Position numbers and translations under genes: made by a program. Positions 1-64,000 of a stretch of 64,000 nucleotides of DNA are shown here, in pieces; the first letter of the stretch is position 1, and every line of letters starts with the position of its first letter. The stretch is from Quadrisphaera sp. RL12-1S. GTDB lineage: Bacteria > Actinomycetota > Actinomycetes > Actinomycetales > Quadrisphaeraceae. The notes beneath the pieces are model-generated. The model had not been told where the DNA came from. It was given only the letters and a program-made list of their open reading frames with translations, and did no database searches. The stretch spans positions 248,001-312,000 of the forward strand of contig NZ_JACNME010000005.1 in NCBI RefSeq assembly GCF_014270065.1, given 5' to 3'.

Positions 1-18
1 GCCGAAGTCGACGCTCAC
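1..18 (-). CDS. Start of a second FecCD-type permease (partial, runs off the window)
   Basis: A GTG codon at 18-16 overlaps the TGA stop of the FecCD permease gene (17-15) in the GTGA arrangement typical of translationally coupled genes. Six codons (MSVDFG) are visible before the window edge. Siderophore importers usually have two permeases in tandem, so a second FecCD subunit is the likeliest identity. This is inferred from position only. Confidence 0.35.
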
Positions 19-1070
19 AGCGCGCTCGCCCTGCGGCGCCGGGCCAGCGCGATGAGCACCGGGGCACCGACGACGGCGGTGAGGACGCCCACCTGGACCT
101 CGCCGGGCCGGGCGACGACGCGCCCGAGCACGTCGGCCAGGAGCACGAGCACCGGGGCGGCCAGCGCCGAGCCGGCCACCACCCGCCGCTGGTCGGGTCC
201 GGTGAACCAGCGGACGGCGTGCGGGACCATCAGCCCCACGAACGACAGCCCGCCCGTCAGGGCCGTGCCGCCGCCTGCCAGCAGCGTCACCGCCACCACG
301 ACCAGCACCCGGGTGCGGCCCACGCGCGTGCCCAGGGAGGCGGCGCGCTCCTCTCCGAGCGCGAGGGAGTTCAGCGCCCCCGTGAGCGCCAGCGCCACCA
401 CCAGCCCCAGAGCCAGGAACGGCGCGACCGCCGCGACGTCGGCGAGGTCCGTGCGGGCCAGGGAGCCGAGCCCCCAGCTGCGCACGGCGCGGAAGACCTC
501 GGGGTCGATGAGCGTGAGGAACGTCGCGACGCCGCCCAGCACCGCCCCCAGCGCCACCCCGGCGAGCACCAGCGTCACCGGCGAGGCAGCGGCCCGGCCG
601 CCCGCGCCGACGAGGTGCACCAGCACCGTCGCAGCGGCCGCCCCGGCGAAGGCGAACCAGACGTACTGGCCGGTGGTGGCCGACCCGAGCAGGGCGACGC
701 CCACCGTGACGGCCAGGCCCGCGCCGGCGTTGACGCCGAGGATGCCCGGGTCGGCCAGCGGGTTGCGGGTCAGCGCCTGCACCAGCGCCCCGGCCACGCC
801 GAACGCGGCGCCGGCCGCGACACCCACGAGGGTGCGCGGCCAGCGCTCGGTCCAGACCACCGCCGACGCCTCCGACCCGTCCGGGTGCGTCAGCACCTCC
901 CACACGCGCCCCAACGGCAGCGGGTTCGCGCCGACCGCGAGGCTCAGCAGGACGGCGAGGGCCAGCGCCGCGACGACCGCCGCGGCGCCGGCGCGACGCC
1001 TGCCCAGGAGGGACCGGGTCAGGACGAGACCACCTCGCTCGCGCGGTCGGCGAGGACGTCCACCGCCCAC
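15..1070 (-). CDS. FecCD-family iron-siderophore ABC transporter permease
   Basis: Membrane subunit of an iron-siderophore importer. The 351-residue protein is mostly hydrophobic, with about nine or ten membrane segments. It has the family stretch TRNPLADPGILGVNAGAG near residue 100 and the loop GGLSFVGLMVPHAVR near residue 275 that contacts the ATPase in BtuC/FhuB relatives. It lies downstream of the binding-protein gene on the same strand. The annotated GTG start overlaps that gene by 52 nt and has no clear ribosome-binding site. A CTG overlapping the upstream stop (about 1022) is an alternative that would remove the first 16 residues. The family is secure; the ligand is not shown. Confidence 0.9.
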   Translation of the reverse strand: MGGGRPRRPRERGGLVLTRSLLGRRRAGAAAVVAALALAVLLSLAVGANPLPLGRVWEVLTHPDGSEASAVVWTERWPRTLVGVAAGAAFGVAGALVQALTRNPLADPGILGVNAGAGLAVTVGVALLGSATTGQYVWFAFAGAAAATVLVHLVGAGGRAAASPVTLVLAGVALGAVLGGVATFLTLIDPEVFRAVRSWGLGSLARTDLADVAAVAPFLALGLVVALALTGALNSLALGEERAASLGTRVGRTRVLVVVAVTLLAGGGTALTGGLSFVGLMVPHAVRWFTGPDQRRVVAGSALAAPVLVLLADVLGRVVARPGEVQVGVLTAVVGAPVLIALARRRRASAL

Positions 1071-2080
1071 GGCAGGCTCAGCGCGCTCGCCCCGCGGCGC
1101 ATCACCCAGGTGAGCTCGCTGCCCGGCTCACCCGTGGCGATGGAGACGTAGCGACCGTCCGCCACGGCGGGCACGCCCTGGAAGAGCGGGCTGCCCTCAC
1201 GCGCCTGGCGCACCGCGTCGTCCAGGTAGAAGACCACCAGCACGTCGGCGTCCAGCTCGCCGAGGCGCTCGTCGGAGACCGACGGCTCGTCCACGAAGGC
1301 CTGCGCCCGGGGGTTGGGCGCGAACCCGAGCTGGGTGACCACGCGCTCGGCGGTGCCGCCGGCGACGGTGTAGTAGGCGATGCCCGTGTCGGAGTAGTCC
1401 GTCGCGGCGGTGAGCGTCTTGCCGGCGAGCTCCGGGTGCTCAGCCGCGGTGCGGGCGATGGCGGCCTCGGCACCGGAGATGACCTCCTCGGACGCCGCGG
1501 ACAGGTCGAGGGCCTCGCCGATCATCCGCTGGGTCTGCTGCCAGGAGATCTGGTCGCCCTTGACCTGCTCGGCGTTCTCCAGCACCGGGGCGATGGAGGC
1601 CAGGCGCGCGAAGTCGGCCTCGTCGGCCACGTAGTTCACCGCGACGATGAGGTCGGGGTCGGAGGCGGCGATCGCCTCGAAGCTGATCGGGTCCTCGCGG
1701 GTGGCGGTGTCGACCGTCTCGATGCTCGCGAGCCACTCCTGGTCGCGCCAGGGCCACTCGGTCTCCTCCCCCATCGTGTAGACCGGGGTGGCGTCGAGGG
1801 CCTGCAGCGCGTCGAGGTTGGGCGAGAAGCCGATGACCGCCACCCGCTCGGGGCGCTCGGCCAGCTCGGTCTGCCCGGCCCAGGTGTCCAGCACCAGCGG
1901 GTACTGCGTGGTCCCCTCGGCAGCGGGCAGCAGCGCGTCGGCCGCGGCGCTCGCGGTGGGCCCGGTGCTGCCGCCGGCGGCGGGGGCAGCGTCGCTGGTG
2001 GCGCAGCCCGCCAGGGCGAGCAGGACGACGGGCAGGGCGGAGAGGGCGGTCGCACGACGGCGCGGCCAGCGGAACATCAT
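1019..2080 (-). CDS. Iron-siderophore ABC transporter substrate-binding lipoprotein
   Basis: Extracytoplasmic receptor that delivers a ferric siderophore to the FecCD permease. The N-terminus has basic residues, a hydrophobic stretch and the lipobox LALAGC, so it should be a lipid-anchored protein. The body looks like the TroA/FepB-type binding fold (for example RVAVIGFSPNLDALQAL and DPDLIVAVNYVADEA). I place the start at ATG 2080 (or the adjacent ATG 2077). A longer frame opens with TTG at 2098, but that codon lies inside the iron box and is an unlikely start. The gene is first in the importer operon and divergent from the AraC-type regulator. Iron repression is expected from the box at 2091-2109. 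Confidence 0.92.
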   Translation of the reverse strand: MMFRWPRRRATALSALPVVLLALAGCATSDAAPAAGGSTGPTASAAADALLPAAEGTTQYPLVLDTWAGQTELAERPERVAVIGFSPNLDALQALDATPVYTMGEETEWPWRDQEWLASIETVDTATREDPISFEAIAASDPDLIVAVNYVADEADFARLASIAPVLENAEQVKGDQISWQQTQRMIGEALDLSAASEEVISGAEAAIARTAAEHPELAGKTLTAATDYSDTGIAYYTVAGGTAERVVTQLGFAPNPRAQAFVDEPSVSDERLGELDADVLVVFYLDDAVRQAREGSPLFQGVPAVADGRYVSIATGEPGSELTWVMRRGASALSLPWAVDVLADRASEVVSS

Positions 2081-2090
2081 GACGATGAGG

Positions 2091-2109
2091 TTAGGCAAGC
2101 CTCACCTGC
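2091..2109 (-). promoter_or_regulatory. DtxR/IdeR-type iron box of the siderophore importer
   Basis: Read on the minus strand this is GCAGGTGAGGCTTGCCTAA, close to the 19-bp DtxR/IdeR consensus TWAGGTWAGSCTWACCTWA, with the AGGT-AG core and CCTAA end intact. It ends 11 nt before the ATG of the binding-lipoprotein gene, so a bound repressor would sit on the promoter or start site. The AraC-type gene starts 77 nt away on the other strand and could share this control. The match was made by eye. Confidence 0.75.
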
Positions 2110-2185
2110 GCTAGCGTGCAGTTCCCGACGGCGAGCGCGCAGTTCGCGCCGCCCTTCCACCCTGCCCCGAGGAGCGACCCCCACC

Positions 2186-2932
2186 GTGTCCGCGCGCGTC
2201 CACGTGCCCCCCGTCCACCTGCGGGACCTCTGCGAGGAGGGCGAGCACGTGCTGCTGTGGCAGGTGCGCGGCACCTCCGACGTCGTCGTCGACGGGGTGG
2301 GCAGGGAGCTGCGGTCCGGCTGGGCCCTGTGGGTGCCGGCCGGCGTGCGCCACTCCTTCACCACGCACGACGGCGCTGTGCTGCTGCCGACCTTCTTCCC
2401 GACCAGCAGCACCGCCAAGACCCTGGAGCGCCCGACGACCGTCGCCGTCGACGAGGACCTGAGCACCCTCCTGCTGGCCTTCGTGCAGTCCAGCTACAGC
2501 ATCATCAGGCCGCGCGCCGACCTCGCCAGGCAGGTCCTGGCGCTGCTCGAGGCCGGACCGGCCGTGTCCAGCGCCCTGCCCGTGCCCGCGTCGGGACCTG
2601 CGCGCGCGGTGGCCGAGGCGCTGCGGTTCAACCCCGGTGACGAGCGCGACGTGGAGGAGCTCGCCCAGGTCGCGCACGCCTCCGCCCGCACCGTGGAGCG
2701 GTCCTTCGCCGCCGAGACGGGCATGACCCTGCGGGAGTGGCGCATCCGCAACCGCATGGAGACCGCCGCTCGCCTGCTGCGCGCACGGACCGCGCCCGAC
2801 GCCGTCGCCCAGCGCGTGGGCTACACCAGCAGCAGCGCCTTCCGCCGCGTGTTCAAGGGCCGCTTCGGCATGACGCCCAGCCAGTACGCCGCGAGCGCTG
2901 TCTCGCTGCACCCCGCGCGGCCCGCGCGCTGA
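2186..2932 (+). CDS. AraC-family transcriptional regulator
   Basis: A 248-residue regulator with an N-terminal cupin-like sensing region (residues about 1-90, containing WVPAGVRHSF) and a C-terminal AraC double helix-turn-helix (about 150-245). The second helix shows the family signature VAQRVGYTSSSAFRRVFKGRFGMTPSQY, here split by position at about 208-235. The GTG start at 2186 has GAGGAG nine bases upstream. It is divergent from the siderophore importer with the iron box between them, so it probably controls siderophore uptake, as such regulators do elsewhere. The inducer is unknown. Confidence 0.88.
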   Translation: MSARVHVPPVHLRDLCEEGEHVLLWQVRGTSDVVVDGVGRELRSGWALWVPAGVRHSFTTHDGAVLLPTFFPTSSTAKTLERPTTVAVDEDLSTLLLAFVQSSYSIIRPRADLARQVLALLEAGPAVSSALPVPASGPARAVAEALRFNPGDERDVEELAQVAHASARTVERSFAAETGMTLREWRIRNRMETAARLLRARTAPDAVAQRVGYTSSSAFRRVFKGRFGMTPSQYAASAVSLHPARPAR

Positions 2933-2953
2933 GGGGCCCGGCGGCCCCGGGAG

Positions 2954-3820
2954 TCAGCGCTCGAGCAGCTCCACCACGCGCCGCAGCAGCGGGTCGGCGC
3001 CGGCGTGGTCGTCGGCGACGACGGTCACCACGGCGTCGTCGAGGAGCAGCAGCACCTGGCCGTGGGCGCCGTGCAGGCGCCACGCCCTGCCGGGACCGCC
3101 CCAGCCGGCGAGCGCGCAGTGGGTGTACCCCGGGCCGGCGCCGTCGCGAACGGTCCAGCCGGTGTGCATCGCGTCGACCCAGCCCGGCGAGACGAGCTGG
3201 TGCCCCCGCCAGGCGCCGCGGTCGCGCAGCAGCTGCCCGACGCGGGCCAGATCGCCGGAGCGCAGGTGGAGCCCCTCGGCGGCCTTGACGTGGCCGAGGG
3301 GGCAGCGGTCCCAGACCGGGACGTCGACGCCGAGCGGCTCGAAGAGCCGCGGCACGAGCCAGGCGTGCACGTCGCCGACCACCGCGGCCAGGGCCCGCAC
3401 GGCCGTGTACGTGCTGGCGGGCGAGTACTGGAACACCCGCCCGCGGGAGGGCCCGGCGAGGAAGGCGGCAGCCACGTCGGGGACGTCGGTGGTCCACGTC
3501 GGAGACCACGGCGCGTCGACGCCGCTGACCATGCCGAGCAGGTGGCGCGTCGTCGCGTGCTCGACGCCGTCACCGGTCGCGAGGTCCGGCAGGTAGCGAG
3601 CGACCGGGGCGTCGACGTCGAACAGCCCGTCGTCGCTGGCAGCGCCCGCGGCGAGCACGCACACGCCCTTGGCCACCGAGTGGACGTCACGGGGGACGTC
3701 CTCGCTCCAGCGGTGGGCCGCCGACTCGTCCCCCACCAGCACGTGCACGGCGTGGGCGGCGAAGCCCTGCTCGGCGACGACGTCGACGACGCGGGCCAGC
3801 ACGGTCTCGGCACGGCCCAC
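2954..3820 (-). CDS. Serine hydrolase, beta-lactamase/penicillin-binding-protein-like
   Basis: A 288-residue protein resembling class C beta-lactamase-type serine hydrolases. The nucleophile motif SxxK is seen as SVAK (residues about 53-56), with a plausible second motif YSP near 136 and a C-terminal HGAHG in place of the KTG box. There is no signal peptide, so it is probably cytoplasmic. It starts with GTG preceded by AGGGTGG. It faces the AraC-type gene and lies just downstream of the P450 gene on the same strand. The substrate could be an ester, amide or peptide; nothing in the sequence decides. Confidence 0.75.
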   Translation of the reverse strand: MGRAETVLARVVDVVAEQGFAAHAVHVLVGDESAAHRWSEDVPRDVHSVAKGVCVLAAGAASDDGLFDVDAPVARYLPDLATGDGVEHATTRHLLGMVSGVDAPWSPTWTTDVPDVAAAFLAGPSRGRVFQYSPASTYTAVRALAAVVGDVHAWLVPRLFEPLGVDVPVWDRCPLGHVKAAEGLHLRSGDLARVGQLLRDRGAWRGHQLVSPGWVDAMHTGWTVRDGAGPGYTHCALAGWGGPGRAWRLHGAHGQVLLLLDDAVVTVVADDHAGADPLLRRVVELLER

Positions 3821-3866
3821 GCCGCCACCCTGCCAGTCGGCCGGTGAGCCAGTCCGGCAGCCCGGC

Positions 3867-5240
3867 TCAGCCGGGCAGCAGCCGCAGCGCGAACGGGTCC
3901 AGGGTGCCCGGCAGCGGCCGGTCGGCCCGCAGGCGCGGCACCGCGGGCCGCCACTCCTGCTGGGCGAGGGCGGCGAGCAGCGTGCTGGTGGTCAGCAGCA
4001 CCACCCCGCGCCCCGGGCACATCCCCGGCCCGGCGCTGAAGGGCACCAGCGGCCAGTCGACGGCGCCGCGCGGGTCCTCCTGGCCGTCGGCGTCGAGCCA
4101 CAGCTCCGGCGCCAGGCGGTGCGCCTGCGGCAGCCGGGACTCGTCGCGGTGGAAGAAGGGGGCGAAGACGAGGACGCCCGTGCGCTCGGGCAGGTCGCCG
4201 GTGCGCCAGCTCGTCGTCGTCGTGGTCTGGCGCAGGAGGGCGGGGGTGGTGGGCCACAGGCGCAGCGACTCCAGCACCACCGAGCGCAGCACCGGTCGCC
4301 GGGCCACGGGCGCGGCCGGGTCGGTGGACGGAGCCGGCGCCTCCTCGCGGACGCGGCGGGCGACGTCCGGGTGGGCGGCCAGCAGCTCCAGCGCCCGCGA
4401 GGACGCCCACGCCGCGGCGTCGAAGGCGAAGAGCCACTGCGGCACCTGCTCGTGCGGTGCGACACCGGGCGCGGCGGGCGTGCTGGCCACCAGCGCGGCG
4501 AGGCTGCCCGGCTCGGCAGCCTCCACGTAGTGGCGCACCCGGCCCAGGAACCGCTCGCGCCGGCGGCGGTCCACGGGCGCGAGGCCGGACCAGTTGGCGC
4601 GCCGGCGCAGGGCGAGCAGGTCGTCGGTGACCTGCTCGTCGGCGCGGGCGGACTCACCGAGGGTCACCCGCCGCACCGCCCGCCACCACGCGCGCGAGAG
4701 GAGCGGCCAGGTGAGCGCCCCCTGGGAGCGCGCCTCGTCCGCCAGCTGCTGCGCCTCCTGCGCCACCGCCGCCGCGAACGGCCCGGCGAGGTGGTGCAGC
4801 GGCTGCCCGGCGTCGAGCACCGACTCGTTGAAGGGGCGCCGCTCGCGCCGGTCCGCTGGGGAGCTGATGAGCACGCCGCGGGGCTGGAAGTGCGCCAGCG
4901 CACCCCGCTTCTCCGGGGAGGCCGGCGAGAACGGCTCCGGGGCGCCGTCGAGGACGCGGCGCACGTCCTCGGGTTCCACCGGGACGGCGAAGGAGAGGCC
5001 GGGCAGGCGCAGGTGGACCGGGTCGGGCCCGTGCCTCTCCCGCAGCCGGCGGACGGTCCGCACGGCGCGGGCGTCGAGGTCGAGCCGGTGCGCCAGGGCC
5101 ACAGCGCGCGGACGGCGGACGATCGCCCCCTGCGCCGCCACGGGCAGCAGCACCCCGCCCACGAGGCGGGCCGCGTCGGCCACCGAGACGGCGGGCACCC
5201 GGCCACGGCGGGCGGTCCGTGCTGAGGGCTCGCGGCGCAT
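3867..5240 (-). CDS. Cytochrome P450
   Basis: Haem-thiolate monooxygenase of 457 residues. The haem-binding loop reads PFSAGPGMCPGRG, fitting FxxGxxxCxG with the Cys ligand. The K-helix ExxR motif is ESLRLWP, and the I-helix region is FAFDAAAWASSRAL, where the usual acid-Thr pair is missing. That is unusual and may affect oxygen activation. I prefer ATG 5240, which has GGGAGGGG just upstream, over the in-frame GTG at 5252. No ferredoxin or reductase gene is next to it. It is divergent from the EfeUO gene across about 140 bp that hold the second iron box. The substrate is unknown. Confidence 0.85.
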   Translation of the reverse strand: MRREPSARTARRGRVPAVSVADAARLVGGVLLPVAAQGAIVRRPRAVALAHRLDLDARAVRTVRRLRERHGPDPVHLRLPGLSFAVPVEPEDVRRVLDGAPEPFSPASPEKRGALAHFQPRGVLISSPADRRERRPFNESVLDAGQPLHHLAGPFAAAVAQEAQQLADEARSQGALTWPLLSRAWWRAVRRVTLGESARADEQVTDDLLALRRRANWSGLAPVDRRRRERFLGRVRHYVEAAEPGSLAALVASTPAAPGVAPHEQVPQWLFAFDAAAWASSRALELLAAHPDVARRVREEAPAPSTDPAAPVARRPVLRSVVLESLRLWPTTPALLRQTTTTTSWRTGDLPERTGVLVFAPFFHRDESRLPQAHRLAPELWLDADGQEDPRGAVDWPLVPFSAGPGMCPGRGVVLLTTSTLLAALAQQEWRPAVPRLRADRPLPGTLDPFALRLLPG

Positions 5241-5345
5241 CACCCCTCCCACGGTGTACCCCGGGGGCGGTCCCCGCGAACCGATCGTGGTCCCGCCCGG
5301 CCGCGGGCGGTCTTCTCAGGTGTTTGCCAGGCAGCAAGTACTTGT

Positions 5346-5364
5346 GAAGGTAAGCCTGCCCTCA
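5346..5364 (+). promoter_or_regulatory. DtxR/IdeR-like iron box upstream of efeUO
   Basis: GAAGGTAAGCCTGCCCTCA matches TWAGGTWAGSCTWACCTWA at roughly 15 of 19 positions, with a perfect left half AGGTAAGCCT. It ends 15 nt before the chosen GTG start of the EfeU-EfeO gene. A perfect 10-bp palindrome, CAAGTACTTG, lies directly upstream at 5335-5344. Together with the box at 2091-2109 it suggests both iron importers here answer to the same iron repressor. Confidence 0.65.
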
Positions 5365-5379
5365 TCAGGATCAGGCATC

Positions 5380-7506
5380 GTGCACTGGTCCACCGCCATC
5401 CCCAACCTCGTCATCGGACTGCGCGAAGGCCTCGAAGCCGGTCTCGTCCTGACCATCCTCCTCGCAGCCGCCCGCAAGTCGGCGCCGGAGGGCGCACGCC
5501 GCCCCACCGCTCCGGTCTGGCTCGGCGCGCTGACCGCCCTGGCGTGCGCAGGAGCCTTCGCCGCGGTGCTGTCGGTCTCCGACTCCGTGCTGTCGAGCGA
5601 CGGCCAGGAGGCGCTCGGCGGCGCGCTCAGCGTGCTGGCCGTGGGGCTCATCACGGCGATGGTCGTGTGGATGCGCCGGGCCTCGGCGTCCCTGGCGGGT
5701 GAGCTGAGGGGCAAGGTGGCCGAGGCGTCACGGGTCGGCCCGGCGGCCCTCGCCGCGGCCGCGTTCCTGGCGGTGGGCCGCGAGGGCCTCGAGACCGTGC
5801 TGTTCCTCTGGACCGCCGCCCGTGCCGCCGGCTCCAGCACAGCCCCGGCGGTCGGGGCGGCGGTCGGCCTCGCCGCCGCGGCGGTGCTGTGCACCCTTCT
5901 CTTCCGCCGGGCCATCCGCTGGGACGTCGGCGCGTTCCTGCGCCGCACGGCGGTGCTGCTCGTGGTGATCGCCGCCGGGGTGCTCGCCTACGGCCTCGGC
6001 GACCTGCAGGACGCGGGCTGGATCCCCGGCCACACCTGGACGGCGTTCGACCTCACCAGCCGCGTGGACGGCAGCACCTGGTGGGTGGCGCTGGTCACGG
6101 GCCTGACCGACCTGTCGCTGCGGATGACGGTGCTGCAGGTCACGGCGTGGGTGGTCTACCTCGTCGCGACGCTGTGGGCCCTGGTGGCCGCAGGCCGGAC
6201 GACGGACGCCCCGCACCCGGCGCCCGCCCCGTCGGCCCCGTCCGCCGCCGCCACCGGCGCCGGCACCGGCACGGGCACGGGCACGGCAGGACGACGACGC
6301 GGCGACGCTCTCGTGGCCAGGGTGGCCTCGCGGCCGTGGCGCGCGGCGGGCGTCGTCGTCCTGGTGCCCGCCCTGGCCGCGGTGGCCCTGGTGCAGCTGC
6401 TCCCCCGCAGCAGCGCCGCAGCGTCGACCCTGGAGGTCACGGACACGCAGTGCGCGCGGGGCTTCCGCGCCGCCAGCGCCGGCTCGCAGGTCTTCGAGGT
6501 GACCAACAGCTCCTCGAAGATCGTGGAGGTGAATCTCGACGACGCCAGCGGCGGCATCGTCGCGGAGATCGAGACGCTGGCTCCCGGCACCACCGCGCCG
6601 ATGTCCGCGACGCTAGGTACCGGCACGTACACGCTGAAGTGCCTGCCGGCGGGCAGCGACGCCATGAGCTCAGCTCCGGTGCAGGTCACCGGCAGCGCGG
6701 ACAGCGCCGCCGCCACGGCGGCCCTTGCCGTGGAGCCGGTCGCCCTGAACGACCTCACGGGCCCGAACGACGCCTACCAGGCCTACGCCGCCGGCCAGCT
6801 CGCCCAGCTCGCCACGCAGGTGGCGACGCTGCAGGGCGACCTCCAGCGCGGCGACCTCGCCGCCGCCCGACGCGACTGGCTCGCCGCGCAGCTGACGTGG
6901 GAGCGCGTCGGCGCCTCCTACGACAGCTTCGGAGACCTCGGGCTCGCCGTCGACGGCCTCCCCGACGGACTGCCGCAGGGCGTGGACGACCCGGGCTTCA
7001 CCGGCCTGCACCGGATCGAGCACGGCCTCTTCCACGGCCAGAGCGCCGCGACGCTGGTGCCGGTGGCCGACCAGCTGGCCAAGGACGTGGCCGCGGTGCA
7101 GGCGCACCTGGGCGACGACGACCTCGCTGGCGACCCCACGCAGCTCCCCCTGCGCGCCCACGAGATCCTCGAGGACGCCCTGCGCGACCACCTCACCGGC
7201 CTCGACGACGAGGGCGGCGGCGCCGAGTACGCGATGACCGCGGCTGACGTCGACGTCGACCGCACCGTGCTGAGCGAGCTCGCGCCGCTCATCGACGCCC
7301 GCCGCCCGCACCTCGTGGCCACCGCCCAGCAGCAGCTGGACCAGCTCGACGCCGCCCTGGCCGCCACGCGCGCCGCGGACGGCACGTGGACGGCGCCCGC
7401 CGCCGTGCCGTGGGCGCGGCAGCAGGCCGTGCGCGCCCGCATCGGCGCCGTGCTGGAGACGCTCTCGGCCGTCCCGGACCTGCTCGAAGTCCCGCCGAAC
7501 TCCTGA
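5380..7506 (+). CDS. efeUO: EfeU-EfeO fusion: ferrous iron permease joined to its cupredoxin-M75 binding protein
   Basis: A 708-residue fusion of two Efe iron-uptake subunits. Residues about 1-280 are an FTR1/EfeU permease with both REGLE motifs (R15-E19 and R134-E138) that bind iron in the membrane. A Pro/Ala/Gly/Thr linker follows (GAGTGTGTGTAG), then one further membrane segment (about 325-345). The outer part has a cupredoxin-like domain (about 349-440, with Cys in TDTQCARGF) and an M75/imelysin-type EfeO domain (about 455-705) with HRIEH at 544-548. The GTG 5380 start gives the usual EfeU N-terminus just before NLVIGLREGLE; GTG 5344 is the alternative. EfeB follows 72 nt downstream. In most genomes EfeU and EfeO are separate. 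Confidence 0.9.
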   Translation: MHWSTAIPNLVIGLREGLEAGLVLTILLAAARKSAPEGARRPTAPVWLGALTALACAGAFAAVLSVSDSVLSSDGQEALGGALSVLAVGLITAMVVWMRRASASLAGELRGKVAEASRVGPAALAAAAFLAVGREGLETVLFLWTAARAAGSSTAPAVGAAVGLAAAAVLCTLLFRRAIRWDVGAFLRRTAVLLVVIAAGVLAYGLGDLQDAGWIPGHTWTAFDLTSRVDGSTWWVALVTGLTDLSLRMTVLQVTAWVVYLVATLWALVAAGRTTDAPHPAPAPSAPSAAATGAGTGTGTGTAGRRRGDALVARVASRPWRAAGVVVLVPALAAVALVQLLPRSSAAASTLEVTDTQCARGFRAASAGSQVFEVTNSSSKIVEVNLDDASGGIVAEIETLAPGTTAPMSATLGTGTYTLKCLPAGSDAMSSAPVQVTGSADSAAATAALAVEPVALNDLTGPNDAYQAYAAGQLAQLATQVATLQGDLQRGDLAAARRDWLAAQLTWERVGASYDSFGDLGLAVDGLPDGLPQGVDDPGFTGLHRIEHGLFHGQSAATLVPVADQLAKDVAAVQAHLGDDDLAGDPTQLPLRAHEILEDALRDHLTGLDDEGGGAEYAMTAADVDVDRTVLSELAPLIDARRPHLVATAQQQLDQLDAALAATRAADGTWTAPAAVPWARQQAVRARIGAVLETLSAVPDLLEVPPNS

Positions 7507-7578
7507 CCCGCTGCGGCGCCCCTCGGCGCACGCCCCTCCCCCGACCACTCCACCCGTGACCGAGAAGGACCACCTGAC

Positions 7579-8823
7579 ATGGACCTGGACCGCCGCAGCT
7601 TCCTGCGAGGAGGGTTGGCCGGTGGCGCCGGCACCGCCCTGGCCGCAGCCCTGGTGGTGGGCGGCGCCCGTGCCGACGCCACCTCCGCCACCGACGGGTC
7701 CGGCGGCGAGACGACCGGCCCCGCCACCTACCCCTTCCACGGCGTGCACCAGGCCGGGGTGCTGACCCCCGGTCCCAGCCAGAAGCAGAAGCACGCGGCG
7801 TTCGTGGCCCTGGACGCCACCGCGGCGAACCGCAACGACCTCAAGGCCGTGTTCCAGACGCTCACGGACCGGGCGCGCGCCCTCACGGCCGGGGGCCCGG
7901 CGCCCGACCTGGGCGTCGGCCAGCCGCCCGCCGACAGCGACGTCCTCGGCCCCGCCATCCCCGCGGACGGCCTCACCGTGACGGTCTCCGTGGGGTCGTC
8001 CCTCTTCGACGACAGGTACGGCCTGGCCTCTGCCAGGCCGAAGAAGCTCACGCCGATGCGCGTGTTCCCCAACGACGCCCTGGACGACGCCTGGACCGGC
8101 GGCGACGTGATGCTCCAGCTGTGCGCGCACCACCCCGACACCGTCCACCACGCGCTGCGCGACATCACCAAGCACACCCGCGGCGGGCTGCAGCCGCGCT
8201 GGCGGATGGACGGCTTCGACTCCCCGCCGCGTCCCAGCGGCACCAGCCGCAACCTCCTGGGGTTCAAGGACGGCACCGCCAACCCGACGGGGTCGGAGGC
8301 GGCCAGCCTGATCTGGATCGACGACCCGTCCGAGCCCGCCTGGACCCAGGGCGGCAGCTACCAGGTGGTGCGGGTGATCCGCATGCTCACCGAGTTCTGG
8401 GACCGCGTCTCCCTCCAGGAGCAGCAGACGATGTTCGGGCGGCGCCGCGACAGCGGGGCTCCCCTGGACGGCAACGCGGAGTTCGACACCCCGGACTACG
8501 CCAAGGACCCCAAGGGCGACGTCATCCCCCTGGACGCGCACATCCGTCTGGCCAACCCCCGCACTGCGGACACCGCGAACCAGCGCCTGCTGAGGCGGTC
8601 GTACAACTACGACCGGGGGCTCGACACCAACGGCGACCTCGATGTCGGCCACGTGTTCACCTGCTACCAGCAGGACGTCGTGCGGCAGTTCGAGACGGTG
8701 CAGCTGCGCCTGGTCGACGAGCCGCTGGTCGACTACGTCCAGCCGTTCGGCGGCGGCTACTTCCTCACGCTGCCGGGTGTGCGGGACGCCGACGACCACT
8801 ACGCCTCCGCGCTGCTCACCTGA
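7579..8823 (+). CDS. efeB: EfeB, Tat-exported Dyp-type haem peroxidase
   Basis: A 414-residue deferrochelatase/peroxidase of the EfeUOB system, which acts outside the membrane. The N-terminus carries a twin-arginine signal (DRRSFLRGG followed by an Ala-rich hydrophobic stretch to about residue 32). The Dyp hallmark GxxDG is present as GFKDGTANP near residue 230, and the distal region includes NYDRGLDTNGDLDVGHVF. The length fits EfeB. GAAGGA lies about ten bases before the ATG. It probably forms one transcription unit with the EfeU-EfeO gene. In the known system EfeB helps oxidise or release iron for the permease. Confidence 0.95.
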   Translation: MDLDRRSFLRGGLAGGAGTALAAALVVGGARADATSATDGSGGETTGPATYPFHGVHQAGVLTPGPSQKQKHAAFVALDATAANRNDLKAVFQTLTDRARALTAGGPAPDLGVGQPPADSDVLGPAIPADGLTVTVSVGSSLFDDRYGLASARPKKLTPMRVFPNDALDDAWTGGDVMLQLCAHHPDTVHHALRDITKHTRGGLQPRWRMDGFDSPPRPSGTSRNLLGFKDGTANPTGSEAASLIWIDDPSEPAWTQGGSYQVVRVIRMLTEFWDRVSLQEQQTMFGRRRDSGAPLDGNAEFDTPDYAKDPKGDVIPLDAHIRLANPRTADTANQRLLRRSYNYDRGLDTNGDLDVGHVFTCYQQDVVRQFETVQLRLVDEPLVDYVQPFGGGYFLTLPGVRDADDHYASALLT

Positions 8824-8904
8824 CGTCCAGCGGCCACCGGTACCGTCCGCCGCAGCTCGGGCGGTCTCGCTCGGGCGGGACCCGACGGACGTCCGAGGTG
8901 ACCC

Positions 8905-9639
8905 GTGGTGGCGAGCAGCCCGCTCACCGATCTCGACTTCGCCCTGCGGCTGCTGACGGCAGTCGGCTGCGGCGTGCTCATCGGCTTGGAGCGCCAGTGG
9001 CGCTCGCGGACCGCGGGCCTGCGGACCAACGCGCTGGTGGCCACCGGCGCCTGCGCCTTCGTGCTGTTCGGCCAGCTCGTGTCGCAGACCCAGGCGCCGC
9101 TGCAGATCGCCGCGTACGTGGTCTCGGGGGTGGGGTTCCTCGGCGGCGGGGTCATCCTGCGCCAGGGCTCGTCGGTGCAGGGGCTCAACACGGCGGCGAC
9201 GCTGTGGTGCTCCGCGGCGATCGGCTGCCTGGCGGCCGCCGGTCACGCCGCGGCCGCGCTGGCGGTGACCGGCGTGGTCATCGGAGTGCACCTGCTGCTG
9301 CGGCCGCTGGGCCGGCTCGTAGACCGCACACCCACCAGCGGCGGTGACGAGCAGCGCGCCTACCAGGTCACCGTCGAGGTGCGGCGCAAGCACGAGGGGC
9401 ACCTCCGGGCGCAGGTGCTGCAGTCGCTCAGCGGGACCGACGCCCGCCTCCAAGGCCTGACCAGCACCACCAGCGAGGACGACGCGTCCGCGACGCTCGC
9501 CCTCCTGCTGGTGGTGGACGGCAGCGACACCTCACAGCTGAACCAGCTGGTGGAGCGCCTCTCGCTCGAGCAGGGCGTGAGGTCGGTGGCCTGGCAGGAG
9601 CACCGGGCCCTCGAAGCGGCAGGGGACGACGCCGGCTGA
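8905..9639 (+). CDS. MgtC/SapB-family membrane protein
   Basis: A 244-residue protein with four to five N-terminal membrane segments (residues about 10-135) and a soluble ACT-like C-terminal domain, the usual MgtC/SapB layout. Family motifs include GCGVLIGLERQWRSRTAGLRT, given here as two parts at about 17-37, and GVGFLGGGVILRQG at about 75-88. MgtC proteins are linked to survival at low magnesium and, in some bacteria, to modulation of ATP synthase. Which applies here is unknown. The GTG start has GAGGTG upstream. It is tail-to-tail with the esterase gene that follows. Confidence 0.88.
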   Translation: MVASSPLTDLDFALRLLTAVGCGVLIGLERQWRSRTAGLRTNALVATGACAFVLFGQLVSQTQAPLQIAAYVVSGVGFLGGGVILRQGSSVQGLNTAATLWCSAAIGCLAAAGHAAAALAVTGVVIGVHLLLRPLGRLVDRTPTSGGDEQRAYQVTVEVRRKHEGHLRAQVLQSLSGTDARLQGLTSTTSEDDASATLALLLVVDGSDTSQLNQLVERLSLEQGVRSVAWQEHRALEAAGDDAG

Positions 9640-9650
9640 GCCAGGACCCC

Positions 9651-10577
9651 TCAGCCCGCGTGCGGCCGGGCCTCGGCGCGTCCCGTCACCACCTCGCTGA
9701 TGCGGGCCGCGGCCTGGGACCCCTCCGGCGTCCGCGGGTGCACCGCCCAACCGTGGACGAGGCCCGGGCGCAGGTCGAGGTGCAGCGCGACCCCCTGCTC
9801 CCGCGCCCGTCCCGCCAGTCGGAGGCTGTCGTGGTGCAGCAGGTCCCTGGTACTGCTGAACACGGTCATCGGGGGCAGGCCCCGCAGGTGCCCGTGCAGC
9901 GGGCTCACCAGCGGGTCGTGGACCGAGCGCCCGCCGGCCCACAGCCGCCCGCACTCGCGCAGCTGGTCGGCGTGGAGCAGCGGGTCACGCCGACGCGCGC
10001 CTCCGCCGGGGACGGACGCGTCCAGCCACGGTGACACCAGCACGAGGTGGTCCGGCAGGGCGCGCCCGGCAGACGCCAGCACCTGGAGGGCGGCCAGCGC
10101 CACGGCGCCGCCGGAGGACTCCCCGAGCACGGTCACGCGCGAGCGGGGGTTGTCGGCCAGCACGCGCCGGAGGAACGCCGCCGCGGCCGGCACCACCACC
10201 TCGGCGGTCGCCCGCGGCGCGGTGGGGCAGAAGGGGACCGAGACGCGCGCCCGAGCGGTGCGCGCCAGGTGGGCGCACCAGCGCAGCTGGGCGGCGGTGA
10301 CGCCGCGCACGTGCCCGCCGCCGTGGACGACGACGAGCACGGGGGCGTCAGGTGCCGCGCCGCGGGGCTCGAGGGTCAGCACCGCGGAGCCGCGGTGCTC
10401 GGAGCGGAGCAGGTCGAGCCCGCTGAGGTGGCGTCCCGCGAGCTGGGCCTCGGGGCGGCGGGCCTCGTGGGCCAGCAGCTCGGGCAGCCGCAGCAGCGAG
10501 GCGCGTCGCCGGTCTCCGCGCAGGCGCGGGAGGAGGTCCGCGACCAGGCGGTGCTGCCAGCTGACCGAGGCGCCCAC
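9651..10577 (-). CDS. Alpha/beta hydrolase, hormone-sensitive-lipase-type esterase
   Basis: A 308-residue esterase. It has the oxyanion-hole motif HGGG (VVVHGGGHVRG), the nucleophile elbow GESSGG and a late Asp and His (STRDLLHH, LVHGWAVH), which complete the triad. I chose GTG 10577 because GAGGAGGGG lies five bases upstream. A longer frame from GTG 10658 starts inside a perfect inverted repeat and lacks such a site. It is divergent from the LacI-type regulator, which may control it through the repeat at 10642-10662. The natural ester substrate is unknown. Confidence 0.85.
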   Translation of the reverse strand: MGASVSWQHRLVADLLPRLRGDRRRASLLRLPELLAHEARRPEAQLAGRHLSGLDLLRSEHRGSAVLTLEPRGAAPDAPVLVVVHGGGHVRGVTAAQLRWCAHLARTARARVSVPFCPTAPRATAEVVVPAAAAFLRRVLADNPRSRVTVLGESSGGAVALAALQVLASAGRALPDHLVLVSPWLDASVPGGGARRRDPLLHADQLRECGRLWAGGRSVHDPLVSPLHGHLRGLPPMTVFSSTRDLLHHDSLRLAGRAREQGVALHLDLRPGLVHGWAVHPRTPEGSQAAARISEVVTGRAEARPHAG

Positions 10578-10641
10578 AGACCCCTCCTCGACCCCGCCGA
10601 GCTGGGGGACTCGAGCGCGGTACCGCCGCCGGCTTCGATCG

Positions 10642-10662
10642 CCACGTGTCAGTAACACGTGG
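10642..10662. promoter_or_regulatory. Perfect 8-bp inverted repeat with 5-nt spacer, probable operator
   Basis: CCACGTGT, spacer CAGTA, ACACGTGG. The 21-bp element lies in the 204-bp gap between the esterase start (10577) and the LacI-type regulator (10782). Arm length and spacing fit a dimeric repressor site. The regulator gene next to it is the first candidate ligand, but LacI sites are usually more compact and TetR-type binding would also fit. Confidence 0.5.
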
Positions 10663-10781
10663 TGAGCGGAGGAATCTAGAGGCGTGGTGCTGGTGCGTCA
10701 ACCCTCAGCGGGCCGCCTAGGCTGCCGGTCGAGGAGCCGGGCGGGTGCGGTTCCGAGGCGGTCGCCACGGAGGGGGGAGCG

Positions 10782-11762
10782 GTGAGCAGCACGTCGCCGG
10801 TCGCCCGAGGCCGCCCCACCGCGCTCGACGTGGCGCAGCGCGCGGGCGTGTCGCGGACCACGGTCAGCTTCGTGCTCAACGGGCGCGCTGCGGAGCGCGG
10901 CATCACCGCGGCCACCGCGGAGCGCGTCACCGCCGCCGCGGCCGACCTCGGCTACGTCCCCGACCGCGCGGCCCGGTCCCTGCGCTCCGGTCTCAGCGAC
11001 CTCGTCGTCTTCGCCGCCCCCGGGCCCCAGCCGCTGTCGACGCTGGCGCTGCACGTGATCACCGAGCTCACCGACCTCCTCGTCCGCGAGGGCCTGCACC
11101 TCGTCATCCGCCGGGTCGCCGCCGGTCGCCCCCTCCACGAGGTCTGGCGGCAGCTGTCGCCAGCGGCCGTGGTGGGCTTCGAGCTCGGCGCACCCGACCT
11201 CGAGGACCTCCGGTCGGCCGGCGTCCCCGCGGTGAGCTTCGCCATGGCCGCCTTCGACGCCGCCCTCGGCACGGCCCAGGCCCGCCACCTCCTGTCGGCG
11301 GGGCACACCGTCCTCGGGTACGTGGCGCCCCAGGAGCACCAGTTCCGGGTCTACGGCGACCGCCGCCTCGGTGCCGTGCGCCGCACCTGCGCCGAGGCAG
11401 GGGTCGCGGAGCCGGTGGTGGTGAGCTGCGCCCTCGACGTGGCGAGCGCCACCGGCGTCGTCCGCGCGCTCGTCGAGCACGGAGGCGTCACGGCGGTGTG
11501 CGCCTACAACGACGAGCACGCGTTCGCCGTCCTCGCGGCGATGGCCGAGCTGGGGCTGCGCGCCCCCGCGGACCTCGCCGTCATCGGCGCCGACAACGAC
11601 CCGCTCTCCGCCCTCGCCGTCCCCGCGCTGACCACGGTGGACCCGGGCACGGTCGCCACCGCCGAGCACCTGCTGCAGCAGGTGCTGGCGGCCCTCGGGA
11701 CCCCGACGGCCCACCCCCTCGCCGTCCGCGCCCCGCAGGTGCGCGTCCGCCGCACCGCCTGA
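10782..11762 (+). CDS. LacI-family transcriptional regulator
   Basis: A 326-residue repressor with an N-terminal LacI helix-turn-helix (PTALDVAQRAGVSRTTVSF at about 12-30, hinge region to about 65) and a periplasmic-binding-protein-like effector domain ending in the family region GLRAPADLAVIGADNDPL. The GTG start is preceded by GGAGGGGGG. A possible -10 (TAGGCT) lies at 10718-10723. It is divergent from the esterase gene, with a palindromic site between. The effector is probably a sugar or related small molecule, as in the family; none is indicated. Confidence 0.9.
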   Translation: MSSTSPVARGRPTALDVAQRAGVSRTTVSFVLNGRAAERGITAATAERVTAAAADLGYVPDRAARSLRSGLSDLVVFAAPGPQPLSTLALHVITELTDLLVREGLHLVIRRVAAGRPLHEVWRQLSPAAVVGFELGAPDLEDLRSAGVPAVSFAMAAFDAALGTAQARHLLSAGHTVLGYVAPQEHQFRVYGDRRLGAVRRTCAEAGVAEPVVVSCALDVASATGVVRALVEHGGVTAVCAYNDEHAFAVLAAMAELGLRAPADLAVIGADNDPLSALAVPALTTVDPGTVATAEHLLQQVLAALGTPTAHPLAVRAPQVRVRRTA

Positions 11763-11770
11763 CGCCCCCT

Positions 11771-11803
11771 CGCCGCAGCGGCGGGCACTCCCCCGCTGCG
11801 GCG
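11771..11803 (+). terminator. GC-rich hairpin after the LacI-type gene
   Basis: CGCCGCAGCGG and CCGCTGCGGCG form a perfect 11-bp stem around an 11-nt loop, starting 9 nt after the LacI stop codon. No U tract follows, which is common for hairpins in high-GC actinobacteria. It lies just before the next gene, so it may only reduce read-through. Confidence 0.45.
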
Positions 11804-11830
11804 GGCCCCGAGGCGTGCGAGCCTCGGCGG

Positions 11831-12685
11831 GTGGAGGGCTACCACCGCGACGGGCTGGGCTTCGACGCCACCGACGTGGGCCCCGACGTGGGCCCCGACG
11901 TCCCCGGAGCGCCGGTGGCGCTGTGCCTGCACGGGTTCCCGCAGGACCGCTCCGCCTTCGACGGCGTCACCCACCGCCTGGCCGGCAGCGGCGTGCGCGT
12001 GCTGGCCCCCGACCAGCGCGGCTGCTCACCCCGCGCGCGGCCTCGCGGCCGGCGGGCCTACGCCCTCCCCGAGCTGGTCGCCGACGCCGTCGCCCTGCTC
12101 GACGCCGCGGGCGTGGAGCGCGCCCACGTGGTGGGCCACGACTGGGGCGGCGTCGTGGCGTGGGCGCTGGCCGCGTGGCACCCGGACCGCGTGGCGTCCC
12201 TGACGGCGCTGTCCCAAGCGCACCCCGCGGCGATGGGCTCCGCCGTCGTGAGGTCCTCCCAGGGCCTGCGCTCCTGGTACGTGGCCGCCTTCCAGGTGCC
12301 GGTCCTGCCGGAGCTGGTGCTCCTGCGCGGCGGCGTGCTCGAGCGGCTGCTGGTGCGCTCGGGCCTGCCCCGGGAGCACGCCCGCCGGTACGCGCGGCGC
12401 GCCGCCGAGCCCGGCAGGCTGACCGGGGGGATCGCCTGGTATAGGGCCCTGCCGCTGGGACGGCGTCCCGTCGGCAGGGTCGCCGCCCCGGTCACCTACC
12501 TGCACGGCCGGCACGACCCCTTCTACGCAGCGGCCTCCGTGCTCGGCACCGCGGCCCTCGTGGACGGCCCCTTCGAGCGGCGCACGCTCGACACCGGCCA
12601 CTGGGTGCCCGAGCTGGAGCCGGAGGCCGTGGTGGCCGCGGTGCTGGAGCACGTCCGCGCGGACGGGTCCACGATGACCCCATGA
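11831..12685 (+). CDS. Alpha/beta hydrolase, epoxide-hydrolase/haloalkane-dehalogenase-like
   Basis: A 284-residue alpha/beta hydrolase. The oxyanion motif is HGFPQ. The nucleophile elbow is GHDWGG, with Asp as nucleophile as in epoxide hydrolases and haloalkane dehalogenases rather than Ser esterases. The late acid and His appear in GRHDPFY and TGHWVPE. The GTG 11831 start gives the usual short N-terminus (VEGYHRDGLGFDATD), and two copies of DVGP (VGPDVGPDV) follow. The stop overlaps the ATG of the next gene (ATGA), so the two are likely co-translated. The substrate is not predictable. Confidence 0.8.
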   Translation: MEGYHRDGLGFDATDVGPDVGPDVPGAPVALCLHGFPQDRSAFDGVTHRLAGSGVRVLAPDQRGCSPRARPRGRRAYALPELVADAVALLDAAGVERAHVVGHDWGGVVAWALAAWHPDRVASLTALSQAHPAAMGSAVVRSSQGLRSWYVAAFQVPVLPELVLLRGGVLERLLVRSGLPREHARRYARRAAEPGRLTGGIAWYRALPLGRRPVGRVAAPVTYLHGRHDPFYAAASVLGTAALVDGPFERRTLDTGHWVPELEPEAVVAAVLEHVRADGSTMTP

Positions 12686-13155
12686 GCGACCTCCCCGTCT
12701 TCACCGCCGCCGACGTCGCGGCCCAGCCCGCGCTCGACCTCGACGCGTTCACCCAGGACGACGCCGTGGACCTCGGCGTGCTGGCCCTGGAGGTGGTCCG
12801 CGAGCGCGGCGCCAACCTCGCCGTCCGGGTGGAGCTGCACGGCCAGACGGTGTTCCTGGCCAAGACGGGCACCACCGACTCCGGCAACGAGCACTGGCTG
12901 GCGGGCAAGTCGCGCGTGGTGCACCGGTTCGGGGAGCCGTCCCTGCTGGTGCGGCGGCGCCACGAGGAGGCCGGCACCCCCTTCGACCAGCGCGACGACG
13001 TCGACCACGACCAGCTCAAGGCGCACGGCGGCTCCGTGCCCCTGCGCGTGGCGGGCCAGGTGGTCGGCACGCTCACCACGTCCGGTGAACCGGACGTGGT
13101 GGACCACGCGGTGTCGTCGGAGGCGGTGCGGCGGTTCCTGGCGCGCCGGGCGTGA
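12682..13155 (+). CDS. UPF0303/HbpS-like haem-degrading-domain protein
   Basis: A 157-residue protein of the UPF0303 group, related to the HbpS/GlcG fold often labelled 'haem-degrading domain'. Typical family stretches are ALDLDAFTQDDAVDLG, GNEHWLAGKSRVVHRFG and PLRVAGQVVGTLTTSG. It has no signal peptide. Its ATG overlaps the stop of the upstream hydrolase by four bases. The biochemical function of UPF0303 members is not settled, so the haem link is a family label, not evidence from this sequence. Confidence 0.8.
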   Translation: MSDLPVFTAADVAAQPALDLDAFTQDDAVDLGVLALEVVRERGANLAVRVELHGQTVFLAKTGTTDSGNEHWLAGKSRVVHRFGEPSLLVRRRHEEAGTPFDQRDDVDHDQLKAHGGSVPLRVAGQVVGTLTTSGEPDVVDHAVSSEAVRRFLARRA

Positions 13156-13166
13156 TCACGGCGCGC

Positions 13167-13172
13167 TAGCGT
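13167..13172 (+). promoter_or_regulatory. Putative -10 box of a leaderless transcript (methyltransferase gene)
   Basis: TAGCGT ends 7 nt before the GTG at 13180, the spacing expected when transcription starts at the start codon itself. No ribosome-binding site is present. No convincing -35 was seen. Confidence 0.45.
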
Positions 13173-13179
13173 CGCGCGG

Positions 13180-13758
13180 GTGACGACCCCCGCCGTCCCC
13201 GCCCTCCCCGCAGCCGTGCTCGAGGCCGAGCGCCGCGCCGTCGAGCGCTCCTTCGCGCAGTCCTGCTGCGCGCCCACCGGGCCGCTGCTGGCGGTGCTCG
13301 CCGCCTCCGTCCGGCCCGGTGGGCGCGTGCTGGAGCTGGGCACGGGGGTCGGGGTGGGGACGGCGTGGATCGCCTCCGGGCTGGTCGGCCGCGAGGACGT
13401 CGAGGTGGTGACCGTGGAGCTCGACGAGGAGCTGGCGGACGCGGTGCGCGCCACCGACCTGCCCGTCACCGTGCTCACCGGTGACGCGGTGGCGCTCCTG
13501 CCCGGGCTGGGCGCGTTCGACCTCGTCTTCGCCGACGCGCTCGGCGGGAAGTGGACGGGCCTGGACCTGACGGTCGCCGCGGTCGCACCGGGTGGGGTGC
13601 TCCTGGTGGACGACATGGACCTCGGCCGGTACCACTCCCCCGAGGACCGCGCCGCGGTGACGGGCGTGCGCGAGACGCTCCTGGGCCACCCGGCGCTCGT
13701 CAGCGCGGAGCTGGCCGTCGGCACGGGTCACATCCTCAGCACCCGCCGCCCCGCCTGA
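13180..13758 (+). CDS. Class I SAM-dependent O-methyltransferase
   Basis: A 192-residue methyltransferase with the SAM-binding motif I VLELGTGVGVGTAWIA (about 47-62), an acidic end of strand 2 (VVTVELDEE) and the post-motif TGDAVALLPGLGAFDLVFADA. The layout resembles the O-methyltransferase group COG4122. Catechol- or phenol-type oxygen acceptors are common there, but the acceptor here is unknown. It is short for the family. It appears to be leaderless (TAGCGT 7 nt before GTG). It lies 24 nt after the UPF0303 gene. Confidence 0.8.
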   Translation: MTTPAVPALPAAVLEAERRAVERSFAQSCCAPTGPLLAVLAASVRPGGRVLELGTGVGVGTAWIASGLVGREDVEVVTVELDEELADAVRATDLPVTVLTGDAVALLPGLGAFDLVFADALGGKWTGLDLTVAAVAPGGVLLVDDMDLGRYHSPEDRAAVTGVRETLLGHPALVSAELAVGTGHILSTRRPA

Positions 13759-13823
13759 CGCCCCGGCCGGGGAGCCCGCGACGCGCGCGGGTCACCGGAG
13801 CGACCCAGGGCCGGAACGCGCGC

Positions 13824-13839
13824 GTAACACTCCCGAGAC
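13824..13839 (+). promoter_or_regulatory. GlnR-like nitrogen-control site upstream of glnN
   Basis: GTAAC, six bases, GAGAC. This fits the actinobacterial GlnR half-box pattern GTNAC-N6-GAAAC with one mismatch and lies 77 nt before the glnN ATG. It is a single box pair; full GlnR sites often have a second pair, which I did not see clearly. Confidence 0.5.
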
Positions 13840-13915
13840 GCGAGGCGCCTACGGTCTCGGTCGCGCTTGACAGCGGCCCCGAGCAGCGGAGTCGCGACCA
13901 CCCCGAGGAGAACGC

Positions 13916-16093
13916 ATGAGCGGCAGCGCCGCCCGTCTGGACGCCATCAACGCCGTGAAGTCCTTCGTGCCGCCGGCGCCGTCGTTCGCCGCGCACGAGG
14001 CGCCCGGTGAGATCTTCGGGCAGAACGTCTTCTCCCGCGACGTCATGCAGGCCCGTCTGCCCAAGGCCGTGTTCCGCTCGGTGATGGCGACCATCGACGG
14101 CGGCGCTCCGCTGGACCCGAGCGTCGCCGACGCCGTCGCGTCCGCCATGAAGGACTGGGCGATGGACCGCGGCGCCACGCACTACGCCCACGTCTTCTAC
14201 CCGCTGACCAACCGCTCGGCCGAGAAGCACGACAGCTTCCTGGAGCCGGACGGCGAGGGCTCGTCCATCGCGGAGTTCGCCGGCAAGACGCTGGTCCAGG
14301 GCGAGCCCGACGCCTCCAGCTTCCCCAACGGCGGCCTGCGCTCGACGTACGAGGCCCGCGGCTACACCGCGTGGGACGTCACGAGCCCGGCCTACATCCT
14401 CGAGAACGCCAACGGCAACACCCTGTGCATCCCGACGGTCTTCGTCTCCTTCACGGGCGAGGCCCTCGACCTCAAGGCGCCGCTGCTGCGCTCCCAGAAG
14501 GCCATGGCCGACCAGGCCAAGCGCGTGCTGGCGCTGTTCGGCCACATCGAGCCCGGCAACGTCGTGAGCTTCGCCGGTCCCGAGCAGGAGTACTTCCTCA
14601 TCGACCGCAGCTTCTCGCTGTCGCGCCCCGACCTGCTGAACTGCGGCCGCACCCTGTTCGGCGCCAAGCCGCCCAAGGGCCAGGAGTTCGACGACCACTA
14701 CTTCGGGTCCATCCCCGACCGCGTGCTGGCGTTCATGCTCGACGCCGAGCGCGAGCTGTTCAAGCTGGGCGTGCCCGCCAAGACCCGCCACAACGAGGTC
14801 GCACCGGGCCAGTTCGAGATCGCCCCGATGTTCGAGCAGGCCAACCTCGCCGCCGACCACCAGCAGCTGCTCATGGTCACCATGCGCAAGGTGGCCCAGC
14901 GCCACGGCATGGAGGTGCTCTTCCACGAGAAGCCCTTCGCCGGCGTCAACGGCTCGGGCAAGCACGTGAACTTCTCCTTCGGCGGCGGGAACGTCGGCAA
15001 CCTCCTGCTGCCGGGCGACACCCCGCACGACAACGCGCAGTTCCTCGTCTTCTGCGCCGCCGTCATCCGCGCGGTCCACCGGCACGGCGGCCTGCTGCGC
15101 GCCTCGGTGGCCTCCTCCACCAACGACCACCGCCTGGGCGCCAACGAGGCCCCGCCGGCCATCATCTCGATCTTCCTGGGCGACCAGCTGGCCGACGTCT
15201 TCGACCAGGTCGCCAAGGGCGGCGCGACGTCGTCCAAGGAGAAGGGCACGCTGACCATCGGCGTCGACACCCTCCCGGTGCTGCCCACCGACCCGGGCGA
15301 CCGCAACCGAACCAGCCCGTTCGCGTTCACCGGCAACCGCTTCGAGTTCCGCGCGCCGGGCTCGCTGCAGTCGATCGCGCCGCCGATGATCACCATCAAC
15401 ACCATCGTGGCCGAGTCGCTGGACTTCGTGGCCGACGAGCTGGAGGCCAAGCTGGCCGCCGGCGAGGAGTTCAACCACGCCGTGCAGAAGGTGCTGGAGC
15501 AGATCGTCTCCGACCACGGCGCGGTCATCTTCAACGGTGACGGCTACTCCGACGAGTGGCAGGTCGAGGCCGCCTCCCGCGGCCTGAAGAACCTCAAGAC
15601 CACCCTGGACGCGCTGCCGGAGCTCGTCACCCCGGAGTCGCTGGCGCTGTTCTCGAGGTACGGGGTGCTCTCCGAGCAGGAGTCGCACAGCCGCTTCGAG
15701 GTGGCCCTGGAGCAGTACGCGCTGTCGGTGGGCGTGGAGGCCAAGCTCTCCCTGGAGATCGGCGGCACGATCATCCTGCCCGCCGCCCTGCGCTACCAGA
15801 CCGAGCTGGCCCAGAACGTCGCCGCGCTCAAGGCCGCCGGGGTGGAGGCCGACACCTCCCTGCTGGAGGCGGTCTCCACGCCGCTCGCGGCGCTGCGCTC
15901 CGCCGTCGCGGAGCTCCGCACGGCGGTGGCGCACCACCCCGACGGCGGTACGGCCGGCCACGCGCTCTACGCCCGCGACACCCTGCTCCCGGCGATGGCG
16001 GCGGTCCGCGCCGCCGCCGACGAGCTGGAGACCGTGGTGGCGGACGACCTCTGGCCGCTGCCCACCTACCAGGAGATGCTCTTCATCCTCTGA
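13916..16093 (+). CDS. glnN: Type III glutamine synthetase (GlnN)
   Basis: A 725-residue glutamine synthetase of the large GSIII class, which makes glutamine from glutamate, ammonia and ATP. Class III features are the N-terminal [20 protein letters not shown] (about 34-53), the catalytic-core [19 protein letters not shown] and the ATP/glutamate region [13 protein letters not shown] (about 343-355), followed by a helical C-terminal extension. The length is normal for GSIII, against about 470 for GSI. The start has GAGGAG upstream. The site at 13824-13839 suggests control by GlnR. The genome probably also has GlnA-type enzymes outside this window. Confidence 0.95.
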
Positions 16094-16130
16094 CGGGCGG
16101 ACCGGTGCTCACGCCCGCAGGCTGGCGGGT

Positions 16131-17230
16131 GTGAGCACCAGCGCCCCGCCGCCCGTCGCAGCCCCCGTCGAGCTCGCCGAGACCGCCGCGTCCGACCTGT
16201 CCGCCCCGGCCTCGCGGCGGGGCGTGGCGGTGGTCACCGGCGGCTCGGCGGGCCTGGGCCGCGCCGTGGTCCGCGAGCTGGCGGCGAGCGGCTGGGACGT
16301 CGCGGTGCTCGCCCGGGGTCGTGACGGCCTGGCCGGTGCTGTCGCGGACGTGGCCTCATCAGGACGACGAGGGCTCGGCGTCGTCTGCGACGTCGCCCAC
16401 CGCGAGCACGTGGAAGCGGCCGCCACCCGCGTGGAGGCCGAGCTCGGACCCGTCGAGGTGTGGGTCAACAACGCCATGGCCAGCGTCTTCTCCCCCTTCG
16501 CCGACACCGACTCGGACGACTTCGAGCGCGCCACCGCCGTCACCTACTTCGGGCAGGTCCACGGCACCCGGGCGGCGCTGGAGCGCATGCGCCCCCGCGA
16601 CCGCGGCCACGTGGTGCAGATCGGCTCAGCGCTGGCGTTCCGCGGCATCCCCCTGCAGGCCGCGTACTGCGGCGCCAAGCACGCCGTGGTCGGCTTCACC
16701 AGTCCGTCATCACCGAGCTGCGCCACGAGGGCAGCCGCGTGCAGGTCTCGATGGCCCACATGCCCGGCATGAACACCACCCAGTTCGGCTGGGTCCGCAC
16801 CACCGAGCCGCAGCACCCCCAGCCCGTCGCGCCGATCTGGCAGCCGGAGGCGTGCGCGAAGGTGGTGGCCGAGGTCGTCGACCACCCGCGCCGGCGGACC
16901 TGGGTGGGCGAGTCGACCGTGTACACGGTCCTCGGCAGCTGGATCGCCCCCCGGTTCCTCGACAGGTACCTGGCCCGAACAGGGGTGGACGGCCAGCTCA
17001 CCGACCAGCCCCGCTCCACCATGCGCGGCGACTACCTCGACGCGCCCGTGGCCGGGGACGCCGGGGCGCGCGGCGAGTTCGACGCGCAGTCGTGGAGCTG
17101 GAGCCCGCAGGTGTGGCTGCAGCAGCGCCGGCACGCCGTCGACGTGGCCGGCACGGCGGCGCTGGCGCTCGGCGCCGTCACCGCTGCCGCGGCGACCGCC
17201 GCCCGGGTGCGCCGCTGGCTGGGCCGGTGA
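16131..17230 (+). pseudogene. Short-chain dehydrogenase/reductase gene broken by a 1-nt deletion
   Basis: The first frame (16131-about 16700) encodes an SDR with TGGSAGLGRA (NAD(P) loop), NNAMA and the active-site YCGAK (YxxxK). At 16698-16703 ACC is followed by AG and then TCC, so the expected sequence GFT-x-SVITELRHEGSR continues only in another frame, from 16703 to 17230. Restoring one base would give a 366-residue protein with a Rossmann domain and a C-terminal extension ending in one hydrophobic segment (AGTAALALGAVTAAAATAA). The frame switch is either a true mutation or a sequence error. Both halves keep normal codon use, so it is recent or an artefact. Confidence 0.85.
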
Positions 17231-17664
17231 GCACCCACCCCGCCGGGGAGCTGCTGCAGGGAGCCCGGGCCACCTGGGGCGCGGCGCTGCTGGTGGCCCC
17301 CGGCCAGGTGCTGCGCCTGGCGGGCGAGCACCAGCCGGACTCGCGCTCGCTCGCGGTGGTGCGCCTGCTCGGCGCCCGCCACCTCGTGCAGGCGGCCTTC
17401 TCGGGGCGCGCACCAGGACGGGCGACCCTGGCCGACGGCGCCTGGGTCGACGCCGTGCACGCGCTCACCTCGCTGGCCCTCGCGGCCGGCGACCACCCGC
17501 GGGCGCGCCTGGCCCTCCTCGACGCCGTGATCGCCGCGAGCTGGGGTGCCGCCTCGGCGCGGGCCGCCCGGAGGGTCCCGCTCCGCGAGGGGCGGGCCGC
17601 CTCGGCCCGCGAGCGCCTGGCGCGCGCGGTGCACCCGCTCCTGCCCTGGGCGCCCCGGCTCTGA
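17227..17664 (+). CDS. Hypothetical protein, possibly membrane-associated
   Basis: A 145-residue protein I do not recognise. The GTG start overlaps the stop of the SDR gene as GTGA, so it belongs to the same operon. It is Ala/Arg-rich, with moderately hydrophobic stretches (WGAALLVAPGQVLRLA, VHALTSLALAAG, LALLDAVIAASWGAASA) that could be amphipathic or membrane-touching helices. No catalytic motif is visible. The coupling suggests a role with the SDR enzyme. Confidence 0.7.
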   Translation: MSTHPAGELLQGARATWGAALLVAPGQVLRLAGEHQPDSRSLAVVRLLGARHLVQAAFSGRAPGRATLADGAWVDAVHALTSLALAAGDHPRARLALLDAVIAASWGAASARAARRVPLREGRAASARERLARAVHPLLPWAPRL

Positions 17665-17700
17665 CGGGCTCGTGATCCCCGCGGCCACGGCCTGAGCCGC

Positions 17701-17706
17701 TACCGT
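17701..17706 (+). promoter_or_regulatory. Putative -10 box of a leaderless transcript (membrane protein gene)
   Basis: TACCGT ends 6 nt before the GTG at 17713. No Shine-Dalgarno sequence precedes the start. Confidence 0.4.
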
Positions 17707-17712
17707 CGACCG

Positions 17713-18315
17713 GTGCCTGGGGAACCTGCAGTCCCGCGCGGGCTCGTCGACGGCGTCGTCGTCGGGCTCGTGCTCATGGCCGTCTTCACCACGGCGTGGT
17801 GCGCCAACACCCTCAGCACGTGGCCCGGGGTGCTCGGCACCGCGGTCTTCACCGCGGGGGTGCTGGCGAGCGCGTGGTTCGTCGTCACCGCGGTGCGGCT
17901 GGCACGGGTCCGCGGGCGGGCGAGCACCGCGATGACGCCCGAGGAGCAGAGGTCGCAGAAGCGCGCCGGCGCGGCCTTCGGGTGGGTCTTCACCGCCGAG
18001 GCCGTGGTCATCGTGGTGGCGGCCGGCGTCCTCGGTCGCCTCGGGCGCCCTGACCTCGTGCTCCCGACGATCGCGCTGGTCGTGGGGCTGCACTTCTACC
18101 CGATGGCGCGGATCTTCCGACGTCGCATCGACACCTGGCTGGCCACGGCGCTGAGCGCCGTCGGGCTGGCCGGCCTGGGGGTGCTGCTGCTCACGGACGC
18201 CGCTCAGGACACCGTCTGGGGCCTGGTCGCCTGCGGCGCCGCTCTCACCACCGGGGCGTACGGCGCCTACTTCGCGCGGACGGCCACCGCGCTGCGCACC
18301 CGCGCGACCAGCTGA
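17713..18315 (+). CDS. Unknown membrane protein, about six helices
   Basis: A 200-residue protein with about six hydrophobic segments (near residues 11-33, 38-60, 92-112, 116-134, 143-160 and 165-185) and a short charged loop (MTPEEQRSQKRAG, about 75-87). I recognise no transporter or enzyme signature. The start codon seems leaderless. The gene faces the esterase gene on the other strand across a 34-nt gap. Confidence 0.75.
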   Translation: MPGEPAVPRGLVDGVVVGLVLMAVFTTAWCANTLSTWPGVLGTAVFTAGVLASAWFVVTAVRLARVRGRASTAMTPEEQRSQKRAGAAFGWVFTAEAVVIVVAAGVLGRLGRPDLVLPTIALVVGLHFYPMARIFRRRIDTWLATALSAVGLAGLGVLLLTDAAQDTVWGLVACGAALTTGAYGAYFARTATALRTRATS

Positions 18316-18349
18316 CCGGCGTCGTCGGCCACCCCGGTCGCGGTCACGG

Positions 18350-19267
18350 TCAGGGGCGCAGGGCCCGGGCCACCCGCGCGACCAGCACCTCGGCGGCGGC
18401 GCGGCCCGGCGGCGTGGGCAGCACCGGGTAGACGTGGAGCTGGCCGGGAGCCTCGTGCAGCTCCACCTCCACGCCGGCGGTACGGGCCTTGTCCACCAGC
18501 AGCAGCGCGTCGGGGTTGAGCACGTCGCGGGTGCCGGTGAACACCGTCAGCGGTCCCAGGCCGGTGAGGTCGCCGAAGAGCGGGCTGACGGCGGGGTCGG
18601 TGAGGGGGAGGTCGCCGCGCCAGGCCGCCGCCAGCACCCGGCCACCGGGCGTGGCCAGCCACGGGTCGGTGGGCTGCACCACGGGGATGCGCGGGTTGCT
18701 CCACGTGAGGTCGAGCGCCGGGGAGACGAGCAGGGTCAGGGGCAGCCGCACGCCCTCGTCGCGCAGCGCGAGCGCCGCGGACAGCGCGATCTGCCCTCCC
18801 GCGGAGTCACCCATGACGCCCGTGGGTCCGTGCTGCTCGGCGCTCGCCCGGACCAGCTCGACCACGCGCTCACGGGTGGGGCCTGCCGTGCCGTGGGGGA
18901 CGAGCGGGTAGATCGGCACGGTGACGACCACGCCCGCCTCGGCCGCCACACGGGCCGCGAGGTGCCACTGCTGCCGGACGATCTCGTTGACCCAGCCGCC
19001 CCCGTGGGCGTAGACGACCCCGCCGACCGGGCGCTCGGCGCTGGTGGGGGTGAGCGTGTAGACGGGCCAGCCGCGGTCGTGGACGACGTCGAGCCGCACG
19101 TCCCGGCGCAGGGTCCGCGGGGGTCCGTAGGCGGCAGGACGCAGGGTCGCCTCGCGGATGCGCTCGTGCGCGCCCTGCTCGGTGACGAAGGTCCGGTTGA
19201 AGTGCAGCAGGCGCATGAGCGGCGGGATCACGCGGCTGGCGGGGTCGGGCAGGGGCACCCGCCCCAC
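18350..19267 (-). CDS. Alpha/beta hydrolase, hormone-sensitive-lipase-type esterase
   Basis: A 305-residue esterase of the same broad group as the one at 9651-10577. Visible motifs are [10 protein letters not shown] (oxyanion hole), GDSAGG (nucleophile Ser), [10 protein letters not shown] (acid) and [10 protein letters not shown] (His). The two paralogues differ enough to have different substrates. The GTG start has GGAG nine bases upstream. Nothing in the neighbourhood names a substrate. Confidence 0.87.
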
Positions 19268-19391
19268 GGTAGGGGGCTCCCCGGGCGGGACGCCCTCGTG
19301 GTGGAGCTGCGCGGCGGGATGGGGTGGCTCCTGCTGGAGGCCGGAGCCGCGTCCGACAGGGCTCCGGTCTCCGAGACGCGGTACCCCGCCA

Positions 19392-19434
19392 AGCGGGCAG
19401 GACAGCGGGCAGGACAGCGGGCAGCACAGCGGGC
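19392..19434. repeat. 12-bp tandem repeat, about 3.5 copies
   Basis: AGCGGGCAGGAC is repeated head to tail from 19392. The third copy has one mismatch (AGCGGGCAGCAC) and a partial fourth follows. It ends 32 nt before the ATG of the AAA+ ATPase gene, in the position of its promoter and of the intergenic region shared with the esterase gene. Confidence 0.8.
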
Positions 19435-19454
19435 GCGGGCGCGGACCACCGCCT

Positions 19455-19460
19455 TACGCT
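19455..19460 (+). promoter_or_regulatory. Putative -10 box of a leaderless transcript (AAA+ gene)
   Basis: TACGCT ends 6 nt before the ATG at 19467. The -35 region would fall within or right after the 12-bp repeat tract. Confidence 0.4.
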
Positions 19461-19466
19461 CGCCGC

Positions 19467-20501
19467 ATGGCCCCTCCCCGCAACCCCCTGGACGGCCTGC
19501 GCGAGAAGGCGGGACAGCTCGGGGAGAAGCTGGGAGAGCGCCTGCCGGGCCCTGGCCTGCGCGGGGTGGAGGAGCGCGTCAGCGTGCTCTTCGGGGGGCC
19601 CACCGCCCCGGCGCGCCCGCTCGCGCTGGTGCTGGCGGACCTCGACGCCCTGGTCGGTCTGGAGGACGTCAAGGAGCAGGTCAGGGCGCTGCTCGCGTTC
19701 CTGCAGGTGCAGGCGCGCCGCAAGGACCACGGGCTGCCGGAGGTCGCGACGTCGCAGCACCTCGTCTTCCTCGGCAACCCCGGCACCGGCAAGACCACCG
19801 TGGCGCGGCTGCTGGCGGAGATGTACCGCGCGGTGGGGCTGCTCGCCAAGGGACACCTCGTGGAGGTCGACCGCGCGGGGCTGGTGGGCCAGTACGTCGG
19901 CGCGACGGCCCTCAAGACCGACCGGGTCATCCGGTCCGCCCTCGACGGCGTGCTCTTCATCGACGAGGCGTACTCGCTCTCCCCCGAGGGCGAGGGCCGG
20001 CTCGACTTCGGCCCCGAGGCCGTCGAGGTGCTGCTCAAGCGCATGGAGGACCACCGCCACCGCCTGGTCGTCGTCGTCGCCGGCTACCCGGCGCTGATGG
20101 AGGCGTTCTTGCGGTCCAACCCCGGGCTGCGCTCCCGCTTCGCGCGGGAGATCACATTCCCCGACTACTCGGTGGCCGAGCTGGAGCAGATCTTCTCCCT
20201 CGTGGTGGCCGAGCACGAGTACGCGCTGGCGCCGGGGGCGGCCGAGGCGCTGAGGGCCGTGCTGGGCGGGCTCCGGTCGGGGCAGGACTCGGGCAACGCG
20301 CGCTTCGTGCGGACGCTGTTCGAGCAGGCGCTCAACCGCCAGGCGCTGCGGCTGACGCGGGCGGCGCAGGACGACGTGGCCGTGCTCGAGCGCGACGAGG
20401 TGATGACCCTGTGGGCGCAGGACATCACCGAGGCCGCGCAGGCGCTCGGGCAGGACCCCGCCGCCGGGCAGGGGTCCCGCCGACGCCGCTGGCTCGGCTG
20501 A
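19467..20501 (+). CDS. AAA+ ATPase of the CbbX/SpoVK type
   Basis: A 344-residue single-module AAA+ ATPase of the CbbX/CfxQ/SpoVK group, also found as the N-terminal-less core of EccA. Motifs: the family lead-in [18 protein letters not shown] (about 63-80), Walker [16 protein letters not shown], pore/arm region [13 protein letters not shown], Walker [11 protein letters not shown] and arginine finger NPGLRSRF. The N-terminal 55 residues are basic and variable. CbbX activates Rubisco, but no Rubisco gene is present here, so another protein-remodelling role is more likely. The ATG start appears leaderless. Confidence 0.88.
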
Positions 20502-20510
20502 GGCCGGCCG

Positions 20511-21821
20511 TCAGGCGCGGGCCTGCGCCGCCCGGGCCGGGGCGGAGGCGCCGCGCTGGACGCCCAGCCCCCGACGCCCGACCTCGTTGAGGTCGGACTC
20601 GCGGAAGCGGTCCTCCCACGACGCCTCGTAGTGCTCCTCGGGGAAGTCACGGGGGCTCTCGCCGCGGCGGAACCTCTCGGCCACGTCGGCGGCGTAGGCG
20701 GCGTTCTTGGCGCACATCGGAGCCGCGGGGATGTAGATGACGTTGCCCCAGCCCTTCTGGTCCTGCACCGGGGCGACCCCGTGGACGAGGTCGCTGTGCC
20801 ACCACACCGAGTCTCCGGGCTGGACGGTCGGGATGCCGACGGTGGCCCGGGTGAGCAGCGGGTGCCACTCCTCGTGCACGCCGAGGGCCATGCCCTGCTC
20901 GGCGCCGCACAGGGAGTCCTCGGGGACGTCGCTGAGCAGGGGCCGGACGATGATGTAGGCCATGGCCTCGGGGATCGGGACGGTCCACAGGACGCCCTGG
21001 TCGTGCTGCATCTCCGACATGGCGAGCCAGCCCTGGAAGCTGCGGAAGACGCTGCACATCGTCGAGGACGGGTACTCGTCGACCTCGGTCCGGTACGCGG
21101 CGTCCCAGGGGTCGTAGGCGTCGACGTCGCCGTCGAACAGGGGCGCGAAGACCTGCTGGTAGGCCGGTGTGAGCCAGCGCTCCACGGACCCGGAGTCGGT
21201 GTGCCCGGACAGGCCGCCCGAGGTCGCGCCCGGGGGACGGCGGCGGATGCGGTCGGGGTACATCGAGTCCTGGTCGGGGTCGAACCAGGTGACCCCCCGG
21301 GACTCGCTCTTCCACATCGCGTTGAGGAAGCTCTGCACCTTCGCGGTGTTCTCGTGCTGGCGGGCCTCCATCTGGGCGGCGGACCAGTAGATGGGGTAGA
21401 TCTCCGGAGCGGAGGCCTCGAGCGTGCCGAAGAAGTCGTCGGCCGGTCCGCGGTACACGCCCGCGAAGTCGTTGCGGTCGAGGTACTCGACGAGCGAGGC
21501 GTCCCACCCGAGCGCCTGCTCGGCGGGCACCTGGCCGCGCACCACGGCGCAGCCGCGGCGGTGGATGAGGTCGACGGTCTCGGCGGGGACGGTCCCCGCG
21601 GCGATGTCGGAGAACTGCACGACGGGCCAGACGGCCTCCCCGCGCTCCTTGAGGGCCACGACCTCCTCGACCTTCGGCCGCAGCCTGTCCTCGATGCGGG
21701 CGAAGAGCGCGTCGACGTCGCCGATCTGCGCGCGGAGCCTGCGCTTCACCGCACGGATGGCGGCGGGGTAGTCGGCGGGCGGCTCGGTCCAGCTGGTCTG
21801 CTCGGCGGTGTGCTCAGCCAC
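20511..21821 (-). CDS. DUF1479 (YbiU-like) putative Fe(II)/2-oxoglutarate oxygenase
   Basis: A 436-residue DUF1479 protein. Sequence features fit a cupin-type dioxygenase: a GHTDSGSVERW segment supplying H-x-D and a later WWHSDLVHGVAP supplying the distal His, with the YIPAAPMCAKNAAY stretch typical of the family. AAGGAG lies nine bases before the GTG start. It is divergent from the ROK-type regulator across 81 bp, the arrangement of a locally regulated enzyme. The function of DUF1479 proteins is not established to my knowledge; the oxygenase role rests on the putative metal motif. Confidence 0.85.
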   Translation of the reverse strand: MAEHTAEQTSWTEPPADYPAAIRAVKRRLRAQIGDVDALFARIEDRLRPKVEEVVALKERGEAVWPVVQFSDIAAGTVPAETVDLIHRRGCAVVRGQVPAEQALGWDASLVEYLDRNDFAGVYRGPADDFFGTLEASAPEIYPIYWSAAQMEARQHENTAKVQSFLNAMWKSESRGVTWFDPDQDSMYPDRIRRRPPGATSGGLSGHTDSGSVERWLTPAYQQVFAPLFDGDVDAYDPWDAAYRTEVDEYPSSTMCSVFRSFQGWLAMSEMQHDQGVLWTVPIPEAMAYIIVRPLLSDVPEDSLCGAEQGMALGVHEEWHPLLTRATVGIPTVQPGDSVWWHSDLVHGVAPVQDQKGWGNVIYIPAAPMCAKNAAYAADVAERFRRGESPRDFPEEHYEASWEDRFRESDLNEVGRRGLGVQRGASAPARAAQARA

Positions 21822-21857
21822 GGGCGCGATCTCCTTCGACGGGTCAGCGGGAGCATT

Positions 21858-21876
21858 CAGTAAGATACGTTGACTG
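21858..21876. promoter_or_regulatory. Possible operator between the DUF1479 and ROK genes
   Basis: CAGTAAGATACGTTGACTG is an imperfect inverted repeat (CAGT-AA / TT-G-ACTG). On the minus strand it contains TATCTT, a possible -10 for the DUF1479 gene. The region is AT-richer than its surroundings, as expected of a promoter. Support is modest. Confidence 0.35.
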
Positions 21877-21902
21877 GATGGTGAACCTAGGAGGGAGACC
21901 CC

Positions 21903-23054
21903 GTGGCGTCAACCCCCGGTGACGGAGGGCCCACCCCGGTCGCCCCTCCGCGTCCCGGCGTGCTGGCCTCCCTCACCGACCACCACGTCCTCGTGGCCCT
22001 CCGGGACGCGGCCGGCCCGATCTCACGGGCCGAGGTCGCCGCGGCGACGGGGCTCTCGAAGCCAGCGGTGTCGACCTCGGCAGCCCGCCTGCTCGAGCGC
22101 GGCCTCGTCCACGAGGTGGGGGTCCGCACGGGGCGCCGCGGCGGTGTCGCCACGCTCGTGCAGATCAACGCCTCCCGCGGTCACTCCCTGGCCCTGTCGG
22201 TGCAGCCCGGGGCGCTCGAGGTGGAGGCCCGCGCCCTGGACGGCGCGGTGCTGGCCACCGCCACCACCCCACTCGGGCCGGAGGCCGGGCGAGCAGCGGT
22301 GGTCGAGGGCCTGCGCACCGCCGTCGTCGAGGTCGAGGCGGCCGCCGGGTCTCCCCTGCTCGCCACCGCCGTCTCCCTGGCCGGCCCGGTCGACGCCCGC
22401 ACCGGCGTCCTGCTCGACCTCGAGCGCGAGGCGTTCCGCGCGGGCCACCTGGACCCTCGCGAGGTGCTGCCCCCCGAGGCCACCGACTGCCTCGTCGTCG
22501 ACAACGACGTGAACTGGGCCGCTGTGCACGAGCACCGCTCCGGCGCCGCCCGCGGCGTGGACGACGTCGTCTACGTGTACGTCGGCGCGGGCATCGGCGC
22601 CGCCCTCCTCCTGGGGGGCCGGCTGTACCGGGGCCGTGGTGGGCTCGGAGGTGAGATCGGCTACCTGCGCTCGACGCGCTCCCTCGACCTCACGCAGGCC
22701 CTGGGGCACTGCGGCATCGGCCGCGCCGACCAGTACGGCCTCGACCTCGCAGCGGTCGAGCGCCTCCTCGCCGCGCCGGAGCTGACCGAGCAGGCCCGCG
22801 AGGTCGTCGACCTGGTGGTGACCGCCGTCGTCAACCTCACCGTGGCGCTCAACCCGTCCGCGCTGCTGGTGGCCGGCCCCTGGACGCGCCACGAGGTGCT
22901 CCTGACCGAGCTCGGCGGTGCGCTGGAGCGCTTCTGCCTCGACCCGCCCGAGGTGGCGACAGCACCGTTCTCCCCGCTGGGGGGCGCGGGCGCAGAGGCC
23001 CACCGCCTCGCCTGCCAGCGCGTCGGCCTGCCCGCCGCGGCGGAGCTCGCGTGA
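21903..23054 (+). CDS. ROK-family transcriptional regulator
   Basis: A 383-residue ROK protein with an N-terminal winged helix (about 20-75; EVAAATGLSKPAVSTSAARL) and a sugar-kinase-like ROK domain (about 95-375). The phosphate/sugar regions AGPVDARTG, VVDNDVNWAA and YVYVGAGIGAALLLGGRLYRG are present. The zinc-binding Cys cluster usual in ROK proteins (CxCGxxGCxE) is missing; only LGHCGIG remains. This may change effector binding. The GTG start has AGGAGG seven bases upstream. The stop overlaps the next gene as GTGA. Confidence 0.88.
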   Translation: MASTPGDGGPTPVAPPRPGVLASLTDHHVLVALRDAAGPISRAEVAAATGLSKPAVSTSAARLLERGLVHEVGVRTGRRGGVATLVQINASRGHSLALSVQPGALEVEARALDGAVLATATTPLGPEAGRAAVVEGLRTAVVEVEAAAGSPLLATAVSLAGPVDARTGVLLDLEREAFRAGHLDPREVLPPEATDCLVVDNDVNWAAVHEHRSGAARGVDDVVYVYVGAGIGAALLLGGRLYRGRGGLGGEIGYLRSTRSLDLTQALGHCGIGRADQYGLDLAAVERLLAAPELTEQAREVVDLVVTAVVNLTVALNPSALLVAGPWTRHEVLLTELGGALERFCLDPPEVATAPFSPLGGAGAEAHRLACQRVGLPAAAELA

Positions 23055-24898
23055 GCCGCCCGACCGGCCCGACCGGCCCGGTCGCCGCGCTGCCGGGCTG
23101 GCTGCGGCAGGTGGCGCTGGCCCTCCCCTTCGCCAGCCAGTTCGTCATCAGCGGCTCCGTGGCCGACCTGCACCGCGTCCACGACGACGTCGGCGCGCCC
23201 GGCCACCTCGACGCCGTCGCGGCGCTGGTGGCGCTGCTGCGCGGCGAGGGCTACGAGCTCGTCTACCGCTACGACCCCCTCGACGGCATCGTGCTCGCGC
23301 ACGCGCGCGAGGGCGTGAGCAGCGACGCGTTCTTCCCCGACGCCCACCTGGGGCGCTCGACGGCCGCCACCCCCGGCCGGCTCGCGGACCTGGTCAAGCT
23401 GTCGACGACGCAGACCGCGCTGCGGGTGGCCGTGGTCGTGGACGTCGCGGAGACCTTCTGGCACGAGGACGGCTCATCCTCCCCCGAGGTGCGCACCCTG
23501 CTCCAGGTCTGCCAGCGCCTCACGCGCGCACCGGCCACGGGCACCACCCGGCCGGGGCGGCGCGTCCCGCTGCTCAACCCCGTGCTGTGGCTGGTCGACG
23601 GCACCCCCTCCGCCCCGGCCTGGCTGGTCCGGTCGCCGGGCACGGCCTCGGTGAGCATCCCCCTCCCGGAGCTGGCCGAGCGGCTGCGGGTGGCCCAGGA
23701 CGTCGCCCCCGCGCTGCCCGGCCACGCCGACCTGGCCCCCGACCAGCAGGAGGCCGTCGTGGCCGCGCTGGCGGAGTCGACGCAGGGCATGACGGTGCGC
23801 GCGATGCACGACGTGGCGCGCCTGGCCGTCGACCAGGACGTGCCCGCCGAGCACGTCACCGAGGCGGTGCGCAGCTTCCGCGCCGGCTCCCTGGAGAGCC
23901 CCTGGCAGGACCCGGCGCTGCTCGACCGCGTCGCCCGCGCCGAGGAGACCGTCAGCCAGCGGGTGCTCGGCCAGCAGCGCGCGGTGCGGCACTCCCTCGA
24001 CGTGCTGCTGCGCTCGGCCATGGGCCTCACCGGTGCCCAGCACCGGGGCTCGTCGAGCCGGCCCCAGGGCGTCCTCTTCTTCGCAGGACCCACCGGCGTC
24101 GGGAAGACCGAGCTCGCGAAGGCCCTGGCCGAGGTGCTCTTCGGCGCTGACGACGCCTGCACGCGCTTCGACATGAGCGAGTTCGCCGCCGAGCACAGCG
24201 AGGCCCGGCTCATCGGGGCGCCCCCGGGCTACGTCGGCTTCCACGCGGGCGGTGAGCTGACCAACGCCGTGCGGCAGAAGCCGTTCTCCGTCCTGCTCTT
24301 CGACGAGGTCGAGAAGGCGCACCCGCGGATCCTCGACACGTTCCTGCAGATCCTCGAGGACGGCCGCCTCACCGACGGGAGCGGGAGCACCGTCTACTTC
24401 AGCGAGTGCGTGATCATCTTCACCTCGAACCTGGGCGCGCCGCAGGCCGCAGCCGTCGGCCCCGCTCCCGGTCCCATTGGACCGGCCGAGGTGGCTGCGG
24501 CGCGGACGGCGGTGCTCACGGCCGTGCGGCGCCACTTCGTGGAGGAGCTGCAGCGCCCGGAGCTGCTCAGCCGCATCGGTGACAACGTGGTGGTCTTCGA
24601 CGCGGTCTCCGAGCAGGTCGCGGGTGTCCTCGTGCAGCGGCAGGCCCGCGCGGTGGTCGACGCCGTCCTCCAGCGCCGCGGCGTGGAGGTGGTCCTGGAG
24701 GCGCCGGTGCTCGCGGCGCTGGAGGAGCAGGCGGTCGCACACCTGGGGTCCGGTGGCCGCGGGGTGGGGGCCGCTGTCGAGACCGTGCTGGTCAACCCGC
24801 TCGCGCGCACCCTGGCGTCCGCGCCGCGCGGCGGGACGCTGCGCGTCACAGCCGTGCGGCGGGGGCCCGAGGGCTGGGAGCTCCAGACGGCCACCTGA
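23051..24898 (+). CDS. Clp-like AAA+ ATPase with a degenerate N-terminal half
   Basis: A 615-residue protein. Residues about 300-610 form a Clp/Hsp100-type AAA-2 module: Walker A GPTGVGKTELAKALA, pore loop GAPPGYVGF, Walker B VLLFDEVEKAH, sensor region FTSNLGAP and a C-terminal small domain with LGSGGRGVGAAVE. Residues 1-280 look like a degenerate AAA-like core (ALRVAVVVDVAETFW, LLNPVLWLVDGTPSAP, TQGMTVRAMHDVARLA) without a Walker A motif. It lacks the N domain and the ClpP-binding loop I would expect of ClpA/ClpC. It overlaps the ROK gene by four bases. A substrate-remodelling ATPase is the safest call; the partner is unknown. Confidence 0.82.
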   Translation: MSRPTGPTGPVAALPGWLRQVALALPFASQFVISGSVADLHRVHDDVGAPGHLDAVAALVALLRGEGYELVYRYDPLDGIVLAHAREGVSSDAFFPDAHLGRSTAATPGRLADLVKLSTTQTALRVAVVVDVAETFWHEDGSSSPEVRTLLQVCQRLTRAPATGTTRPGRRVPLLNPVLWLVDGTPSAPAWLVRSPGTASVSIPLPELAERLRVAQDVAPALPGHADLAPDQQEAVVAALAESTQGMTVRAMHDVARLAVDQDVPAEHVTEAVRSFRAGSLESPWQDPALLDRVARAEETVSQRVLGQQRAVRHSLDVLLRSAMGLTGAQHRGSSSRPQGVLFFAGPTGVGKTELAKALAEVLFGADDACTRFDMSEFAAEHSEARLIGAPPGYVGFHAGGELTNAVRQKPFSVLLFDEVEKAHPRILDTFLQILEDGRLTDGSGSTVYFSECVIIFTSNLGAPQAAAVGPAPGPIGPAEVAAARTAVLTAVRRHFVEELQRPELLSRIGDNVVVFDAVSEQVAGVLVQRQARAVVDAVLQRRGVEVVLEAPVLAALEEQAVAHLGSGGRGVGAAVETVLVNPLARTLASAPRGGTLRVTAVRRGPEGWELQTAT

Positions 24899-25048
24899 CC
24901 CGCGCCCGGAGGCGCCGCCCACGACCAGGCGTCACGCGGGATCGGTAGGCTGGCGCCGTCCTCGACCAGGACTCCTCGTGGCGCTCCCCCGCTGACCACC
25001 CTCGCGGGCTGCCGGGCGCCGGTTCCCCCGACTCGCGGAGCCCTCGTC

Positions 25049-26275
25049 GTGACCAGCACACCACCCCCCGCCACCCCCACCCCCTCCCTCCCCCTGGCCC
25101 AGCGCCTGCGCGGCGTGGCCAGCTCGCCCGTGCGGGACCTGCTCGCCCTGGCCGCCCGGCCGGAGGTCATCTCCTTCGCGGGTGGTCTCCCTGCGCCGGA
25201 GCTGTTCGACGTCGACGGCGTGCGCGCCGCCGTCGACGCGGTGCTGTCGGGCCCGGGGGCGCGCACCGCGCTGCAGTACGCGCCCACCGAGGGGAGCGCC
25301 GAGCTGCGCGCCCTGCTCGCCGCCCGCACGAGCTCCCGCGGGCTGGCGACGACGGCGGACGACGTGCTCGTCACCACCGGCTCGCAGCAGGCGCTGGCCC
25401 TGCTGAGCACCGCGCTGCTGGACCCGGGCGCCGTCGTCGCCGTGGAGGAGCCCACCTACCTGGCCGCCCTGCAGAGCTTCGCGCTGGCCGGGGCCCGCGT
25501 GGTGCCCGTGGCCAGCGACGACGACGGCGTGGTGCCCGCCTCCCTGGAGCGCGTGCTGGACGAGCACTCCCCCGCGCTGGTCTACCTCGTGCCGACCTTC
25601 GCCAACCCGACCGGCCGCACCCTGAGCACCACCCGGCGCGCGGAGGTGGCCGCGCTGCTGGCCGCCCGCCCGACGTGGGTGGTCGAGGACGACCCGTACG
25701 GCGAGCTGCGCTACCGCGGCCAGGCGCTGGCACCGCTGGCCTCCCAGCCGGCGCTGGAGGGGCGGGCCGTCTACCTGGGCAGCCTGTCCAAGGTGTTCGC
25801 GCCGGGCCTGCGGCTGGGGTGGCTGCGCGCCCCGCGGGAGCTGAGGGCCCGGTTGGCGGTGGCCAAGCAGGCCGCCGACCTGCACACCTCCACCCTCGAC
25901 CAGGCCGCCGCCGCGGTGTACCTGACGGAGAACGACCTCGACGCGCACGTCGCGGCGCTGCGCGCCGCCTACGGCGCCCGCCGGGACGCCGTGCTGGAGA
26001 CGCTGCCCCACGCGCTGCCGCCGGGGTCGACGTGGACCGACCCGGACGGCGGCATGTTCGTGTGGGCCCGCCTGCCCGGAGGCGTCGACGCCGCGACCCT
26101 GCTGCCGGCGGCGCTCGAGCACGGCGCCGCCTTCGTGCCCGGGGCCCCGTTCTACGCCGGGACCCCGGACCGCTCGACGCTGCGGCTGTCCTTCACCACG
26201 CACTCCCCCGAGCGGACCCGCGAGGGCCTGTCACGCCTGGGCCGGGCGTTCGGACGGGCGCTGCGTCAGGGCTGA
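25049..26275 (+). CDS. PLP-dependent class I/II aminotransferase
   Basis: A 408-residue fold-type I aminotransferase resembling the 2-aminoadipate/aromatic (LysN, MocR-catalytic-domain) group. Conserved features are ISFAGGLPAPELF (substrate lid), FANPTGRT (Asn), EDDPYGELRY (Asp/Tyr for PLP) and GSLSKVFAPGLRLGW (Schiff-base Lys in SLSK). No DNA-binding domain is attached. The GTG start lacks a strong ribosome-binding site. A TAGGCT box at 24947-24952 may be its -10. It ends overlapping the MarR gene tail by 10 nt. The substrate is not predictable beyond an amino acid. Confidence 0.88.
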   Translation: MTSTPPPATPTPSLPLAQRLRGVASSPVRDLLALAARPEVISFAGGLPAPELFDVDGVRAAVDAVLSGPGARTALQYAPTEGSAELRALLAARTSSRGLATTADDVLVTTGSQQALALLSTALLDPGAVVAVEEPTYLAALQSFALAGARVVPVASDDDGVVPASLERVLDEHSPALVYLVPTFANPTGRTLSTTRRAEVAALLAARPTWVVEDDPYGELRYRGQALAPLASQPALEGRAVYLGSLSKVFAPGLRLGWLRAPRELRARLAVAKQAADLHTSTLDQAAAAVYLTENDLDAHVAALRAAYGARRDAVLETLPHALPPGSTWTDPDGGMFVWARLPGGVDAATLLPAALEHGAAFVPGAPFYAGTPDRSTLRLSFTTHSPERTREGLSRLGRAFGRALRQG

Positions 26276-26787
26276 GCCGGTGACGACGCGGAGCGGTGCT
26301 CGCGCTCGGCGTCCTCCATCGCCTGGCTGAACCCCACGAGGAAGCGGTGCACGGCTGCCAGCTCGGCCTCGCTGAACTGCGCCATCACCGCGTCGGTCCG
26401 CCGGCCGAGCGGGCCGAAGAACGCCCCCGCGACACCCATCGCCTCGCGCGTGATCCGCAGGTGGACGCGGCGGCGGTCCACGGCGTCCCGCTCGCGCTGG
26501 ACGTGGCCGGCGCGCTCCAGCCTGTCGACGACGCTGGTGGTGGCGGCTGAGCTGAGGTTCAGCGCGCCGGCGAGGCCGCCGGCGGTGAGCGGGTCGCCGT
26601 CGGTCTCGGCCTGCATGACGTGGACCATCGCCTCGAGGTCCGTGGGGTGCATGGTCTGGTGCTCGGCGAAGGCGTGCGCGAGGTGCTGCGTGCGGTAGGT
26701 GAGGGTGCGGACGTCGTCGACGAGGACCCGCTGCAGCCGCGCGCGCTCGTCGTCGTGCCCCTCCTGCTGCTGCGCCACGCCCACCAT
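26266..26787 (-). CDS. MarR-family transcriptional regulator
   Basis: A 173-residue MarR protein with a central winged helix: LTAGGLAGALNLSSAATTSVVDRLERAGHVQRERDAVDRRRVHLRIT, described here as residues about 67-112, where the basic wing is DAVDRRRVHL. Flanking helices form the dimer interface. GGAGGGAGG precedes the ATG. It is divergent from the MMPL transporter gene, whose leader carries a 12-bp direct repeat that is a likely operator. Such MarR-transporter pairs usually respond to a toxic or lipophilic ligand. Confidence 0.9.
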   Translation of the reverse strand: MVGVAQQQEGHDDERARLQRVLVDDVRTLTYRTQHLAHAFAEHQTMHPTDLEAMVHVMQAETDGDPLTAGGLAGALNLSSAATTSVVDRLERAGHVQRERDAVDRRRVHLRITREAMGVAGAFFGPLGRRTDAVMAQFSEAELAAVHRFLVGFSQAMEDAEREHRSASSPAQP

Positions 26788-26834
26788 CCTCCCTCCGCCT
26801 TGCGCTCGGCCCCGCCGCGCTCCATCATCTCACC

Positions 26835-26862
26835 CATCGAGAGGTTCGACCATCGAGAGGTT
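26835..26862. promoter_or_regulatory. Direct repeat of 12 bp, 16-bp period, between marR-type and MMPL genes
   Basis: CATCGAGAGGTT occurs at 26835-26846 and again at 26851-26862. The second copy includes the GAGAGG ribosome-binding site of the MMPL gene, so a protein bound here would block initiation of both transcription and translation. The 16-bp period does not match the helical repeat exactly, so the two copies would sit half a turn apart. Confidence 0.5.
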
Positions 26863-26865
26863 TTC

Positions 26866-28992
26866 ATGAGACATGTGCTGCACGCACCCGTCGGACGGCG
26901 CAGCGCCTGGGCGTCCGTGGCGCTGGGCCTGCTGGTGGCCGTCGGGCTGACGGTGTTCGCCCCCTCCCCCGACCGGGGCTCGGGCGTCAGCGCCGGGCTG
27001 CCCTCGGCCGCCGAGTCGGTGCAGGTGGCCGAGCTGGCGAAGCAGCTGCCCGGTGCCGACGCGACGTCGGCGCTCGTCGTCGTCCGCCGCGACGGCGGCC
27101 TCCAGGCCGGTGACACCGCGGCGCTGCAGCAGCTGTCGGGGCAGCTGGCCCAGGTGGCCGAGGGCGGGCGGGTCGCCCCGCCGGTGACCTCCCAGGACGG
27201 GACGACGGCGCTGGTGGCCGTGCCGCTGAGCTCCGCCGGGGGCACCGAGGCGCTGACCGGCACCGTCCAGGCCATCCGCGCCGACCTGCGCGCCGCCACC
27301 GCCGACCTGCCCTCCGGCCTGACCGCGCAGGTCACGGGCGGAGCGGCGTTCACCACCGACATCGCCTCCCAGTTCGACGGCGCGAACGTCACGCTGTTGC
27401 TCACCACCGTGCTCGTCGTGGCCGTGCTGCTGCTCGTGACGTACCGCAGCCCGGTGCTCTGGCTCGTGCCGCTGGCCGTGGTCGGCGCCTCGGCGGCCGC
27501 GGCCACGGCGCTGTTCGCCGTGGTCTCGCGCGCCTTCGGGGTGGTGCTGGACCCCTCCACCGGCGGCATCGCCGACGTGCTGGTCTTCGGCGCGGGCACC
27601 AACTACGCCCTGCTGCTCATCGCCCGCTACCGCGAGGAGCTGCGGCGCGAGGCCGACCGCCGCCTCGCCATGCGCAGGGCCTGGCGCGGGGCCGCCCCGG
27701 CGATCGCCGCGAGCGCGGGCACGGTGGTGCTGTCGCTGCTGGCGCTGTCGTTCGCGGTGCTGGGCTCCAACCGCAGCGTCGGGCAGTTCGGGGCGCTCGG
27801 CATCGCGGTGGCGGCGCTGTTCGCGCTGTTCGTGCTGCCCGCGGCGCTCGTGGTCTGCGGGCGGGGGGTGTTCTGGCCGTTCGTGCCCAGGGTCGGCTCG
27901 GCGGAGACGTCGCTGACCGGTCCCTGGTCGGCGATCGGGCGCGCCGTGGTGGCGCGGCCGTGGCGCGTGGTGGCGGTCGCCGTCGCCGTCCTCGCGGTGA
28001 TGGCCGCGGGGCTGTCGGGGGCCCGGCTGGGGCTGAGCCAGACCGAGCAGTTCCGCGTCGAGGCCGAGGCCGTGGCGGGGGTGGAGACGCTGGCGAAGGC
28101 GTTCCCGGCGGGCGCGTCCGACCCGGCGCGGATCATCGTGCGGAGCACGGACCCGACCGTCGTCCAGGGCGTCGTCGACACCGCCTCGGCCGTGCCGGGA
28201 GTGGCGTCCGCGAGCGCGGGGCGCCAGGGGACCGGCCTCACCGAGGTCACCGCCGTGCTCGACGGCGACCCCGGCAGCTCCGCCGCGCAGGCGACGGTGG
28301 AGCGCCTGCGGAGCGCGCTCGACGCCGTGCCCGGGCAGTCCCTCGTGGGCGGCAGCACGGCCGACGGCCTCGACGTCAAGGTCGCCACCGAGGGCGACCT
28401 GCGCGTGGTGGCCCCGCTGGTCCTGCTGGTCGTGCTGGCGGTGCTCGTGGTGCTGCTGCGGGCGCTGGTCGGGCCGCTGGTGCTCGTGGCCACCGTGGTG
28501 GCGAGCTTCTTCGCCGCGCTGGGCGCGGGGAACTGGCTGGCCACGTCCGTGCTGGGGTACCCGGGGCTCGACACGGGCGTGCCGCTGCTGGCGTTCCTGT
28601 TCCTCGTCGCCCTCGGGGTGGACTACAACATCTTCCTCGTCACCCGGGTGCGCGAGGAGGTGCCGGCGCGCGGCACCCGGCAGGCCGTGGTGGTGGGCGT
28701 GTCGGTGACGGGCGCGGTCATCACGAGCGCCGGGGTGCTGCTGGCTGCGGTGTTCACCGTGCTGGGGGTGCTGCCGCTCATCACCCTCACCGAGCTGGGG
28801 ATCATCGTGGGGATCGGCGTGCTGCTCGACACGCTGTTGGTCCGCACGCTGCTGGTGCCGGCGCTGTTCACGCTGCTGGACCGGCGGGCGTGGTGGCCGG
28901 GAGCGCTCTCCCGGGCGCAGCGCCACCGCGGTGGCGCCGGTGACGACCTCCCGCCGTCGGCCTCCGCCCCGGAGCTGGCGACCCACCCCTGA
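26866..28992 (+). CDS. MMPL/RND-family membrane transporter
   Basis: A 708-residue transporter with the MMPL two-half layout. Each half has one leading membrane helix, an extracytoplasmic domain and a block of about five helices (about 175-345 and 520-680). Conserved features include DVLVFGAGTNYALLLIARYREELR and LGVDYNIFLVTRVREEV, the Asp/Tyr-containing helices thought to carry protons in MmpL proteins; in the first half the usual Asp is replaced (GTNYALLL). Members export lipids or drugs. The gene is probably repressed by the divergent MarR protein. The ATG 26866 has GAGAGG upstream. Confidence 0.9.
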   Translation: MRHVLHAPVGRRSAWASVALGLLVAVGLTVFAPSPDRGSGVSAGLPSAAESVQVAELAKQLPGADATSALVVVRRDGGLQAGDTAALQQLSGQLAQVAEGGRVAPPVTSQDGTTALVAVPLSSAGGTEALTGTVQAIRADLRAATADLPSGLTAQVTGGAAFTTDIASQFDGANVTLLLTTVLVVAVLLLVTYRSPVLWLVPLAVVGASAAAATALFAVVSRAFGVVLDPSTGGIADVLVFGAGTNYALLLIARYREELRREADRRLAMRRAWRGAAPAIAASAGTVVLSLLALSFAVLGSNRSVGQFGALGIAVAALFALFVLPAALVVCGRGVFWPFVPRVGSAETSLTGPWSAIGRAVVARPWRVVAVAVAVLAVMAAGLSGARLGLSQTEQFRVEAEAVAGVETLAKAFPAGASDPARIIVRSTDPTVVQGVVDTASAVPGVASASAGRQGTGLTEVTAVLDGDPGSSAAQATVERLRSALDAVPGQSLVGGSTADGLDVKVATEGDLRVVAPLVLLVVLAVLVVLLRALVGPLVLVATVVASFFAALGAGNWLATSVLGYPGLDTGVPLLAFLFLVALGVDYNIFLVTRVREEVPARGTRQAVVVGVSVTGAVITSAGVLLAAVFTVLGVLPLITLTELGIIVGIGVLLDTLLVRTLLVPALFTLLDRRAWWPGALSRAQRHRGGAGDDLPPSASAPELATHP

Positions 28993-29030
28993 CACCCCGC
29001 CCATGATCACGGTGGATTCGCGAAGACCCG

Positions 29031-30524
29031 GTGCCGGTGGCAACCTCGAACCCCGTGAGCGTGACGGACGAAGCCCCCACGGCCGCGGGCGACCGCGGGT
29101 TCCTGGGCCAGCCGCGAGCGCTGGCGCACCTGTTCGGCGTGGAGATGTGGGAGCGGTTCAGCTTCTACGGGATGCAGGCGATCCTCGCCTACTACCTCTA
29201 CTACTCCGTCGCCGACGGCGGGCTCGGCGTCCCGCAGGCCACCGCCACGAGCATCGTCGGCGCCTACGGCGGCCTGGTGTACCTGTCCACCATCGTGGGC
29301 GGCTGGGTCTCCGACCGGCTCGCCGGCCGCGAGCGCGTGCTGTTCGGCAGCGCGTGCGTGGTGATGCTCGGGCACATCGCGCTGGCGGTGCTGCCCGGCC
29401 TGGCCGGCGTGGGCGCGGGCCTGGTGCTCGTGGCGCTGGGCAGCGGCGGGGTCAAGGCGACGGCGACGGCGCTGGTCGGCACCCTCTACGCCGAGGGCGA
29501 CACCCGCCGCGACGCCGGGTTCTCGCTGTTCTACCTGGGCATCAACGTCGGCGCGCTCATCGGGCCGCTGCTGACCGGCCTCGCGCAGAGCGCGGTCGGG
29601 TTCCACGTCGGGTTCGGGCTGGCGGCCGTCGGCATGGCGCTCGGGCTCACGCAGTACGCCGTCGGCCGGCGGGGCCTGCGCGGCGGTGAGGCCTCCCGCG
29701 TGCCGGACCCGCTGCCGGCCGCGCAGCGGCTGCGGTGGGCGCTGGTGGCGGTCGCCGTCGTCGTCCTCATCGCCGTGGCGGGGTTCCTCGGCCTGCTGCC
29801 GCTGGCGGGACTGGCGACGATCGTGGCCGTGACCTGCGCGGTCGCGTCGTTGGCGTACTTCGCGTTCCTGCTGAGCAGCTCCCGGCTCGACGCCGTGGAG
29901 CGGCGCCGGGTATTGGCCTTCATCCCGATGTTCGTCGCCTCGGTGGCGTTCTGGTCGCTGTACCAGCAGCAGTCGACGGTGGTCGCGCTGTTCGCCGACT
30001 CCCAGCTGGACCGGTCGCTGTTCGGGTGGACCGTGCCGGCGTCCTGGGTGCAGTCGATCAACCCGGTCTTCATCATCGTGCTGTCGGGCGTCTTCGCCGC
30101 GCTGTGGACGCGGCTCGGCTCGCGCCAGCCGTCCACGCCGGTGAAGTTCGCCGCGGGCGTGGGCGTCATGGGCGTGGCGTTCCTGCTGTTCCTGCCCATG
30201 TCCGACCCGACTCCGCACAGCGCGCCGCTGCTCGGGCTGGTCGGGGTACTGCTGGCCTTCACCGTGGCGGAGCTGCTGCTCTCCCCGGTGGGGCTGTCGC
30301 TGTCCACCAAGCTGGCGCCGCGCGCGTTCCCCACGCAGATGGTGGCGCTGTGGTTCCTGTCCACCGCGCTCGGCTCGGCGCTGGCCGGCGTCTTCGCCGG
30401 GAACTGGACGCCGCAGGGGCAGGCGGGGTACTTCAGCGTGCTGGGCCTGGTGGCCATCGCGCTCGCCGTCGTCCTGGCGCTGGTGGCCAAGCCGGTGCAC
30501 CGGCTCATGAGCGGCGTCGACTGA
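29031..30524 (+). CDS. Proton-dependent oligopeptide (POT/PTR2) transporter
   Basis: A 497-residue MFS-type peptide transporter with 12-14 membrane helices. POT signatures are present: ERFSFYGMQAILAYYLY at the first helix, GGWVSDRLAGRERVLFG after the second, and FSLFYLGINVGALIGPLLTG (PTR2 signature) near 165-184. It imports di- and tripeptides with protons in the known family. Four in-frame GTG codons (29031, 29037, 29055, 29061) could start translation and none has a clear ribosome-binding site. 29055 (VSVTDEAP) is as likely as 29031. Confidence 0.92.
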   Translation: MPVATSNPVSVTDEAPTAAGDRGFLGQPRALAHLFGVEMWERFSFYGMQAILAYYLYYSVADGGLGVPQATATSIVGAYGGLVYLSTIVGGWVSDRLAGRERVLFGSACVVMLGHIALAVLPGLAGVGAGLVLVALGSGGVKATATALVGTLYAEGDTRRDAGFSLFYLGINVGALIGPLLTGLAQSAVGFHVGFGLAAVGMALGLTQYAVGRRGLRGGEASRVPDPLPAAQRLRWALVAVAVVVLIAVAGFLGLLPLAGLATIVAVTCAVASLAYFAFLLSSSRLDAVERRRVLAFIPMFVASVAFWSLYQQQSTVVALFADSQLDRSLFGWTVPASWVQSINPVFIIVLSGVFAALWTRLGSRQPSTPVKFAAGVGVMGVAFLLFLPMSDPTPHSAPLLGLVGVLLAFTVAELLLSPVGLSLSTKLAPRAFPTQMVALWFLSTALGSALAGVFAGNWTPQGQAGYFSVLGLVAIALAVVLALVAKPVHRLMSGVD

Positions 30525-30611
30525 GCGACCCCCCGCTCGCCGCCGCCGCGCGTCGACGTGCTCTGGCGTGCTCCGGCGGGCGCTGGTCCGCAGCGCCCGC
30601 CGGAGGTGCGG

Positions 30612-31547
30612 TCAGGGGACCAGCGACCCGGCGGCGGTGAAGAGGCGGTACCACTCCTGCCGGCTCAGGCGGACGTCGGAGCCGGCGACGGCTTCGCGCA
30701 CGCGCTCGGGCTTGGTGGTGCCGACCACCACCTGGATGTCGGCGGGGTGGCGCGTGATCCACGCCGTCGCGATGCCCGTCGGGGTGACGCCGTGGGCGTC
30801 GGCGAGCTCCTCGAGCACGTCGTTGAGCTCGGCGTACTTGTCGCGGTCGCCCAGGAAGACGCCGGTGAAGAAGCCGCCTTGGAACGGCGACCACGCCTGC
30901 AGCGTCGTGCCGTGGAGGCGGGCGTGGTCGAGCATGCCACCGTCGCGGTGGACCGACTGCTCCAGGTCCTCCATGTTCGAGGCGACGCCGGTCGAGACCA
31001 GCGAGGAGTGGGTGAGGCTGAGCTGCACCTGGTTGGCCACCAGCGGCTGGCGCACCACCGTCTTCAGCAGCTCCTGCTGGTACGGGGTGTGGTTGGAGAC
31101 GCCGAAGTGGCGGACCTTGCCCGCCGCCTCCAGCTGGTCGAACGCGGCGGCGACCTCCTCGGGCTCCACGAGGGCGTCGGGGCGGTGCAGCAGGAGGACG
31201 TCGAGGTGGTCGGTCTGCAGCGCCGCCAGCGACGCGTCCACCGCGGACAGGATGTGGTCGGTGGAGAAGTCGAAGAAGCCGTCGCGGATGCCGCACTTGG
31301 ACTGGATGACCACGCGCTCGCGCTCGGACGGCGTGAGCTTCACGGCCTCCGCGAAGCGGCGCTCGCAGAGGTGGTCGCCGCCGTAGACGTCGGCGTGGTC
31401 GAGCACGGTGACGCCCTCGTCGAGGGCGGTGCGGACGAGGGCGTCGATGGCCGCGTCGTCGAGGGAGTCGATGCGCATGAGGCCGAGGACGATGCTGCTG
31501 ACCTCGAGGCCGGTGCGGCCGAGCTGCTGGGTCTTCACGGACCCCAT
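30612..31547 (-). CDS. Aldo/keto reductase
   Basis: A 311-residue NADPH-dependent oxidoreductase of the AKR superfamily (YdhF-like). The catalytic tetrad can be read: Asp and Tyr in DHADVYGG, Lys in VVIQSKCGI and His in VLLLHRPD. The NADP-binding C-terminus has VVGTTKPERVREA. The N-terminus MGSVKTQQLGRTGLEVSSI is typical. ATG 31547 is chosen; GTG 31541 is a good alternative with AGGATGG upstream, and GTG 31574 a poor one. The substrate is unknown. Confidence 0.9.
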   Translation of the reverse strand: MGSVKTQQLGRTGLEVSSIVLGLMRIDSLDDAAIDALVRTALDEGVTVLDHADVYGGDHLCERRFAEAVKLTPSERERVVIQSKCGIRDGFFDFSTDHILSAVDASLAALQTDHLDVLLLHRPDALVEPEEVAAAFDQLEAAGKVRHFGVSNHTPYQQELLKTVVRQPLVANQVQLSLTHSSLVSTGVASNMEDLEQSVHRDGGMLDHARLHGTTLQAWSPFQGGFFTGVFLGDRDKYAELNDVLEELADAHGVTPTGIATAWITRHPADIQVVVGTTKPERVREAVAGSDVRLSRQEWYRLFTAAGSLVP

Positions 31548-31696
31548 CCTGTCAACGGGCTGCTCACCGGCCACCCCGGCCCCGCTCGCGGGGAGGCCCC
31601 TGGACGGGTGAAGATCGAGTGGCCCAGGTCACAGGAAGCGAGGACAGTCCTCATCAGCTGGAGTGATCCAGAGGTTGTTCAACTGAGGAGGTCACC

Positions 31697-31840
31697 GTGA
31701 TCGTCCTGGGGCTGGTCCTGCTGCTGCTGGGCTTCTTCCTCAACATCCAGATCCTCTGGATCCTGGGGATCATCCTGCTCATCGTGGGCATCGTGCTGAA
31801 CTTCGTGCCGATCGGCGGCTCCCGCCGAAGGGTGTTCTAG
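31697..31840 (+). CDS. 47-residue membrane protein (DUF6131-like)
   Basis: A small protein: MIVLGLVLLLLGFFLN, then two hydrophobic stretches (about 2-15 and 18-36) joined by a short turn, and a basic tail GGSRRRVF. GAGGAG lies six bases before the GTG start, so it is clearly set up for translation. It resembles the short two-helix proteins called DUF6131 in actinobacteria, whose role is unknown to me. It stands alone and is closed by a strong terminator. Confidence 0.75.
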   Translation: MIVLGLVLLLLGFFLNIQILWILGIILLIVGIVLNFVPIGGSRRRVF

Positions 31841-31860
31841 CGGGGCGCGGACCCCGCGGA

Positions 31861-31909
31861 CGCCGACGGCCCCGCCACCCCTGACGAGGGGGTGGCGGGG
31901 CCGTCGGCG
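31861..31909. terminator. Strong bidirectional terminator
   Basis: A perfect 21-bp stem (31861-31881 with 31889-31909) around a 7-nt loop, between the small membrane protein gene (ends 31840, plus) and the Gfo/Idh/MocA gene (ends 31920, minus). The position between convergent genes and the perfect symmetry suit termination from both sides. Confidence 0.85.
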
Positions 31910-31919
31910 TGCGTGCGGG

Positions 31920-33062
31920 TCAGAGGGTCCGAGCCGTCGGGTCCCAGTCCGGCGGCAGCGCGGGCGCCACCGCCGTGGTGCTCTCCACGTCCACCGGCGT
32001 GCGCCGCTGGGCCGCCTCGATGGTGGAGACCATGACGTCGACCACGTGGAAGGCCTGCTCGCCGCTGGCGCGCTCGGGCCGCCCGGCGCGGATCGCCCGG
32101 GCGAGCTCCAGCACGCCCTGGCCGCGTCCCGCCGTGGAGCCGGTGGGGGCCTCGTCGCGGGGCTCCTCCCCCAGCGCGTGCACCACGGTGGCGCCCTCGA
32201 ACGTGTTCGGGTCGGGCAGCTCCAGCGTGCCTCCGGCACCCGCCACCTCGAGCTGGGTGCGGTTCACGGCGGAGTCGAAGCTGAACACGGCCGTGGCCGA
32301 CGCCCCGCCCTCGAACTCGAACAGCGCCGAGACGTGGGTGGGGACCTGCACGTCGAAGACCTGGCCGGCCTTCGGACCCGAGCCGATGGTGCGCTGCGGG
32401 CGGGCCTTCGACGCCGTCGCCGAGACCCGCCCCACCGGTCCGAGCAGCTGCACGAGGGCGGTGAGGTAGTACGGGCCCAGGTCGAACAGGGGGCCCGCCC
32501 CGTCCGCGAAGAGGAACGCCGGGTCCGGGTGCCAGCTCTCCGGGCCCGCGCTCTGCAGGAGCACCAGCGCGGTGAGCGGGTCACCGACGGCACCGGACTC
32601 CAGCAGGCGGCGGGCGCTCTGCAGGCCCGCGCCGAGGAAGGTGTCGGGGGCCGTCGCCACGCGCCGGTCGGCCGCTGCGGCCGCCTCCAGCAGCGAGGTG
32701 CCGCTGGCGCGGTCGAGGGCGAACGGCTTCTCGGTCCACACGTCCTTGCCGGCGGCCACCGCGGCGGTCGCCACCTCCACGTGCGCGGCGGGGATGGTCA
32801 GGTTGACCACCACCTCCACCTCGGGGTCGGCGAGGACGTCCTCCACCGCGCCCCAGCGGGGCACGCCGAACGCCTCGGCCTGCGCCTGGGCGCGCTCGAC
32901 GGCGAGGTCGGCCACCACCTTGACGTCGAGGTCGGGGAAGGAGGTGAGGTTGGTCAGGTACTGGGTGCTGATGGTGCCGGCGCCGATGACGCCCACCCCC
33001 ACGCGGCCGCTGCCGCGGGGACCGCCCCGCGCCCCGCCCGCGCCCGTCGTCGTGCTGGTCAT
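31920..33062 (-). CDS. Gfo/Idh/MocA-family oxidoreductase
   Basis: A 380-residue NAD(P)-dependent dehydrogenase. The N-terminal Rossmann motif is VGVIGAGTISTQYL (about 22-35) and the family motif EKP occurs in VWTEKPFALD, with the C-terminal alpha/beta domain following. The ATG overlaps the stop of the isomerase gene as ATGA, so the two enzymes are co-translated and probably act in one sugar or cyclitol (inositol-like) breakdown route. The substrate is inferred from family only. Confidence 0.9.
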   Translation of the reverse strand: MTSTTTGAGGARGGPRGSGRVGVGVIGAGTISTQYLTNLTSFPDLDVKVVADLAVERAQAQAEAFGVPRWGAVEDVLADPEVEVVVNLTIPAAHVEVATAAVAAGKDVWTEKPFALDRASGTSLLEAAAAADRRVATAPDTFLGAGLQSARRLLESGAVGDPLTALVLLQSAGPESWHPDPAFLFADGAGPLFDLGPYYLTALVQLLGPVGRVSATASKARPQRTIGSGPKAGQVFDVQVPTHVSALFEFEGGASATAVFSFDSAVNRTQLEVAGAGGTLELPDPNTFEGATVVHALGEEPRDEAPTGSTAGRGQGVLELARAIRAGRPERASGEQAFHVVDVMVSTIEAAQRRTPVDVESTTAVAPALPPDWDPTARTL

Positions 33063-33865
33063 GCCAGGCCCTTCTCGCGCAGGAACGCCAGGCCGTCGGC
33101 CACCGCGGTGAAGCGGTCGCCGCGGGAGTCGTCGAGCTCGATGACGCGCAGGGCCGACGGCGCCGCGGCCACCACGTCGGCCACCGCGATCGACCCCTGG
33201 CCCAGGGCCACCTGGTCGAGCACCTCGGCGGTCGCGGGACCGTCCTTGAGGTGCAGGGCCACCACCTGGTCACCCAGGCGCTGCAGCAGCGCCACGGGGT
33301 CGTGCCCACCGACCGCCACCCAGTAGGTGTCGACCTCGAGGACCACCTCGGGCGCCACCTCGGCGAGGCGCTGCGCGAGCACCTCGAAGGCCGACGTCCC
33401 GTCGATGTCACTGGCCAGCTCGTGGGCGTGGTTGTGGTACCCGACGCGCACGCCGTGACGGGCGGCGACGGCGGCGGCCGCGGCCAGCTCCGCGGCCACG
33501 GACTCGACCGCCTCGCGGGTGCCCCAGCGGTCCGCCGGGGTGAAGGGGTCGATGACCGTGCGGGTGCCCCGGGCCGCCGCGGCGGCGAACAGCGCGTCGA
33601 GCGCGTCGTCGTCGCTGCCCAGGAAGCCCTGGTGCATGGTCGGCGCGGCGATGTCGTGCTCGGCCAGCGCCGCGGCGAGCTCGTCGGACAGCGCCAGCGG
33701 GCCGAAGGGCTCCACAGACGTGAAGCCGAGCTCCGCGAGGCGGGCCACGGTGCCGGCGACGTCGTCGGCGAGCGCCTCCCGCACGGTGTAGAGCTGGACG
33801 GAGACCTGGCTGCTGGCCCTGCTGCTGTCACTGCTGCTGGGCCGGGTGGGCGGTGTGGTGGACAC
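33059..33865 (-). CDS. Sugar phosphate isomerase/epimerase, xylose-isomerase-like TIM barrel
   Basis: A 268-residue TIM-barrel enzyme. Likely metal ligands are in YHNHAHEL, LEVDTYWV, LHLKDG and IELDD, the usual arrangement for divalent-metal epimerases (IolE/IolI group). I set the start at GTG 33865, five bases after GAGGAG. An upstream in-frame extension to 34012 has no start signal. It is first in a two-gene operon with the Gfo/Idh/MocA oxidoreductase, consistent with sugar or inositol-type metabolism. The N-terminal 20 residues are Ser/Thr-rich and low in complexity. Confidence 0.88.
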   Translation of the reverse strand: MSTTPPTRPSSSDSSRASSQVSVQLYTVREALADDVAGTVARLAELGFTSVEPFGPLALSDELAAALAEHDIAAPTMHQGFLGSDDDALDALFAAAAARGTRTVIDPFTPADRWGTREAVESVAAELAAAAAVAARHGVRVGYHNHAHELASDIDGTSAFEVLAQRLAEVAPEVVLEVDTYWVAVGGHDPVALLQRLGDQVVALHLKDGPATAEVLDQVALGQGSIAVADVVAAAPSALRVIELDDSRGDRFTAVADGLAFLREKGLA

Positions 33866-33936
33866 GCTGCTCCTCGTCGTCGTGGCGGCGTCGCGGTCGT
33901 GGTGCGTGCCCCAACTCAACCACCCGGCCGGACTTC

Positions 33937-33997
33937 CCGACCAACCGGTCGGCGTCTTGCCTGGCGCGATCAAGGTCGGCCGGGGCCCATCATGGGC
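33937..33997. promoter_or_regulatory. Two inverted repeats in the divergent control region
   Basis: CCGACC-AACC-GGTCGG (33937-33952) and GCCCAT-C-ATGGGC (33985-33997) lie in the 181-bp gap between the isomerase operon and the TagF-like gene. Either could be an operator or a short hairpin. No regulator gene is adjacent. Confidence 0.35.
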
Positions 33998-34046
33998 GGT
34001 CGGACCGCGCACCCCTCACCGGGGGCGCCAGGAGGGAGTTGGTCGC

Positions 34047-35168
34047 GTGAGGATCGTCTACAACAGCTTCGACGGCAGGTACTCCGACAGCCCCCGGGCC
34101 TTGTACGAGACCCTCACCCGCGCCGCCCCCGGCGTCCCGCTCGAGCACACCTGGCTCGCGGGGCCCGCGCACCGCGCCGGCTTCCCCGACGGCCCGACCC
34201 TCGTGGAGCCCGACGGCCCCGAGGCGGTCGTCGCCCTCGAGGCGGCCGACGTCGTCATCTCCAACTACCACCTGCGCCCGCAGTGGGAGAAGGCCGCCGG
34301 CTGCCTGTACCTGCAGACCTGGCACGGCACCCCGCTCAAGCGCATCGCCGCCGACGAGCCGCACGTGGCCCCCACCGACCCGGTGCCCGGCTGGCGCGAC
34401 GTCGACCGCTGGGACCTGCTGCTGTCCGCCGGGCCCGAGGCCACGAAGGCGCTGACCACCGGCTTCCGCTGGACCGGCCCGGTCGCCGAGACCGGCTGGC
34501 CCCGCAACGACGTCCTGCTCTCCCCCCAGCGCGAGGACCTGCGCGCCGCGGTGCGCACCCAGCTCGGGCTCGCCCCCGGCACCACCGCCGTGCTCTACGC
34601 GCCCACCTGGCGCGACGACGTGGTGGACGGCGACGGCCGGCGCGACGTGGACCTGCGCCTGGACCTCGCGGAGTTCAGCCGCCGCTTCGGCGACACGCAC
34701 GTGCTGCTGCTGCGGCTGCACTACATGCTGTCCGACCGGCTGGCCGACTCCCTCGGCGGAGCGCCGCTGCCACCGGGGGTCCTCGACGTCTCCGGGCACC
34801 CCGACATCGCCGAGCTGTACCTGGCCGCCGACGCCATGGTCACCGACTACTCCTCGACGCTGTTCGACTTCGCCGCCACCCGCAAGCCGCTGCTCCTGTT
34901 CGCCTACGACCTCGAGCACTACCGCGACGACCTGCGTGGCTTCTACTTCGACCTGTTCGGCGCCCCACCGGGACCGGTGCTGCGCACCAGCGCCGAGCTG
35001 CTCGACGCCCTCGCCGACCCGGTGGCCTCCACCGCGGCGTGGGCGCCCGCGGCGGACGCGTTCCGCGCGGAGCACTGCCCCCTCGACGACGGCCGGGCGT
35101 CGCAGCGCGTGCTCGACCTCGTCCTGCCCGGGCTCGTGCCCGCCGACGCGCTGGCGGTGACCCGGTGA
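34047..35168 (+). CDS. CDP-glycerol glycerophosphotransferase-like (TagB/TagF family)
   Basis: A 373-residue glycosyltransferase-like enzyme of the Glyphos_transf family, which builds poly(glycerol- or ribitol-phosphate) chains of teichoic-type wall polymers in known cases. Signatures: LQTWHGTPLKRI (about 91-102), VLYAPTWRDD (about 182-191) and MVTDYSSTLFDFA (about 264-276). It is shorter than TagF but similar to TagB. GGAGGGAG lies about nine bases before the GTG. The stop overlaps the next start (GTGA), pairing it with a nucleotidyltransferase that could make its CDP-linked donor. Confidence 0.9.
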   Translation: MRIVYNSFDGRYSDSPRALYETLTRAAPGVPLEHTWLAGPAHRAGFPDGPTLVEPDGPEAVVALEAADVVISNYHLRPQWEKAAGCLYLQTWHGTPLKRIAADEPHVAPTDPVPGWRDVDRWDLLLSAGPEATKALTTGFRWTGPVAETGWPRNDVLLSPQREDLRAAVRTQLGLAPGTTAVLYAPTWRDDVVDGDGRRDVDLRLDLAEFSRRFGDTHVLLLRLHYMLSDRLADSLGGAPLPPGVLDVSGHPDIAELYLAADAMVTDYSSTLFDFAATRKPLLLFAYDLEHYRDDLRGFYFDLFGAPPGPVLRTSAELLDALADPVASTAAWAPAADAFRAEHCPLDDGRASQRVLDLVLPGLVPADALAVTR

Positions 35169-35881
35169 CGCTCCAGGCGGTCGTGCTGGCCGCGGGCAAG
35201 GGCACCCGGCTGGGCCGCCCCCTGCCCAAGCCCCTGACGCAGCTGGCCGACGGGCGCAGCATCCTCGCCCAGCAGGTCGACAACCTCCGCGAGGTGCTCG
35301 GCGAGCAGCTGTCGATCACCGCGGTGGTCGGCTACAAGGCCCCGCTCATCATGGAGGCGCTGCCCCGGCTGCTGTTCGCCTACAACGAGGACTACGAGGA
35401 CACCAACACCTCCAAGTCCCTCCTGCGGGCGCTGGAGCTGTCCGCCGACGGGCCCGTGATCTGGCTCAACGGCGACGTGGTCTTCGAGCCCGCGCTGCTG
35501 GAGCTGCTGCTCGGCCCGATCGCCCGCGGTGAGAGCGCGGTGTGCGTCAACACCTCCTCGGTGGCCGAGGAGGAGGTCAAGTACACGGTCGACGCAGACG
35601 GCTTCGTCGCCGAGCTGTCCAAGACCGTGGTCGGCGGCCTGGGCGAGGCCGTGGGCATCAACCTGGTCGGCGCCGCCGACAAGGCGCTGCTCGTGGAGAG
35701 CCTGCGCGCCTGCGGCGACCAGGACTACTTCGAGCGCGGCATCGAGCTGTCCATCGCCCAGGGCATGCGGGTGCTGCCGGTCGACATCTCCGCGCACGTG
35801 GCGGTGGAGGTCGACTTCGAGGAGGACCTCGCCCGCGCCGAGCGCCTCGTCGCCGAGCACCGCCAGGCCCAGGACTCCTGA
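35165..35881 (+). CDS. Nucleotidyltransferase, LicC/TagD-like role inferred
   Basis: A 238-residue NTP transferase. The N-terminal signature LAAGKGTRLGRPLPKPL binds the nucleotide. WLNGDVVFE supplies the metal-binding Asp. GINLVG and the C-terminal PVDISAHVAVEVDFEEDL resemble LicC-type CTP:phosphocholine cytidylyltransferases and sugar-phosphate uridylyltransferases. The four-base overlap with the glycerophosphotransferase-like gene suggests it supplies a CDP-activated polyol or choline for the same polymer. The exact substrate is not shown by the sequence. Confidence 0.8.
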   Translation: MTLQAVVLAAGKGTRLGRPLPKPLTQLADGRSILAQQVDNLREVLGEQLSITAVVGYKAPLIMEALPRLLFAYNEDYEDTNTSKSLLRALELSADGPVIWLNGDVVFEPALLELLLGPIARGESAVCVNTSSVAEEEVKYTVDADGFVAELSKTVVGGLGEAVGINLVGAADKALLVESLRACGDQDYFERGIELSIAQGMRVLPVDISAHVAVEVDFEEDLARAERLVAEHRQAQDS

Positions 35882-35909
35882 CCGCCTCGCCCGCTGGCCC
35901 CGCGAGGGG

Positions 35910-37055
35910 TCAGCGGGCGACGACGGCGAGGACCTGGTCGGCGATCTCCGCCTCCTCGTCGGTGGGGACGACGAGCACCTTCTCGCCGATCCGCACCGGC
36001 TCCGCGGGACTCCTCGACGTCTGCGCCGCGTCGTTCAGCGCTGAGTCCACCCCGAAGCCGAGGTGCTCCAGGGGCGCGCAGACCGCGGCGCGCACAGCGG
36101 CGGCGTTCTCGCCCACCCCGGCGGTGAAGACGACCGCCTGCACCCGCGGCACCAGCGCCAGGAACGAGCCGACGGCGGCGGAGAGCCGGTAGCAGTACAC
36201 CTCCAGCGCCGCGCGGGCCGCCTCGTCACCGGCGTCCGCGCGGGCCTGCACCGAGCGCACGTCCGACTCCCCCGCCAGGCCCTGGAGGCCGCTGCGCTTG
36301 TTGAGCAGGTCGTCCACCTCGGCCGCGGTCATGCCGGCCTCGCGCACCAGCGTCATGACGATGGCCGGGTCGACGTCGCCGCTGCGGGTGCCCATCGCGG
36401 AGCCGGCCAGCGGGGTCAGGCCCATCGTGGTGTCGACGCTGCGCCCTCCCCGCACCGCGGTGACGGAGACGCCGTTGCCGACGTGCGCCACCACCAGGTC
36501 GGCCTCCTCGACCGGCACCGCGAGGAAGGCCGCGGCCCGCCGGGTGACCACCTGCACGCTCGTGCCGTGGAAGCCGTACTTGCGCAACCCGTAGCGGCGG
36601 GCGACGTCCGCGTCCACGGCGTAGGTCGCGGCGCGGGCGGGGATGGTCGCGTGGAAGGCGGTGTCGAAGACCGCCACCTGCGGCACGTCGGGCAGCGCCG
36701 TCCGCAGCGCCCGGATGGCGGCGAGCTGCGGCGGGTTGTGCAGCGGGGCCAGCGCCGAGAGCTCGTCGATGCCGCGCTCGACGTCGTCGTCGACGACGGT
36801 CGGGTGGGTGTACCGCGTCCCGCCCTGGACCACCCGGTGGCCCACCCCCGCCAGGCCCGACAGGCCCGGGCCCCCGCCGGAGGGCTCCAGGGCGGCCATC
36901 ACCTGCGCCAGCGCCGCCGCGTGGTCGGGCACGTCCGAGGAGCCGATGCGCTCGACGCTCCCCCGCGCCAGGACCTCGGCCGCGCCGTCGCCGTGCTCGC
37001 GGAGCTGGTACTTCAGGCTCGAGGAGCCCGCGTTGACGACGAGGACCCTGCTCAT
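35910..37055 (-). CDS. ackA: Acetate kinase
   Basis: A 381-residue acetate kinase that converts acetyl phosphate and ADP to acetate and ATP. The N-terminal signature VLVVNAGSSSLKYQL and the second signature region GLTPLAGSAMGTRSGDVDP are present, as is FHGTSV. The ATG overlaps the stop of pta (ATGA), so Pta and AckA are made together for acetate overflow or uptake. It faces the nucleotidyltransferase gene across 28 nt. Confidence 0.97.
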   Translation of the reverse strand: MSRVLVVNAGSSSLKYQLREHGDGAAEVLARGSVERIGSSDVPDHAAALAQVMAALEPSGGGPGLSGLAGVGHRVVQGGTRYTHPTVVDDDVERGIDELSALAPLHNPPQLAAIRALRTALPDVPQVAVFDTAFHATIPARAATYAVDADVARRYGLRKYGFHGTSVQVVTRRAAAFLAVPVEEADLVVAHVGNGVSVTAVRGGRSVDTTMGLTPLAGSAMGTRSGDVDPAIVMTLVREAGMTAAEVDDLLNKRSGLQGLAGESDVRSVQARADAGDEAARAALEVYCYRLSAAVGSFLALVPRVQAVVFTAGVGENAAAVRAAVCAPLEHLGFGVDSALNDAAQTSRSPAEPVRIGEKVLVVPTDEEAEIADQVLAVVAR

Positions 37056-39211
37056 GCGGACGCCTTCTTCGTGGTCTGGGACTGGACGGCGGTGATGGCC
37101 ACGGTCGAGACGACGTCGGCCACGGTGCAGCCGCGGGAGAGGTCGTTCACCGGGCGGCGCAGGCCCTGCAGCACCGGGCCCACGGCCACGGCGTCACCGG
37201 TGCGCTGCACCGCCTTGTAGGTGGTGTTGCCGGTGTTGAGGTCGGGGAAGACCAGCACGGTGGCGTTCCCGGCCACGGGGTTGTCGGGCATCTTGGCCGC
37301 GCCCGTGGCGGGGTCGACGGCGGCGTCGTACTGGATCGGACCGGCCAGCGGCAGGTCCGGGGCGCGCTCGGCGACCAGGCGGGTGGCCTCGCGGACCTTG
37401 TCGACGTCGACGCCGGCGCCCGAGCTGCCGGTGGAGTAGCTGACCATCGCCACCCGCGGCTCCACCCCGAACGCGCGCGCCGTCTCGGCGGAGGAGATGG
37501 CGATGCCCGCGAGCTCCTCGGCGGTGGGGTCGAGGTTGACGGCGCAGTCGGCGAAGACCATGACCCGGTCGGGCAGGCACATGAGGAAGGCGCCGGAGAC
37601 GCGGGAGGCGCCCGGCATCGTCTTGATCACCTCCAGGGCCGGCCGGATCGTGGCGGCGGTGGTATGCGTGGCGCCGGAGACCATGCCGTCGGCGTGGCCC
37701 GTCTCGACCATGAGCGTGCCGAAGTACGTGGGGTCCAGCAGCTGCTCCAGCGCGGCCTCCAGGGTGACGCCCTTGTGCTGGCGGCGCTCGGCGTACACCG
37801 GCGCCATCTGCTCGCGCAGCGGCGAGGTGGCCGGGTCCACGACGCGCGCGGAGCCGAGGTCCACGCCCAGCCGGTCCGCCTGCGCCCGGACCTCCTCCTC
37901 ACGGCCCAGGAGCACGAGGTCGGCGACGTCGAGGTGCCCGAGCTCCTCGGCGGCGCGCAGCACGCGGGTGTCCTCGCTCTCCGGCAGCACGATGGTGCGG
38001 CGGTCGGCGCGGGCGGCCGCGAGCAGCCGCGCGTTGAACATCGCCGGGGTCACGGCCTCGGTGCGCACCAGGCGGATCCGCTCGGACAGCTCCTCGGCGT
38101 CCACCCCCGCGCTGAAGGCGCCCAGCGCCGCGGTGACCTTGCGCTGGCTCGTGGGCCGGATCGCGCCGGTGGCGCCCTCCAGGCGGTGGATGGTCGTGTA
38201 CGTGTCGGTCGGCACGCTGATCATCGGCAGGCCGCTGGGCCGCAGCAGGGTCAGCTGCAGGTCGTCGGGGCGGGTGCCGTTGGTGAGCACCAGGCCCCCC
38301 GGTGTCGGCAGGTCCCGGTGGATGGCCGCGCCCGCGGAGACGAGCATGAGGTCGAGCCGGTCACCGGAGGTGACCAGCAGCGTGCCCTCCCGCAGCAGCC
38401 GCAGGACGACGTCGGCGTGGGCCGAGCCCGCCAGGTACCCGCCGACCTCGCGCTCCAGCGCCGAGTCGGACCCGGTGAGCACGCTGCCGCCGAGCACGGA
38501 CGCCACCTCGCCCACCGTGAGGGCCGACAGCAGCGGCACCTCCTCGACGGCGTAGACGGGGTGCTTCGTGGCACCGCCGGTGTGCCCGCTCTGCTGCCGG
38601 ACCGCGTCCAGCACCGCCTCCCGGTGGGCCGGGTCCACGCGGTTGACCACGGTGGCCAGCTTGGTGCAGCCGCGGGCCGCGAGCGCGGATCCGGCCTCGC
38701 GGGCCGCCCCCGCCACCCTGCCCGACAGGGCCGCGGTGTCCTCCGAGGCCGCCCCCGCCGCGGAGACCACGACGACGACGGGCGCGCCGAGGTTCACCGC
38801 GAGCAGCGCGTTGAGGTCCAGCTCGGTGGCCGGTGAGGGACCGGTGAAGTCCGTGCCCACGACGAGCACGAAGTCGGAGCGCTCGGACAGGCGCTCCACG
38901 CGCTCGACGATCGTGGCGACCAGGCGGCGGGGGTCGGGTCCGGCGTCGGTGGTGTCCACCAGGGCCGCGGCCTCGTCCCACGTGAGGCCCACGGCGTCGT
39001 CGTCGTCGATGTCCAGGTCGTAGCGGTGGCGCAGCAGGGCGACCAGCGGGTCGGGCTCGTCGCGGCTGGAGACCACCGGCCGGAAGACCACCGGCCGGCG
39101 CACGGAGCTGGCCAGCAGGTCGAGCAGCCCCAGCGCCACGACGGTCTTGCCCGCCCCGGCGCGGTCGGCTGTCACGTACAGGCGCTGGTTGGCTGACGAC
39201 ACGGGCTCCAC
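37052..39211 (-). CDS. pta: Phosphate acetyltransferase, long form
   Basis: A 719-residue enzyme that exchanges acetyl-CoA and phosphate for acetyl phosphate. The three-part layout of long Pta is clear: an N-terminal P-loop-like (BioD/CobQ) domain starting VTADRAGAGKTVVALGL, a middle DRTGG regulatory domain (about 215-330) and a C-terminal catalytic PTA domain (about 390-710) with SAETARAFGVEPRVAMVSYSTG. The GTG 39211 start lacks a good ribosome-binding site. GTG 39202 (VSSANQRLYVTADR), with GGTGGAG upstream, may be the true start. It is first in the operon with ackA. Confidence 0.96.
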   Translation of the reverse strand: MEPVSSANQRLYVTADRAGAGKTVVALGLLDLLASSVRRPVVFRPVVSSRDEPDPLVALLRHRYDLDIDDDDAVGLTWDEAAALVDTTDAGPDPRRLVATIVERVERLSERSDFVLVVGTDFTGPSPATELDLNALLAVNLGAPVVVVVSAAGAASEDTAALSGRVAGAAREAGSALAARGCTKLATVVNRVDPAHREAVLDAVRQQSGHTGGATKHPVYAVEEVPLLSALTVGEVASVLGGSVLTGSDSALEREVGGYLAGSAHADVVLRLLREGTLLVTSGDRLDLMLVSAGAAIHRDLPTPGGLVLTNGTRPDDLQLTLLRPSGLPMISVPTDTYTTIHRLEGATGAIRPTSQRKVTAALGAFSAGVDAEELSERIRLVRTEAVTPAMFNARLLAAARADRRTIVLPESEDTRVLRAAEELGHLDVADLVLLGREEEVRAQADRLGVDLGSARVVDPATSPLREQMAPVYAERRQHKGVTLEAALEQLLDPTYFGTLMVETGHADGMVSGATHTTAATIRPALEVIKTMPGASRVSGAFLMCLPDRVMVFADCAVNLDPTAEELAGIAISSAETARAFGVEPRVAMVSYSTGSSGAGVDVDKVREATRLVAERAPDLPLAGPIQYDAAVDPATGAAKMPDNPVAGNATVLVFPDLNTGNTTYKAVQRTGDAVAVGPVLQGLRRPVNDLSRGCTVADVVSTVAITAVQSQTTKKASA

Positions 39212-39267
39212 CCTGTCGGGCCGGGGCTGGCGGCGCCACGCCGGGGCGGCGTGGCGCCGATCACGCC

Positions 39268-41364
39268 TCAGGCGGTGCGCAGGTCCAGCCAGGCGACCTG
39301 CTCGGGGGTGAGCTCGACGTCGAGGGCGGCCATCGACGAGCGCAGCTCGGCGAGGGAGCGCGGGCCGATGAGCGCGAAGGTCGGGAAGCTCTGGGCCAGC
39401 ACGTACGCCAGCGCCACGGCCGTGGTGGGGACGCCCAGCTGCTCCCCGAGGGCCTGCGCCCGGCGCTTGCGCTCGAGGTTGTCCTCCGACAGGTAGCAGC
39501 GGACCAGCTCGGCGTCACCGCGCATCTCGGCGTCGTCGCGGGCGAAGAACCCGCGCGCCTGCGAGCTCCACGGCAGCAGCGGCACGCCGCGCTCCTCCAG
39601 CCAGGCCCGGGAGGCGGGGTCGGTGGCGTGCACGCACCCCGCCCACGGGACGTCGAGGGCGCGGGCCAGGCCGAAGTGGTTGGACAGCACCCTGAAACCG
39701 GCGCGGCCGTGGGCGGCGGCGTAGTCGTTGGCGGCGTCGAAGCGCTCCGGGGTCCAGTTGGAGCCGCCGTAGACGCCGATCCGGCCGGCGCGGGCGTGCT
39801 CGTCGAGCACGTCGACGAACTCCCCCACCGGCACCGACGGGTCGTCGCGGTGCATGAGGTAGAGGTCGGCGCGCTCCAGGCCCTGCCGCTCGAAGGACTC
39901 CAGCAGCTGGCGGGACAGGGACTCCGGGTCGCAGTGGGGCGTGTGGGCGCCCTTGACGACGACGGTCACCTGGTCCCGGATCCCGCGGTTGGCCAGCCAG
40001 CGGCCGAAGCGGCGCTCGTACTCGCCGTCGCGCCCGTAGACCCAGGCCGTGTCGAAGGTGGTGCCGCCGGCCTCGACGAACGCGTCGAACAGGGCGCTGG
40101 CGTGGGAGAGGGTCGGCTGGTTGTCGCAGCCCATGACGAGCCGTGAGACCGGGCTGTCCAGTCCCTGGACCCGGCCGACCGGGACCCTGGCGCTGCCGGG
40201 CACCGGCACGCGCAGGGGCTGGCGCGACAGGGTGGGGATGCTCGCGGTCTCCGCCTCGAACGGGTAGCGCAGGCCGAGGCCGGCCCGCCACCTGTCGAGC
40301 ACGGCGAGCGTGCCCAGGGAGTCCGCGTGGGACTGCTCCGGCGCCTCGCCGGTGGCGCCCGGCGCGCCGGCCGCCAGGGCGCGGGCGGCGTCGGCGAGGG
40401 CCTCGGCCTCCAGGGCGAAGGCCTGCTGGGCCGGGGCGGCGCCGTCCCAGACCTCCTCGACGGGCTCCTCCCCGACCCGGCGCAGCACCAGGCGAGGGGC
40501 GGCCTGCACCGTCCAGGGGTCGTGCAGCTCGAGGGTGCCGAGGCTGCCGCGGACCACGGCGGTCTGCGGCTCCTCCAGGCGGACGCCGGTGCGGACGGTG
40601 GCCAGCAGGCCCCCGCCGAAGTCGAGGTGCGCCGTCGCCCACTCGTCCACGCCGGTCGGGCCGAGGTGACCGGCGGCGCGCAGGCCCTCGGGGCCCGGCA
40701 GCGGGTCGGCCGACGGCCTGCCGGTGGCAGCACCGGCGACGGCGCGGGCGAACGAGACCGGGTAGCAGCCGACGTCGAGGATGCCGCCCCCGGCGGTGGC
40801 GGGGTCGAACAGGCGGCCCGGGCCCCGCCCGTCGCCGTCGGGGTTGGGGGAGGAGGCGAAGGAGAAGCTGGAGTCGACGTGCGAGACCTCGCCGACGGCC
40901 CCCTCGGAGACCAGCTGCAGCAGGCGCCGGGTGGCGGGGTGGAAGCGGTAGGCGAAGGCCTCCAGCAGCGCCACGCCGGCCTCGCGGGCGGCGTCGACCA
41001 CGCCGGCGGCGGACCCGAGGTCCGGTGTCAGCGGCTTCTCGACGAGCAGGTGCTTGCCGGCGCGGGCCGCGGCCACCGCCAGCTCGGCGTGGCGGGGGTG
41101 GACGACGGCGACGTAGACGCCGTCCACCGACGGGTCGGCGAGGACCTCCTCGTAGGTGCCGGAGGCGACCCTCCCCCCGCGGGCGGCGCCGTCGGGGCCG
41201 GCCGCCTCGGCCTCGTCGGCCAGCGCGCGGGCCCGGGCCGGGTCGGAGCTGGCGACCGCCACGAGCACTCCCGTCCGGCTGGCGGGCAGCTCCCGCACGA
41301 AGCGGCGGGCGATGGACCCCGGACCCAGCACGGCCCAGCGGAAGACGGCGTCGTCGAGTGGCAC
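39268..41364 (-). CDS. Gfo/Idh/MocA oxidoreductase fused to an aldo/keto reductase
   Basis: A 698-residue fusion of two complete oxidoreductases. Residues about 1-375 are a Gfo/Idh/MocA enzyme (WAVLGPGSIARRFVREL Rossmann motif, LLVEKPLTPD). Residues about 385-698 are an aldo/keto reductase with Asp/Tyr in TFDTAWVYG, Lys in VTVVVKGAH, His in LYLMHRDD and the cofactor-binding IGPRS. Both active sites look intact, so the protein may channel a keto or aldehyde intermediate. I place the start at GTG 41364, seven nt after TAGCCT, as a leaderless gene; the longer frame from GTG 41394 lacks a signal. No substrate is indicated. Confidence 0.88.
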   Translation of the reverse strand: MPLDDAVFRWAVLGPGSIARRFVRELPASRTGVLVAVASSDPARARALADEAEAAGPDGAARGGRVASGTYEEVLADPSVDGVYVAVVHPRHAELAVAAARAGKHLLVEKPLTPDLGSAAGVVDAAREAGVALLEAFAYRFHPATRRLLQLVSEGAVGEVSHVDSSFSFASSPNPDGDGRGPGRLFDPATAGGGILDVGCYPVSFARAVAGAATGRPSADPLPGPEGLRAAGHLGPTGVDEWATAHLDFGGGLLATVRTGVRLEEPQTAVVRGSLGTLELHDPWTVQAAPRLVLRRVGEEPVEEVWDGAAPAQQAFALEAEALADAARALAAGAPGATGEAPEQSHADSLGTLAVLDRWRAGLGLRYPFEAETASIPTLSRQPLRVPVPGSARVPVGRVQGLDSPVSRLVMGCDNQPTLSHASALFDAFVEAGGTTFDTAWVYGRDGEYERRFGRWLANRGIRDQVTVVVKGAHTPHCDPESLSRQLLESFERQGLERADLYLMHRDDPSVPVGEFVDVLDEHARAGRIGVYGGSNWTPERFDAANDYAAAHGRAGFRVLSNHFGLARALDVPWAGCVHATDPASRAWLEERGVPLLPWSSQARGFFARDDAEMRGDAELVRCYLSEDNLERKRRAQALGEQLGVPTTAVALAYVLAQSFPTFALIGPRSLAELRSSMAALDVELTPEQVAWLDLRTA

Positions 41365-41371
41365 GCCCAGC

Positions 41372-41377
41372 AGGCTA
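41372..41377 (-). promoter_or_regulatory. Putative -10 box of a leaderless transcript (fusion oxidoreductase)
   Basis: On the minus strand TAGCCT ends 7 nt before the GTG at 41364. This spacing supports that start over the in-frame GTG 30 nt upstream. Confidence 0.45.
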
Positions 41378-41482
41378 GGCGAGGGTCCGGACACCAGGTC
41401 TAGACGGGCTGTCAGACCTCTCTGGGAGGGTGCTCAGCGTGACCGCGAGAGCCCGACACGCCGTCCGAGCAGCCAACACCGA

Positions 41483-41498
41483 CCACTACCAGTAGTTC
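41483..41498 (+). promoter_or_regulatory. NrdR box 1 (upstream, weaker)
   Basis: CCACTACCAGTAGTTC keeps the symmetric CACTA/TAGT half-sites of the NrdR consensus ACACWATATATWGTGT but differs in the centre. It starts exactly 32 bp before the second box, the usual three-turn spacing of NrdR box pairs. Confidence 0.6.
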
Positions 41499-41514
41499 GC
41501 TGGCGGAGTCCCGC

Positions 41515-41530
41515 CCACTAGATGTAGCGT
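41515..41530 (+). promoter_or_regulatory. NrdR box 2 (downstream, stronger)
   Basis: CCACTAGATGTAGCGT matches the NrdR consensus ACACWATATATWGTGT at about 12 of 16 positions, including the C-W-A and T-W-G cores. It lies 127 nt before the nrdA start. NrdR represses ribonucleotide reductase genes when deoxynucleotides are sufficient. Confidence 0.7.
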
Positions 41531-41656
41531 CAGAAGCACCGGACAGGCGCCAGGCAGCGCCGACCGGGCACCCCACTTCCCCGGGACCTGCGGCGATGAC
41601 GCAGCGTTCCGGTCTCATCACGCGCTCACGCACCACGACGACCCGAGGAGACGCAC

Positions 41657-44600
41657 ATGACCCAGGTGGCAGACGAGGTCCTGGAGGTCACCACGGACGG
41701 CTCCGCGGGTGCGCACGGGGAGCCCACCGCGGCCCCCACCGCGGTGATCAACCGCCGCGGCGAGGTCGTCGACTTCGACGCCTCCCGCATCACGGTGGCG
41801 CTGCAGAAGGCCTTCCTCGCCACCGAGGGCCAGGCCGCCGGCAGCTCCGCCCGCGTGCGCGAGCTGGTCGACGAGATGACCCGCACCGTGGTCGAGACCC
41901 TCGTGCGCCGCTCCCTGGCCGGCTCGGGCTCCTCCGGCCGCCCGGTGGCGGTCGAGGAGGTGCAGGACCAGGTCGAGCTGGTGCTCATGCGTTCGGGCGA
42001 GCACGCCGTGGCCCGCTCCTACATCCTCTACCGCGAGGAGCACGCCCGCGCCCGCCGCGAGCGCGAGGCCGCCACCCCCAGCGTGGAGAAGGTGCGCCAG
42101 CTGTCGGTGCGCACCACCGAGGGCACCCTCGTCCCGCTCGACCGCGACCGCGTGGCCGCCGTCGTCGCCGAGGCCTGCGCGGGCCTGCCCACGGTGGACC
42201 CGGACGCCGTGGTCACCGAGGCCATGCGGACCCTGTACGACGGCGTCGGCGAGGTCGAGCTGGCCCAGGCCCTGGTGCTGGCCGCCCGCACCAAGGTCGA
42301 GGTCGACCCGGACTACACCTACGTCTCCGCCCGCCTGCTCATGGACATGCTGCGCACCGAGGCCCTCTCGCACGTGCTCGGCGAGCGCACGCTGGCCACC
42401 GCGCCGCAGATGGCGCAGCTGTACCCGCGCTACCTCAAGGGCTACGTGGCCAAGGGCATCGCCCTCGGCATGCTCGACCCGCGCCTGGCCGAGTTCGACC
42501 TCGACAAGCTGGGCCAGGCCATCGAGTCCGGCCGCGACGGCCAGTTCACGTTCCTGGGCCTGCAGACCCTGTACGACCGCTACTTCCTGCACGAGCACGG
42601 CGTGCGCTACGAGCTGCCGCAGGCGTTCTTCCTCCGCGTGGCGATGGGCCTGGCCCTCAACGAGGAGCACAAGGAGGAGCGGGCGATCGAGTTCTACCGC
42701 CTGATCTCCAGCTTCGACTTCATGTGCTCCACGCCCACGCTGTTCAACGCCGGCACCACGCGCCCGCAGCTGTCCAGCTGCTTCCTCACCACCGTCTCGG
42801 ACGACCTGTCCGGCATCTTCCAGTCCATCAAGGACAACGCGATGCTGGCCAAGTACTCGGGCGGGCTGGGCAACGACTGGACCCCGGTGCGCGGCATCGG
42901 CGCCCACATCAAGGGCACCAACGGCCAGAGCCAGGGCGTCGTGCCCTTCCTCAAGATCGCCAACGACACCGCCGTCGCGGTGAACCAGGGCGGCAAGCGC
43001 AAGGGCGCCGTCTGCGCCTACCTGGAGACCTGGCACATCGACGTCGAGGAGTTCCTGGAGCTCCGCAAGAACACCGGTGACGAGCGCCGCCGCACGCACG
43101 ACATGAACACGGCCAACTGGGTGCCGGACCTGTTCATGCAGCGCGTGGCCGCGGGTGGCACCTGGACCCTGTTCTCCCCCGACGAGACGCCCGACCTGCA
43201 CGACCTGTACGGCCCGGCCTTCGCCGAGCGCTACGCGGAGTACGAGGCGATGGCCGAGCGCGGCGAGCTGCGCGTGCACCGCCGGGTGAACGCCGTCGAC
43301 CTGTGGCGCAAGATGCTGACCGCGCTGTTCGAGACCGGGCACCCGTGGATCACCTTCAAGGACCCGTGCAACCTGCGCTCCCCGCAGCAGCACGTGGGCG
43401 TGGTGCACTCCTCCAACCTGTGCACCGAGATCACGCTGAACACCAACGCGGACGAGGTCGCGGTCTGCAACCTCGGCTCGATCAACCTGGCCGCGCACAC
43501 CACCGCCGACGGCCTGGACGTGGAGCGCCTGCGCCGCACGGTCCGCACCGCGGTGCGCATGCTCGACAACGTCATCGACCTGAACCTCTACACGATCCCC
43601 CAGGCCGAGAACGCCAACCAGCAGCACCGCCCGGTGGGCCTGGGCCTCATGGGCTTCCAGGACGCGCTGTTCGCGCTGCGCCTGCCCTACTCCTCGGAGG
43701 AGGCCGTGCAGTTCGCGGACACCTCCATGGAGCAGATCTCCTACGCGGCGATCGAGGCCAGCTCCGACCTGGCGGCCGAGCGCGGCTCCTACAGGAGCTT
43801 CGACGGGTCGCTGTGGAGCCGCGGCGTGCTCCCGATCGACTCCCTGGAGCTGCTGCGCGAGTCCCGCGGCGGAGACGTCGACCTCGACACCTCCACCACG
43901 CTGGACTGGGCGCCGCTGCGCGAGAAGGTGCAGCGCCAGGGCATGCGCAACTCCAACGTCATGGCGATCGCGCCCACCGCGACGATCTCCAACATCGTGG
44001 GCGTCGCGCAGTCGATCGAGCCGATGTACCGCAACCTGTTCGTCAAGTCGAACATGTCCGGTGACTTCACCGTGGTGAACGCCTCGCTGGTCCGCGACCT
44101 CGCCGAGCGCGGTCTGTGGGACGAGGTCATGGTCTCCGACCTCAAGTACTTCGACGGCTCCCTGGGCGCCATCGACCGCGTCCCGGCCGACCTGCAGGCG
44201 CTCTACGCCACCGCGTTCGAGGTGGACCCGTCCTGGCTGCTGCGCTCCGCCGCCCGCCGCCAGAAGTGGATCGACCAGGCGCAGTCGCTGAACCTGTACG
44301 TGTCCAGCCCGAACGGCCGCAAGCTCGACAACCTGTACCGCACGGCCTGGCAGCTGGGCCTGAAGACGACGTACTACCTGCGCTCGTCCTCGGCCACGCA
44401 CGTGGAGAAGTCGACCCTGCGCGGCACCGACGGCAAGCTCAACGCCGTCTCCGCCGGCACCCCCGCGGCTGCTCCGGCCGCCGCCCCGGCCGCGGGCGTC
44501 CCCGCCCAGGGCGGCGCTGCCGCCAGCCCGGCCGCGGCCGTGGCGGCCAGCCCCTCCCCGGTGGTCTCGCTGCCCGAGACCGCTGCCGCGGAGGAGGCCT

Positions 44601-44671
44601 CGCGCTACAGCGCCGAGTACGCCGCGGCCTGCTCCATCGAGAACGGCGAGGACTGCGAGGCCTGCCAGTGA
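41657..44671 (+). CDS. nrdA: Class I ribonucleotide reductase large subunit, with two ATP-cone domains
   Basis: The 1004-residue catalytic subunit, which reduces ribonucleoside diphosphates. Two ATP-cone-like domains open the protein (about 25-130, with [16 protein letters not shown] and YILYREEH, and about 148-240). The catalytic residues are visible: Cys in QLSSCFLTT (about 374), the N-x-C-x-E site in SSNLCTEI (about 587) and the partner Cys in AVCNLGS (about 602). The tail ends DCEACQ, the redox-active CxxC that meets thioredoxin or glutaredoxin. A flexible Ala/Pro/Gly linker (about 933-970) precedes it. GAGGAG precedes the ATG. NrdR boxes lie upstream, and nrdB follows 56 nt later. Confidence 0.96.
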
Positions 44672-44727
44672 GCGCGCCGACCAGCCCCCAGCTCCCGACC
44701 ACCCGCACCTCATCGGAGGAGATCACC

Positions 44728-45825
44728 GTGACCACCACCGACGACGCCCCCGCCGTCGACGCGGCCGTCGACAACGTGACCGGCCTCGGCGCGATCCAGT
44801 CGGGCGCTGCCCGCGTGGACGTCAGCGAGAAGGCGATGATCAACTCGCGCGCCGACGTCAACCAGCTGCTGCCGCTGAAGTACGGCTGGGCGTGGGAGAA
44901 GTACCTCGCCGGCTGCAACAACCACTGGATGCCCACCGAGGTGTCCATGCAGGCCGACATCGCCCTGTGGAAGAGCCGCGACGGGCTCACCGAGGACGAG
45001 CGCCTCATGCTCAAGCGCAACCTCGGGTTCTTCGCCACCGCCGAGTCGCTGGTCGCGAACAACATCGTGCTGGCGGTCTACCGCCAGCTCACCAACCCCG
45101 AGTGCCGCCAGTACCTGCTGCGCCAGGCCTTCGAGGAGGCCGTGCACACGCACACCTTCCAGTACATCTGCACCAGCCTCGGCCTCGACGAGGGCGAGCT
45201 GTTCAACATGTACCGCGAGGTGCCCTCCATCACCGCCAAGGACGCGTGGGCGCTCAAGCACACCCGCAACCTCGAGTCGGGCGAGTTCTCCACCGGCACA
45301 CCCGAGGCCGACCAGGACTTCCTGCGCGACCTCATCGCCTTCTACGTGGTGTTCGAGGGCATGTGGTTCTACACCGGCTTCGCGCAGATCCTCAGCCTGG
45401 GCCGGCGCAACAAGATGGTCGGCATCGCCGAGCAGTACCAGTACATCCTGCGCGACGAGTCGATCCACCTGAACTTCGGCATCGACGTCATCAACCAGAT
45501 CAAGGCCGAGAACCCGCACCTGTGGTCCGCGGAGTTCCAGGCCGAGGTGCGCGGGATGCTCAAGGAGGCCTGCGAGCTGGAGATCGACTACGGCCGCGAG
45601 ACGATGCCCCGCGGCATCCTCGGGCTGAACTCCGACCTCACCTCCGAGTACATGCGGTTCATCACCAACCGCCGCTGCGGGCAGCTGGGCCTGGCCGAGG
45701 TGTTCCCCCCGGCCGAGAACCCCTTCCCGTGGATGAGCGAGACGATGGACCTCAAGAAGGAGAAGAACTTCTTCGAGACCCGCGTCATCGAGTACCAGAC
45801 CGGCGGCGGCCTGGCCTGGGACTGA
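44728..45825 (+). CDS. nrdB: Class Ic-like ribonucleotide reductase small subunit (Phe replaces radical Tyr)
   Basis: A 365-residue metal-cofactor subunit that generates the oxidant for NrdA. Metal ligands can be read as E106 (TAESLV), E137 and H140 (EEAVH), E210 (VFEGMW), E244 and H247 (DESIH). The residue four after H140, where class Ia/Ib enzymes have the radical Tyr, is F144 (HTHTF), and the first ligand is Glu instead of Asp. Ligand spacings (31, 34, 38, 104, 138 residues from E106) equal those I know for Chlamydia trachomatis NrdB (E89, E120, H123, F127, E193, E227). This points to a Mn(IV)/Fe(III) cofactor. GGAGGAG precedes the GTG start. Confidence 0.95.
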
Positions 45826-45838
45826 CCTCCTCCCGCGC

Positions 45839-45881
45839 ACGGCGGCCCGTCACCTCCCCCGAGGAGGTGGCGGGCCGCCGT
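45839..45881 (+). terminator. Terminator of the nrdAB operon
   Basis: A 19-bp stem (45839-45857 with 45863-45881) with one G-U pair and a 5-nt loop begins 13 nt after the nrdB stop. It closes the operon before the repeat-rich region that follows. Confidence 0.85.
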
Positions 45882-45902
45882 CGTCGTCCCCGCCCTCCCT
45901 CA

Positions 45903-45927
45903 TCCCGCACTCGCGCACCCCAGTGCT
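45903..45927 (+). repeat. Left copy of a perfect 25-bp inverted repeat
   Basis: This 25-bp sequence (begins TCCCGCACTCGCGC, ends CAGTGCT) is the exact reverse complement of 47023-47047. The pair is 1.1 kb apart and encloses the DUF559 gene. A shared 12-bp core, CCCGCACTCGCG, recurs at 45946. Confidence 0.9.
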
Positions 45928-45945
45928 CCTCCAACGCCCCTCCAG

Positions 45946-45971
45946 CCCGCACTCGCGTCACCGAGTGCGGG
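45946..45971. repeat. Palindromic hairpin element
   Basis: CCCGCACTCG, six bases (CGTCAC), CGAGTGCGGG: a perfect 10-bp stem between the left 25-bp repeat and the DUF559 gene. It shares its CCCGCACTCG arm with that repeat. Confidence 0.8.
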
Positions 45972-46060
45972 TGGCGTGGGCAGTGGCGGCGAACAGCGGT
46001 CGTCCACAGCCTGGGCGCACACGCCAGCGCGGCGACCGCCGGACCGGCGACAGTGCGCGG

Positions 46061-46951
46061 GTGCCCTCCCGACACAGCCCCTGGCCAGACCACCTGCCCG
46101 ACGTCTTCCTCGGCTCCGAGCTCGTCGCCCAGGGCGCGCTCACCAGGGCCCAGCTGCGCGACCCCCGCGTGCGCCGGTTGTTCGTCAACGTCTACGCCCC
46201 CCGCTACCTGGAGCCTGACCACGGCCTCCACTGCCGAGGAGCCTCGCTGGTCGTCCCGTCGTCCGCGCGGCTCACAGGCCGGTCGATGGCGACCGTCCTG
46301 GGGGCGCGCCTGCGCTCGGGCGGGGACGCGGTGGAGTTCGTCGTCCCCCACCGGGACCGCCGGCCTGGCCCGACCGGCATCACTCTGCGCGGAGCAGTGC
46401 GCGGCCCGCTGGGCAGCGGCTACTGGCGTGGAGTCGCGCTGGCGAGCCCGGAACGCATGGCCTTCGACCTGGCGGCGGGGCACCCCGAGGAGGAGGCGGT
46501 CGCCCACCTCGACGCCGCGCTCGGGCTGGCGCTCTTCGAGAAGGCGACGGCGAGCGCGTGGCTCTCGGGGCGGCACGAGGACCACGTCGTCGGAGCGCGC
46601 GCGGCGGTGGCCCTCGCCGACGGTCGTGCGGGGTCTCCACCGGAGTCACGTCTGCGGGTCCGCCTGGTGAGAGCAGACCTCGGCGTCACCGTCGAACCGC
46701 AGCACGTCGTGACCCACCTCGGCCGCTTCGTGGCGAGGGTCGACCTGGCGATCGTCGAGCTCAGGATCGCCATCGAGTACGACGGCGCCTGGCACGGGCT
46801 CCTGGCCGACCAGCTGGCCAAGGACCGCCAGCGGCTCGACCGCCTGCGAGAAGCCGGGTGGATCGTCGTCCACGTGACCGCGGAGACGATGCGCGAGCGC
46901 GGCGCCGCCGTCGACGCGGTCCGCCGCGCCATCGCCCAGCGCCGTTCCTGA
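46061..46951 (+). CDS. DUF559-type endonuclease-domain protein
   Basis: A 296-residue protein. The N-terminal part (SELVAQGALTRAQLRDPRVRRLF) resembles the AbiEi-like winged-helix region found in related actinobacterial proteins. The C-terminal part (about 215-290) is DUF559/Vsr-like, with DLAIVELRIAIEYDGAWH and LDRLREAGWIVVHVTAETM. That fits the PD-(D/E)xK nuclease pattern (E/Y-D then a basic region). GTG 46061 is the likeliest start, with no clear ribosome-binding site. It stands alone and is bracketed by palindromic repeats and a 25-bp inverted repeat. A DNA-modifying role is family-based; no activity is shown. Confidence 0.75.
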   Translation: MPSRHSPWPDHLPDVFLGSELVAQGALTRAQLRDPRVRRLFVNVYAPRYLEPDHGLHCRGASLVVPSSARLTGRSMATVLGARLRSGGDAVEFVVPHRDRRPGPTGITLRGAVRGPLGSGYWRGVALASPERMAFDLAAGHPEEEAVAHLDAALGLALFEKATASAWLSGRHEDHVVGARAAVALADGRAGSPPESRLRVRLVRADLGVTVEPQHVVTHLGRFVARVDLAIVELRIAIEYDGAWHGLLADQLAKDRQRLDRLREAGWIVVHVTAETMRERGAAVDAVRRAIAQRRS

Positions 46952-46980
46952 GACCCGCCGCCCTCGCGAGGCCATGAAGC

Positions 46981-47002
46981 CGCACTCCCGTGCCTGAGTG
47001 CG
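46981..47002. repeat. Palindromic hairpin element downstream of the DUF559 gene
   Basis: CGCACTC, eight bases, GAGTGCG: a 7-bp stem related to the element at 45946-45971. It lies 29 nt after the DUF559 stop and just before the right 25-bp repeat. Confidence 0.65.
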
Positions 47003-47022
47003 CCTTCACGGGGGTCTGCAGC

Positions 47023-47047
47023 AGCACTGGGGTGCGCGAGTGCGGGA
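47023..47047 (-). repeat. Right copy of the 25-bp inverted repeat
   Basis: The exact reverse complement of 45903-45927, without mismatch. Flanking bases on both sides differ, so the identity stops at 25 bp. Confidence 0.9.
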
Positions 47048-47177
47048 GGGGCGGCGCCACCGAGGGAGCGGCGATCTCGGGATGCGGGGCCGCGCAGCGG
47101 GTGGGATGTTGGGCAGTTCGTGCGGATTCCACCCCACCTCGCCCCGGGGCGCGCAGACGCCGTTATCGTTCCGTGAC

Positions 47178-47465
47178 ATGTGCCGGAACATCCGCACGCT
47201 GCACAACCTCGAGCCGGCGACGACGCACGACGAGGTCCACGCGGCTGCGCTGCAGTACGTCCGCAAGGTGGCGGGCACGACCAAGCCCTCGCGCGCCAAC
47301 GCGGACGCCTTCGACCGCGCGGTCGCCGAGGTCGCCCACGCCACCGAGCACCTCCTGGAGGCGCTCACCACCACCGCGCCCCCGCGGGACCGGGAGGTCC
47401 TCGCCGCCCAGGCCCGCACCCGTGCCGCCCAGCGCTACGGCTCCACCGAAGCGGTGGCACCGTAG
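47178..47465 (+). CDS. DUF2277 domain protein
   Basis: A 95-residue cytoplasmic protein beginning MCRNIRTLHNLEPATTHDEV, the highly conserved start of DUF2277 proteins, followed by ALQYVRKVAGTTKPSRAN and a helical tail. The ATG has no ribosome-binding site. TATCGT at 47164-47169 ends 8 nt before it, so it may be leaderless. DUF2277 has no assigned function to my knowledge. It lies 71 nt before the smpB start. Confidence 0.9.
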   Translation: MCRNIRTLHNLEPATTHDEVHAAALQYVRKVAGTTKPSRANADAFDRAVAEVAHATEHLLEALTTTAPPRDREVLAAQARTRAAQRYGSTEAVAP

Positions 47466-47536
47466 CCCGCCGCGGTGCCGGCGCCTGGGCGCGCCAGGCC
47501 AAGCCGTCCCGCCCCCGGGAGGACGGCCTGCGCCTG

Positions 47537-48007
47537 GTGGCCCGCAACAAGCGCGCCGCGCACGACTACCTGCTCACCCACCGCTACGAGGCGGGCGTGG
47601 TGCTCGTCGGCACCGAGGTGAAGGCCCTGCGCGAGGGCCGGGCCTCGCTGTCGGAGAGCTGGGTCGAGATCGACGACGCCGGGGAGGCCTGGCTGCACGG
47701 CGCGCACATCCCCGAGTACTCCCAGGGCAGCTGGACCAACCACTCCGCTCGGCGCCCGCGCAAGCTGCTGCTGCACGCCGCGCAGCTGCGGCGCCTCGCG
47801 GAGAGCTCGCGCGAGGGCGGCTGGACCGTGGTCCCGACCAGCCTGTACTTCCTCGGGTCGTGGGTGAAGGTCGAGGTGGCCGTGGCCCGCGGCAAGGCCG
47901 AGCACGACAAGCGCCAGGCGCTGCGCGAGCGCCAGGACGCCCGCGAGGCCGAGCGCGTCATGGCAGCCCACCGCCGCAGCACCAGGGGCGCCCGTGCTGC
48001 GTCGTGA
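47537..48007 (+). CDS. smpB: SsrA-binding protein SmpB (start uncertain)
   Basis: SmpB binds tmRNA and brings it to stalled ribosomes for trans-translation. The 156 residues from GTG 47537 include the hallmark YEAGVVLVGTEVKALREGRAS, given here as about 18-38, then AHIPEYSQGSWTNHSARRPRKLLLH and the basic C-terminal tail KRQALRERQDAREAERVM. Similarity clearly extends upstream of this GTG (PREDGLRLVARNK), where the frame has no ATG, GTG or TTG for more than 300 nt. A CTG at 47528, five bases after GGGAGGA, would fit the usual N-terminus. No tmRNA gene was seen nearby. Confidence 0.9.
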   Translation: MARNKRAAHDYLLTHRYEAGVVLVGTEVKALREGRASLSESWVEIDDAGEAWLHGAHIPEYSQGSWTNHSARRPRKLLLHAAQLRRLAESSREGGWTVVPTSLYFLGSWVKVEVAVARGKAEHDKRQALRERQDAREAERVMAAHRRSTRGARAAS

Positions 48008-48725
48008 CGCCGTGCGGGCGGGCGGGGGCCGCAGCTGGTCGCGCCGGCTGCAGCTGGCCAGCGCCGGTGTCGCCGCGGTGGTGCTGCTGTGGCCCGTGGC
48101 CGACATCGCCGTCAACACGGCCTGGTCGCACCGGCGCGTCGACGCCGGCCACCTGGACGCCGTCGTCGTCCTCGGCTCCAGCCTGGACGCGGGCAGGGTG
48201 ACGCCGCTGCTGGAGAGCCGCGCCGTGCGCGCGGCGGAGCTGGTCGACCAGGCCCGCCGCGAGGGAGGCGACCCGTGGGTGGTCACCAGCGGCGGCGTCA
48301 CCGGGCCCACGGCGTTCGACGCGCAGCCGGTCTCGGAGGCGGAGGCGCTGGGCGAGCGCCTGGTGGAGCTCGGGGTGGACCGGCGCCGCCTCCTGCTGGA
48401 GGAGCGCGCGCTGACCACCGCGGACAACCTCGCCTACGCGCTGCCGCTGCTCACCCGCACCGACCCCGCGGTGCACCGGGTGGCGGTGGTCACCTCCGAC
48501 GGCCACGTGGCCCGGGTGCGGCTGCTGCTGCGGCGGGCCATCGCCGACGGCCGCGTCCAGGACCGCTACGACGTCACCTTCGTCGGTGCCTGGACCCCGC
48601 TGGAGGACGTGCGCGCCGCCCTGCTGCGCGAGGTGGGCCTGGTGGCCGGCCAGCGCGCCGACACGGCCGTGACCTCAGCGGTGCGGCAGTCGCGGCGCTG
48701 GAGCGGCACGGCCGACCCCGTCTGA
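47994..48725 (+). CDS. YdcF/ElyC-like DUF218 membrane protein
   Basis: A 243-residue protein with one N-terminal membrane helix (about 20-40) and a DUF218 domain outside or at the membrane. The family motifs AVVVLGSSLDAG, VVTSGGVTG and LEERALTTADNLAYALPLL are present. DUF218 members such as ElyC and SanA are linked to envelope integrity. The start overlaps the smpB tail by 14 nt, suggesting co-transcription. The biochemical activity is unknown. Confidence 0.85.
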   Translation: MLRRDAVRAGGGRSWSRRLQLASAGVAAVVLLWPVADIAVNTAWSHRRVDAGHLDAVVVLGSSLDAGRVTPLLESRAVRAAELVDQARREGGDPWVVTSGGVTGPTAFDAQPVSEAEALGERLVELGVDRRRLLLEERALTTADNLAYALPLLTRTDPAVHRVAVVTSDGHVARVRLLLRRAIADGRVQDRYDVTFVGAWTPLEDVRAALLREVGLVAGQRADTAVTSAVRQSRRWSGTADPV

Positions 48726-48863
48726 GCGCAGCAGCGCCACCACCACGTGGCCCGTCCAGGACGAGGGCGGGGACGCGGTGGGCTCCACGGCGGTCACCGT
48801 GCCACGCCGCTCGCCGCCGCGGGGGCCTGCGCGCGCACGCGGCGGGTCTGTGACGCTGTCCGC

Positions 48864-49808
48864 GTGGAGACGCCCCCCGCCGACGCCCCCGCCCCGTCCA
48901 GCGGTGCCGCCGCGCACCGCTTCGACCCGCAGCGGGTCGCGGAGGCGGTGGTGGCCGCCGAGACCTCGATGGACCGCCTCGACGCCGTGCGCGCGCAGGT
49001 GGCCGGGGGCGCCGCGAACACCCACGGCGGTGACCCGGGGCTTCACCGCAACCGCAGCACGGTGGTGCGCCACGCGGTGAACTACCTGGTGGCCGCGAGC
49101 GCGGCGCGGGCGCTGGTCCCGTCGCAGGTGCTGACCGGTCCCGTCGTCGACGTGGGCGCCGGGACGGGCGCCTTCTCGCCGCTGCTCGCCGACCGGCTGG
49201 GGCGCGAGCTGCACGTGGTCGACACCGACCCCCGGCACACGGCGCTGGCGGCCGCCGCCTTCCCGGGCACGGGCGTGCACACCGACCTGGCCGCGTGCCC
49301 GCGCGGCGCGGTGGTCACCGCCATGGAGGTCATCGAGCACCTGGAGCCCGCGGACCAGGTCGGCTTCGTGGCGTCGCTGGCCGCGGCGGTGCTGCCGGGC
49401 GGGGCGCTGGTGCTGTCCACCCCTGACGAGTCCGGCTACCCGCGCGGCTGGTCCGGGTACGCCCCGCACGTGGGCCCGGTGGACGCGGCGGGCCTGGCGC
49501 GCGCGGTCTCGCGGGGCACCGGCGGGTGGCCGGTGACCGTGCTGCGGGTGGACGGCCCGACCTTCTCCCTCACGCCGGTGGGAGCGCTGGTGCAGGGCAC
49601 GGCCAACCGCGCGTGGAACCTCGTCTCCGGCGTGGCCACCGGTCTCGAGCCGCTCGTGACCGGGCTGCTGCACCGGGTGACCAGGGACCGTCCGGCCGCG
49701 GCCGTGCCGCCCGAGGGCTCCTGGCGCGTGCGGGCGGTGGGCGACGACGACGGCGGGTGGCGCGCCGGCACCGGCCTGCTCGCCGTCGCGACAGCCCCAC
49801 CCGCCTGA
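48864..49808 (+). CDS. Class I SAM-dependent methyltransferase
   Basis: A 314-residue methyltransferase with motif I VVDVGAGTGAFSPLLAD (about 95-111), an acidic residue in LHVVDTDPRHT, and the motif AMEVIEHLEPAD usual for UbiE/Hen1-type enzymes. An upstream stretch, TVVRHAVNYLVAASAARALV, forms the lid. The GTG 48864 start lacks a ribosome-binding site. The acceptor molecule is unknown, and its neighbours do not suggest one. Confidence 0.8.
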   Translation: METPPADAPAPSSGAAAHRFDPQRVAEAVVAAETSMDRLDAVRAQVAGGAANTHGGDPGLHRNRSTVVRHAVNYLVAASAARALVPSQVLTGPVVDVGAGTGAFSPLLADRLGRELHVVDTDPRHTALAAAAFPGTGVHTDLAACPRGAVVTAMEVIEHLEPADQVGFVASLAAAVLPGGALVLSTPDESGYPRGWSGYAPHVGPVDAAGLARAVSRGTGGWPVTVLRVDGPTFSLTPVGALVQGTANRAWNLVSGVATGLEPLVTGLLHRVTRDRPAAAVPPEGSWRVRAVGDDDGGWRAGTGLLAVATAPPA

Positions 49809-49821
49809 CCTGCCCGCGCCG

Positions 49822-50784
49822 TCAGAGGGAGAGCAGCTCCGTGGCCGACGCCAGCAGGTGGCGCAGGTGCTCGCGGTTCTGCGCGGCCACGCTGAGGCCG
49901 TCGCCGCCGTAGTGCTCGCAGCAGAACGGGCCCGTGAACCCCACGCGCAGCGCCTCCTCCACCGCCCACCGGTAGTCGATGACCCCCAGGGCCAGCGGGG
50001 CCGGCGCGGTGGCGTAGGAGCCGGTGGCCGGGTCGTGGTCGCGGTAGTAGTTCTTGACGTGCCAGAAGTTGGCGTGCGGGAGCACCGCGGCCAGCTGCTC
50101 GCGCCACGGCTGCACGGGCCGGTGGAGCCGGATGATGTTGGCGACGTCGGGGTTGAGGCCCACGTTGGGCAGCCCGACCGCCTCCTTGAGCCTCACGGAC
50201 GACTCGGGAGTGCCGAGGTAGGTGTCCTCGTACATCTCCAGGCTCAGCTGCAGGCCCAGCTCCCCCGCGCGCCGGCCGAGCGCGGTGAACCGCTCCACGG
50301 CCAGGTCGAAGGCCGCGCCGCCGTCGGTCTGCGGGTCGGGGTCGGCGAGGCCCTGCTCCAGCCAGAACCACTCCGCGGCCTTCTGCGCGTCGGTGAGCAC
50401 CGGCAGCAGCCCGGCCGAGACCACCGTGGTCCCCAGCTCGGCCGCCGCGACCAGCGTGCGCTCGAGGTAGGCCTGGTTGGCCTCCGCCTCCCCGGCGTCG
50501 GGGGCGATGGGGCTGCGGCGGGCCGTGGTGATGGCGGTGACGCCGAGGCCCTCCTCGGCCAGCAGGCGCTTCAGCAGCCCGAGCCGCTCGGGCGAGAGGT
50601 CGCCGGGGCGCACCCAGGAGTCGGTGAGGTCGACGTGGTCGAACCCGGCCAGGCGCACGCGGCGCAGCACGCGGCGCCACTCCACCTCGGGGGCCTCCTG
50701 GGCGGGCGTGCCGTCGGCCAGCACCGGCGGCGCCTGCAGCAGCGCGGCTCCGATGGGCCAGGTGGCGGGGTCGGGCGTGCTCAC
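49822..50784 (-). CDS. Sugar phosphate isomerase/epimerase, TIM barrel
   Basis: A 320-residue xylose-isomerase-like TIM barrel. Candidate metal ligands lie in LSLEMYEDTYL, LNPDVANI, WHVKNYYRD and CCEHYGG. The GTG start overlaps the stop of the dehydrogenase gene (GTGA), so both are made together. The pair suggests a sugar or sugar-acid pathway. It is not closely related to the barrel at 33059-33865. Confidence 0.85.
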   Translation of the reverse strand: MSTPDPATWPIGAALLQAPPVLADGTPAQEAPEVEWRRVLRRVRLAGFDHVDLTDSWVRPGDLSPERLGLLKRLLAEEGLGVTAITTARRSPIAPDAGEAEANQAYLERTLVAAAELGTTVVSAGLLPVLTDAQKAAEWFWLEQGLADPDPQTDGGAAFDLAVERFTALGRRAGELGLQLSLEMYEDTYLGTPESSVRLKEAVGLPNVGLNPDVANIIRLHRPVQPWREQLAAVLPHANFWHVKNYYRDHDPATGSYATAPAPLALGVIDYRWAVEEALRVGFTGPFCCEHYGGDGLSVAAQNREHLRHLLASATELLSL

Positions 50785-51845
50785 GGGCGGGCCTCCTGCT
50801 CGGCGACGACGTCGGGGTCCTGCGCTGGTGCGTCCGGGTGGGCGTGCGCCAGCTCGGCCAGCAGCTGGCCCTGCCGGGCGTAGGCGAGGTCCCGGTAGGC
50901 GATCATCCTCGCCAGCTTCTCGGGGTCGCCGTGCACCGTGAACCCCTCACCGTTCTTGGCGCCGTGCGCACCGGCGTCGACGAGGTCGGTGAGGGCCTTC
51001 GGCGGGGAGATCCGCTCGCCGTAGGCCTCCTCCATGATCTTCATGCCGAGGACGTAGACGTCCAGCCCGGCCATGTCGGCGATGGCGAACGGCCCGAAGT
51101 ACGGGTACCGGAAGCCGAACGTGGTCGAGACGATCGTGTCGACGGCCTCCGGGGTCGCCACGCCCTCCGCCACGATGTCGGCAGCCTCCTTGAAGAGCAC
51201 GTACTGCAGGCGGTTGAGCACGAACCCGGGGGTGTCGGCCACCTGCGCCGAGCGCCGCCCGGCCCGCTCGAGCATCTCCTGCACCACCGGCAGGACGGCG
51301 GCGTCGGTCGCCTCGCCCACCACCAGCTCCACGCCGGGGATGAACGGCGCCGGGTTGGACCAGTGCACGGTGAGGAAGCGCTCCGGGCGGACGACCGCGG
51401 GCGCGAGGACCTTGACGGGGATGGTGGAGGTGTTCGTCCCGATGATGGCGTCGGGGCGGGCCGCGGCGGAGGCGCGGGCCAGCACGTCGTGCTTGACCTC
51501 GACCTTCTCGAAGACCACCTCGTGGACGAAGTCGACGTCGGCCACGGCCTCCTCCACGGACGTGGCGGCGCGCAGGTTGGCCGCCACGCGCTCGGCGTCG
51601 CCGGGGGCGAACAGGCCCTGCTCCTCGTAGGTGCGGGCCTCGGCCAGCAGGCGCTCGAGCTGGCGGGCCGCGGCCTCGGCGGAGACGTCCGCGAGGACGA
51701 CGGGCAGGCCGGTGCGCGCCATCGACTGCGCGATGCCCCCGCCCATGTACCCGGCGCCCACCACGGCGGCCGTCTCGATGCGCCGCACCACGGGGGTGCC
51801 GGCGGAGGTGACGGGGTCGGCTGAGTTGTCGTCGGTGACGCTCAC
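50781..51845 (-). CDS. 3-hydroxyacyl-CoA-dehydrogenase-type oxidoreductase
   Basis: A 354-residue dehydrogenase. The NAD-binding motif is AVVGAGYMGGGIAQSMA (about 27-43). The catalytic His region is VHWSNPAPFIPGVELV, where the family usually has HFFNP, and the C-terminal domain starts DTPGFVLNRL. The altered active-site stretch and the coupled sugar isomerase suggest a hydroxy acid or sugar-acid substrate (as for L-gulonate or carnitine dehydrogenases) rather than an acyl-CoA. GTG 51845 gives the natural N-terminus. The chemistry is inferred from family. Confidence 0.85.
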   Translation of the reverse strand: MSVTDDNSADPVTSAGTPVVRRIETAAVVGAGYMGGGIAQSMARTGLPVVLADVSAEAAARQLERLLAEARTYEEQGLFAPGDAERVAANLRAATSVEEAVADVDFVHEVVFEKVEVKHDVLARASAAARPDAIIGTNTSTIPVKVLAPAVVRPERFLTVHWSNPAPFIPGVELVVGEATDAAVLPVVQEMLERAGRRSAQVADTPGFVLNRLQYVLFKEAADIVAEGVATPEAVDTIVSTTFGFRYPYFGPFAIADMAGLDVYVLGMKIMEEAYGERISPPKALTDLVDAGAHGAKNGEGFTVHGDPEKLARMIAYRDLAYARQGQLLAELAHAHPDAPAQDPDVVAEQEARP

Positions 51846-51900
51846 GGTGCCCAGCCTGCCGGGCCCGCCGACCGACCGCGCGGTAGGGGTCGGTCGAGGG

Positions 51901-53847
51901 TCAGCGGGTGCGGGCCGCGAGCACCGCGACGTCGTCGGAGCCGCCGCCGCCCACGAGCTCGGCGATGACGGCGTCGAGCAGCTCCGGCAGGGGCAGGTGC
52001 GCGGCCTCGGCGAGCGCATCGGCCAGCCGCTCCACGCCCTCGCCCAGGTCGCTGTCGCGCCGCTCGACCAGGCCGTCGGTGTAGAGCAGCAGCGTCGAGC
52101 CGGCGGGCAGGTCCACCTCGCTCTCGGAGCGGGGGCTGCCCGGTGCCAGGCCCAGCAGCAGGTCCGCCTCGTGCCCGTCGAGGGCGACGACGCCGGCGCC
52201 GGGCACCGCCAGCAGCGCCGGCAGGTGCCCCGCGCTGCTCCAGCGCATGCGCAGGTCCCCCTCACCGCGGCCGTCGTCGGCGAGGCGGATCGCCAGCACG
52301 GTGGCGAGCACGTCGGCGCCGAGGACGTCGAGGGTGCCGTCCAGGCGGGCGAGCAGCTGGGCCGGGGAGTCCTCGGTGGCCACCGCGAGCGTGCGCAGGG
52401 CGCTGCGGACCTGGCCCATGGCCGCGGCGGCGCCGATGTCGTGCCCCGTGACGTCGCCGATGACGAGCAGCGTCGAGCCGTCGGGGTGGCGCAGCGCGTC
52501 GTACCAGTCCCCGCCCACCTGGTGGCCCGCGGCGGCCGGCGCGTACCGGGCGGCCAGCTCGAGGTGCGGCAGGTCGGGCAGCTCGGTGAGCATGGCCCGC
52601 TGCAGGGTGCGGGCGGCGTCCCGCTCGGCGCGCAGCGACAGGCACCGCTGGACGCCGTGGGCGGCGGCCTCGGCGAGGGACGCGACCAGCTCGCGCTCGG
52701 CGGGCAGCAGGGCGCGGGCGGAGCCCCAGGCCACCGTCAGCACGCCCAGGCACTGCCCGTCGGCCAGCAGCGGGGCGTGCACGGCGGCCTCCACGCCGGC
52801 CAGCACGGGCGCCGCCGAGGACGCGGTGGCCGCGGCCGTGGCGGCGTCGGGCGTGAAGACCACCCGTGACTCCCGCGCCGCGAGCAGCGCCCCCTCCGGC
52901 ACGTCCAGCGGCTCGGACGGGCCGTCGACGTCGTCGTCCCGAGCCGGTCCCTCGGCCCGGTCGAGGGCCACGTAGCGCAGAGCGCCGGAGCCGCGCTCGT
53001 GCAGGGCCACGGCGGACAGCTGCGCCTCCAGGCCGGCGCGGACCCCGGCGACGACGCTGGCGGCCACGTCCTCCACCTCCCGGGCGCGGGAGACCGCCTG
53101 GCTGAGGTCGAGCAGCACCCGGCTGCGGGCGGCGGCGACCTCCGCGTCGCGGCGCTCCCCCACGGCGCGCATCTGCGCCGTGGTCGCCTCGTCGCGCGCG
53201 CTCTCGGCGGCCGCGCGGACCTCGGCGGCGTCGGACAGCGCCCGGCGCAGCTGCAGCTCCGCGGAGCAGGCGGCGGCGAGGTCGGCCAGGAGCGCCACCT
53301 CCCGGCGGGTCCAGTCGCGCGGCTCGGACGAGAGCGCGGCGAGCGCGCCGATGGCCTCGCCGTCGGAACCGCGCAGGGGCGCGCCGAGGTACCCGACGGC
53401 GCCGAGCTCGGTGACCACGGCGTCGTCGCGCAGGTCGGGGTCCTCGCGGGCGTCGCGGACGGCCAGCGGCTGGCCGCTGGCCACCACCTGCTGGCAGGAG
53501 GACCGCGACAGGTCCGCCAGCCGCGTGGTCTGCCACGGCTCGGGCAGCCCCACCGCGCCCGGGAAGAGCTGCAGGCGCCGCGAGACCAGGCTGACGACGG
53601 CGGCGGGCACGCCCAGCACCGAGCACACGAGGCGGGCGTGCCGGTCGAGGGCGCCGTCGCGCCCGGGCGCGACACCGGCCCCCGGGTCCGCGGCGGCCGC
53701 CGGCGTCGGGACCTCGACGCGCTCGACCAGGGGCGTCTCGGGCAGCACGAGGGCGCCCTCGGCCGCGCCGAGGACGTCGTCCTGCTCACCAGCGGAGGGG
53801 CCGCGCTGCGGGACCACCGCGGGCGAGGTCCCCCTGCTCGCCCCCAC
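51901..53847 (-). CDS. GAF-GAF-PP2C (SpoIIE/RsbU-type) phosphatase
   Basis: A Ser/Thr phosphatase of about 648 residues in the partner-switching class that dephosphorylates anti-anti-sigma factors. Two GAF-like sensor domains can be seen (about 60-205 and 250-400 after the chosen start), linked by a coiled stretch (AAESARDEATTAQMRAVGERR, described at about 215-235). The PP2C domain (about 430-645) has VGGDWYDA, GDVTGHD, SSAGHLP, YTDGLVERR and the terminal GSDDVAVL metal-site Asp. GTG 53847 is my start; the frame is open further upstream. It is divergent from the RsbW-like kinase gene. Confidence 0.88.
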   Translation of the reverse strand: MGASRGTSPAVVPQRGPSAGEQDDVLGAAEGALVLPETPLVERVEVPTPAAAADPGAGVAPGRDGALDRHARLVCSVLGVPAAVVSLVSRRLQLFPGAVGLPEPWQTTRLADLSRSSCQQVVASGQPLAVRDAREDPDLRDDAVVTELGAVGYLGAPLRGSDGEAIGALAALSSEPRDWTRREVALLADLAAACSAELQLRRALSDAAEVRAAAESARDEATTAQMRAVGERRDAEVAAARSRVLLDLSQAVSRAREVEDVAASVVAGVRAGLEAQLSAVALHERGSGALRYVALDRAEGPARDDDVDGPSEPLDVPEGALLAARESRVVFTPDAATAAATASSAAPVLAGVEAAVHAPLLADGQCLGVLTVAWGSARALLPAERELVASLAEAAAHGVQRCLSLRAERDAARTLQRAMLTELPDLPHLELAARYAPAAAGHQVGGDWYDALRHPDGSTLLVIGDVTGHDIGAAAAMGQVRSALRTLAVATEDSPAQLLARLDGTLDVLGADVLATVLAIRLADDGRGEGDLRMRWSSAGHLPALLAVPGAGVVALDGHEADLLLGLAPGSPRSESEVDLPAGSTLLLYTDGLVERRDSDLGEGVERLADALAEAAHLPLPELLDAVIAELVGGGGSDDVAVLAARTR

Positions 53848-54020
53848 GCCGCAAGGATGCCCCACCGGGGTCGCCCGCGAGGGCGGTTCCGGCGAGCCCG
53901 CTGCACCCGACCGGTGCCTGGAACGGCGGAGCGGGCCTCGGCGGTCCAGACTGGGAGCGAGCACGCGCCCCGGCACCCGCCGCGGTCGGTGCCGGGCTGG
54001 CGAGACCCCGGGGAGCTGCG

Positions 54021-54497
54021 GTGTGCGAGGTGACGGCGGCGGCCAGCACGACCCTGCCCTCCGACGCGAGCGCCCCCCGGCTGGCCCGGCGGTTCCTGCG
54101 CGGAGCCCGGTGCCCCGAGCACCACTCCAGCGTGCTGGACGACGCCGAGCTGCTGGTCTCCGAGCTGGTCACCAACGCCGTGGTCCACGGGGCACCCCCG
54201 GTGACGCTCGCGGTGGAGTGCGACACCACCAGCGGCATGAGGGTGCGCGTGACGGACGGCAGCTCCCGCCAGCCGCTGCCGCGGTCGGCGCGCCCGGCCG
54301 ACGTCGACGGGCGGGGCATGGCCCTGGTGGACCTGCTGTCCGCGGCGTGGGGCGCGGAGCCCACCGAGCGCGGCAAGGAGGTCTGGTTCCTCCTGCGCCG
54401 CAGCCCGCCGCCCGGCCCCCGGGCTCAGGGTCGGGCGCAGGGGCGGCCTCAGGGGTGGTCCGCGCGCGACGAGGCCGCCCAGCGCTGGAGCCCCTGA
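54021..54497 (+). CDS. RsbW-like anti-sigma kinase, HATPase_c_2 domain
   Basis: A 158-residue GHKL ATP-binding protein. The N box is ELVTNAVVHG, the G1 box lies in VRVTDGSSRQP and the G2-like loop is DGRGMALVDLLS. In known systems such kinases phosphorylate an anti-anti-sigma partner and hold a sigma factor. The tail has an odd QGRAQGRPQGW repeat. It lies between two SpoIIE-type phosphatases, its natural opponents. No sigma factor or antagonist is encoded in the window. Confidence 0.85.
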   Translation: MCEVTAAASTTLPSDASAPRLARRFLRGARCPEHHSSVLDDAELLVSELVTNAVVHGAPPVTLAVECDTTSGMRVRVTDGSSRQPLPRSARPADVDGRGMALVDLLSAAWGAEPTERGKEVWFLLRRSPPPGPRAQGRAQGRPQGWSARDEAAQRWSP

Positions 54498-54675
54498 CGG
54501 CCGGCGCCGCGGGCCCGGCTGCGACGTCCGCCACAGCCCCCGCCGGGCCGCGTCCACCACGGCACCCGCGGAGCGGGACAATGAGGGGGCGTCCTGCGGC
54601 AGCGGGACGCGCAGAGCAGGACCGACGTCGACCGACGTCCTCACCGAGGAGGCAGCGCTGAGCGCCCAGGAGTCC

Positions 54676-56169
54676 GTGGTCACCAACGCCCGTGCAGCCA
54701 GCGCCGCCCCGGACGTCGTCATGGTCGGCGGCGGCATCATGAGCGCCACCCTCGCGGCGCTGCTCGGGCTGGTGCAGCCGGACTGGTCCGTCGTCGTCCT
54801 GGAGTCCGGGCCGTCGGTGGGCCTGGAGAGCTCCGACCCGTGGAACAACGCCGGCACCGGCCACGCCGCGCTGTGCGAGCTGAACTACACCCCGGCGGGC
54901 CCGGACGGCACCGTCGACCCGTCCAAGGCCGTGGGCATCAACGAGCAGTTCCAGGTCTCGCGCCAGCTGTGGTCCTCCCTGGTCCGCGCCGGCCTCACCG
55001 ACGACCCGAAGACCTTCATCACCTCGGTGCCCCACGTCAGCTTCGTCACCGGGACCGACGGGCAGCGCTACATGCGCGCCCGCTACGAGGCCCTCAAGGC
55101 CCAGCCGCTGTTCTCCGAGCTGGAGCACACCGCTGACCCGTCCGAGCTGGCCGAGTGGGTGCCGCTGGTGGTGGCCGGGCGCGACCCGGCGCAGCCGGTC
55201 GCCGCGACGCGCTCGCTGGCGGGCACGGACGTCAACTTCGGCGCGCTGACCGGCCTCCTGCTCGACGCCGCGCAGCGCCGCGGCGTGCACGTGGCCACCG
55301 GCACCCGCGTCACCGGCCTGAAGCGGACCCCGTCGGGGCGCTGGCAGGTGCAGGTGCAGGACGTCGCCACCGGGCACCGCAGCGCGCTGGTCACCCGCTT
55401 CGTCTTCGTGGGCGCCGGCGGTGGCGCACTGCCGCTGCTGCAGCACTCCGGCATCAAGGAGATCCGCGGCTTCGGCGGGTTCCCGGTGAGCGGGCAGTTC
55501 CTGCGCACGCGCCGCAAGGACCTGGTCTCCCAGCACCACGCGAAGGTCTACGGCCAGGCGGAGGTCGGGGCCCCGCCCATGTCGGTGCCCCACCTGGACC
55601 TGCGCTCGGTGGACGGGGAGCAGTCGCTGCTGTTCGGGCCCTACGCCGGCTTCTCCCCCAAGTTCCTCAAGGCGGGGTCGCTGTTCGACCTGCCGCGCTC
55701 GGTGAAGGCCAACAACCTGTCCTCGATGCTCGGGGTGGCCCGCTCGGAGATGGCCCTCACCAAGTACCTCGTGCAGCAGGTGCTCCAGACGCGCGGCCAG
55801 CGCATGGAGGCGCTGCGCTCGTTCTTCCCCGAGGCCGGGGACGGTGACTGGGAGCTCATCACCGCGGGCCAGCGCGTCCAGGTGATCAAGAAGGACCAGC
55901 GCGGGCGCGGCGTGCTGCAGTTCGGCACCGAGCTGGTCACCGGAGCGGACGGCAGCATCGCCGGGCTCCTCGGCGCCTCGCCCGGCGCCTCCACGGCCGC
56001 CTCGGCCATGCTCACGCTCCTCGAGCGCTGCTTCCCGGAGCGGATGGACGCCTGGCGGCCGCTGCTGACCGACGTCATCCCCTCCTACGGCCGGAAGCTG
56101 TCCGCCGACGCCTCCCTGGCGCAGGAGGTGCGTGAAGAGACCGCGCGCACCCTGCACCTGACCGCATGA
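54676..56169 (+). CDS. mqo: Malate:quinone oxidoreductase
   Basis: A 497-residue FAD enzyme at the membrane face that oxidises malate to oxaloacetate and passes electrons to quinone. The FAD motif VVMVGGGIMSATLAALL (about 15-31), WNNAGTGHAALCELNYTP and the C-terminal PGASTAASAMLTLL are typical of Mqo. GTG 54676 follows AGGAG closely. An upstream CTG with GAGGAGG is also possible. It lies between the anti-sigma kinase gene and a phosphatase gene that starts 8 nt downstream, so it may share their transcript. Confidence 0.95.
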   Translation: MVTNARAASAAPDVVMVGGGIMSATLAALLGLVQPDWSVVVLESGPSVGLESSDPWNNAGTGHAALCELNYTPAGPDGTVDPSKAVGINEQFQVSRQLWSSLVRAGLTDDPKTFITSVPHVSFVTGTDGQRYMRARYEALKAQPLFSELEHTADPSELAEWVPLVVAGRDPAQPVAATRSLAGTDVNFGALTGLLLDAAQRRGVHVATGTRVTGLKRTPSGRWQVQVQDVATGHRSALVTRFVFVGAGGGALPLLQHSGIKEIRGFGGFPVSGQFLRTRRKDLVSQHHAKVYGQAEVGAPPMSVPHLDLRSVDGEQSLLFGPYAGFSPKFLKAGSLFDLPRSVKANNLSSMLGVARSEMALTKYLVQQVLQTRGQRMEALRSFFPEAGDGDWELITAGQRVQVIKKDQRGRGVLQFGTELVTGADGSIAGLLGASPGASTAASAMLTLLERCFPERMDAWRPLLTDVIPSYGRKLSADASLAQEVREETARTLHLTA

Positions 56170-56176
56170 CCTGCCG

Positions 56177-58201
56177 GTGACGCCCGGGGAGGGGCCGTTC
56201 GCGGCCGCCGGCGAGCTGCGCGGCGCGTACGAGGCCGTGGACTGGTCCGCCACGCCCGTGGGCGCTCCGCACACCTGGTCGACGGCGCTGCGCACGGCCC
56301 TCTCGCTGGCGTTCGCCACCAGCTTCCCCGTGACGCTGCTGTGGGGACCCCGGTTCGTGATGCTCTACAACGCCGCGTACGCGCGCATGCTCCCCGGCAA
56401 GCACCCGTGGGGCCTGGGGACGCCGTGCGAGGAGGTGTTCGGCGAGATCTGGGACCAGATCGGCCCCCTCATGCACGGCGTGCTCGCCGGCGGCGGGGCG
56501 GTGCGCATGGTGGACCAGGAGCTGTACATCGACCGCCGGGGGTTCGGCGAGGAGTGCTACTTCGACTACTGCTACTCCCCCGTCACCGGCCCCGACGGGC
56601 GGGTGGAGGGTGTGCTCGACATCGCCGTCGAGACCACGTCGCAGGTGCTGGAGCGGCGGCGCTCGGCGCTGCTGCGGCGGCTGGCGGACCTCCCGAGGGT
56701 GCTGCGCAGCACCGCTGACCTGGCGCGGCTGGCGCTGCCGGTGCTGCGCACCGACCCCGGAGACCTGCCGCTGGTGGAGCTGCTGGTGCCCGGCGAGCCC
56801 CCGCGCCAGCGGGAGGCGCGGCTCGCGGGGCCTCCTCCGCAGCCGGTGGCGGACGCGGTGGTGCTGGGCTCCACGCCAGCCGGACGCACCGCGTGGGTGC
56901 GGGTGCCGGGGGCGGCCCCGGGCCAGGACCGGCCGGTGCTGGTGGTGGCGCTGTCGGGCGGGCTCGCCGAGGACGAGCACTACCTCGGCTTCCTGCGCCA
57001 GGTGGCGGCCGCGCTCGGCGGCGCGCTGGCGGTGGCCTCCGCCGCGGAGGCGGCGCGCGCCCGCGTGGAGCTGCAGGGAGCCCAGGTGCGTCGCCTGCTC
57101 GGCCTGGTGCAGGTGCTGCAGGAGCTGCCCGACGCCACGGACGTGGCACAGCTGGAGGGGGTGGTGGAGCGCGGGGCGGCCCGGCTGCTGGACGCCCGCG
57201 GGGCGCAGCTGGTCCTCGGCGGCCCTGACGACGACGCTGGCCCGACCTCGCAGGCCGCGCAGGCCGCACCGGTCGCTGAGGGCCGCGGCGCGGTGCACCT
57301 CGACGTCGGCGACCGGCACCTGGGCCTGCTGGAGCTGGCCTGGGCCGCGGAGCAGCAGCACACCGAGCTGGCCGAGGAGGAGCGCGCGGTGCTGTCGGTG
57401 CTGGCCAGCTCCACCGCGCAGGCGCTGGACCGGGCCGCGGCGCGGGAGGCGGAGCGCCGGGCCACCGAGGCCGTGCGCGCCATCGCCGAGGAGCTGCAGC
57501 GCAGCCTGCTCACCGAGCCGCCGCTGGTGACCGGGCTCGACCTGGCGGTGCGCTACGTGCCCGCGGCCGAGCACGCGCAGGTCGGCGGGGACTGGTACGA
57601 CGCGTTCACCACGGCCACCGGCGCGCTGCAGCTGGTCATCGGCGACGTGACGGGGCACGACCAGCGGGCGGCCGCGGCCATGGGCCAGCTGCGCAACCTG
57701 CTCCGCGGGATCGCCCACAGCGGGGTGCGCAGCCCGGCTCAGGTCCTCACCGAGCTCGACGCCGCCCTCCCGCACCTGGGCGTGACGTCGCTGGCCACCG
57801 CGGTGCTCGGGTCCCTGGCCCCGGCGCGTCCCGACGGCTCGCGCGAGCTGGTGTGGAGCAGCGCCGGGCACCTGCCCCCGCTGCTGCTCGTGCCCGGGGC
57901 CGCGCCGCGGCTGCTCGAGGAGCCGGCCGAGCTGCTGCTCGGGCTGCAGGCGGGCACCCGCCGCACCGACCACCGCACGGTGCTGCCAGCGGGCGCGACC
58001 GTGCTGCTGTACACCGACGGCCTCGTGGAGCGCCGCGGCGTGGACCTGTCCCGCGGCCTGGCCTGGCTGCGCGAGGCGACCACCGCGCTGGACGGCGCGA
58101 GCCCCGACGAGGTGTGCGACGCGCTGCTGGACCTCGTGGGCGGTCGCGTCGACGACGACATCGCCCTCGTGGCCGTCCGCCTCGTCAGCCGGCCCCTCTG
58201 A
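56177..58201 (+). CDS. PAS-GAF-PP2C (SpoIIE/RsbU-type) phosphatase
   Basis: A 674-residue sensor phosphatase. The N-terminal PAS-like domain (about 25-160) contains FVMLYNAAYARMLPGKHP and GEIWDQIGP. A GAF-like region follows (about 300-430), then the PP2C domain (about 445-672) with VGGDWYDAF, GDVTGHD, SSAGHLPPL, YTDGLVERRG and DDDIALVAV. It starts 8 nt after mqo with no separate promoter seen. It and the phosphatase at 51901-53847 probably report different signals to the same kinase module. Confidence 0.9.
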   Translation: MTPGEGPFAAAGELRGAYEAVDWSATPVGAPHTWSTALRTALSLAFATSFPVTLLWGPRFVMLYNAAYARMLPGKHPWGLGTPCEEVFGEIWDQIGPLMHGVLAGGGAVRMVDQELYIDRRGFGEECYFDYCYSPVTGPDGRVEGVLDIAVETTSQVLERRRSALLRRLADLPRVLRSTADLARLALPVLRTDPGDLPLVELLVPGEPPRQREARLAGPPPQPVADAVVLGSTPAGRTAWVRVPGAAPGQDRPVLVVALSGGLAEDEHYLGFLRQVAAALGGALAVASAAEAARARVELQGAQVRRLLGLVQVLQELPDATDVAQLEGVVERGAARLLDARGAQLVLGGPDDDAGPTSQAAQAAPVAEGRGAVHLDVGDRHLGLLELAWAAEQQHTELAEEERAVLSVLASSTAQALDRAAAREAERRATEAVRAIAEELQRSLLTEPPLVTGLDLAVRYVPAAEHAQVGGDWYDAFTTATGALQLVIGDVTGHDQRAAAAMGQLRNLLRGIAHSGVRSPAQVLTELDAALPHLGVTSLATAVLGSLAPARPDGSRELVWSSAGHLPPLLLVPGAAPRLLEEPAELLLGLQAGTRRTDHRTVLPAGATVLLYTDGLVERRGVDLSRGLAWLREATTALDGASPDEVCDALLDLVGGRVDDDIALVAVRLVSRPL

Positions 58202-58204
58202 GCC

Positions 58205-59140
58205 TCAGGCCAGGAGCACCGGCCCGGTCGGGTCCACCGGCAGGTCGGCGCCGGTCACCACGGCGCGCACCTCCATCTCGCGCAGCGCCACGCCTCCGCG
58301 CAGCGAGGTGAGGAACGCGGTGTCGGCGGCGTCGCGCCCGGTGCTGATCCGCCACATCGAGGGCCGGGGCGCCAGGTGGGTGGCGTCGTGCACCTGCCAC
58401 TGCACACCACCGCGACCGTCCTGCACCCGGACCTCGGCGACGGCGTGGAAGTCCATGGGCGACAGGCCCGGGGCGTAGACCGCGGTGAGCCGCGCCGGCA
58501 GCTCCAGCGCCCGTGCGAGGGCGACCACGAGGTGGGCGTAGTCGCGGCAGACGCCCTGCCCGCGCAGCAGCGTCTGCACCGCGCCGTCGAACGCCGTGGA
58601 CGACCCCGAGGTGTAGACCAGCCGGTCGGCCACCCAGGTGGTGATGCGCTCGGCCAGCTCGGCGTCCGGGTGGTCGGCGCGGGTGCCGAACTCCGAGGCG
58701 GCGAACGCCGCGAGCTCGTCGGAGGGGCAGTAGCGGCTGGGCCGGTTGAGCTCGAACTGCTCCACGAGGACCGCGGCGGCCGTCCCGCCGGCCGCGCCCG
58801 TCGTCGCCGTCGTGCTCTCCGGGGAGGACGGCGCCGGCCCAGCGGGCACCAGGCGGCCGGAGTACTCGACCACCACGCGACCGGCGGGCACGGCCGTGAG
58901 GACGTGCATGCGCTCGCCCCGCTCGCGCGGGCCCACGGGCACCTCCACCGGGCGGGAGGCCTCCGGGAGCGGTCCGGCGCCGTGGGTGACCACCAGCTCG
59001 TCCTCCACGGTCGAGCCCGGGGTCCTCGCGGCCGCCACCAGCAGCGACAGGTCGGCGGTGGTGGCCAGCTGCAGCACCAGCCGCGCCGAGACCTCCCGGG
59101 TCGGGAAGGACGAGGGAGCGGGCGGGGCGGCGGCGGTCAC
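58205..59140 (-). CDS. Transglutaminase-like cysteine-protease-fold protein
   Basis: A 311-residue protein with a transglutaminase-like core. The catalytic triad can be read as Cys in GQGVCRDYAHL, His in SPMDFHAVAEV and Asp in WQVHDATH. The N-terminal half (about 10-110) is the beta-rich domain usual in bacterial members. It has no signal peptide, so it is probably cytoplasmic. Members act as proteases or amidases; the substrate is unknown. The start is GTG 59140. It is tail-to-tail with the PP2C gene, 3 nt apart. Confidence 0.85.
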   Translation of the reverse strand: MTAAAPPAPSSFPTREVSARLVLQLATTADLSLLVAAARTPGSTVEDELVVTHGAGPLPEASRPVEVPVGPRERGERMHVLTAVPAGRVVVEYSGRLVPAGPAPSSPESTTATTGAAGGTAAAVLVEQFELNRPSRYCPSDELAAFAASEFGTRADHPDAELAERITTWVADRLVYTSGSSTAFDGAVQTLLRGQGVCRDYAHLVVALARALELPARLTAVYAPGLSPMDFHAVAEVRVQDGRGGVQWQVHDATHLAPRPSMWRISTGRDAADTAFLTSLRGGVALREMEVRAVVTGADLPVDPTGPVLLA

Positions 59141-59187
59141 GGGCGCCCATTCTGGGGGCAGTGACCGCCTCCCCGCCCGCCCGGGGC

Positions 59188-60669
59188 TCAGCTGTGCGGC
59201 CGGTGCTCGGACCCGGGCCGCTCGGCGATGACCGGGTACTCGCCGGTGTAGCCCTCGCGCTCGGCGGCCACCGCCAGCACCCGCCGGCGCACCGCGAACC
59301 ACCCGACGATGAGGGCCGGGACGATGAGCACCAGCGTGGCCAGCGTGTAGGTGCCGATCGGGTAGTCGAAGCCGATGAGCACCAGCACCACGGCCAGGAA
59401 GGCCAGCGTGGCGTAGCCGGTGTACGGCGCGCCCATCATCCGGAAGTGGGGGCGCTCCACCACGCCCTGCTTCGAGAGGCTGAAGAGCTTCAGCTGGCAG
59501 ATGACGATGGTGCCCCACGCGGTGACGATGCCCAGGGCGGACATGTTGAGCACGATCTCGAAGGCCTGGCCCGGCACCACGGCGTTGAGCCCCACACCCA
59601 GCAGCGTGATGAAGCCGGTGAGGAGGATGCCGCCGAAGGGGACGCCGTTGCGCGTCATCTTGCCGGTGAACCGCGGAGCGGAGCCGCTGACCGCCATCGA
59701 GCGCAGGATGCGGCCGGTGGAGTACAGCCCGGCGTTGAGGCTGCTCAGCGCCGCGGTGAGCACGATGACGTTCATGATGCTGCCGGCGCCGGGCAGACCG
59801 ATGCGGGAGAAGAAGGTCACGAAGGGGCTCGTGTCCTTGTCGAAGGCGGTGTACGGCAGCAGCAGCGCCAGCAGCACCAGCGAGCCCACGTAGAACAGCG
59901 CGATGCGGAAGATCACCGCGTTGATCGCCTTGGGCATGATCTTCTCGGGGTTCTCGGTCTCCCCCGCGGTGGTGCCGACCAGCTCGACGGCCGCGTAGGC
60001 GAACACCACGCCGGACACGACCAGGACCAGCGGCACGACGCCGGTGGGGAACAGGCCGCCGTTGCCGGTGATGACCGACGGACCGGTGGTCTCGCCCGCC
60101 ACGGTGAACCGGCCCAGGAGGAACACCAGGCCGATGACGAGGAACGCGGACAGCGCCACCACCTTCAGCAGCGCCGCCCAGAACTCCAGCTCGCCGAAGA
60201 GCTTCACCGAGATGAGGTTCATCGACAGCACGATGACCAGCGCCGCCAGGGCGATGACCCACTGGGGGACCACCTCGGTGGCCCCCCAGTAGTGGACGTA
60301 CAGGGCGATGGCGGTGACGTCGACGATCGACGTCATGGCCCAGTTGAGGAAGTACATCCACCCGGCGACGAACGCGAACCGCTCCCCGAAGAACTCGCGC
60401 GCGTAGGACACGAACGAGCCCGAGGACGGGCGGTGCAGGACCAGCTCGCCGAGGGCCCGCAGGATGAAGAACACGAAGACGCCGCAGATGGCGTAGACGA
60501 GGAACAGGCCCGGACCGGCGTTCGCGAGGCGCCCGCCGGCGCCCAGGAACAGGCCGGTGCCGATGGCCCCGCCGATGGCGATCATCTGGATCTGCCGCGG
60601 CTTGAGGCCCTTGTGGTAGCCCTCGTCCTCGGCGGTCAGGTCCGCCTGGCTGCGCGTCTGGGAGCTCAC
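59188..60669 (-). CDS. Amino-acid permease, APC family (AnsP/GabP-like)
   Basis: A 493-residue importer with 12 membrane helices. The family opening [25 protein letters not shown], given at about 24-48, and [15 protein letters not shown] are the APC amino-acid-permease hallmarks, closest in feel to L-asparagine/GABA permeases. GTG 60669 is preferred because GAGGAG lies at the right distance. The frame also opens at GTG 60678, which abuts the ribosome-binding site. The substrate is not certain. Confidence 0.9.
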
Positions 60670-60740
60670 CGGCTCCACCTCCTCGTGTTGGCCGGGGCGA
60701 CACTAGGCCTCTCGGCGCCCAGCCGCGCGACGGGGGCGTG

Positions 60741-61691
60741 TCAGGGGAGTTGCAGACGGCTCTCAGCGACCTCGGGGAAGGCGCCGCGCAGCTCCTCCAC
60801 CAGCGCGCTGCACGTCGGCGGACGGTCGGCGGGGTCCACGGACAGCGCCCGCGCCACCACCCTGTCGAGCGCCACAGGCAGCCAGCGGCGCCGCCGGCTG
60901 AGCTTCGGCGGGCGCCCCGCCACATGGGCGCGGGCCACGGCGAAGGTCGTGGAGAACGGGTACGGCGGCTCCCCCGACAGCAGCTCCACCGCCGTGCAGG
61001 CCAGGGAGTACGCGTCGGTGGCGGCGGTGACGCGCTGCGCCTGCAGCAGCTCGGGGGCGGCGTACGGCAGCGACCCGGCCACCCGTCCGTGGCGGGCCAG
61101 CGGCCGGGACTCGTCCAGGCTGCGCGCCAGCCCGAAGTCGGTGACGGCGGCGCGGCGGTCCGGTGGGGCCGCGAGCAGCACGTTGGTGGGCTTGACGTCG
61201 CCGTGGACGACGTCGAGCGCGTGCACGGCGTCGAGCCCGGCTGCCGCCTGCGCGAGCACGTCGAGGATGCGGGGCACGTCCGGGCGGCCGCGCCCGCGCG
61301 GCCGCAGCGCGGCCGACGTGCCGCCGTCGAGCAGCTCCATCGCCGCCCACAGCAGCGGCACGTCCAGGGCGCTGCCCCGGGGCAGCTCCTCGCCGTGGGC
61401 CAGGACGGCGACGACGCCGGGGTGGCGCACCTGCGCGGCCACCTCGCACTCGCGGTGGAAGCGGCGGCGCCCGACGTCCGTGGCTGCCGCGGTCGGCTCG
61501 AGGACCTTGAGCGCCTCCTCGCGCGCACCGCGGCCGGCGCCGCGCAGCACCCGGTACACCTGCGCGCTGCCGCCGCGGCCGAGGAGCCCGAGCACGAGCC
61601 GGCCGCCGATGACCTGCCCCGGGCGCAGGAGGTCCCGCCGCGCCTCGGCGGCCAGGGCGAGCGCCTCCGCCTCGCGGTCCCACGGGATCAC
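60741..61691 (-). CDS. Serine/threonine protein kinase with HGD catalytic loop
   Basis: A 316-residue Hanks-type kinase without a membrane segment. The Gly loop is LGRGGSAQVYRV, the ATP Lys is in EEALKVLEP, the catalytic loop is VVHGDVKPTN (HGD instead of HRD), the metal site is VTDFGLARS and the substrate region AAPELL. Lack of the Arg of HRD usually means that the kinase does not need activation-loop phosphorylation. GTG 61691 is taken as the start. A 7-bp tandem repeat lies 18-52 nt upstream. No PASTA or other sensor domain is attached. Confidence 0.87.
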   Translation of the reverse strand: MIPWDREAEALALAAEARRDLLRPGQVIGGRLVLGLLGRGGSAQVYRVLRGAGRGAREEALKVLEPTAAATDVGRRRFHRECEVAAQVRHPGVVAVLAHGEELPRGSALDVPLLWAAMELLDGGTSAALRPRGRGRPDVPRILDVLAQAAAGLDAVHALDVVHGDVKPTNVLLAAPPDRRAAVTDFGLARSLDESRPLARHGRVAGSLPYAAPELLQAQRVTAATDAYSLACTAVELLSGEPPYPFSTTFAVARAHVAGRPPKLSRRRRWLPVALDRVVARALSVDPADRPPTCSALVEELRGAFPEVAESRLQLP

Positions 61692-61708
61692 CCCGGCAGT
61701 GTGCAGTG

Positions 61709-61743
61709 TGCGGGGTGCGGGGTGCGGGGTGCGGGGTGCGGGG
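61709..61743. repeat. Heptanucleotide tandem repeat, five copies
   Basis: TGCGGGG is repeated five times without error, directly in the 5' region of the kinase gene (start 61691). Seven-base repeats gain or lose copies by slippage; here a change would alter the promoter or leader spacing, not a reading frame. Confidence 0.85.
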
Positions 61744-61856
61744 CGCAGGTGCAGCGGACCGGCGCGGTCTGGAGGTGTTCGTCGTCGTCGAACACCGACC
61801 GAACCCCTCAGGGGCAGGACCGGCGCGAGGCCGGTCGCGGAACGTCGGAGGTCGTC

Positions 61857-62106
61857 GTGGGTCGGTTCTCGGGGAGCACTGCTGTGGTGACGGGCGGCAC
61901 GAGCGGCATCGGCCGCGCGATCGCCGTGCTGCTGGGCCAGGAGGGGGCCCGGGTGCACGTGGCGGGCCGCGACGAGGAGCGAGGGCTGGCTGTGGCCCGC
62001 GAGGTCACCGCGCGCGGCGGTGAGGGGCGCTTCGTGCGGGTCGACGTGGCGGTCGACTCCGAGGTCGCAGCCCTGGCGCGAGCCGCCGGCGCCGGTGGCC
62101 CGATCG
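61857..62106 (+). pseudogene. SDR-family fragment, N-terminal third only
   Basis: From GTG 61857 (with GGAGGTC upstream) the frame encodes an SDR start: FSGSTAVVTGGTSGIGRAI, VHVAGRDEERGLAV and GRFVRVDVAVDSEVAAL. It ends abruptly after GAGGPID, where an intact enzyme would continue with the NNAG motif and the YxxxK active site. The sequence then becomes that of an unrelated gene. The frame stays open to 62486, so a chimeric product is possible but would not be an active SDR. The breakpoint is placed to within about 15 nt. Confidence 0.75.
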
Positions 62107-62629
62107 ACCACTGTGGGCCGTGGGGGGAGCAGAGGAGCAGGCGGCGCTGCCCGACAGCAAGGGCCTGCACCACCTGCGTGCCCTGCTGTCGGCCCCCGGG
62201 CAGCCGGTCGCGGCGCTCGTCCTCGCCGGGGCGGCCGACGGGCAGCAGCACCTGGCCGGTGACGCCGGCCCGAGGCTGGACCAGCAGGCGGTCACGGCCT
62301 ACCGCGAGCGGCTCGCAGCCCTGCGCGAGGAGGCCGACGAGGCCGACCGCCGCGCCGATGCGGCGCGGTCGGCCCGGGTGCACGCCGAGCAGGAGGCGCT
62401 GGTGGCCGAGCTGGCGCGTGGCACCGGTCTGGGCGGGCGGCTGCGGCCGGATCGCTCGGGTGTCGAGAAGGCGCGGATCAACGTGACGCGCACGGTGCGC
62501 GACGCCATCGAGCGGATCGGCCGAGACTGCCCCCGCCTGGCCGAGCACCTGAGCTCCTCGGTGGCGACCGGCACGTGGTGCACCTACAGCCCCTCCGCTC
62601 CCGTCACCTGGCGCACGGGCGAGCGCTGA
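62107..62629 (+). pseudogene. C-terminal fragment of a larger regulator/ATPase-like protein
   Basis: The frame that opens before GTG 62120 encodes DSKGLHHLRALLSAPGQPV, a coiled-coil stretch (about 50-85) and ARINVTRTVRDAIERI. I recognise this as the common tail of large actinobacterial AAA-type or cyclase-like proteins, where it follows several hundred residues missing here. It is therefore a 3' remnant joined to the SDR fragment. GTG 62120 could start a 169-residue product, but there is no ribosome-binding site at a usual distance. Confidence 0.65.
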
Positions 62630-62654
62630 TCGGTGGTCGGAGGTGGACGAGGCC

Positions 62655-63296
62655 CTACCCCTCGACGGCGGCGACCTGCTCGCGCAGGGTGCGCAGCTGG
62701 TGCCCGACCCACCGGACGTAGCGCGAGGTGTCCCAGCCGCGCTCGACGGTGAAGTGCAGGTAGGTCTGCGGGGAGAGCACGTGGCCGAGGAGGTCGGTGG
62801 CCGTGGGCACGTCGTCGTCGTCGAGGAGCCCGCGGGCGGCGAACCACCGGGCCCCGACGGCCATGTCCTGCCAGCGCCGCTCCTCCAGGCGCTCGTAGGC
62901 GGCCCCGGCCTCGGGGTCGACCCGGGCTGCCGCGCTCAGCGCGGCGACCAGCGGCGCCGACCGCTCGTTGGCCTCGGCCAGGAAGGACAGGTACCGCTCG
63001 AAGGCGGTGCCGACGTCGGCCTCCGCCATGACGGCCGTCAGCTCCGGGCGGTCGGTGAGCAGCTGCTCGGCCTCGTCGCCGGCGAAGGCGCGGTCGAGCG
63101 CGGCGACGAGGAGGGCGTGCTTGGCCCCCTGCAGGTGCACCGTCGGCACGGAGACGCCGGCCCGCTCCGCGACGGCCTTCATCGTCGTCGCGGCGTAGCC
63201 CCGGGTGGCGAAGAGCTCAGCGGCGGCGTCGAGGACGCGCGCCCGCGTCGCGGAGGCGTCCGCCTCGCGCTTCGGGGAGCGGTAGGAGCGGGGCAC
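62655..63296 (-). CDS. TetR-family transcriptional regulator
   Basis: A 213-residue TetR protein. The helix-turn-helix spans about 17-60 (RARVLDAAAELFATRGYAATTMKAVAERAGVSVPTV, described by position), followed by a helical ligand domain. GTG 63296, after GGATGG, is preferred to the TTG at 63308. It lies directly downstream of a membrane-protein gene on the same strand (gap under 20 nt), so it probably regulates its own small operon. The ligand is unknown. Confidence 0.88.
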   Translation of the reverse strand: MPRSYRSPKREADASATRARVLDAAAELFATRGYAATTMKAVAERAGVSVPTVHLQGAKHALLVAALDRAFAGDEAEQLLTDRPELTAVMAEADVGTAFERYLSFLAEANERSAPLVAALSAAARVDPEAGAAYERLEERRWQDMAVGARWFAARGLLDDDDVPTATDLLGHVLSPQTYLHFTVERGWDTSRYVRWVGHQLRTLREQVAAVEG

Positions 63297-63314
63297 GCGT
63301 CCATCCAATACGGC

Positions 63315-63959
63315 TCAGGCCGGCGAGGACGCGGCGGTCCGGTCCCGGCCCGTCAGCAGCACCGCACCGGCGGCCACCTGCGAGCACGTGGAGAACAGCA
63401 GGGCGCCCGTGATGACGGCGGGGTCCGAGGCGGTCGTCACCGCCACCCCCGCGACGACGGCGGCCGCCGTCAGCCCCGGGAACGCCCACCGCGCAGCACC
63501 GGCGGCCACCCGGGCGGCGACGATGACGGTCGATGCGGTGAGGAGCAGCAGCAGCTGCGCCACGCCGGCCGCGGTGAGGATCCAGGCCGACTCCGACCCA
63601 CCGCCGCCGTAGGAGAGCACCCAGTACGTCACCTGGCTCATCAGGAACACCGCGCCGAAGGAGAGCAGTGCCACGGTGCCGAGCATCCGGCGTCCGCAGA
63701 TCCCGTTCGAGCCGGTCGACCCCAGGGCCAGCGGCAGCACCGCGGCGGCGTGCACGACGACCGCGGCGAGGTAGAAGGCGCCGAACAGCGCGACGGCGGA
63801 GTCCGTCGCCGCCTCACCCAGCCCCGCCTCGAGCACGGTCGCGACGGTCAGCAGGAGCCCCCCGGTCATGACCCCCGCACCGCCACCGACCGCCCACACC
63901 GGACGGCGGCGCAGCTGCGGGACGACTGCGGTCTGGTGGTGCTGCTGGGTGGTCGACAC
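63315..63959 (-). CDS. Unknown membrane protein, six helices
   Basis: A 214-residue protein with about six hydrophobic segments (near 22-45, 55-78, 88-110, 122-145, 155-175 and 180-200). I do not recognise a family signature. AAGGAG precedes the GTG start. It is transcribed just ahead of the TetR-type gene, which may repress it. Small efflux- or DUF-type membrane proteins are common partners of TetR regulators, but no activity is implied by the sequence. Confidence 0.78.
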   Translation of the reverse strand: MSTTQQHHQTAVVPQLRRRPVWAVGGGAGVMTGGLLLTVATVLEAGLGEAATDSAVALFGAFYLAAVVVHAAAVLPLALGSTGSNGICGRRMLGTVALLSFGAVFLMSQVTYWVLSYGGGGSESAWILTAAGVAQLLLLLTASTVIVAARVAAGAARWAFPGLTAAAVVAGVAVTTASDPAVITGALLFSTCSQVAAGAVLLTGRDRTAASSPA

Positions 63960-63988
63960 GCTCGGCTCCTTCGATTGACTGGAGCCAT

Positions 63989-63994
63989 ACCATA
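63989..63994 (-). promoter_or_regulatory. Putative -10 box of the membrane-protein/TetR operon
   Basis: TATGGT on the minus strand, 29 nt before the GTG at 63959, inside an AT-rich stretch (63986-64000) that stands out from the GC-rich surroundings. A TetR operator may overlap it. The -35 element lies beyond the window. Confidence 0.4.
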
Positions 63995-64000
63995 TTCACT

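Follow-up and report, generated by a model that had tools for sequence, protein, structure and literature searches.

Background

REPIN-RAYT (or REPtron) systems, as passages of PMC3116915 and PMC3733652 describe them (a further paper on such systems is PMC2817692), consist of short extragenic palindromes in many copies, mostly paired at a preferred spacing and capable of forming hairpins, and of an enzyme gene flanked by the repeats. For REPs that "apparently lack a dedicated transposase", the relevant passage of PMC3733652 leaves the mover open. Arrays of 23-bp repeats at fixed gaps are bound by AbiEi and Rv2827c, as described in part of PMC7319586, and the homing endonuclease I-Bth0305I and the Vsr mismatch endonuclease are close counterparts of the locus studied here in their nuclease fold.

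We analyzed a 64-kb window (the whole stretch of DNA examined) of Quadrisphaera sp. RL12-1S, in which a gene of the family DUF559, still labeled "protein of unknown function" in Pfam, stands between palindromes, and compared six genomes of this one genus (G000-G005, with G000 being the window's own genome). The family resembles REPIN-RAYT in that its extragenic palindromes occur as spaced pairs, many per genome, and in that the enzyme gene is flanked by the same palindromes in inverted orientation. The enzyme is unlike, as RAYTs are HUH (Y1) tyrosine transposases and the window enzyme combines AbiEi and Vsr folds; the GCACTT-family flanks show no conspicuous GTAG or CGTC tag (25 isolated pairs, all of that family and one from another genus); and the pitch is 41-42 bp, compared to the 71 and 110 bp quoted for REPINs in the passages cited above. 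Because the defining enzyme and tag of REPIN-RAYT are missing, we do not class the system there despite its similar working, and because the enzyme class is unrelated we call it a new category, although weighing the repeat logic more heavily would place it with the REP kind. No earlier report linking DUF559 with palindromes, inverted repeats, or mobile elements was among the matches listed in the open-licence literature (preprints and most subscription papers lie outside it). On comparison of sequences, the locus looks like part of a small actinobacterial DNA repeat system that spreads itself and is of a kind hitherto undescribed. We read it, with a probability of about 0.7, as the enzyme-bearing copy of a REP/REPIN-like repeat family whose enzyme would bind, cut, and copy the palindromes.

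Palindromes framing the DUF559 gene

The features of the locus are as follows (window positions, strand, description, and basis).

45888..45902, + strand: pyrimidine-rich outer tract, resembling the C/T-rich outer flank of the 25 isolated GCACTT-family pairs (sequence)
45903..45927, + strand: left outer palindrome P1, core 45907-45926; left arm of the perfect 25-bp repeat (sequence)
45946..45971, + strand: left inner palindrome P2, core 45949-45968; 42 bp from P1 (sequence)
46061..46951, + strand: AbiEi-DUF559 gene, 296 aa, GTG start (alignment with relatives; Pfam)
46070..46621, + strand: AbiEi-like module, residues 4-187, presumed DNA-binding (structure model and fold matches)
46622..46948, + strand: Vsr / I-Bth0305I-type nuclease fold, residues 188-296 (fold and profile matches, invariant columns)
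46980..47002, + strand: right inner palindrome P3, core 46982-47001 (sequence)
47023..47047, - strand: right outer palindrome P4, core 47024-47043; right arm of the 25-bp repeat; 42 bp from P3 (sequence)
47048..47056, + strand: purine-rich outer tract, counterpart of 45888-45902 (sequence; flank profile)

A first, sequence-only reading of this DNA had described 45903-45927 and 47023-47047 as exact reverse complements, which we confirmed. Among perfect inverted repeats of the window whose two arms lie within 3 kb of each other, this 25-bp one is the longest (runners-up 22 and 17 bp). It is beyond chance, as 20 order-1 Markov windows reached a maximum of 18 bp and base composition alone predicts 4.8e-05 pairs of 25 bp. 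With mismatches allowed, the arms extend to 68 nt (45903-45970 / 46980-47047, 74% complementary), and palindrome cores of ~20 bp follow one another at a pitch of 42 bp on each side (45907/45949 on the left, 46982/47024 on the right). The two inner hairpins that had been said to share one core are both present, but the right one (46982-47001, GCACTCCCGTGCCTGAGTGC) does not contain the exact decamer CCCGCACTCG. This decamer was tried as a family marker and dropped, as its 28 matches in the window's own genome (12 in the window and the C3 and C13 arrays described below, 16 single) compare with 51 for the reversed decamer. In the proposed genome-wide count, the decamer alone is thus undiagnostic; since the reversed control outnumbers it, we took the ~20-bp palindrome at 41-42 bp pitch as the diagnostic unit instead. 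The left half of the element folded better than shuffled sequences (z -4.3), and the right half folded no better than shuffles (z +0.4).

A predicted DNA-binding and DNA-cutting protein

The most likely gene start, chosen by alignment with relatives, is the GTG at 46061, giving 296 aa; among the relatives that a protein search recovered are Quadrisphaera granulorum and Quadrisphaera sp. INWT6, from the same genus as the window's genome. The gene lies between the ribonucleotide reductase small chain (Ribonuc_red_sm) on one side and DUF2277, then SmpB, on the other, and unlike in the AbiE type IV toxin-antitoxin system, no DUF1814 nucleotidyltransferase toxin is adjacent. For the 296-aa reading, the Pfam matches fell below their cut-offs (MTES_1575, 28.7 bits against 38.2; DUF559, 20.0 bits against 20.6), and a six-frame search placed DUF559 above cut-off at this gene. 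No other Pfam family was found in the protein, PADLOC reported no defence gene, and NCBIfam gave no match; AbiEi_1 and AbiEi_4 each occur in 2 of 34 relatives and are absent from the window protein.

A structure model built from a 34-sequence alignment reached a mean pLDDT of 94.5 (a model from 7 sequences, with pLDDT 41, was discarded). In comparisons of this model with known structures, residues 188-296 matched I-Bth0305I (3r3p; Z 12.9, rmsd 2.6, 96 residues) and Vsr (1cw0, Z 10.3; 1vsr, Z 9.6), while residues 4-187 matched AbiEi (6y8q; Z 10.2, rmsd 6.1 over 177 residues) and, at a level that possibly reflects just a common arrangement, Rv2827c (1zel; Z 7.8). The sequence profile alone matched 3hrl (7.5e-06) and 3r3p (8.3e-05). 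By these modeled folds, the protein is an AbiEi-type fold joined to a Vsr/I-Bth0305I-type nuclease fold, and the gene product is probably DNA-binding and DNA-cutting. It differs from all of these counterparts. Unlike I-Bth0305I, it is encoded by a gene that stands free between other genes and is flanked left and right by complete palindromes, not within an intron or intein interrupting its own target, has an AbiEi-like half, and belongs to a family with many gene-less repeats. Unlike AbiEi and Rv2827c, it is fused to a nuclease fold and has repeats on both sides and across the genome, and unlike Vsr, it carries an extra N-terminal module and has cognate palindromes. Insertion sequences and MITEs of the DDE type are also unlike this locus, as Pfam and fold comparison detected no DDE transposase in the gene-bearing form.

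Eight residues are invariant in the 34-sequence alignment (E195, R199, G208, D228, E239, D255, W267, and V269), and dN/dS ranges from 0.13 to 0.37, with the nuclease part under purifying selection. Where the palindromes differ, dN/dS of the N-terminal part versus the nuclease was 0.42 vs 0.13 (own genome vs G002) and 0.52 vs 0.17 (G003 vs G002); where they are alike, it was 0.32 vs 0.29 (own genome vs G003) and, for the second protein kind described below, 0.09-0.11 vs 0.19-0.21. These six pairs give a hint that the N-terminal part evolves faster than the nuclease where palindromes differ and not where they are alike.

Flanking inverted repeats at other DUF559 genes

The window's genome contains six DUF559 genes, and four of the remaining five are likewise flanked by inverted repeats (104 nt, 75%; 55 nt, 82%; 100 nt, 84%; and 43 nt, 79%), with the repeats of different genes being unrelated to one another. 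These four further genes with their own palindromes lie at C3:348737, C5:49245, C3:32893, and C18:59089 (loci L049, L050, L051, and L053). The sixth gene did not pass the flanking inverted-repeat test (score 15.0). A TGCAGCTGACGCCCC palindrome occurs near the 5' end of its open frame (L052:4148-4192), and identical letters are found at the ribonucleotide reductase-SmpB site of G004 (L067).

Beyond this genome, we sampled 63 DUF559 loci (13 genomes of the family plus ten Geodermatophilaceae loci), of which 60 were testable and 3 were left out at contig ends. Flanking inverted repeats scored above the maximum of 351 null placements at 39 of the 60 loci and above their 99th percentile at 47. Against mismatched left and right flanks, a null whose maximum of 309 in the family set probably stems from orthologous loci in opposite orientation, 37 of 60 exceeded the 99th percentile. 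In a class-wide sample (29 loci examined, 2 left out), 11 of 27 loci were above the 99th percentile of the mismatched-flank null and the other 16 had no excess of flanking inverted repeats; DUF559 itself occurs in 45 of the 60 genomes sampled from the class. Close to Quadrisphaera the association is strong; across the class it exists but is far from universal. The window-clade locus of G004 scored low (11.5) because its gene is split by an insert. This insert is ~1 kb long and bounded by 25-bp inverted repeats matching at 22 of 25 positions (L059:2230-3296).

Gene-less pairs and a fixed pitch

In the window's own genome, the same or nearly the same palindromes form arrays without a DUF559 gene at C3:108073-108218, C6:42120-42181, C10:45675-45736, and C13:99442-99545, and variant gene-less arrays lie at C5:315666-315727 and C16:22075-22178. 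The C13 array consists of three palindromes at 42-bp steps, the outer two oppositely oriented, and folds better than shuffles (z -9.6), as does one G001 pair (z -3.9). In the C3 array (L015), four palindromes follow one another in tandem, exactly 42 bp apart and with spacers that are identical, unlike the variable spacers of most pairs. Among five repeat loci searched at Rfam gathering cut-offs, no known RNA family was found except a SAM-IV riboswitch near one pair; it lies 1.5 kb from the pair (L163:3103-3201, - strand) and is unrelated to the repeats.

Across the genus, paired GCACT-10-AGTGC palindromes with 10-40 bases between them occur at 14, 43, 39, 57, 1, and 0 places in G000 to G005, respectively, and the reversed pattern at none. 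Of the 43 pairs in G001, the four beside the gene were left out, and all 39 that remain (two of the GCACTC type, and two pairs sharing one palindrome) have a pitch of 41 (29 pairs) or 42 bp (10 pairs), though 30-60 was allowed; their orientations are FR in 16, FF in nine, RR in eight, and RF in none, with six unclassified. The single GCACT pair of G004 is an exception, with a pitch of 45 bp. Among listed sites (to which the G005 sites and most sites of the G003 GCACTT count do not belong), 12 of 13 close neighbors of the window type in G003 are 42 bp apart and one is 84 bp apart, all 34 close-neighbor distances of the CGCA type in G004 are 41, 42, 84, 125, 126, or 168 bp, and one CGCA pair in G003, at 30 bp, departs from the pitch. 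By a crude ORF caller, 14 of 20 G001 pairs overlap no called ORF, compared to 115 of 709 control windows, and the dispersed pairs often lie just behind gene ends (read by eye and uncounted). Comparison thus shows that the palindromes are dispersed as gene-less pairs and arrays at 41-42 bp pitch, at sites that differ between species.

Around the 25 isolated pairs, the outer flank is C/T-rich over ~12 bases, G at +1 and A or T at +4 are retained in the inner flank, and the center is variable. Complementarity between their left and right outer flanks was on average not above that of mismatched pairs, and single pairs do fold that way. The 21-22 bp spacers differ from copy to copy (mean best identity 15.7 vs 11.6 for shuffles, mainly at the spacer edges), so that copying of the whole unit is not plainly visible.

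The pitch extends beyond the genus. We defined the window subfamily as all 17 rows with at least 43% identity to the window protein (the next row has 36%), and when their flanks were compared with themselves, the best offset was 40-42 bp on at least one side in all 17 loci, from five genera and with differing palindromes. Other Geodermatophilaceae loci gave an offset of 23-24 bp in eight of nine cases, and five loci of other DUF559 subfamilies gave 19 bp. Since the pitch is constant within the subfamily though palindromes differ, we read the spacing as set by the protein. In a Mantel-type test over the 17 loci, protein and repeat divergence showed a weak Spearman correlation of 0.16, a value reached in 391 of 5000 permutations, with flipped orthologous flanks inflating some of the scores.

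A fixed 41-42 bp pitch would also suit cooperative binding by an autoregulator or a chromosome-architecture protein, with the palindromes as operators or dispersed sites kept by host selection, nothing moving, and the nuclease fold vestigial or used in repair. The AbiEi fold of residues 4-187 is in line with such a role, as AbiEi and Rv2827c repress their own promoters via 23-bp repeats at set gaps according to the part of PMC7319586 concerned. We consider this explanation unlikely, because the repeats flank both gene ends in inverted orientation, because pairs often stand behind gene ends and their presence at a given site varies among close relatives, and because E195, D228, E239, and D255 are invariant in 34 proteins and the nuclease part is under purifying selection.

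Copy numbers follow the cognate protein

Three kinds of the protein occur in the genus, namely the window kind (G000, G002, and G003), flanked by GCACTC palindromes, a second kind (G001, G002, and G003), flanked by GCACTT palindromes, and a third kind (G004, where it is split, and G005), flanked by palindromes of the CGCA type. Counted on both strands in G000 to G005, with copies beside the gene included and perfect palindromes counted twice in the GCACTT and CGCA counts, GCACTCKCSCRCSCSAGTGC (GCACTC type) has 11, 1, 11, 39, 0, and 0 matches, with its protein only in G000, G002, and G003; GCACTTTCCNNGGMAAGTGC (GCACTT type) has 1, 95, 52, 40, 0, and 0, with its protein only in G001-G003; and CGCARCCGNNNNNCYGGYTGCG (CGCA type) has 11, 16, 24, 19, 74, and 68, with its protein only in G004 and G005. 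The reversed patterns of all three had no match in any genome, and CGCA palindromes show 11-24 matches even in genomes without that protein. The window-kind protein of G002 is 71% identical to the window protein, and all 11 window-type matches in G002 belong to a TCCCGC subtype of its own, which also accounts for one of the 11 in G000.

Comparison of these genomes, which being all of one genus are not six independent cases, shows that protein and palindromes form a cognate pair. The earlier suggestion that the protein might recognize the palindromes is strengthened accordingly by comparison, as the counts follow the cognate protein and an AbiEi-type fold is predicted ahead of the nuclease fold. 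The sequence-only reading had also held that a repeat common away from DUF559 genes would speak against a unit of this kind; as worded, this condition does not discriminate, since the repeat does occur away from the gene but is abundant mainly where the cognate protein is present, as expected of a non-autonomous repeat.

Dedicated HUH enzymes are well documented for REP-like repeats (from passages of PMC3116915 and PMC3733652), and the palindromes could be ordinary REP elements moved by an unrelated enzyme, such as a RAYT elsewhere, or terminators, with the DUF559 genes as passengers. We regard this as very improbable, given that the flanking repeats are different at each of four further DUF559 genes of this genome, that pitch follows the DUF559 subfamily and match counts follow the cognate DUF559 protein, and that tool consensus found no terminator-like site in 45700-47300; no sigma-70 promoter was called there either.

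Occupied, empty, and exchanged sites

At the window site, the gene is present in G003 and G002, G005 has nothing, G001 has a gene-less pair resembling that beside the C18 DUF559 gene of the window's own genome, and G004 has tandem copies of other palindromes. This intergenic site behind the ribonucleotide reductase small chain and upstream of SmpB (L066, L067, and L068) has a palindrome family that varies by species and looks like a hot spot.

Ten G001 pieces were queried, of which the C7:116368 site was unmatched; nine sites were compared and seven aligned. At five of the nine, a GCACT palindrome was present in G002 or G003, and at four in no relative, while none of the eight sites located in G000 had a GCACT palindrome. 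At C10:87410, G001 alone has an occupied site. At C5:77607, there are two, three, and four palindromes in G001, G003, and G002, respectively, and a decayed one in G000. Exchange of types is seen at C3:105618 and C2:216509, with the window type in G003 where G001 has the GCACTT type, and at C3:57037 (L162), with an unrelated palindrome pair in G000 and G003 (L200 and L199) and the GCACTT type in G001 and G002. The empty sites that had been proposed as a check in relatives thus exist, at the window site in G005 and at C10:87410. No target-site duplication was seen in the seven site alignments, in which the element ends are not sharp. The description of the locus as a small mobile or self-maintaining element is accordingly supported by comparison (dispersed copies, counts that follow the protein, and empty or exchanged sites) but not by a target-site duplication, and movement itself is what we infer from these patterns.

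The same data bear on homing, by which the gene would spread by cutting gene-less arrays and being copied in by recombination, the arrays being targets and not mobile units. Homing would fit a nuclease domain whose best fold match is the homing endonuclease I-Bth0305I, a C13 gene-less array that looks like the window element minus its gene, and arrays with and without the gene in one genome. It is quite unlikely in our view, as one or two window-clade genes per genome (one in G004, split) against up to 95 repeat matches is the opposite of what efficient homing would give, the gene still has complete palindromes to its left and right, and at orthologous sites the arrays themselves have been gained, lost, or exchanged.

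Proposed mechanism and significance

In the preferred reading of the locus as an enzyme-bearing repeat copy, the AbiEi-type module, judging from its fold and the precedent, would bind the palindromes as a multimer, and 41-42 bp, being four helical turns, would place neighboring sites on the same side of the helix. The Vsr-type domain, with its nuclease fold and conserved residues, may then nick or cut at or beside the palindromes, possibly when single-stranded pairs are folded into hairpins. Repair or strand transfer would copy a unit of ~110 bp into intergenic sites, often just behind gene ends, as the dispersal and the site differences suggest. The autonomous form would then be represented by the gene with its flanking inverted arrays, and the non-autonomous form by the pairs; the same enzyme activity may keep copies alike within a genome. 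Counting against this reading are the target-site duplications and sharp ends looked for and not found, the variable spacers, the weak correlation of protein and repeat divergence, the 16 class-wide loci with no excess, the poor folding of the right half, the CGCA matches in genomes that lack the protein, the G002-subtype match in G000, and the two exceptions to the pitch.

Taken together, and with somewhat more reserve than for the locus alone, we think it reasonably probable that this is a REP/REPIN-type system of RAYT-independent origin. It would be built on AbiEi-Vsr-fold nucleases and be common among actinobacteria or at least in a portion of them; each genome would have several private enzyme-palindrome pairs, the enzyme subfamily would fix the pitch (41-42, 23-24, or 19 bp), and the palindromes would turn over with the DNA-binding half. 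One DUF559 subfamily thereby gets a testable role, and the data suggest that the enzymes dedicated to REP-like repeats need not be RAYTs. As several genes per genome come with different palindromes and set pitches, they offer natural material for studying how DNA is read by AbiEi-type proteins.

Two further observations concern the second and third protein kinds. They share one orthologous site, at which the gene is flipped relative to its flanks in G004 and G005 (L080 and L081) compared to G001-G003 (L075, L077, and L079), and the 74 CGCA-type matches of G004 persist although its gene is split.
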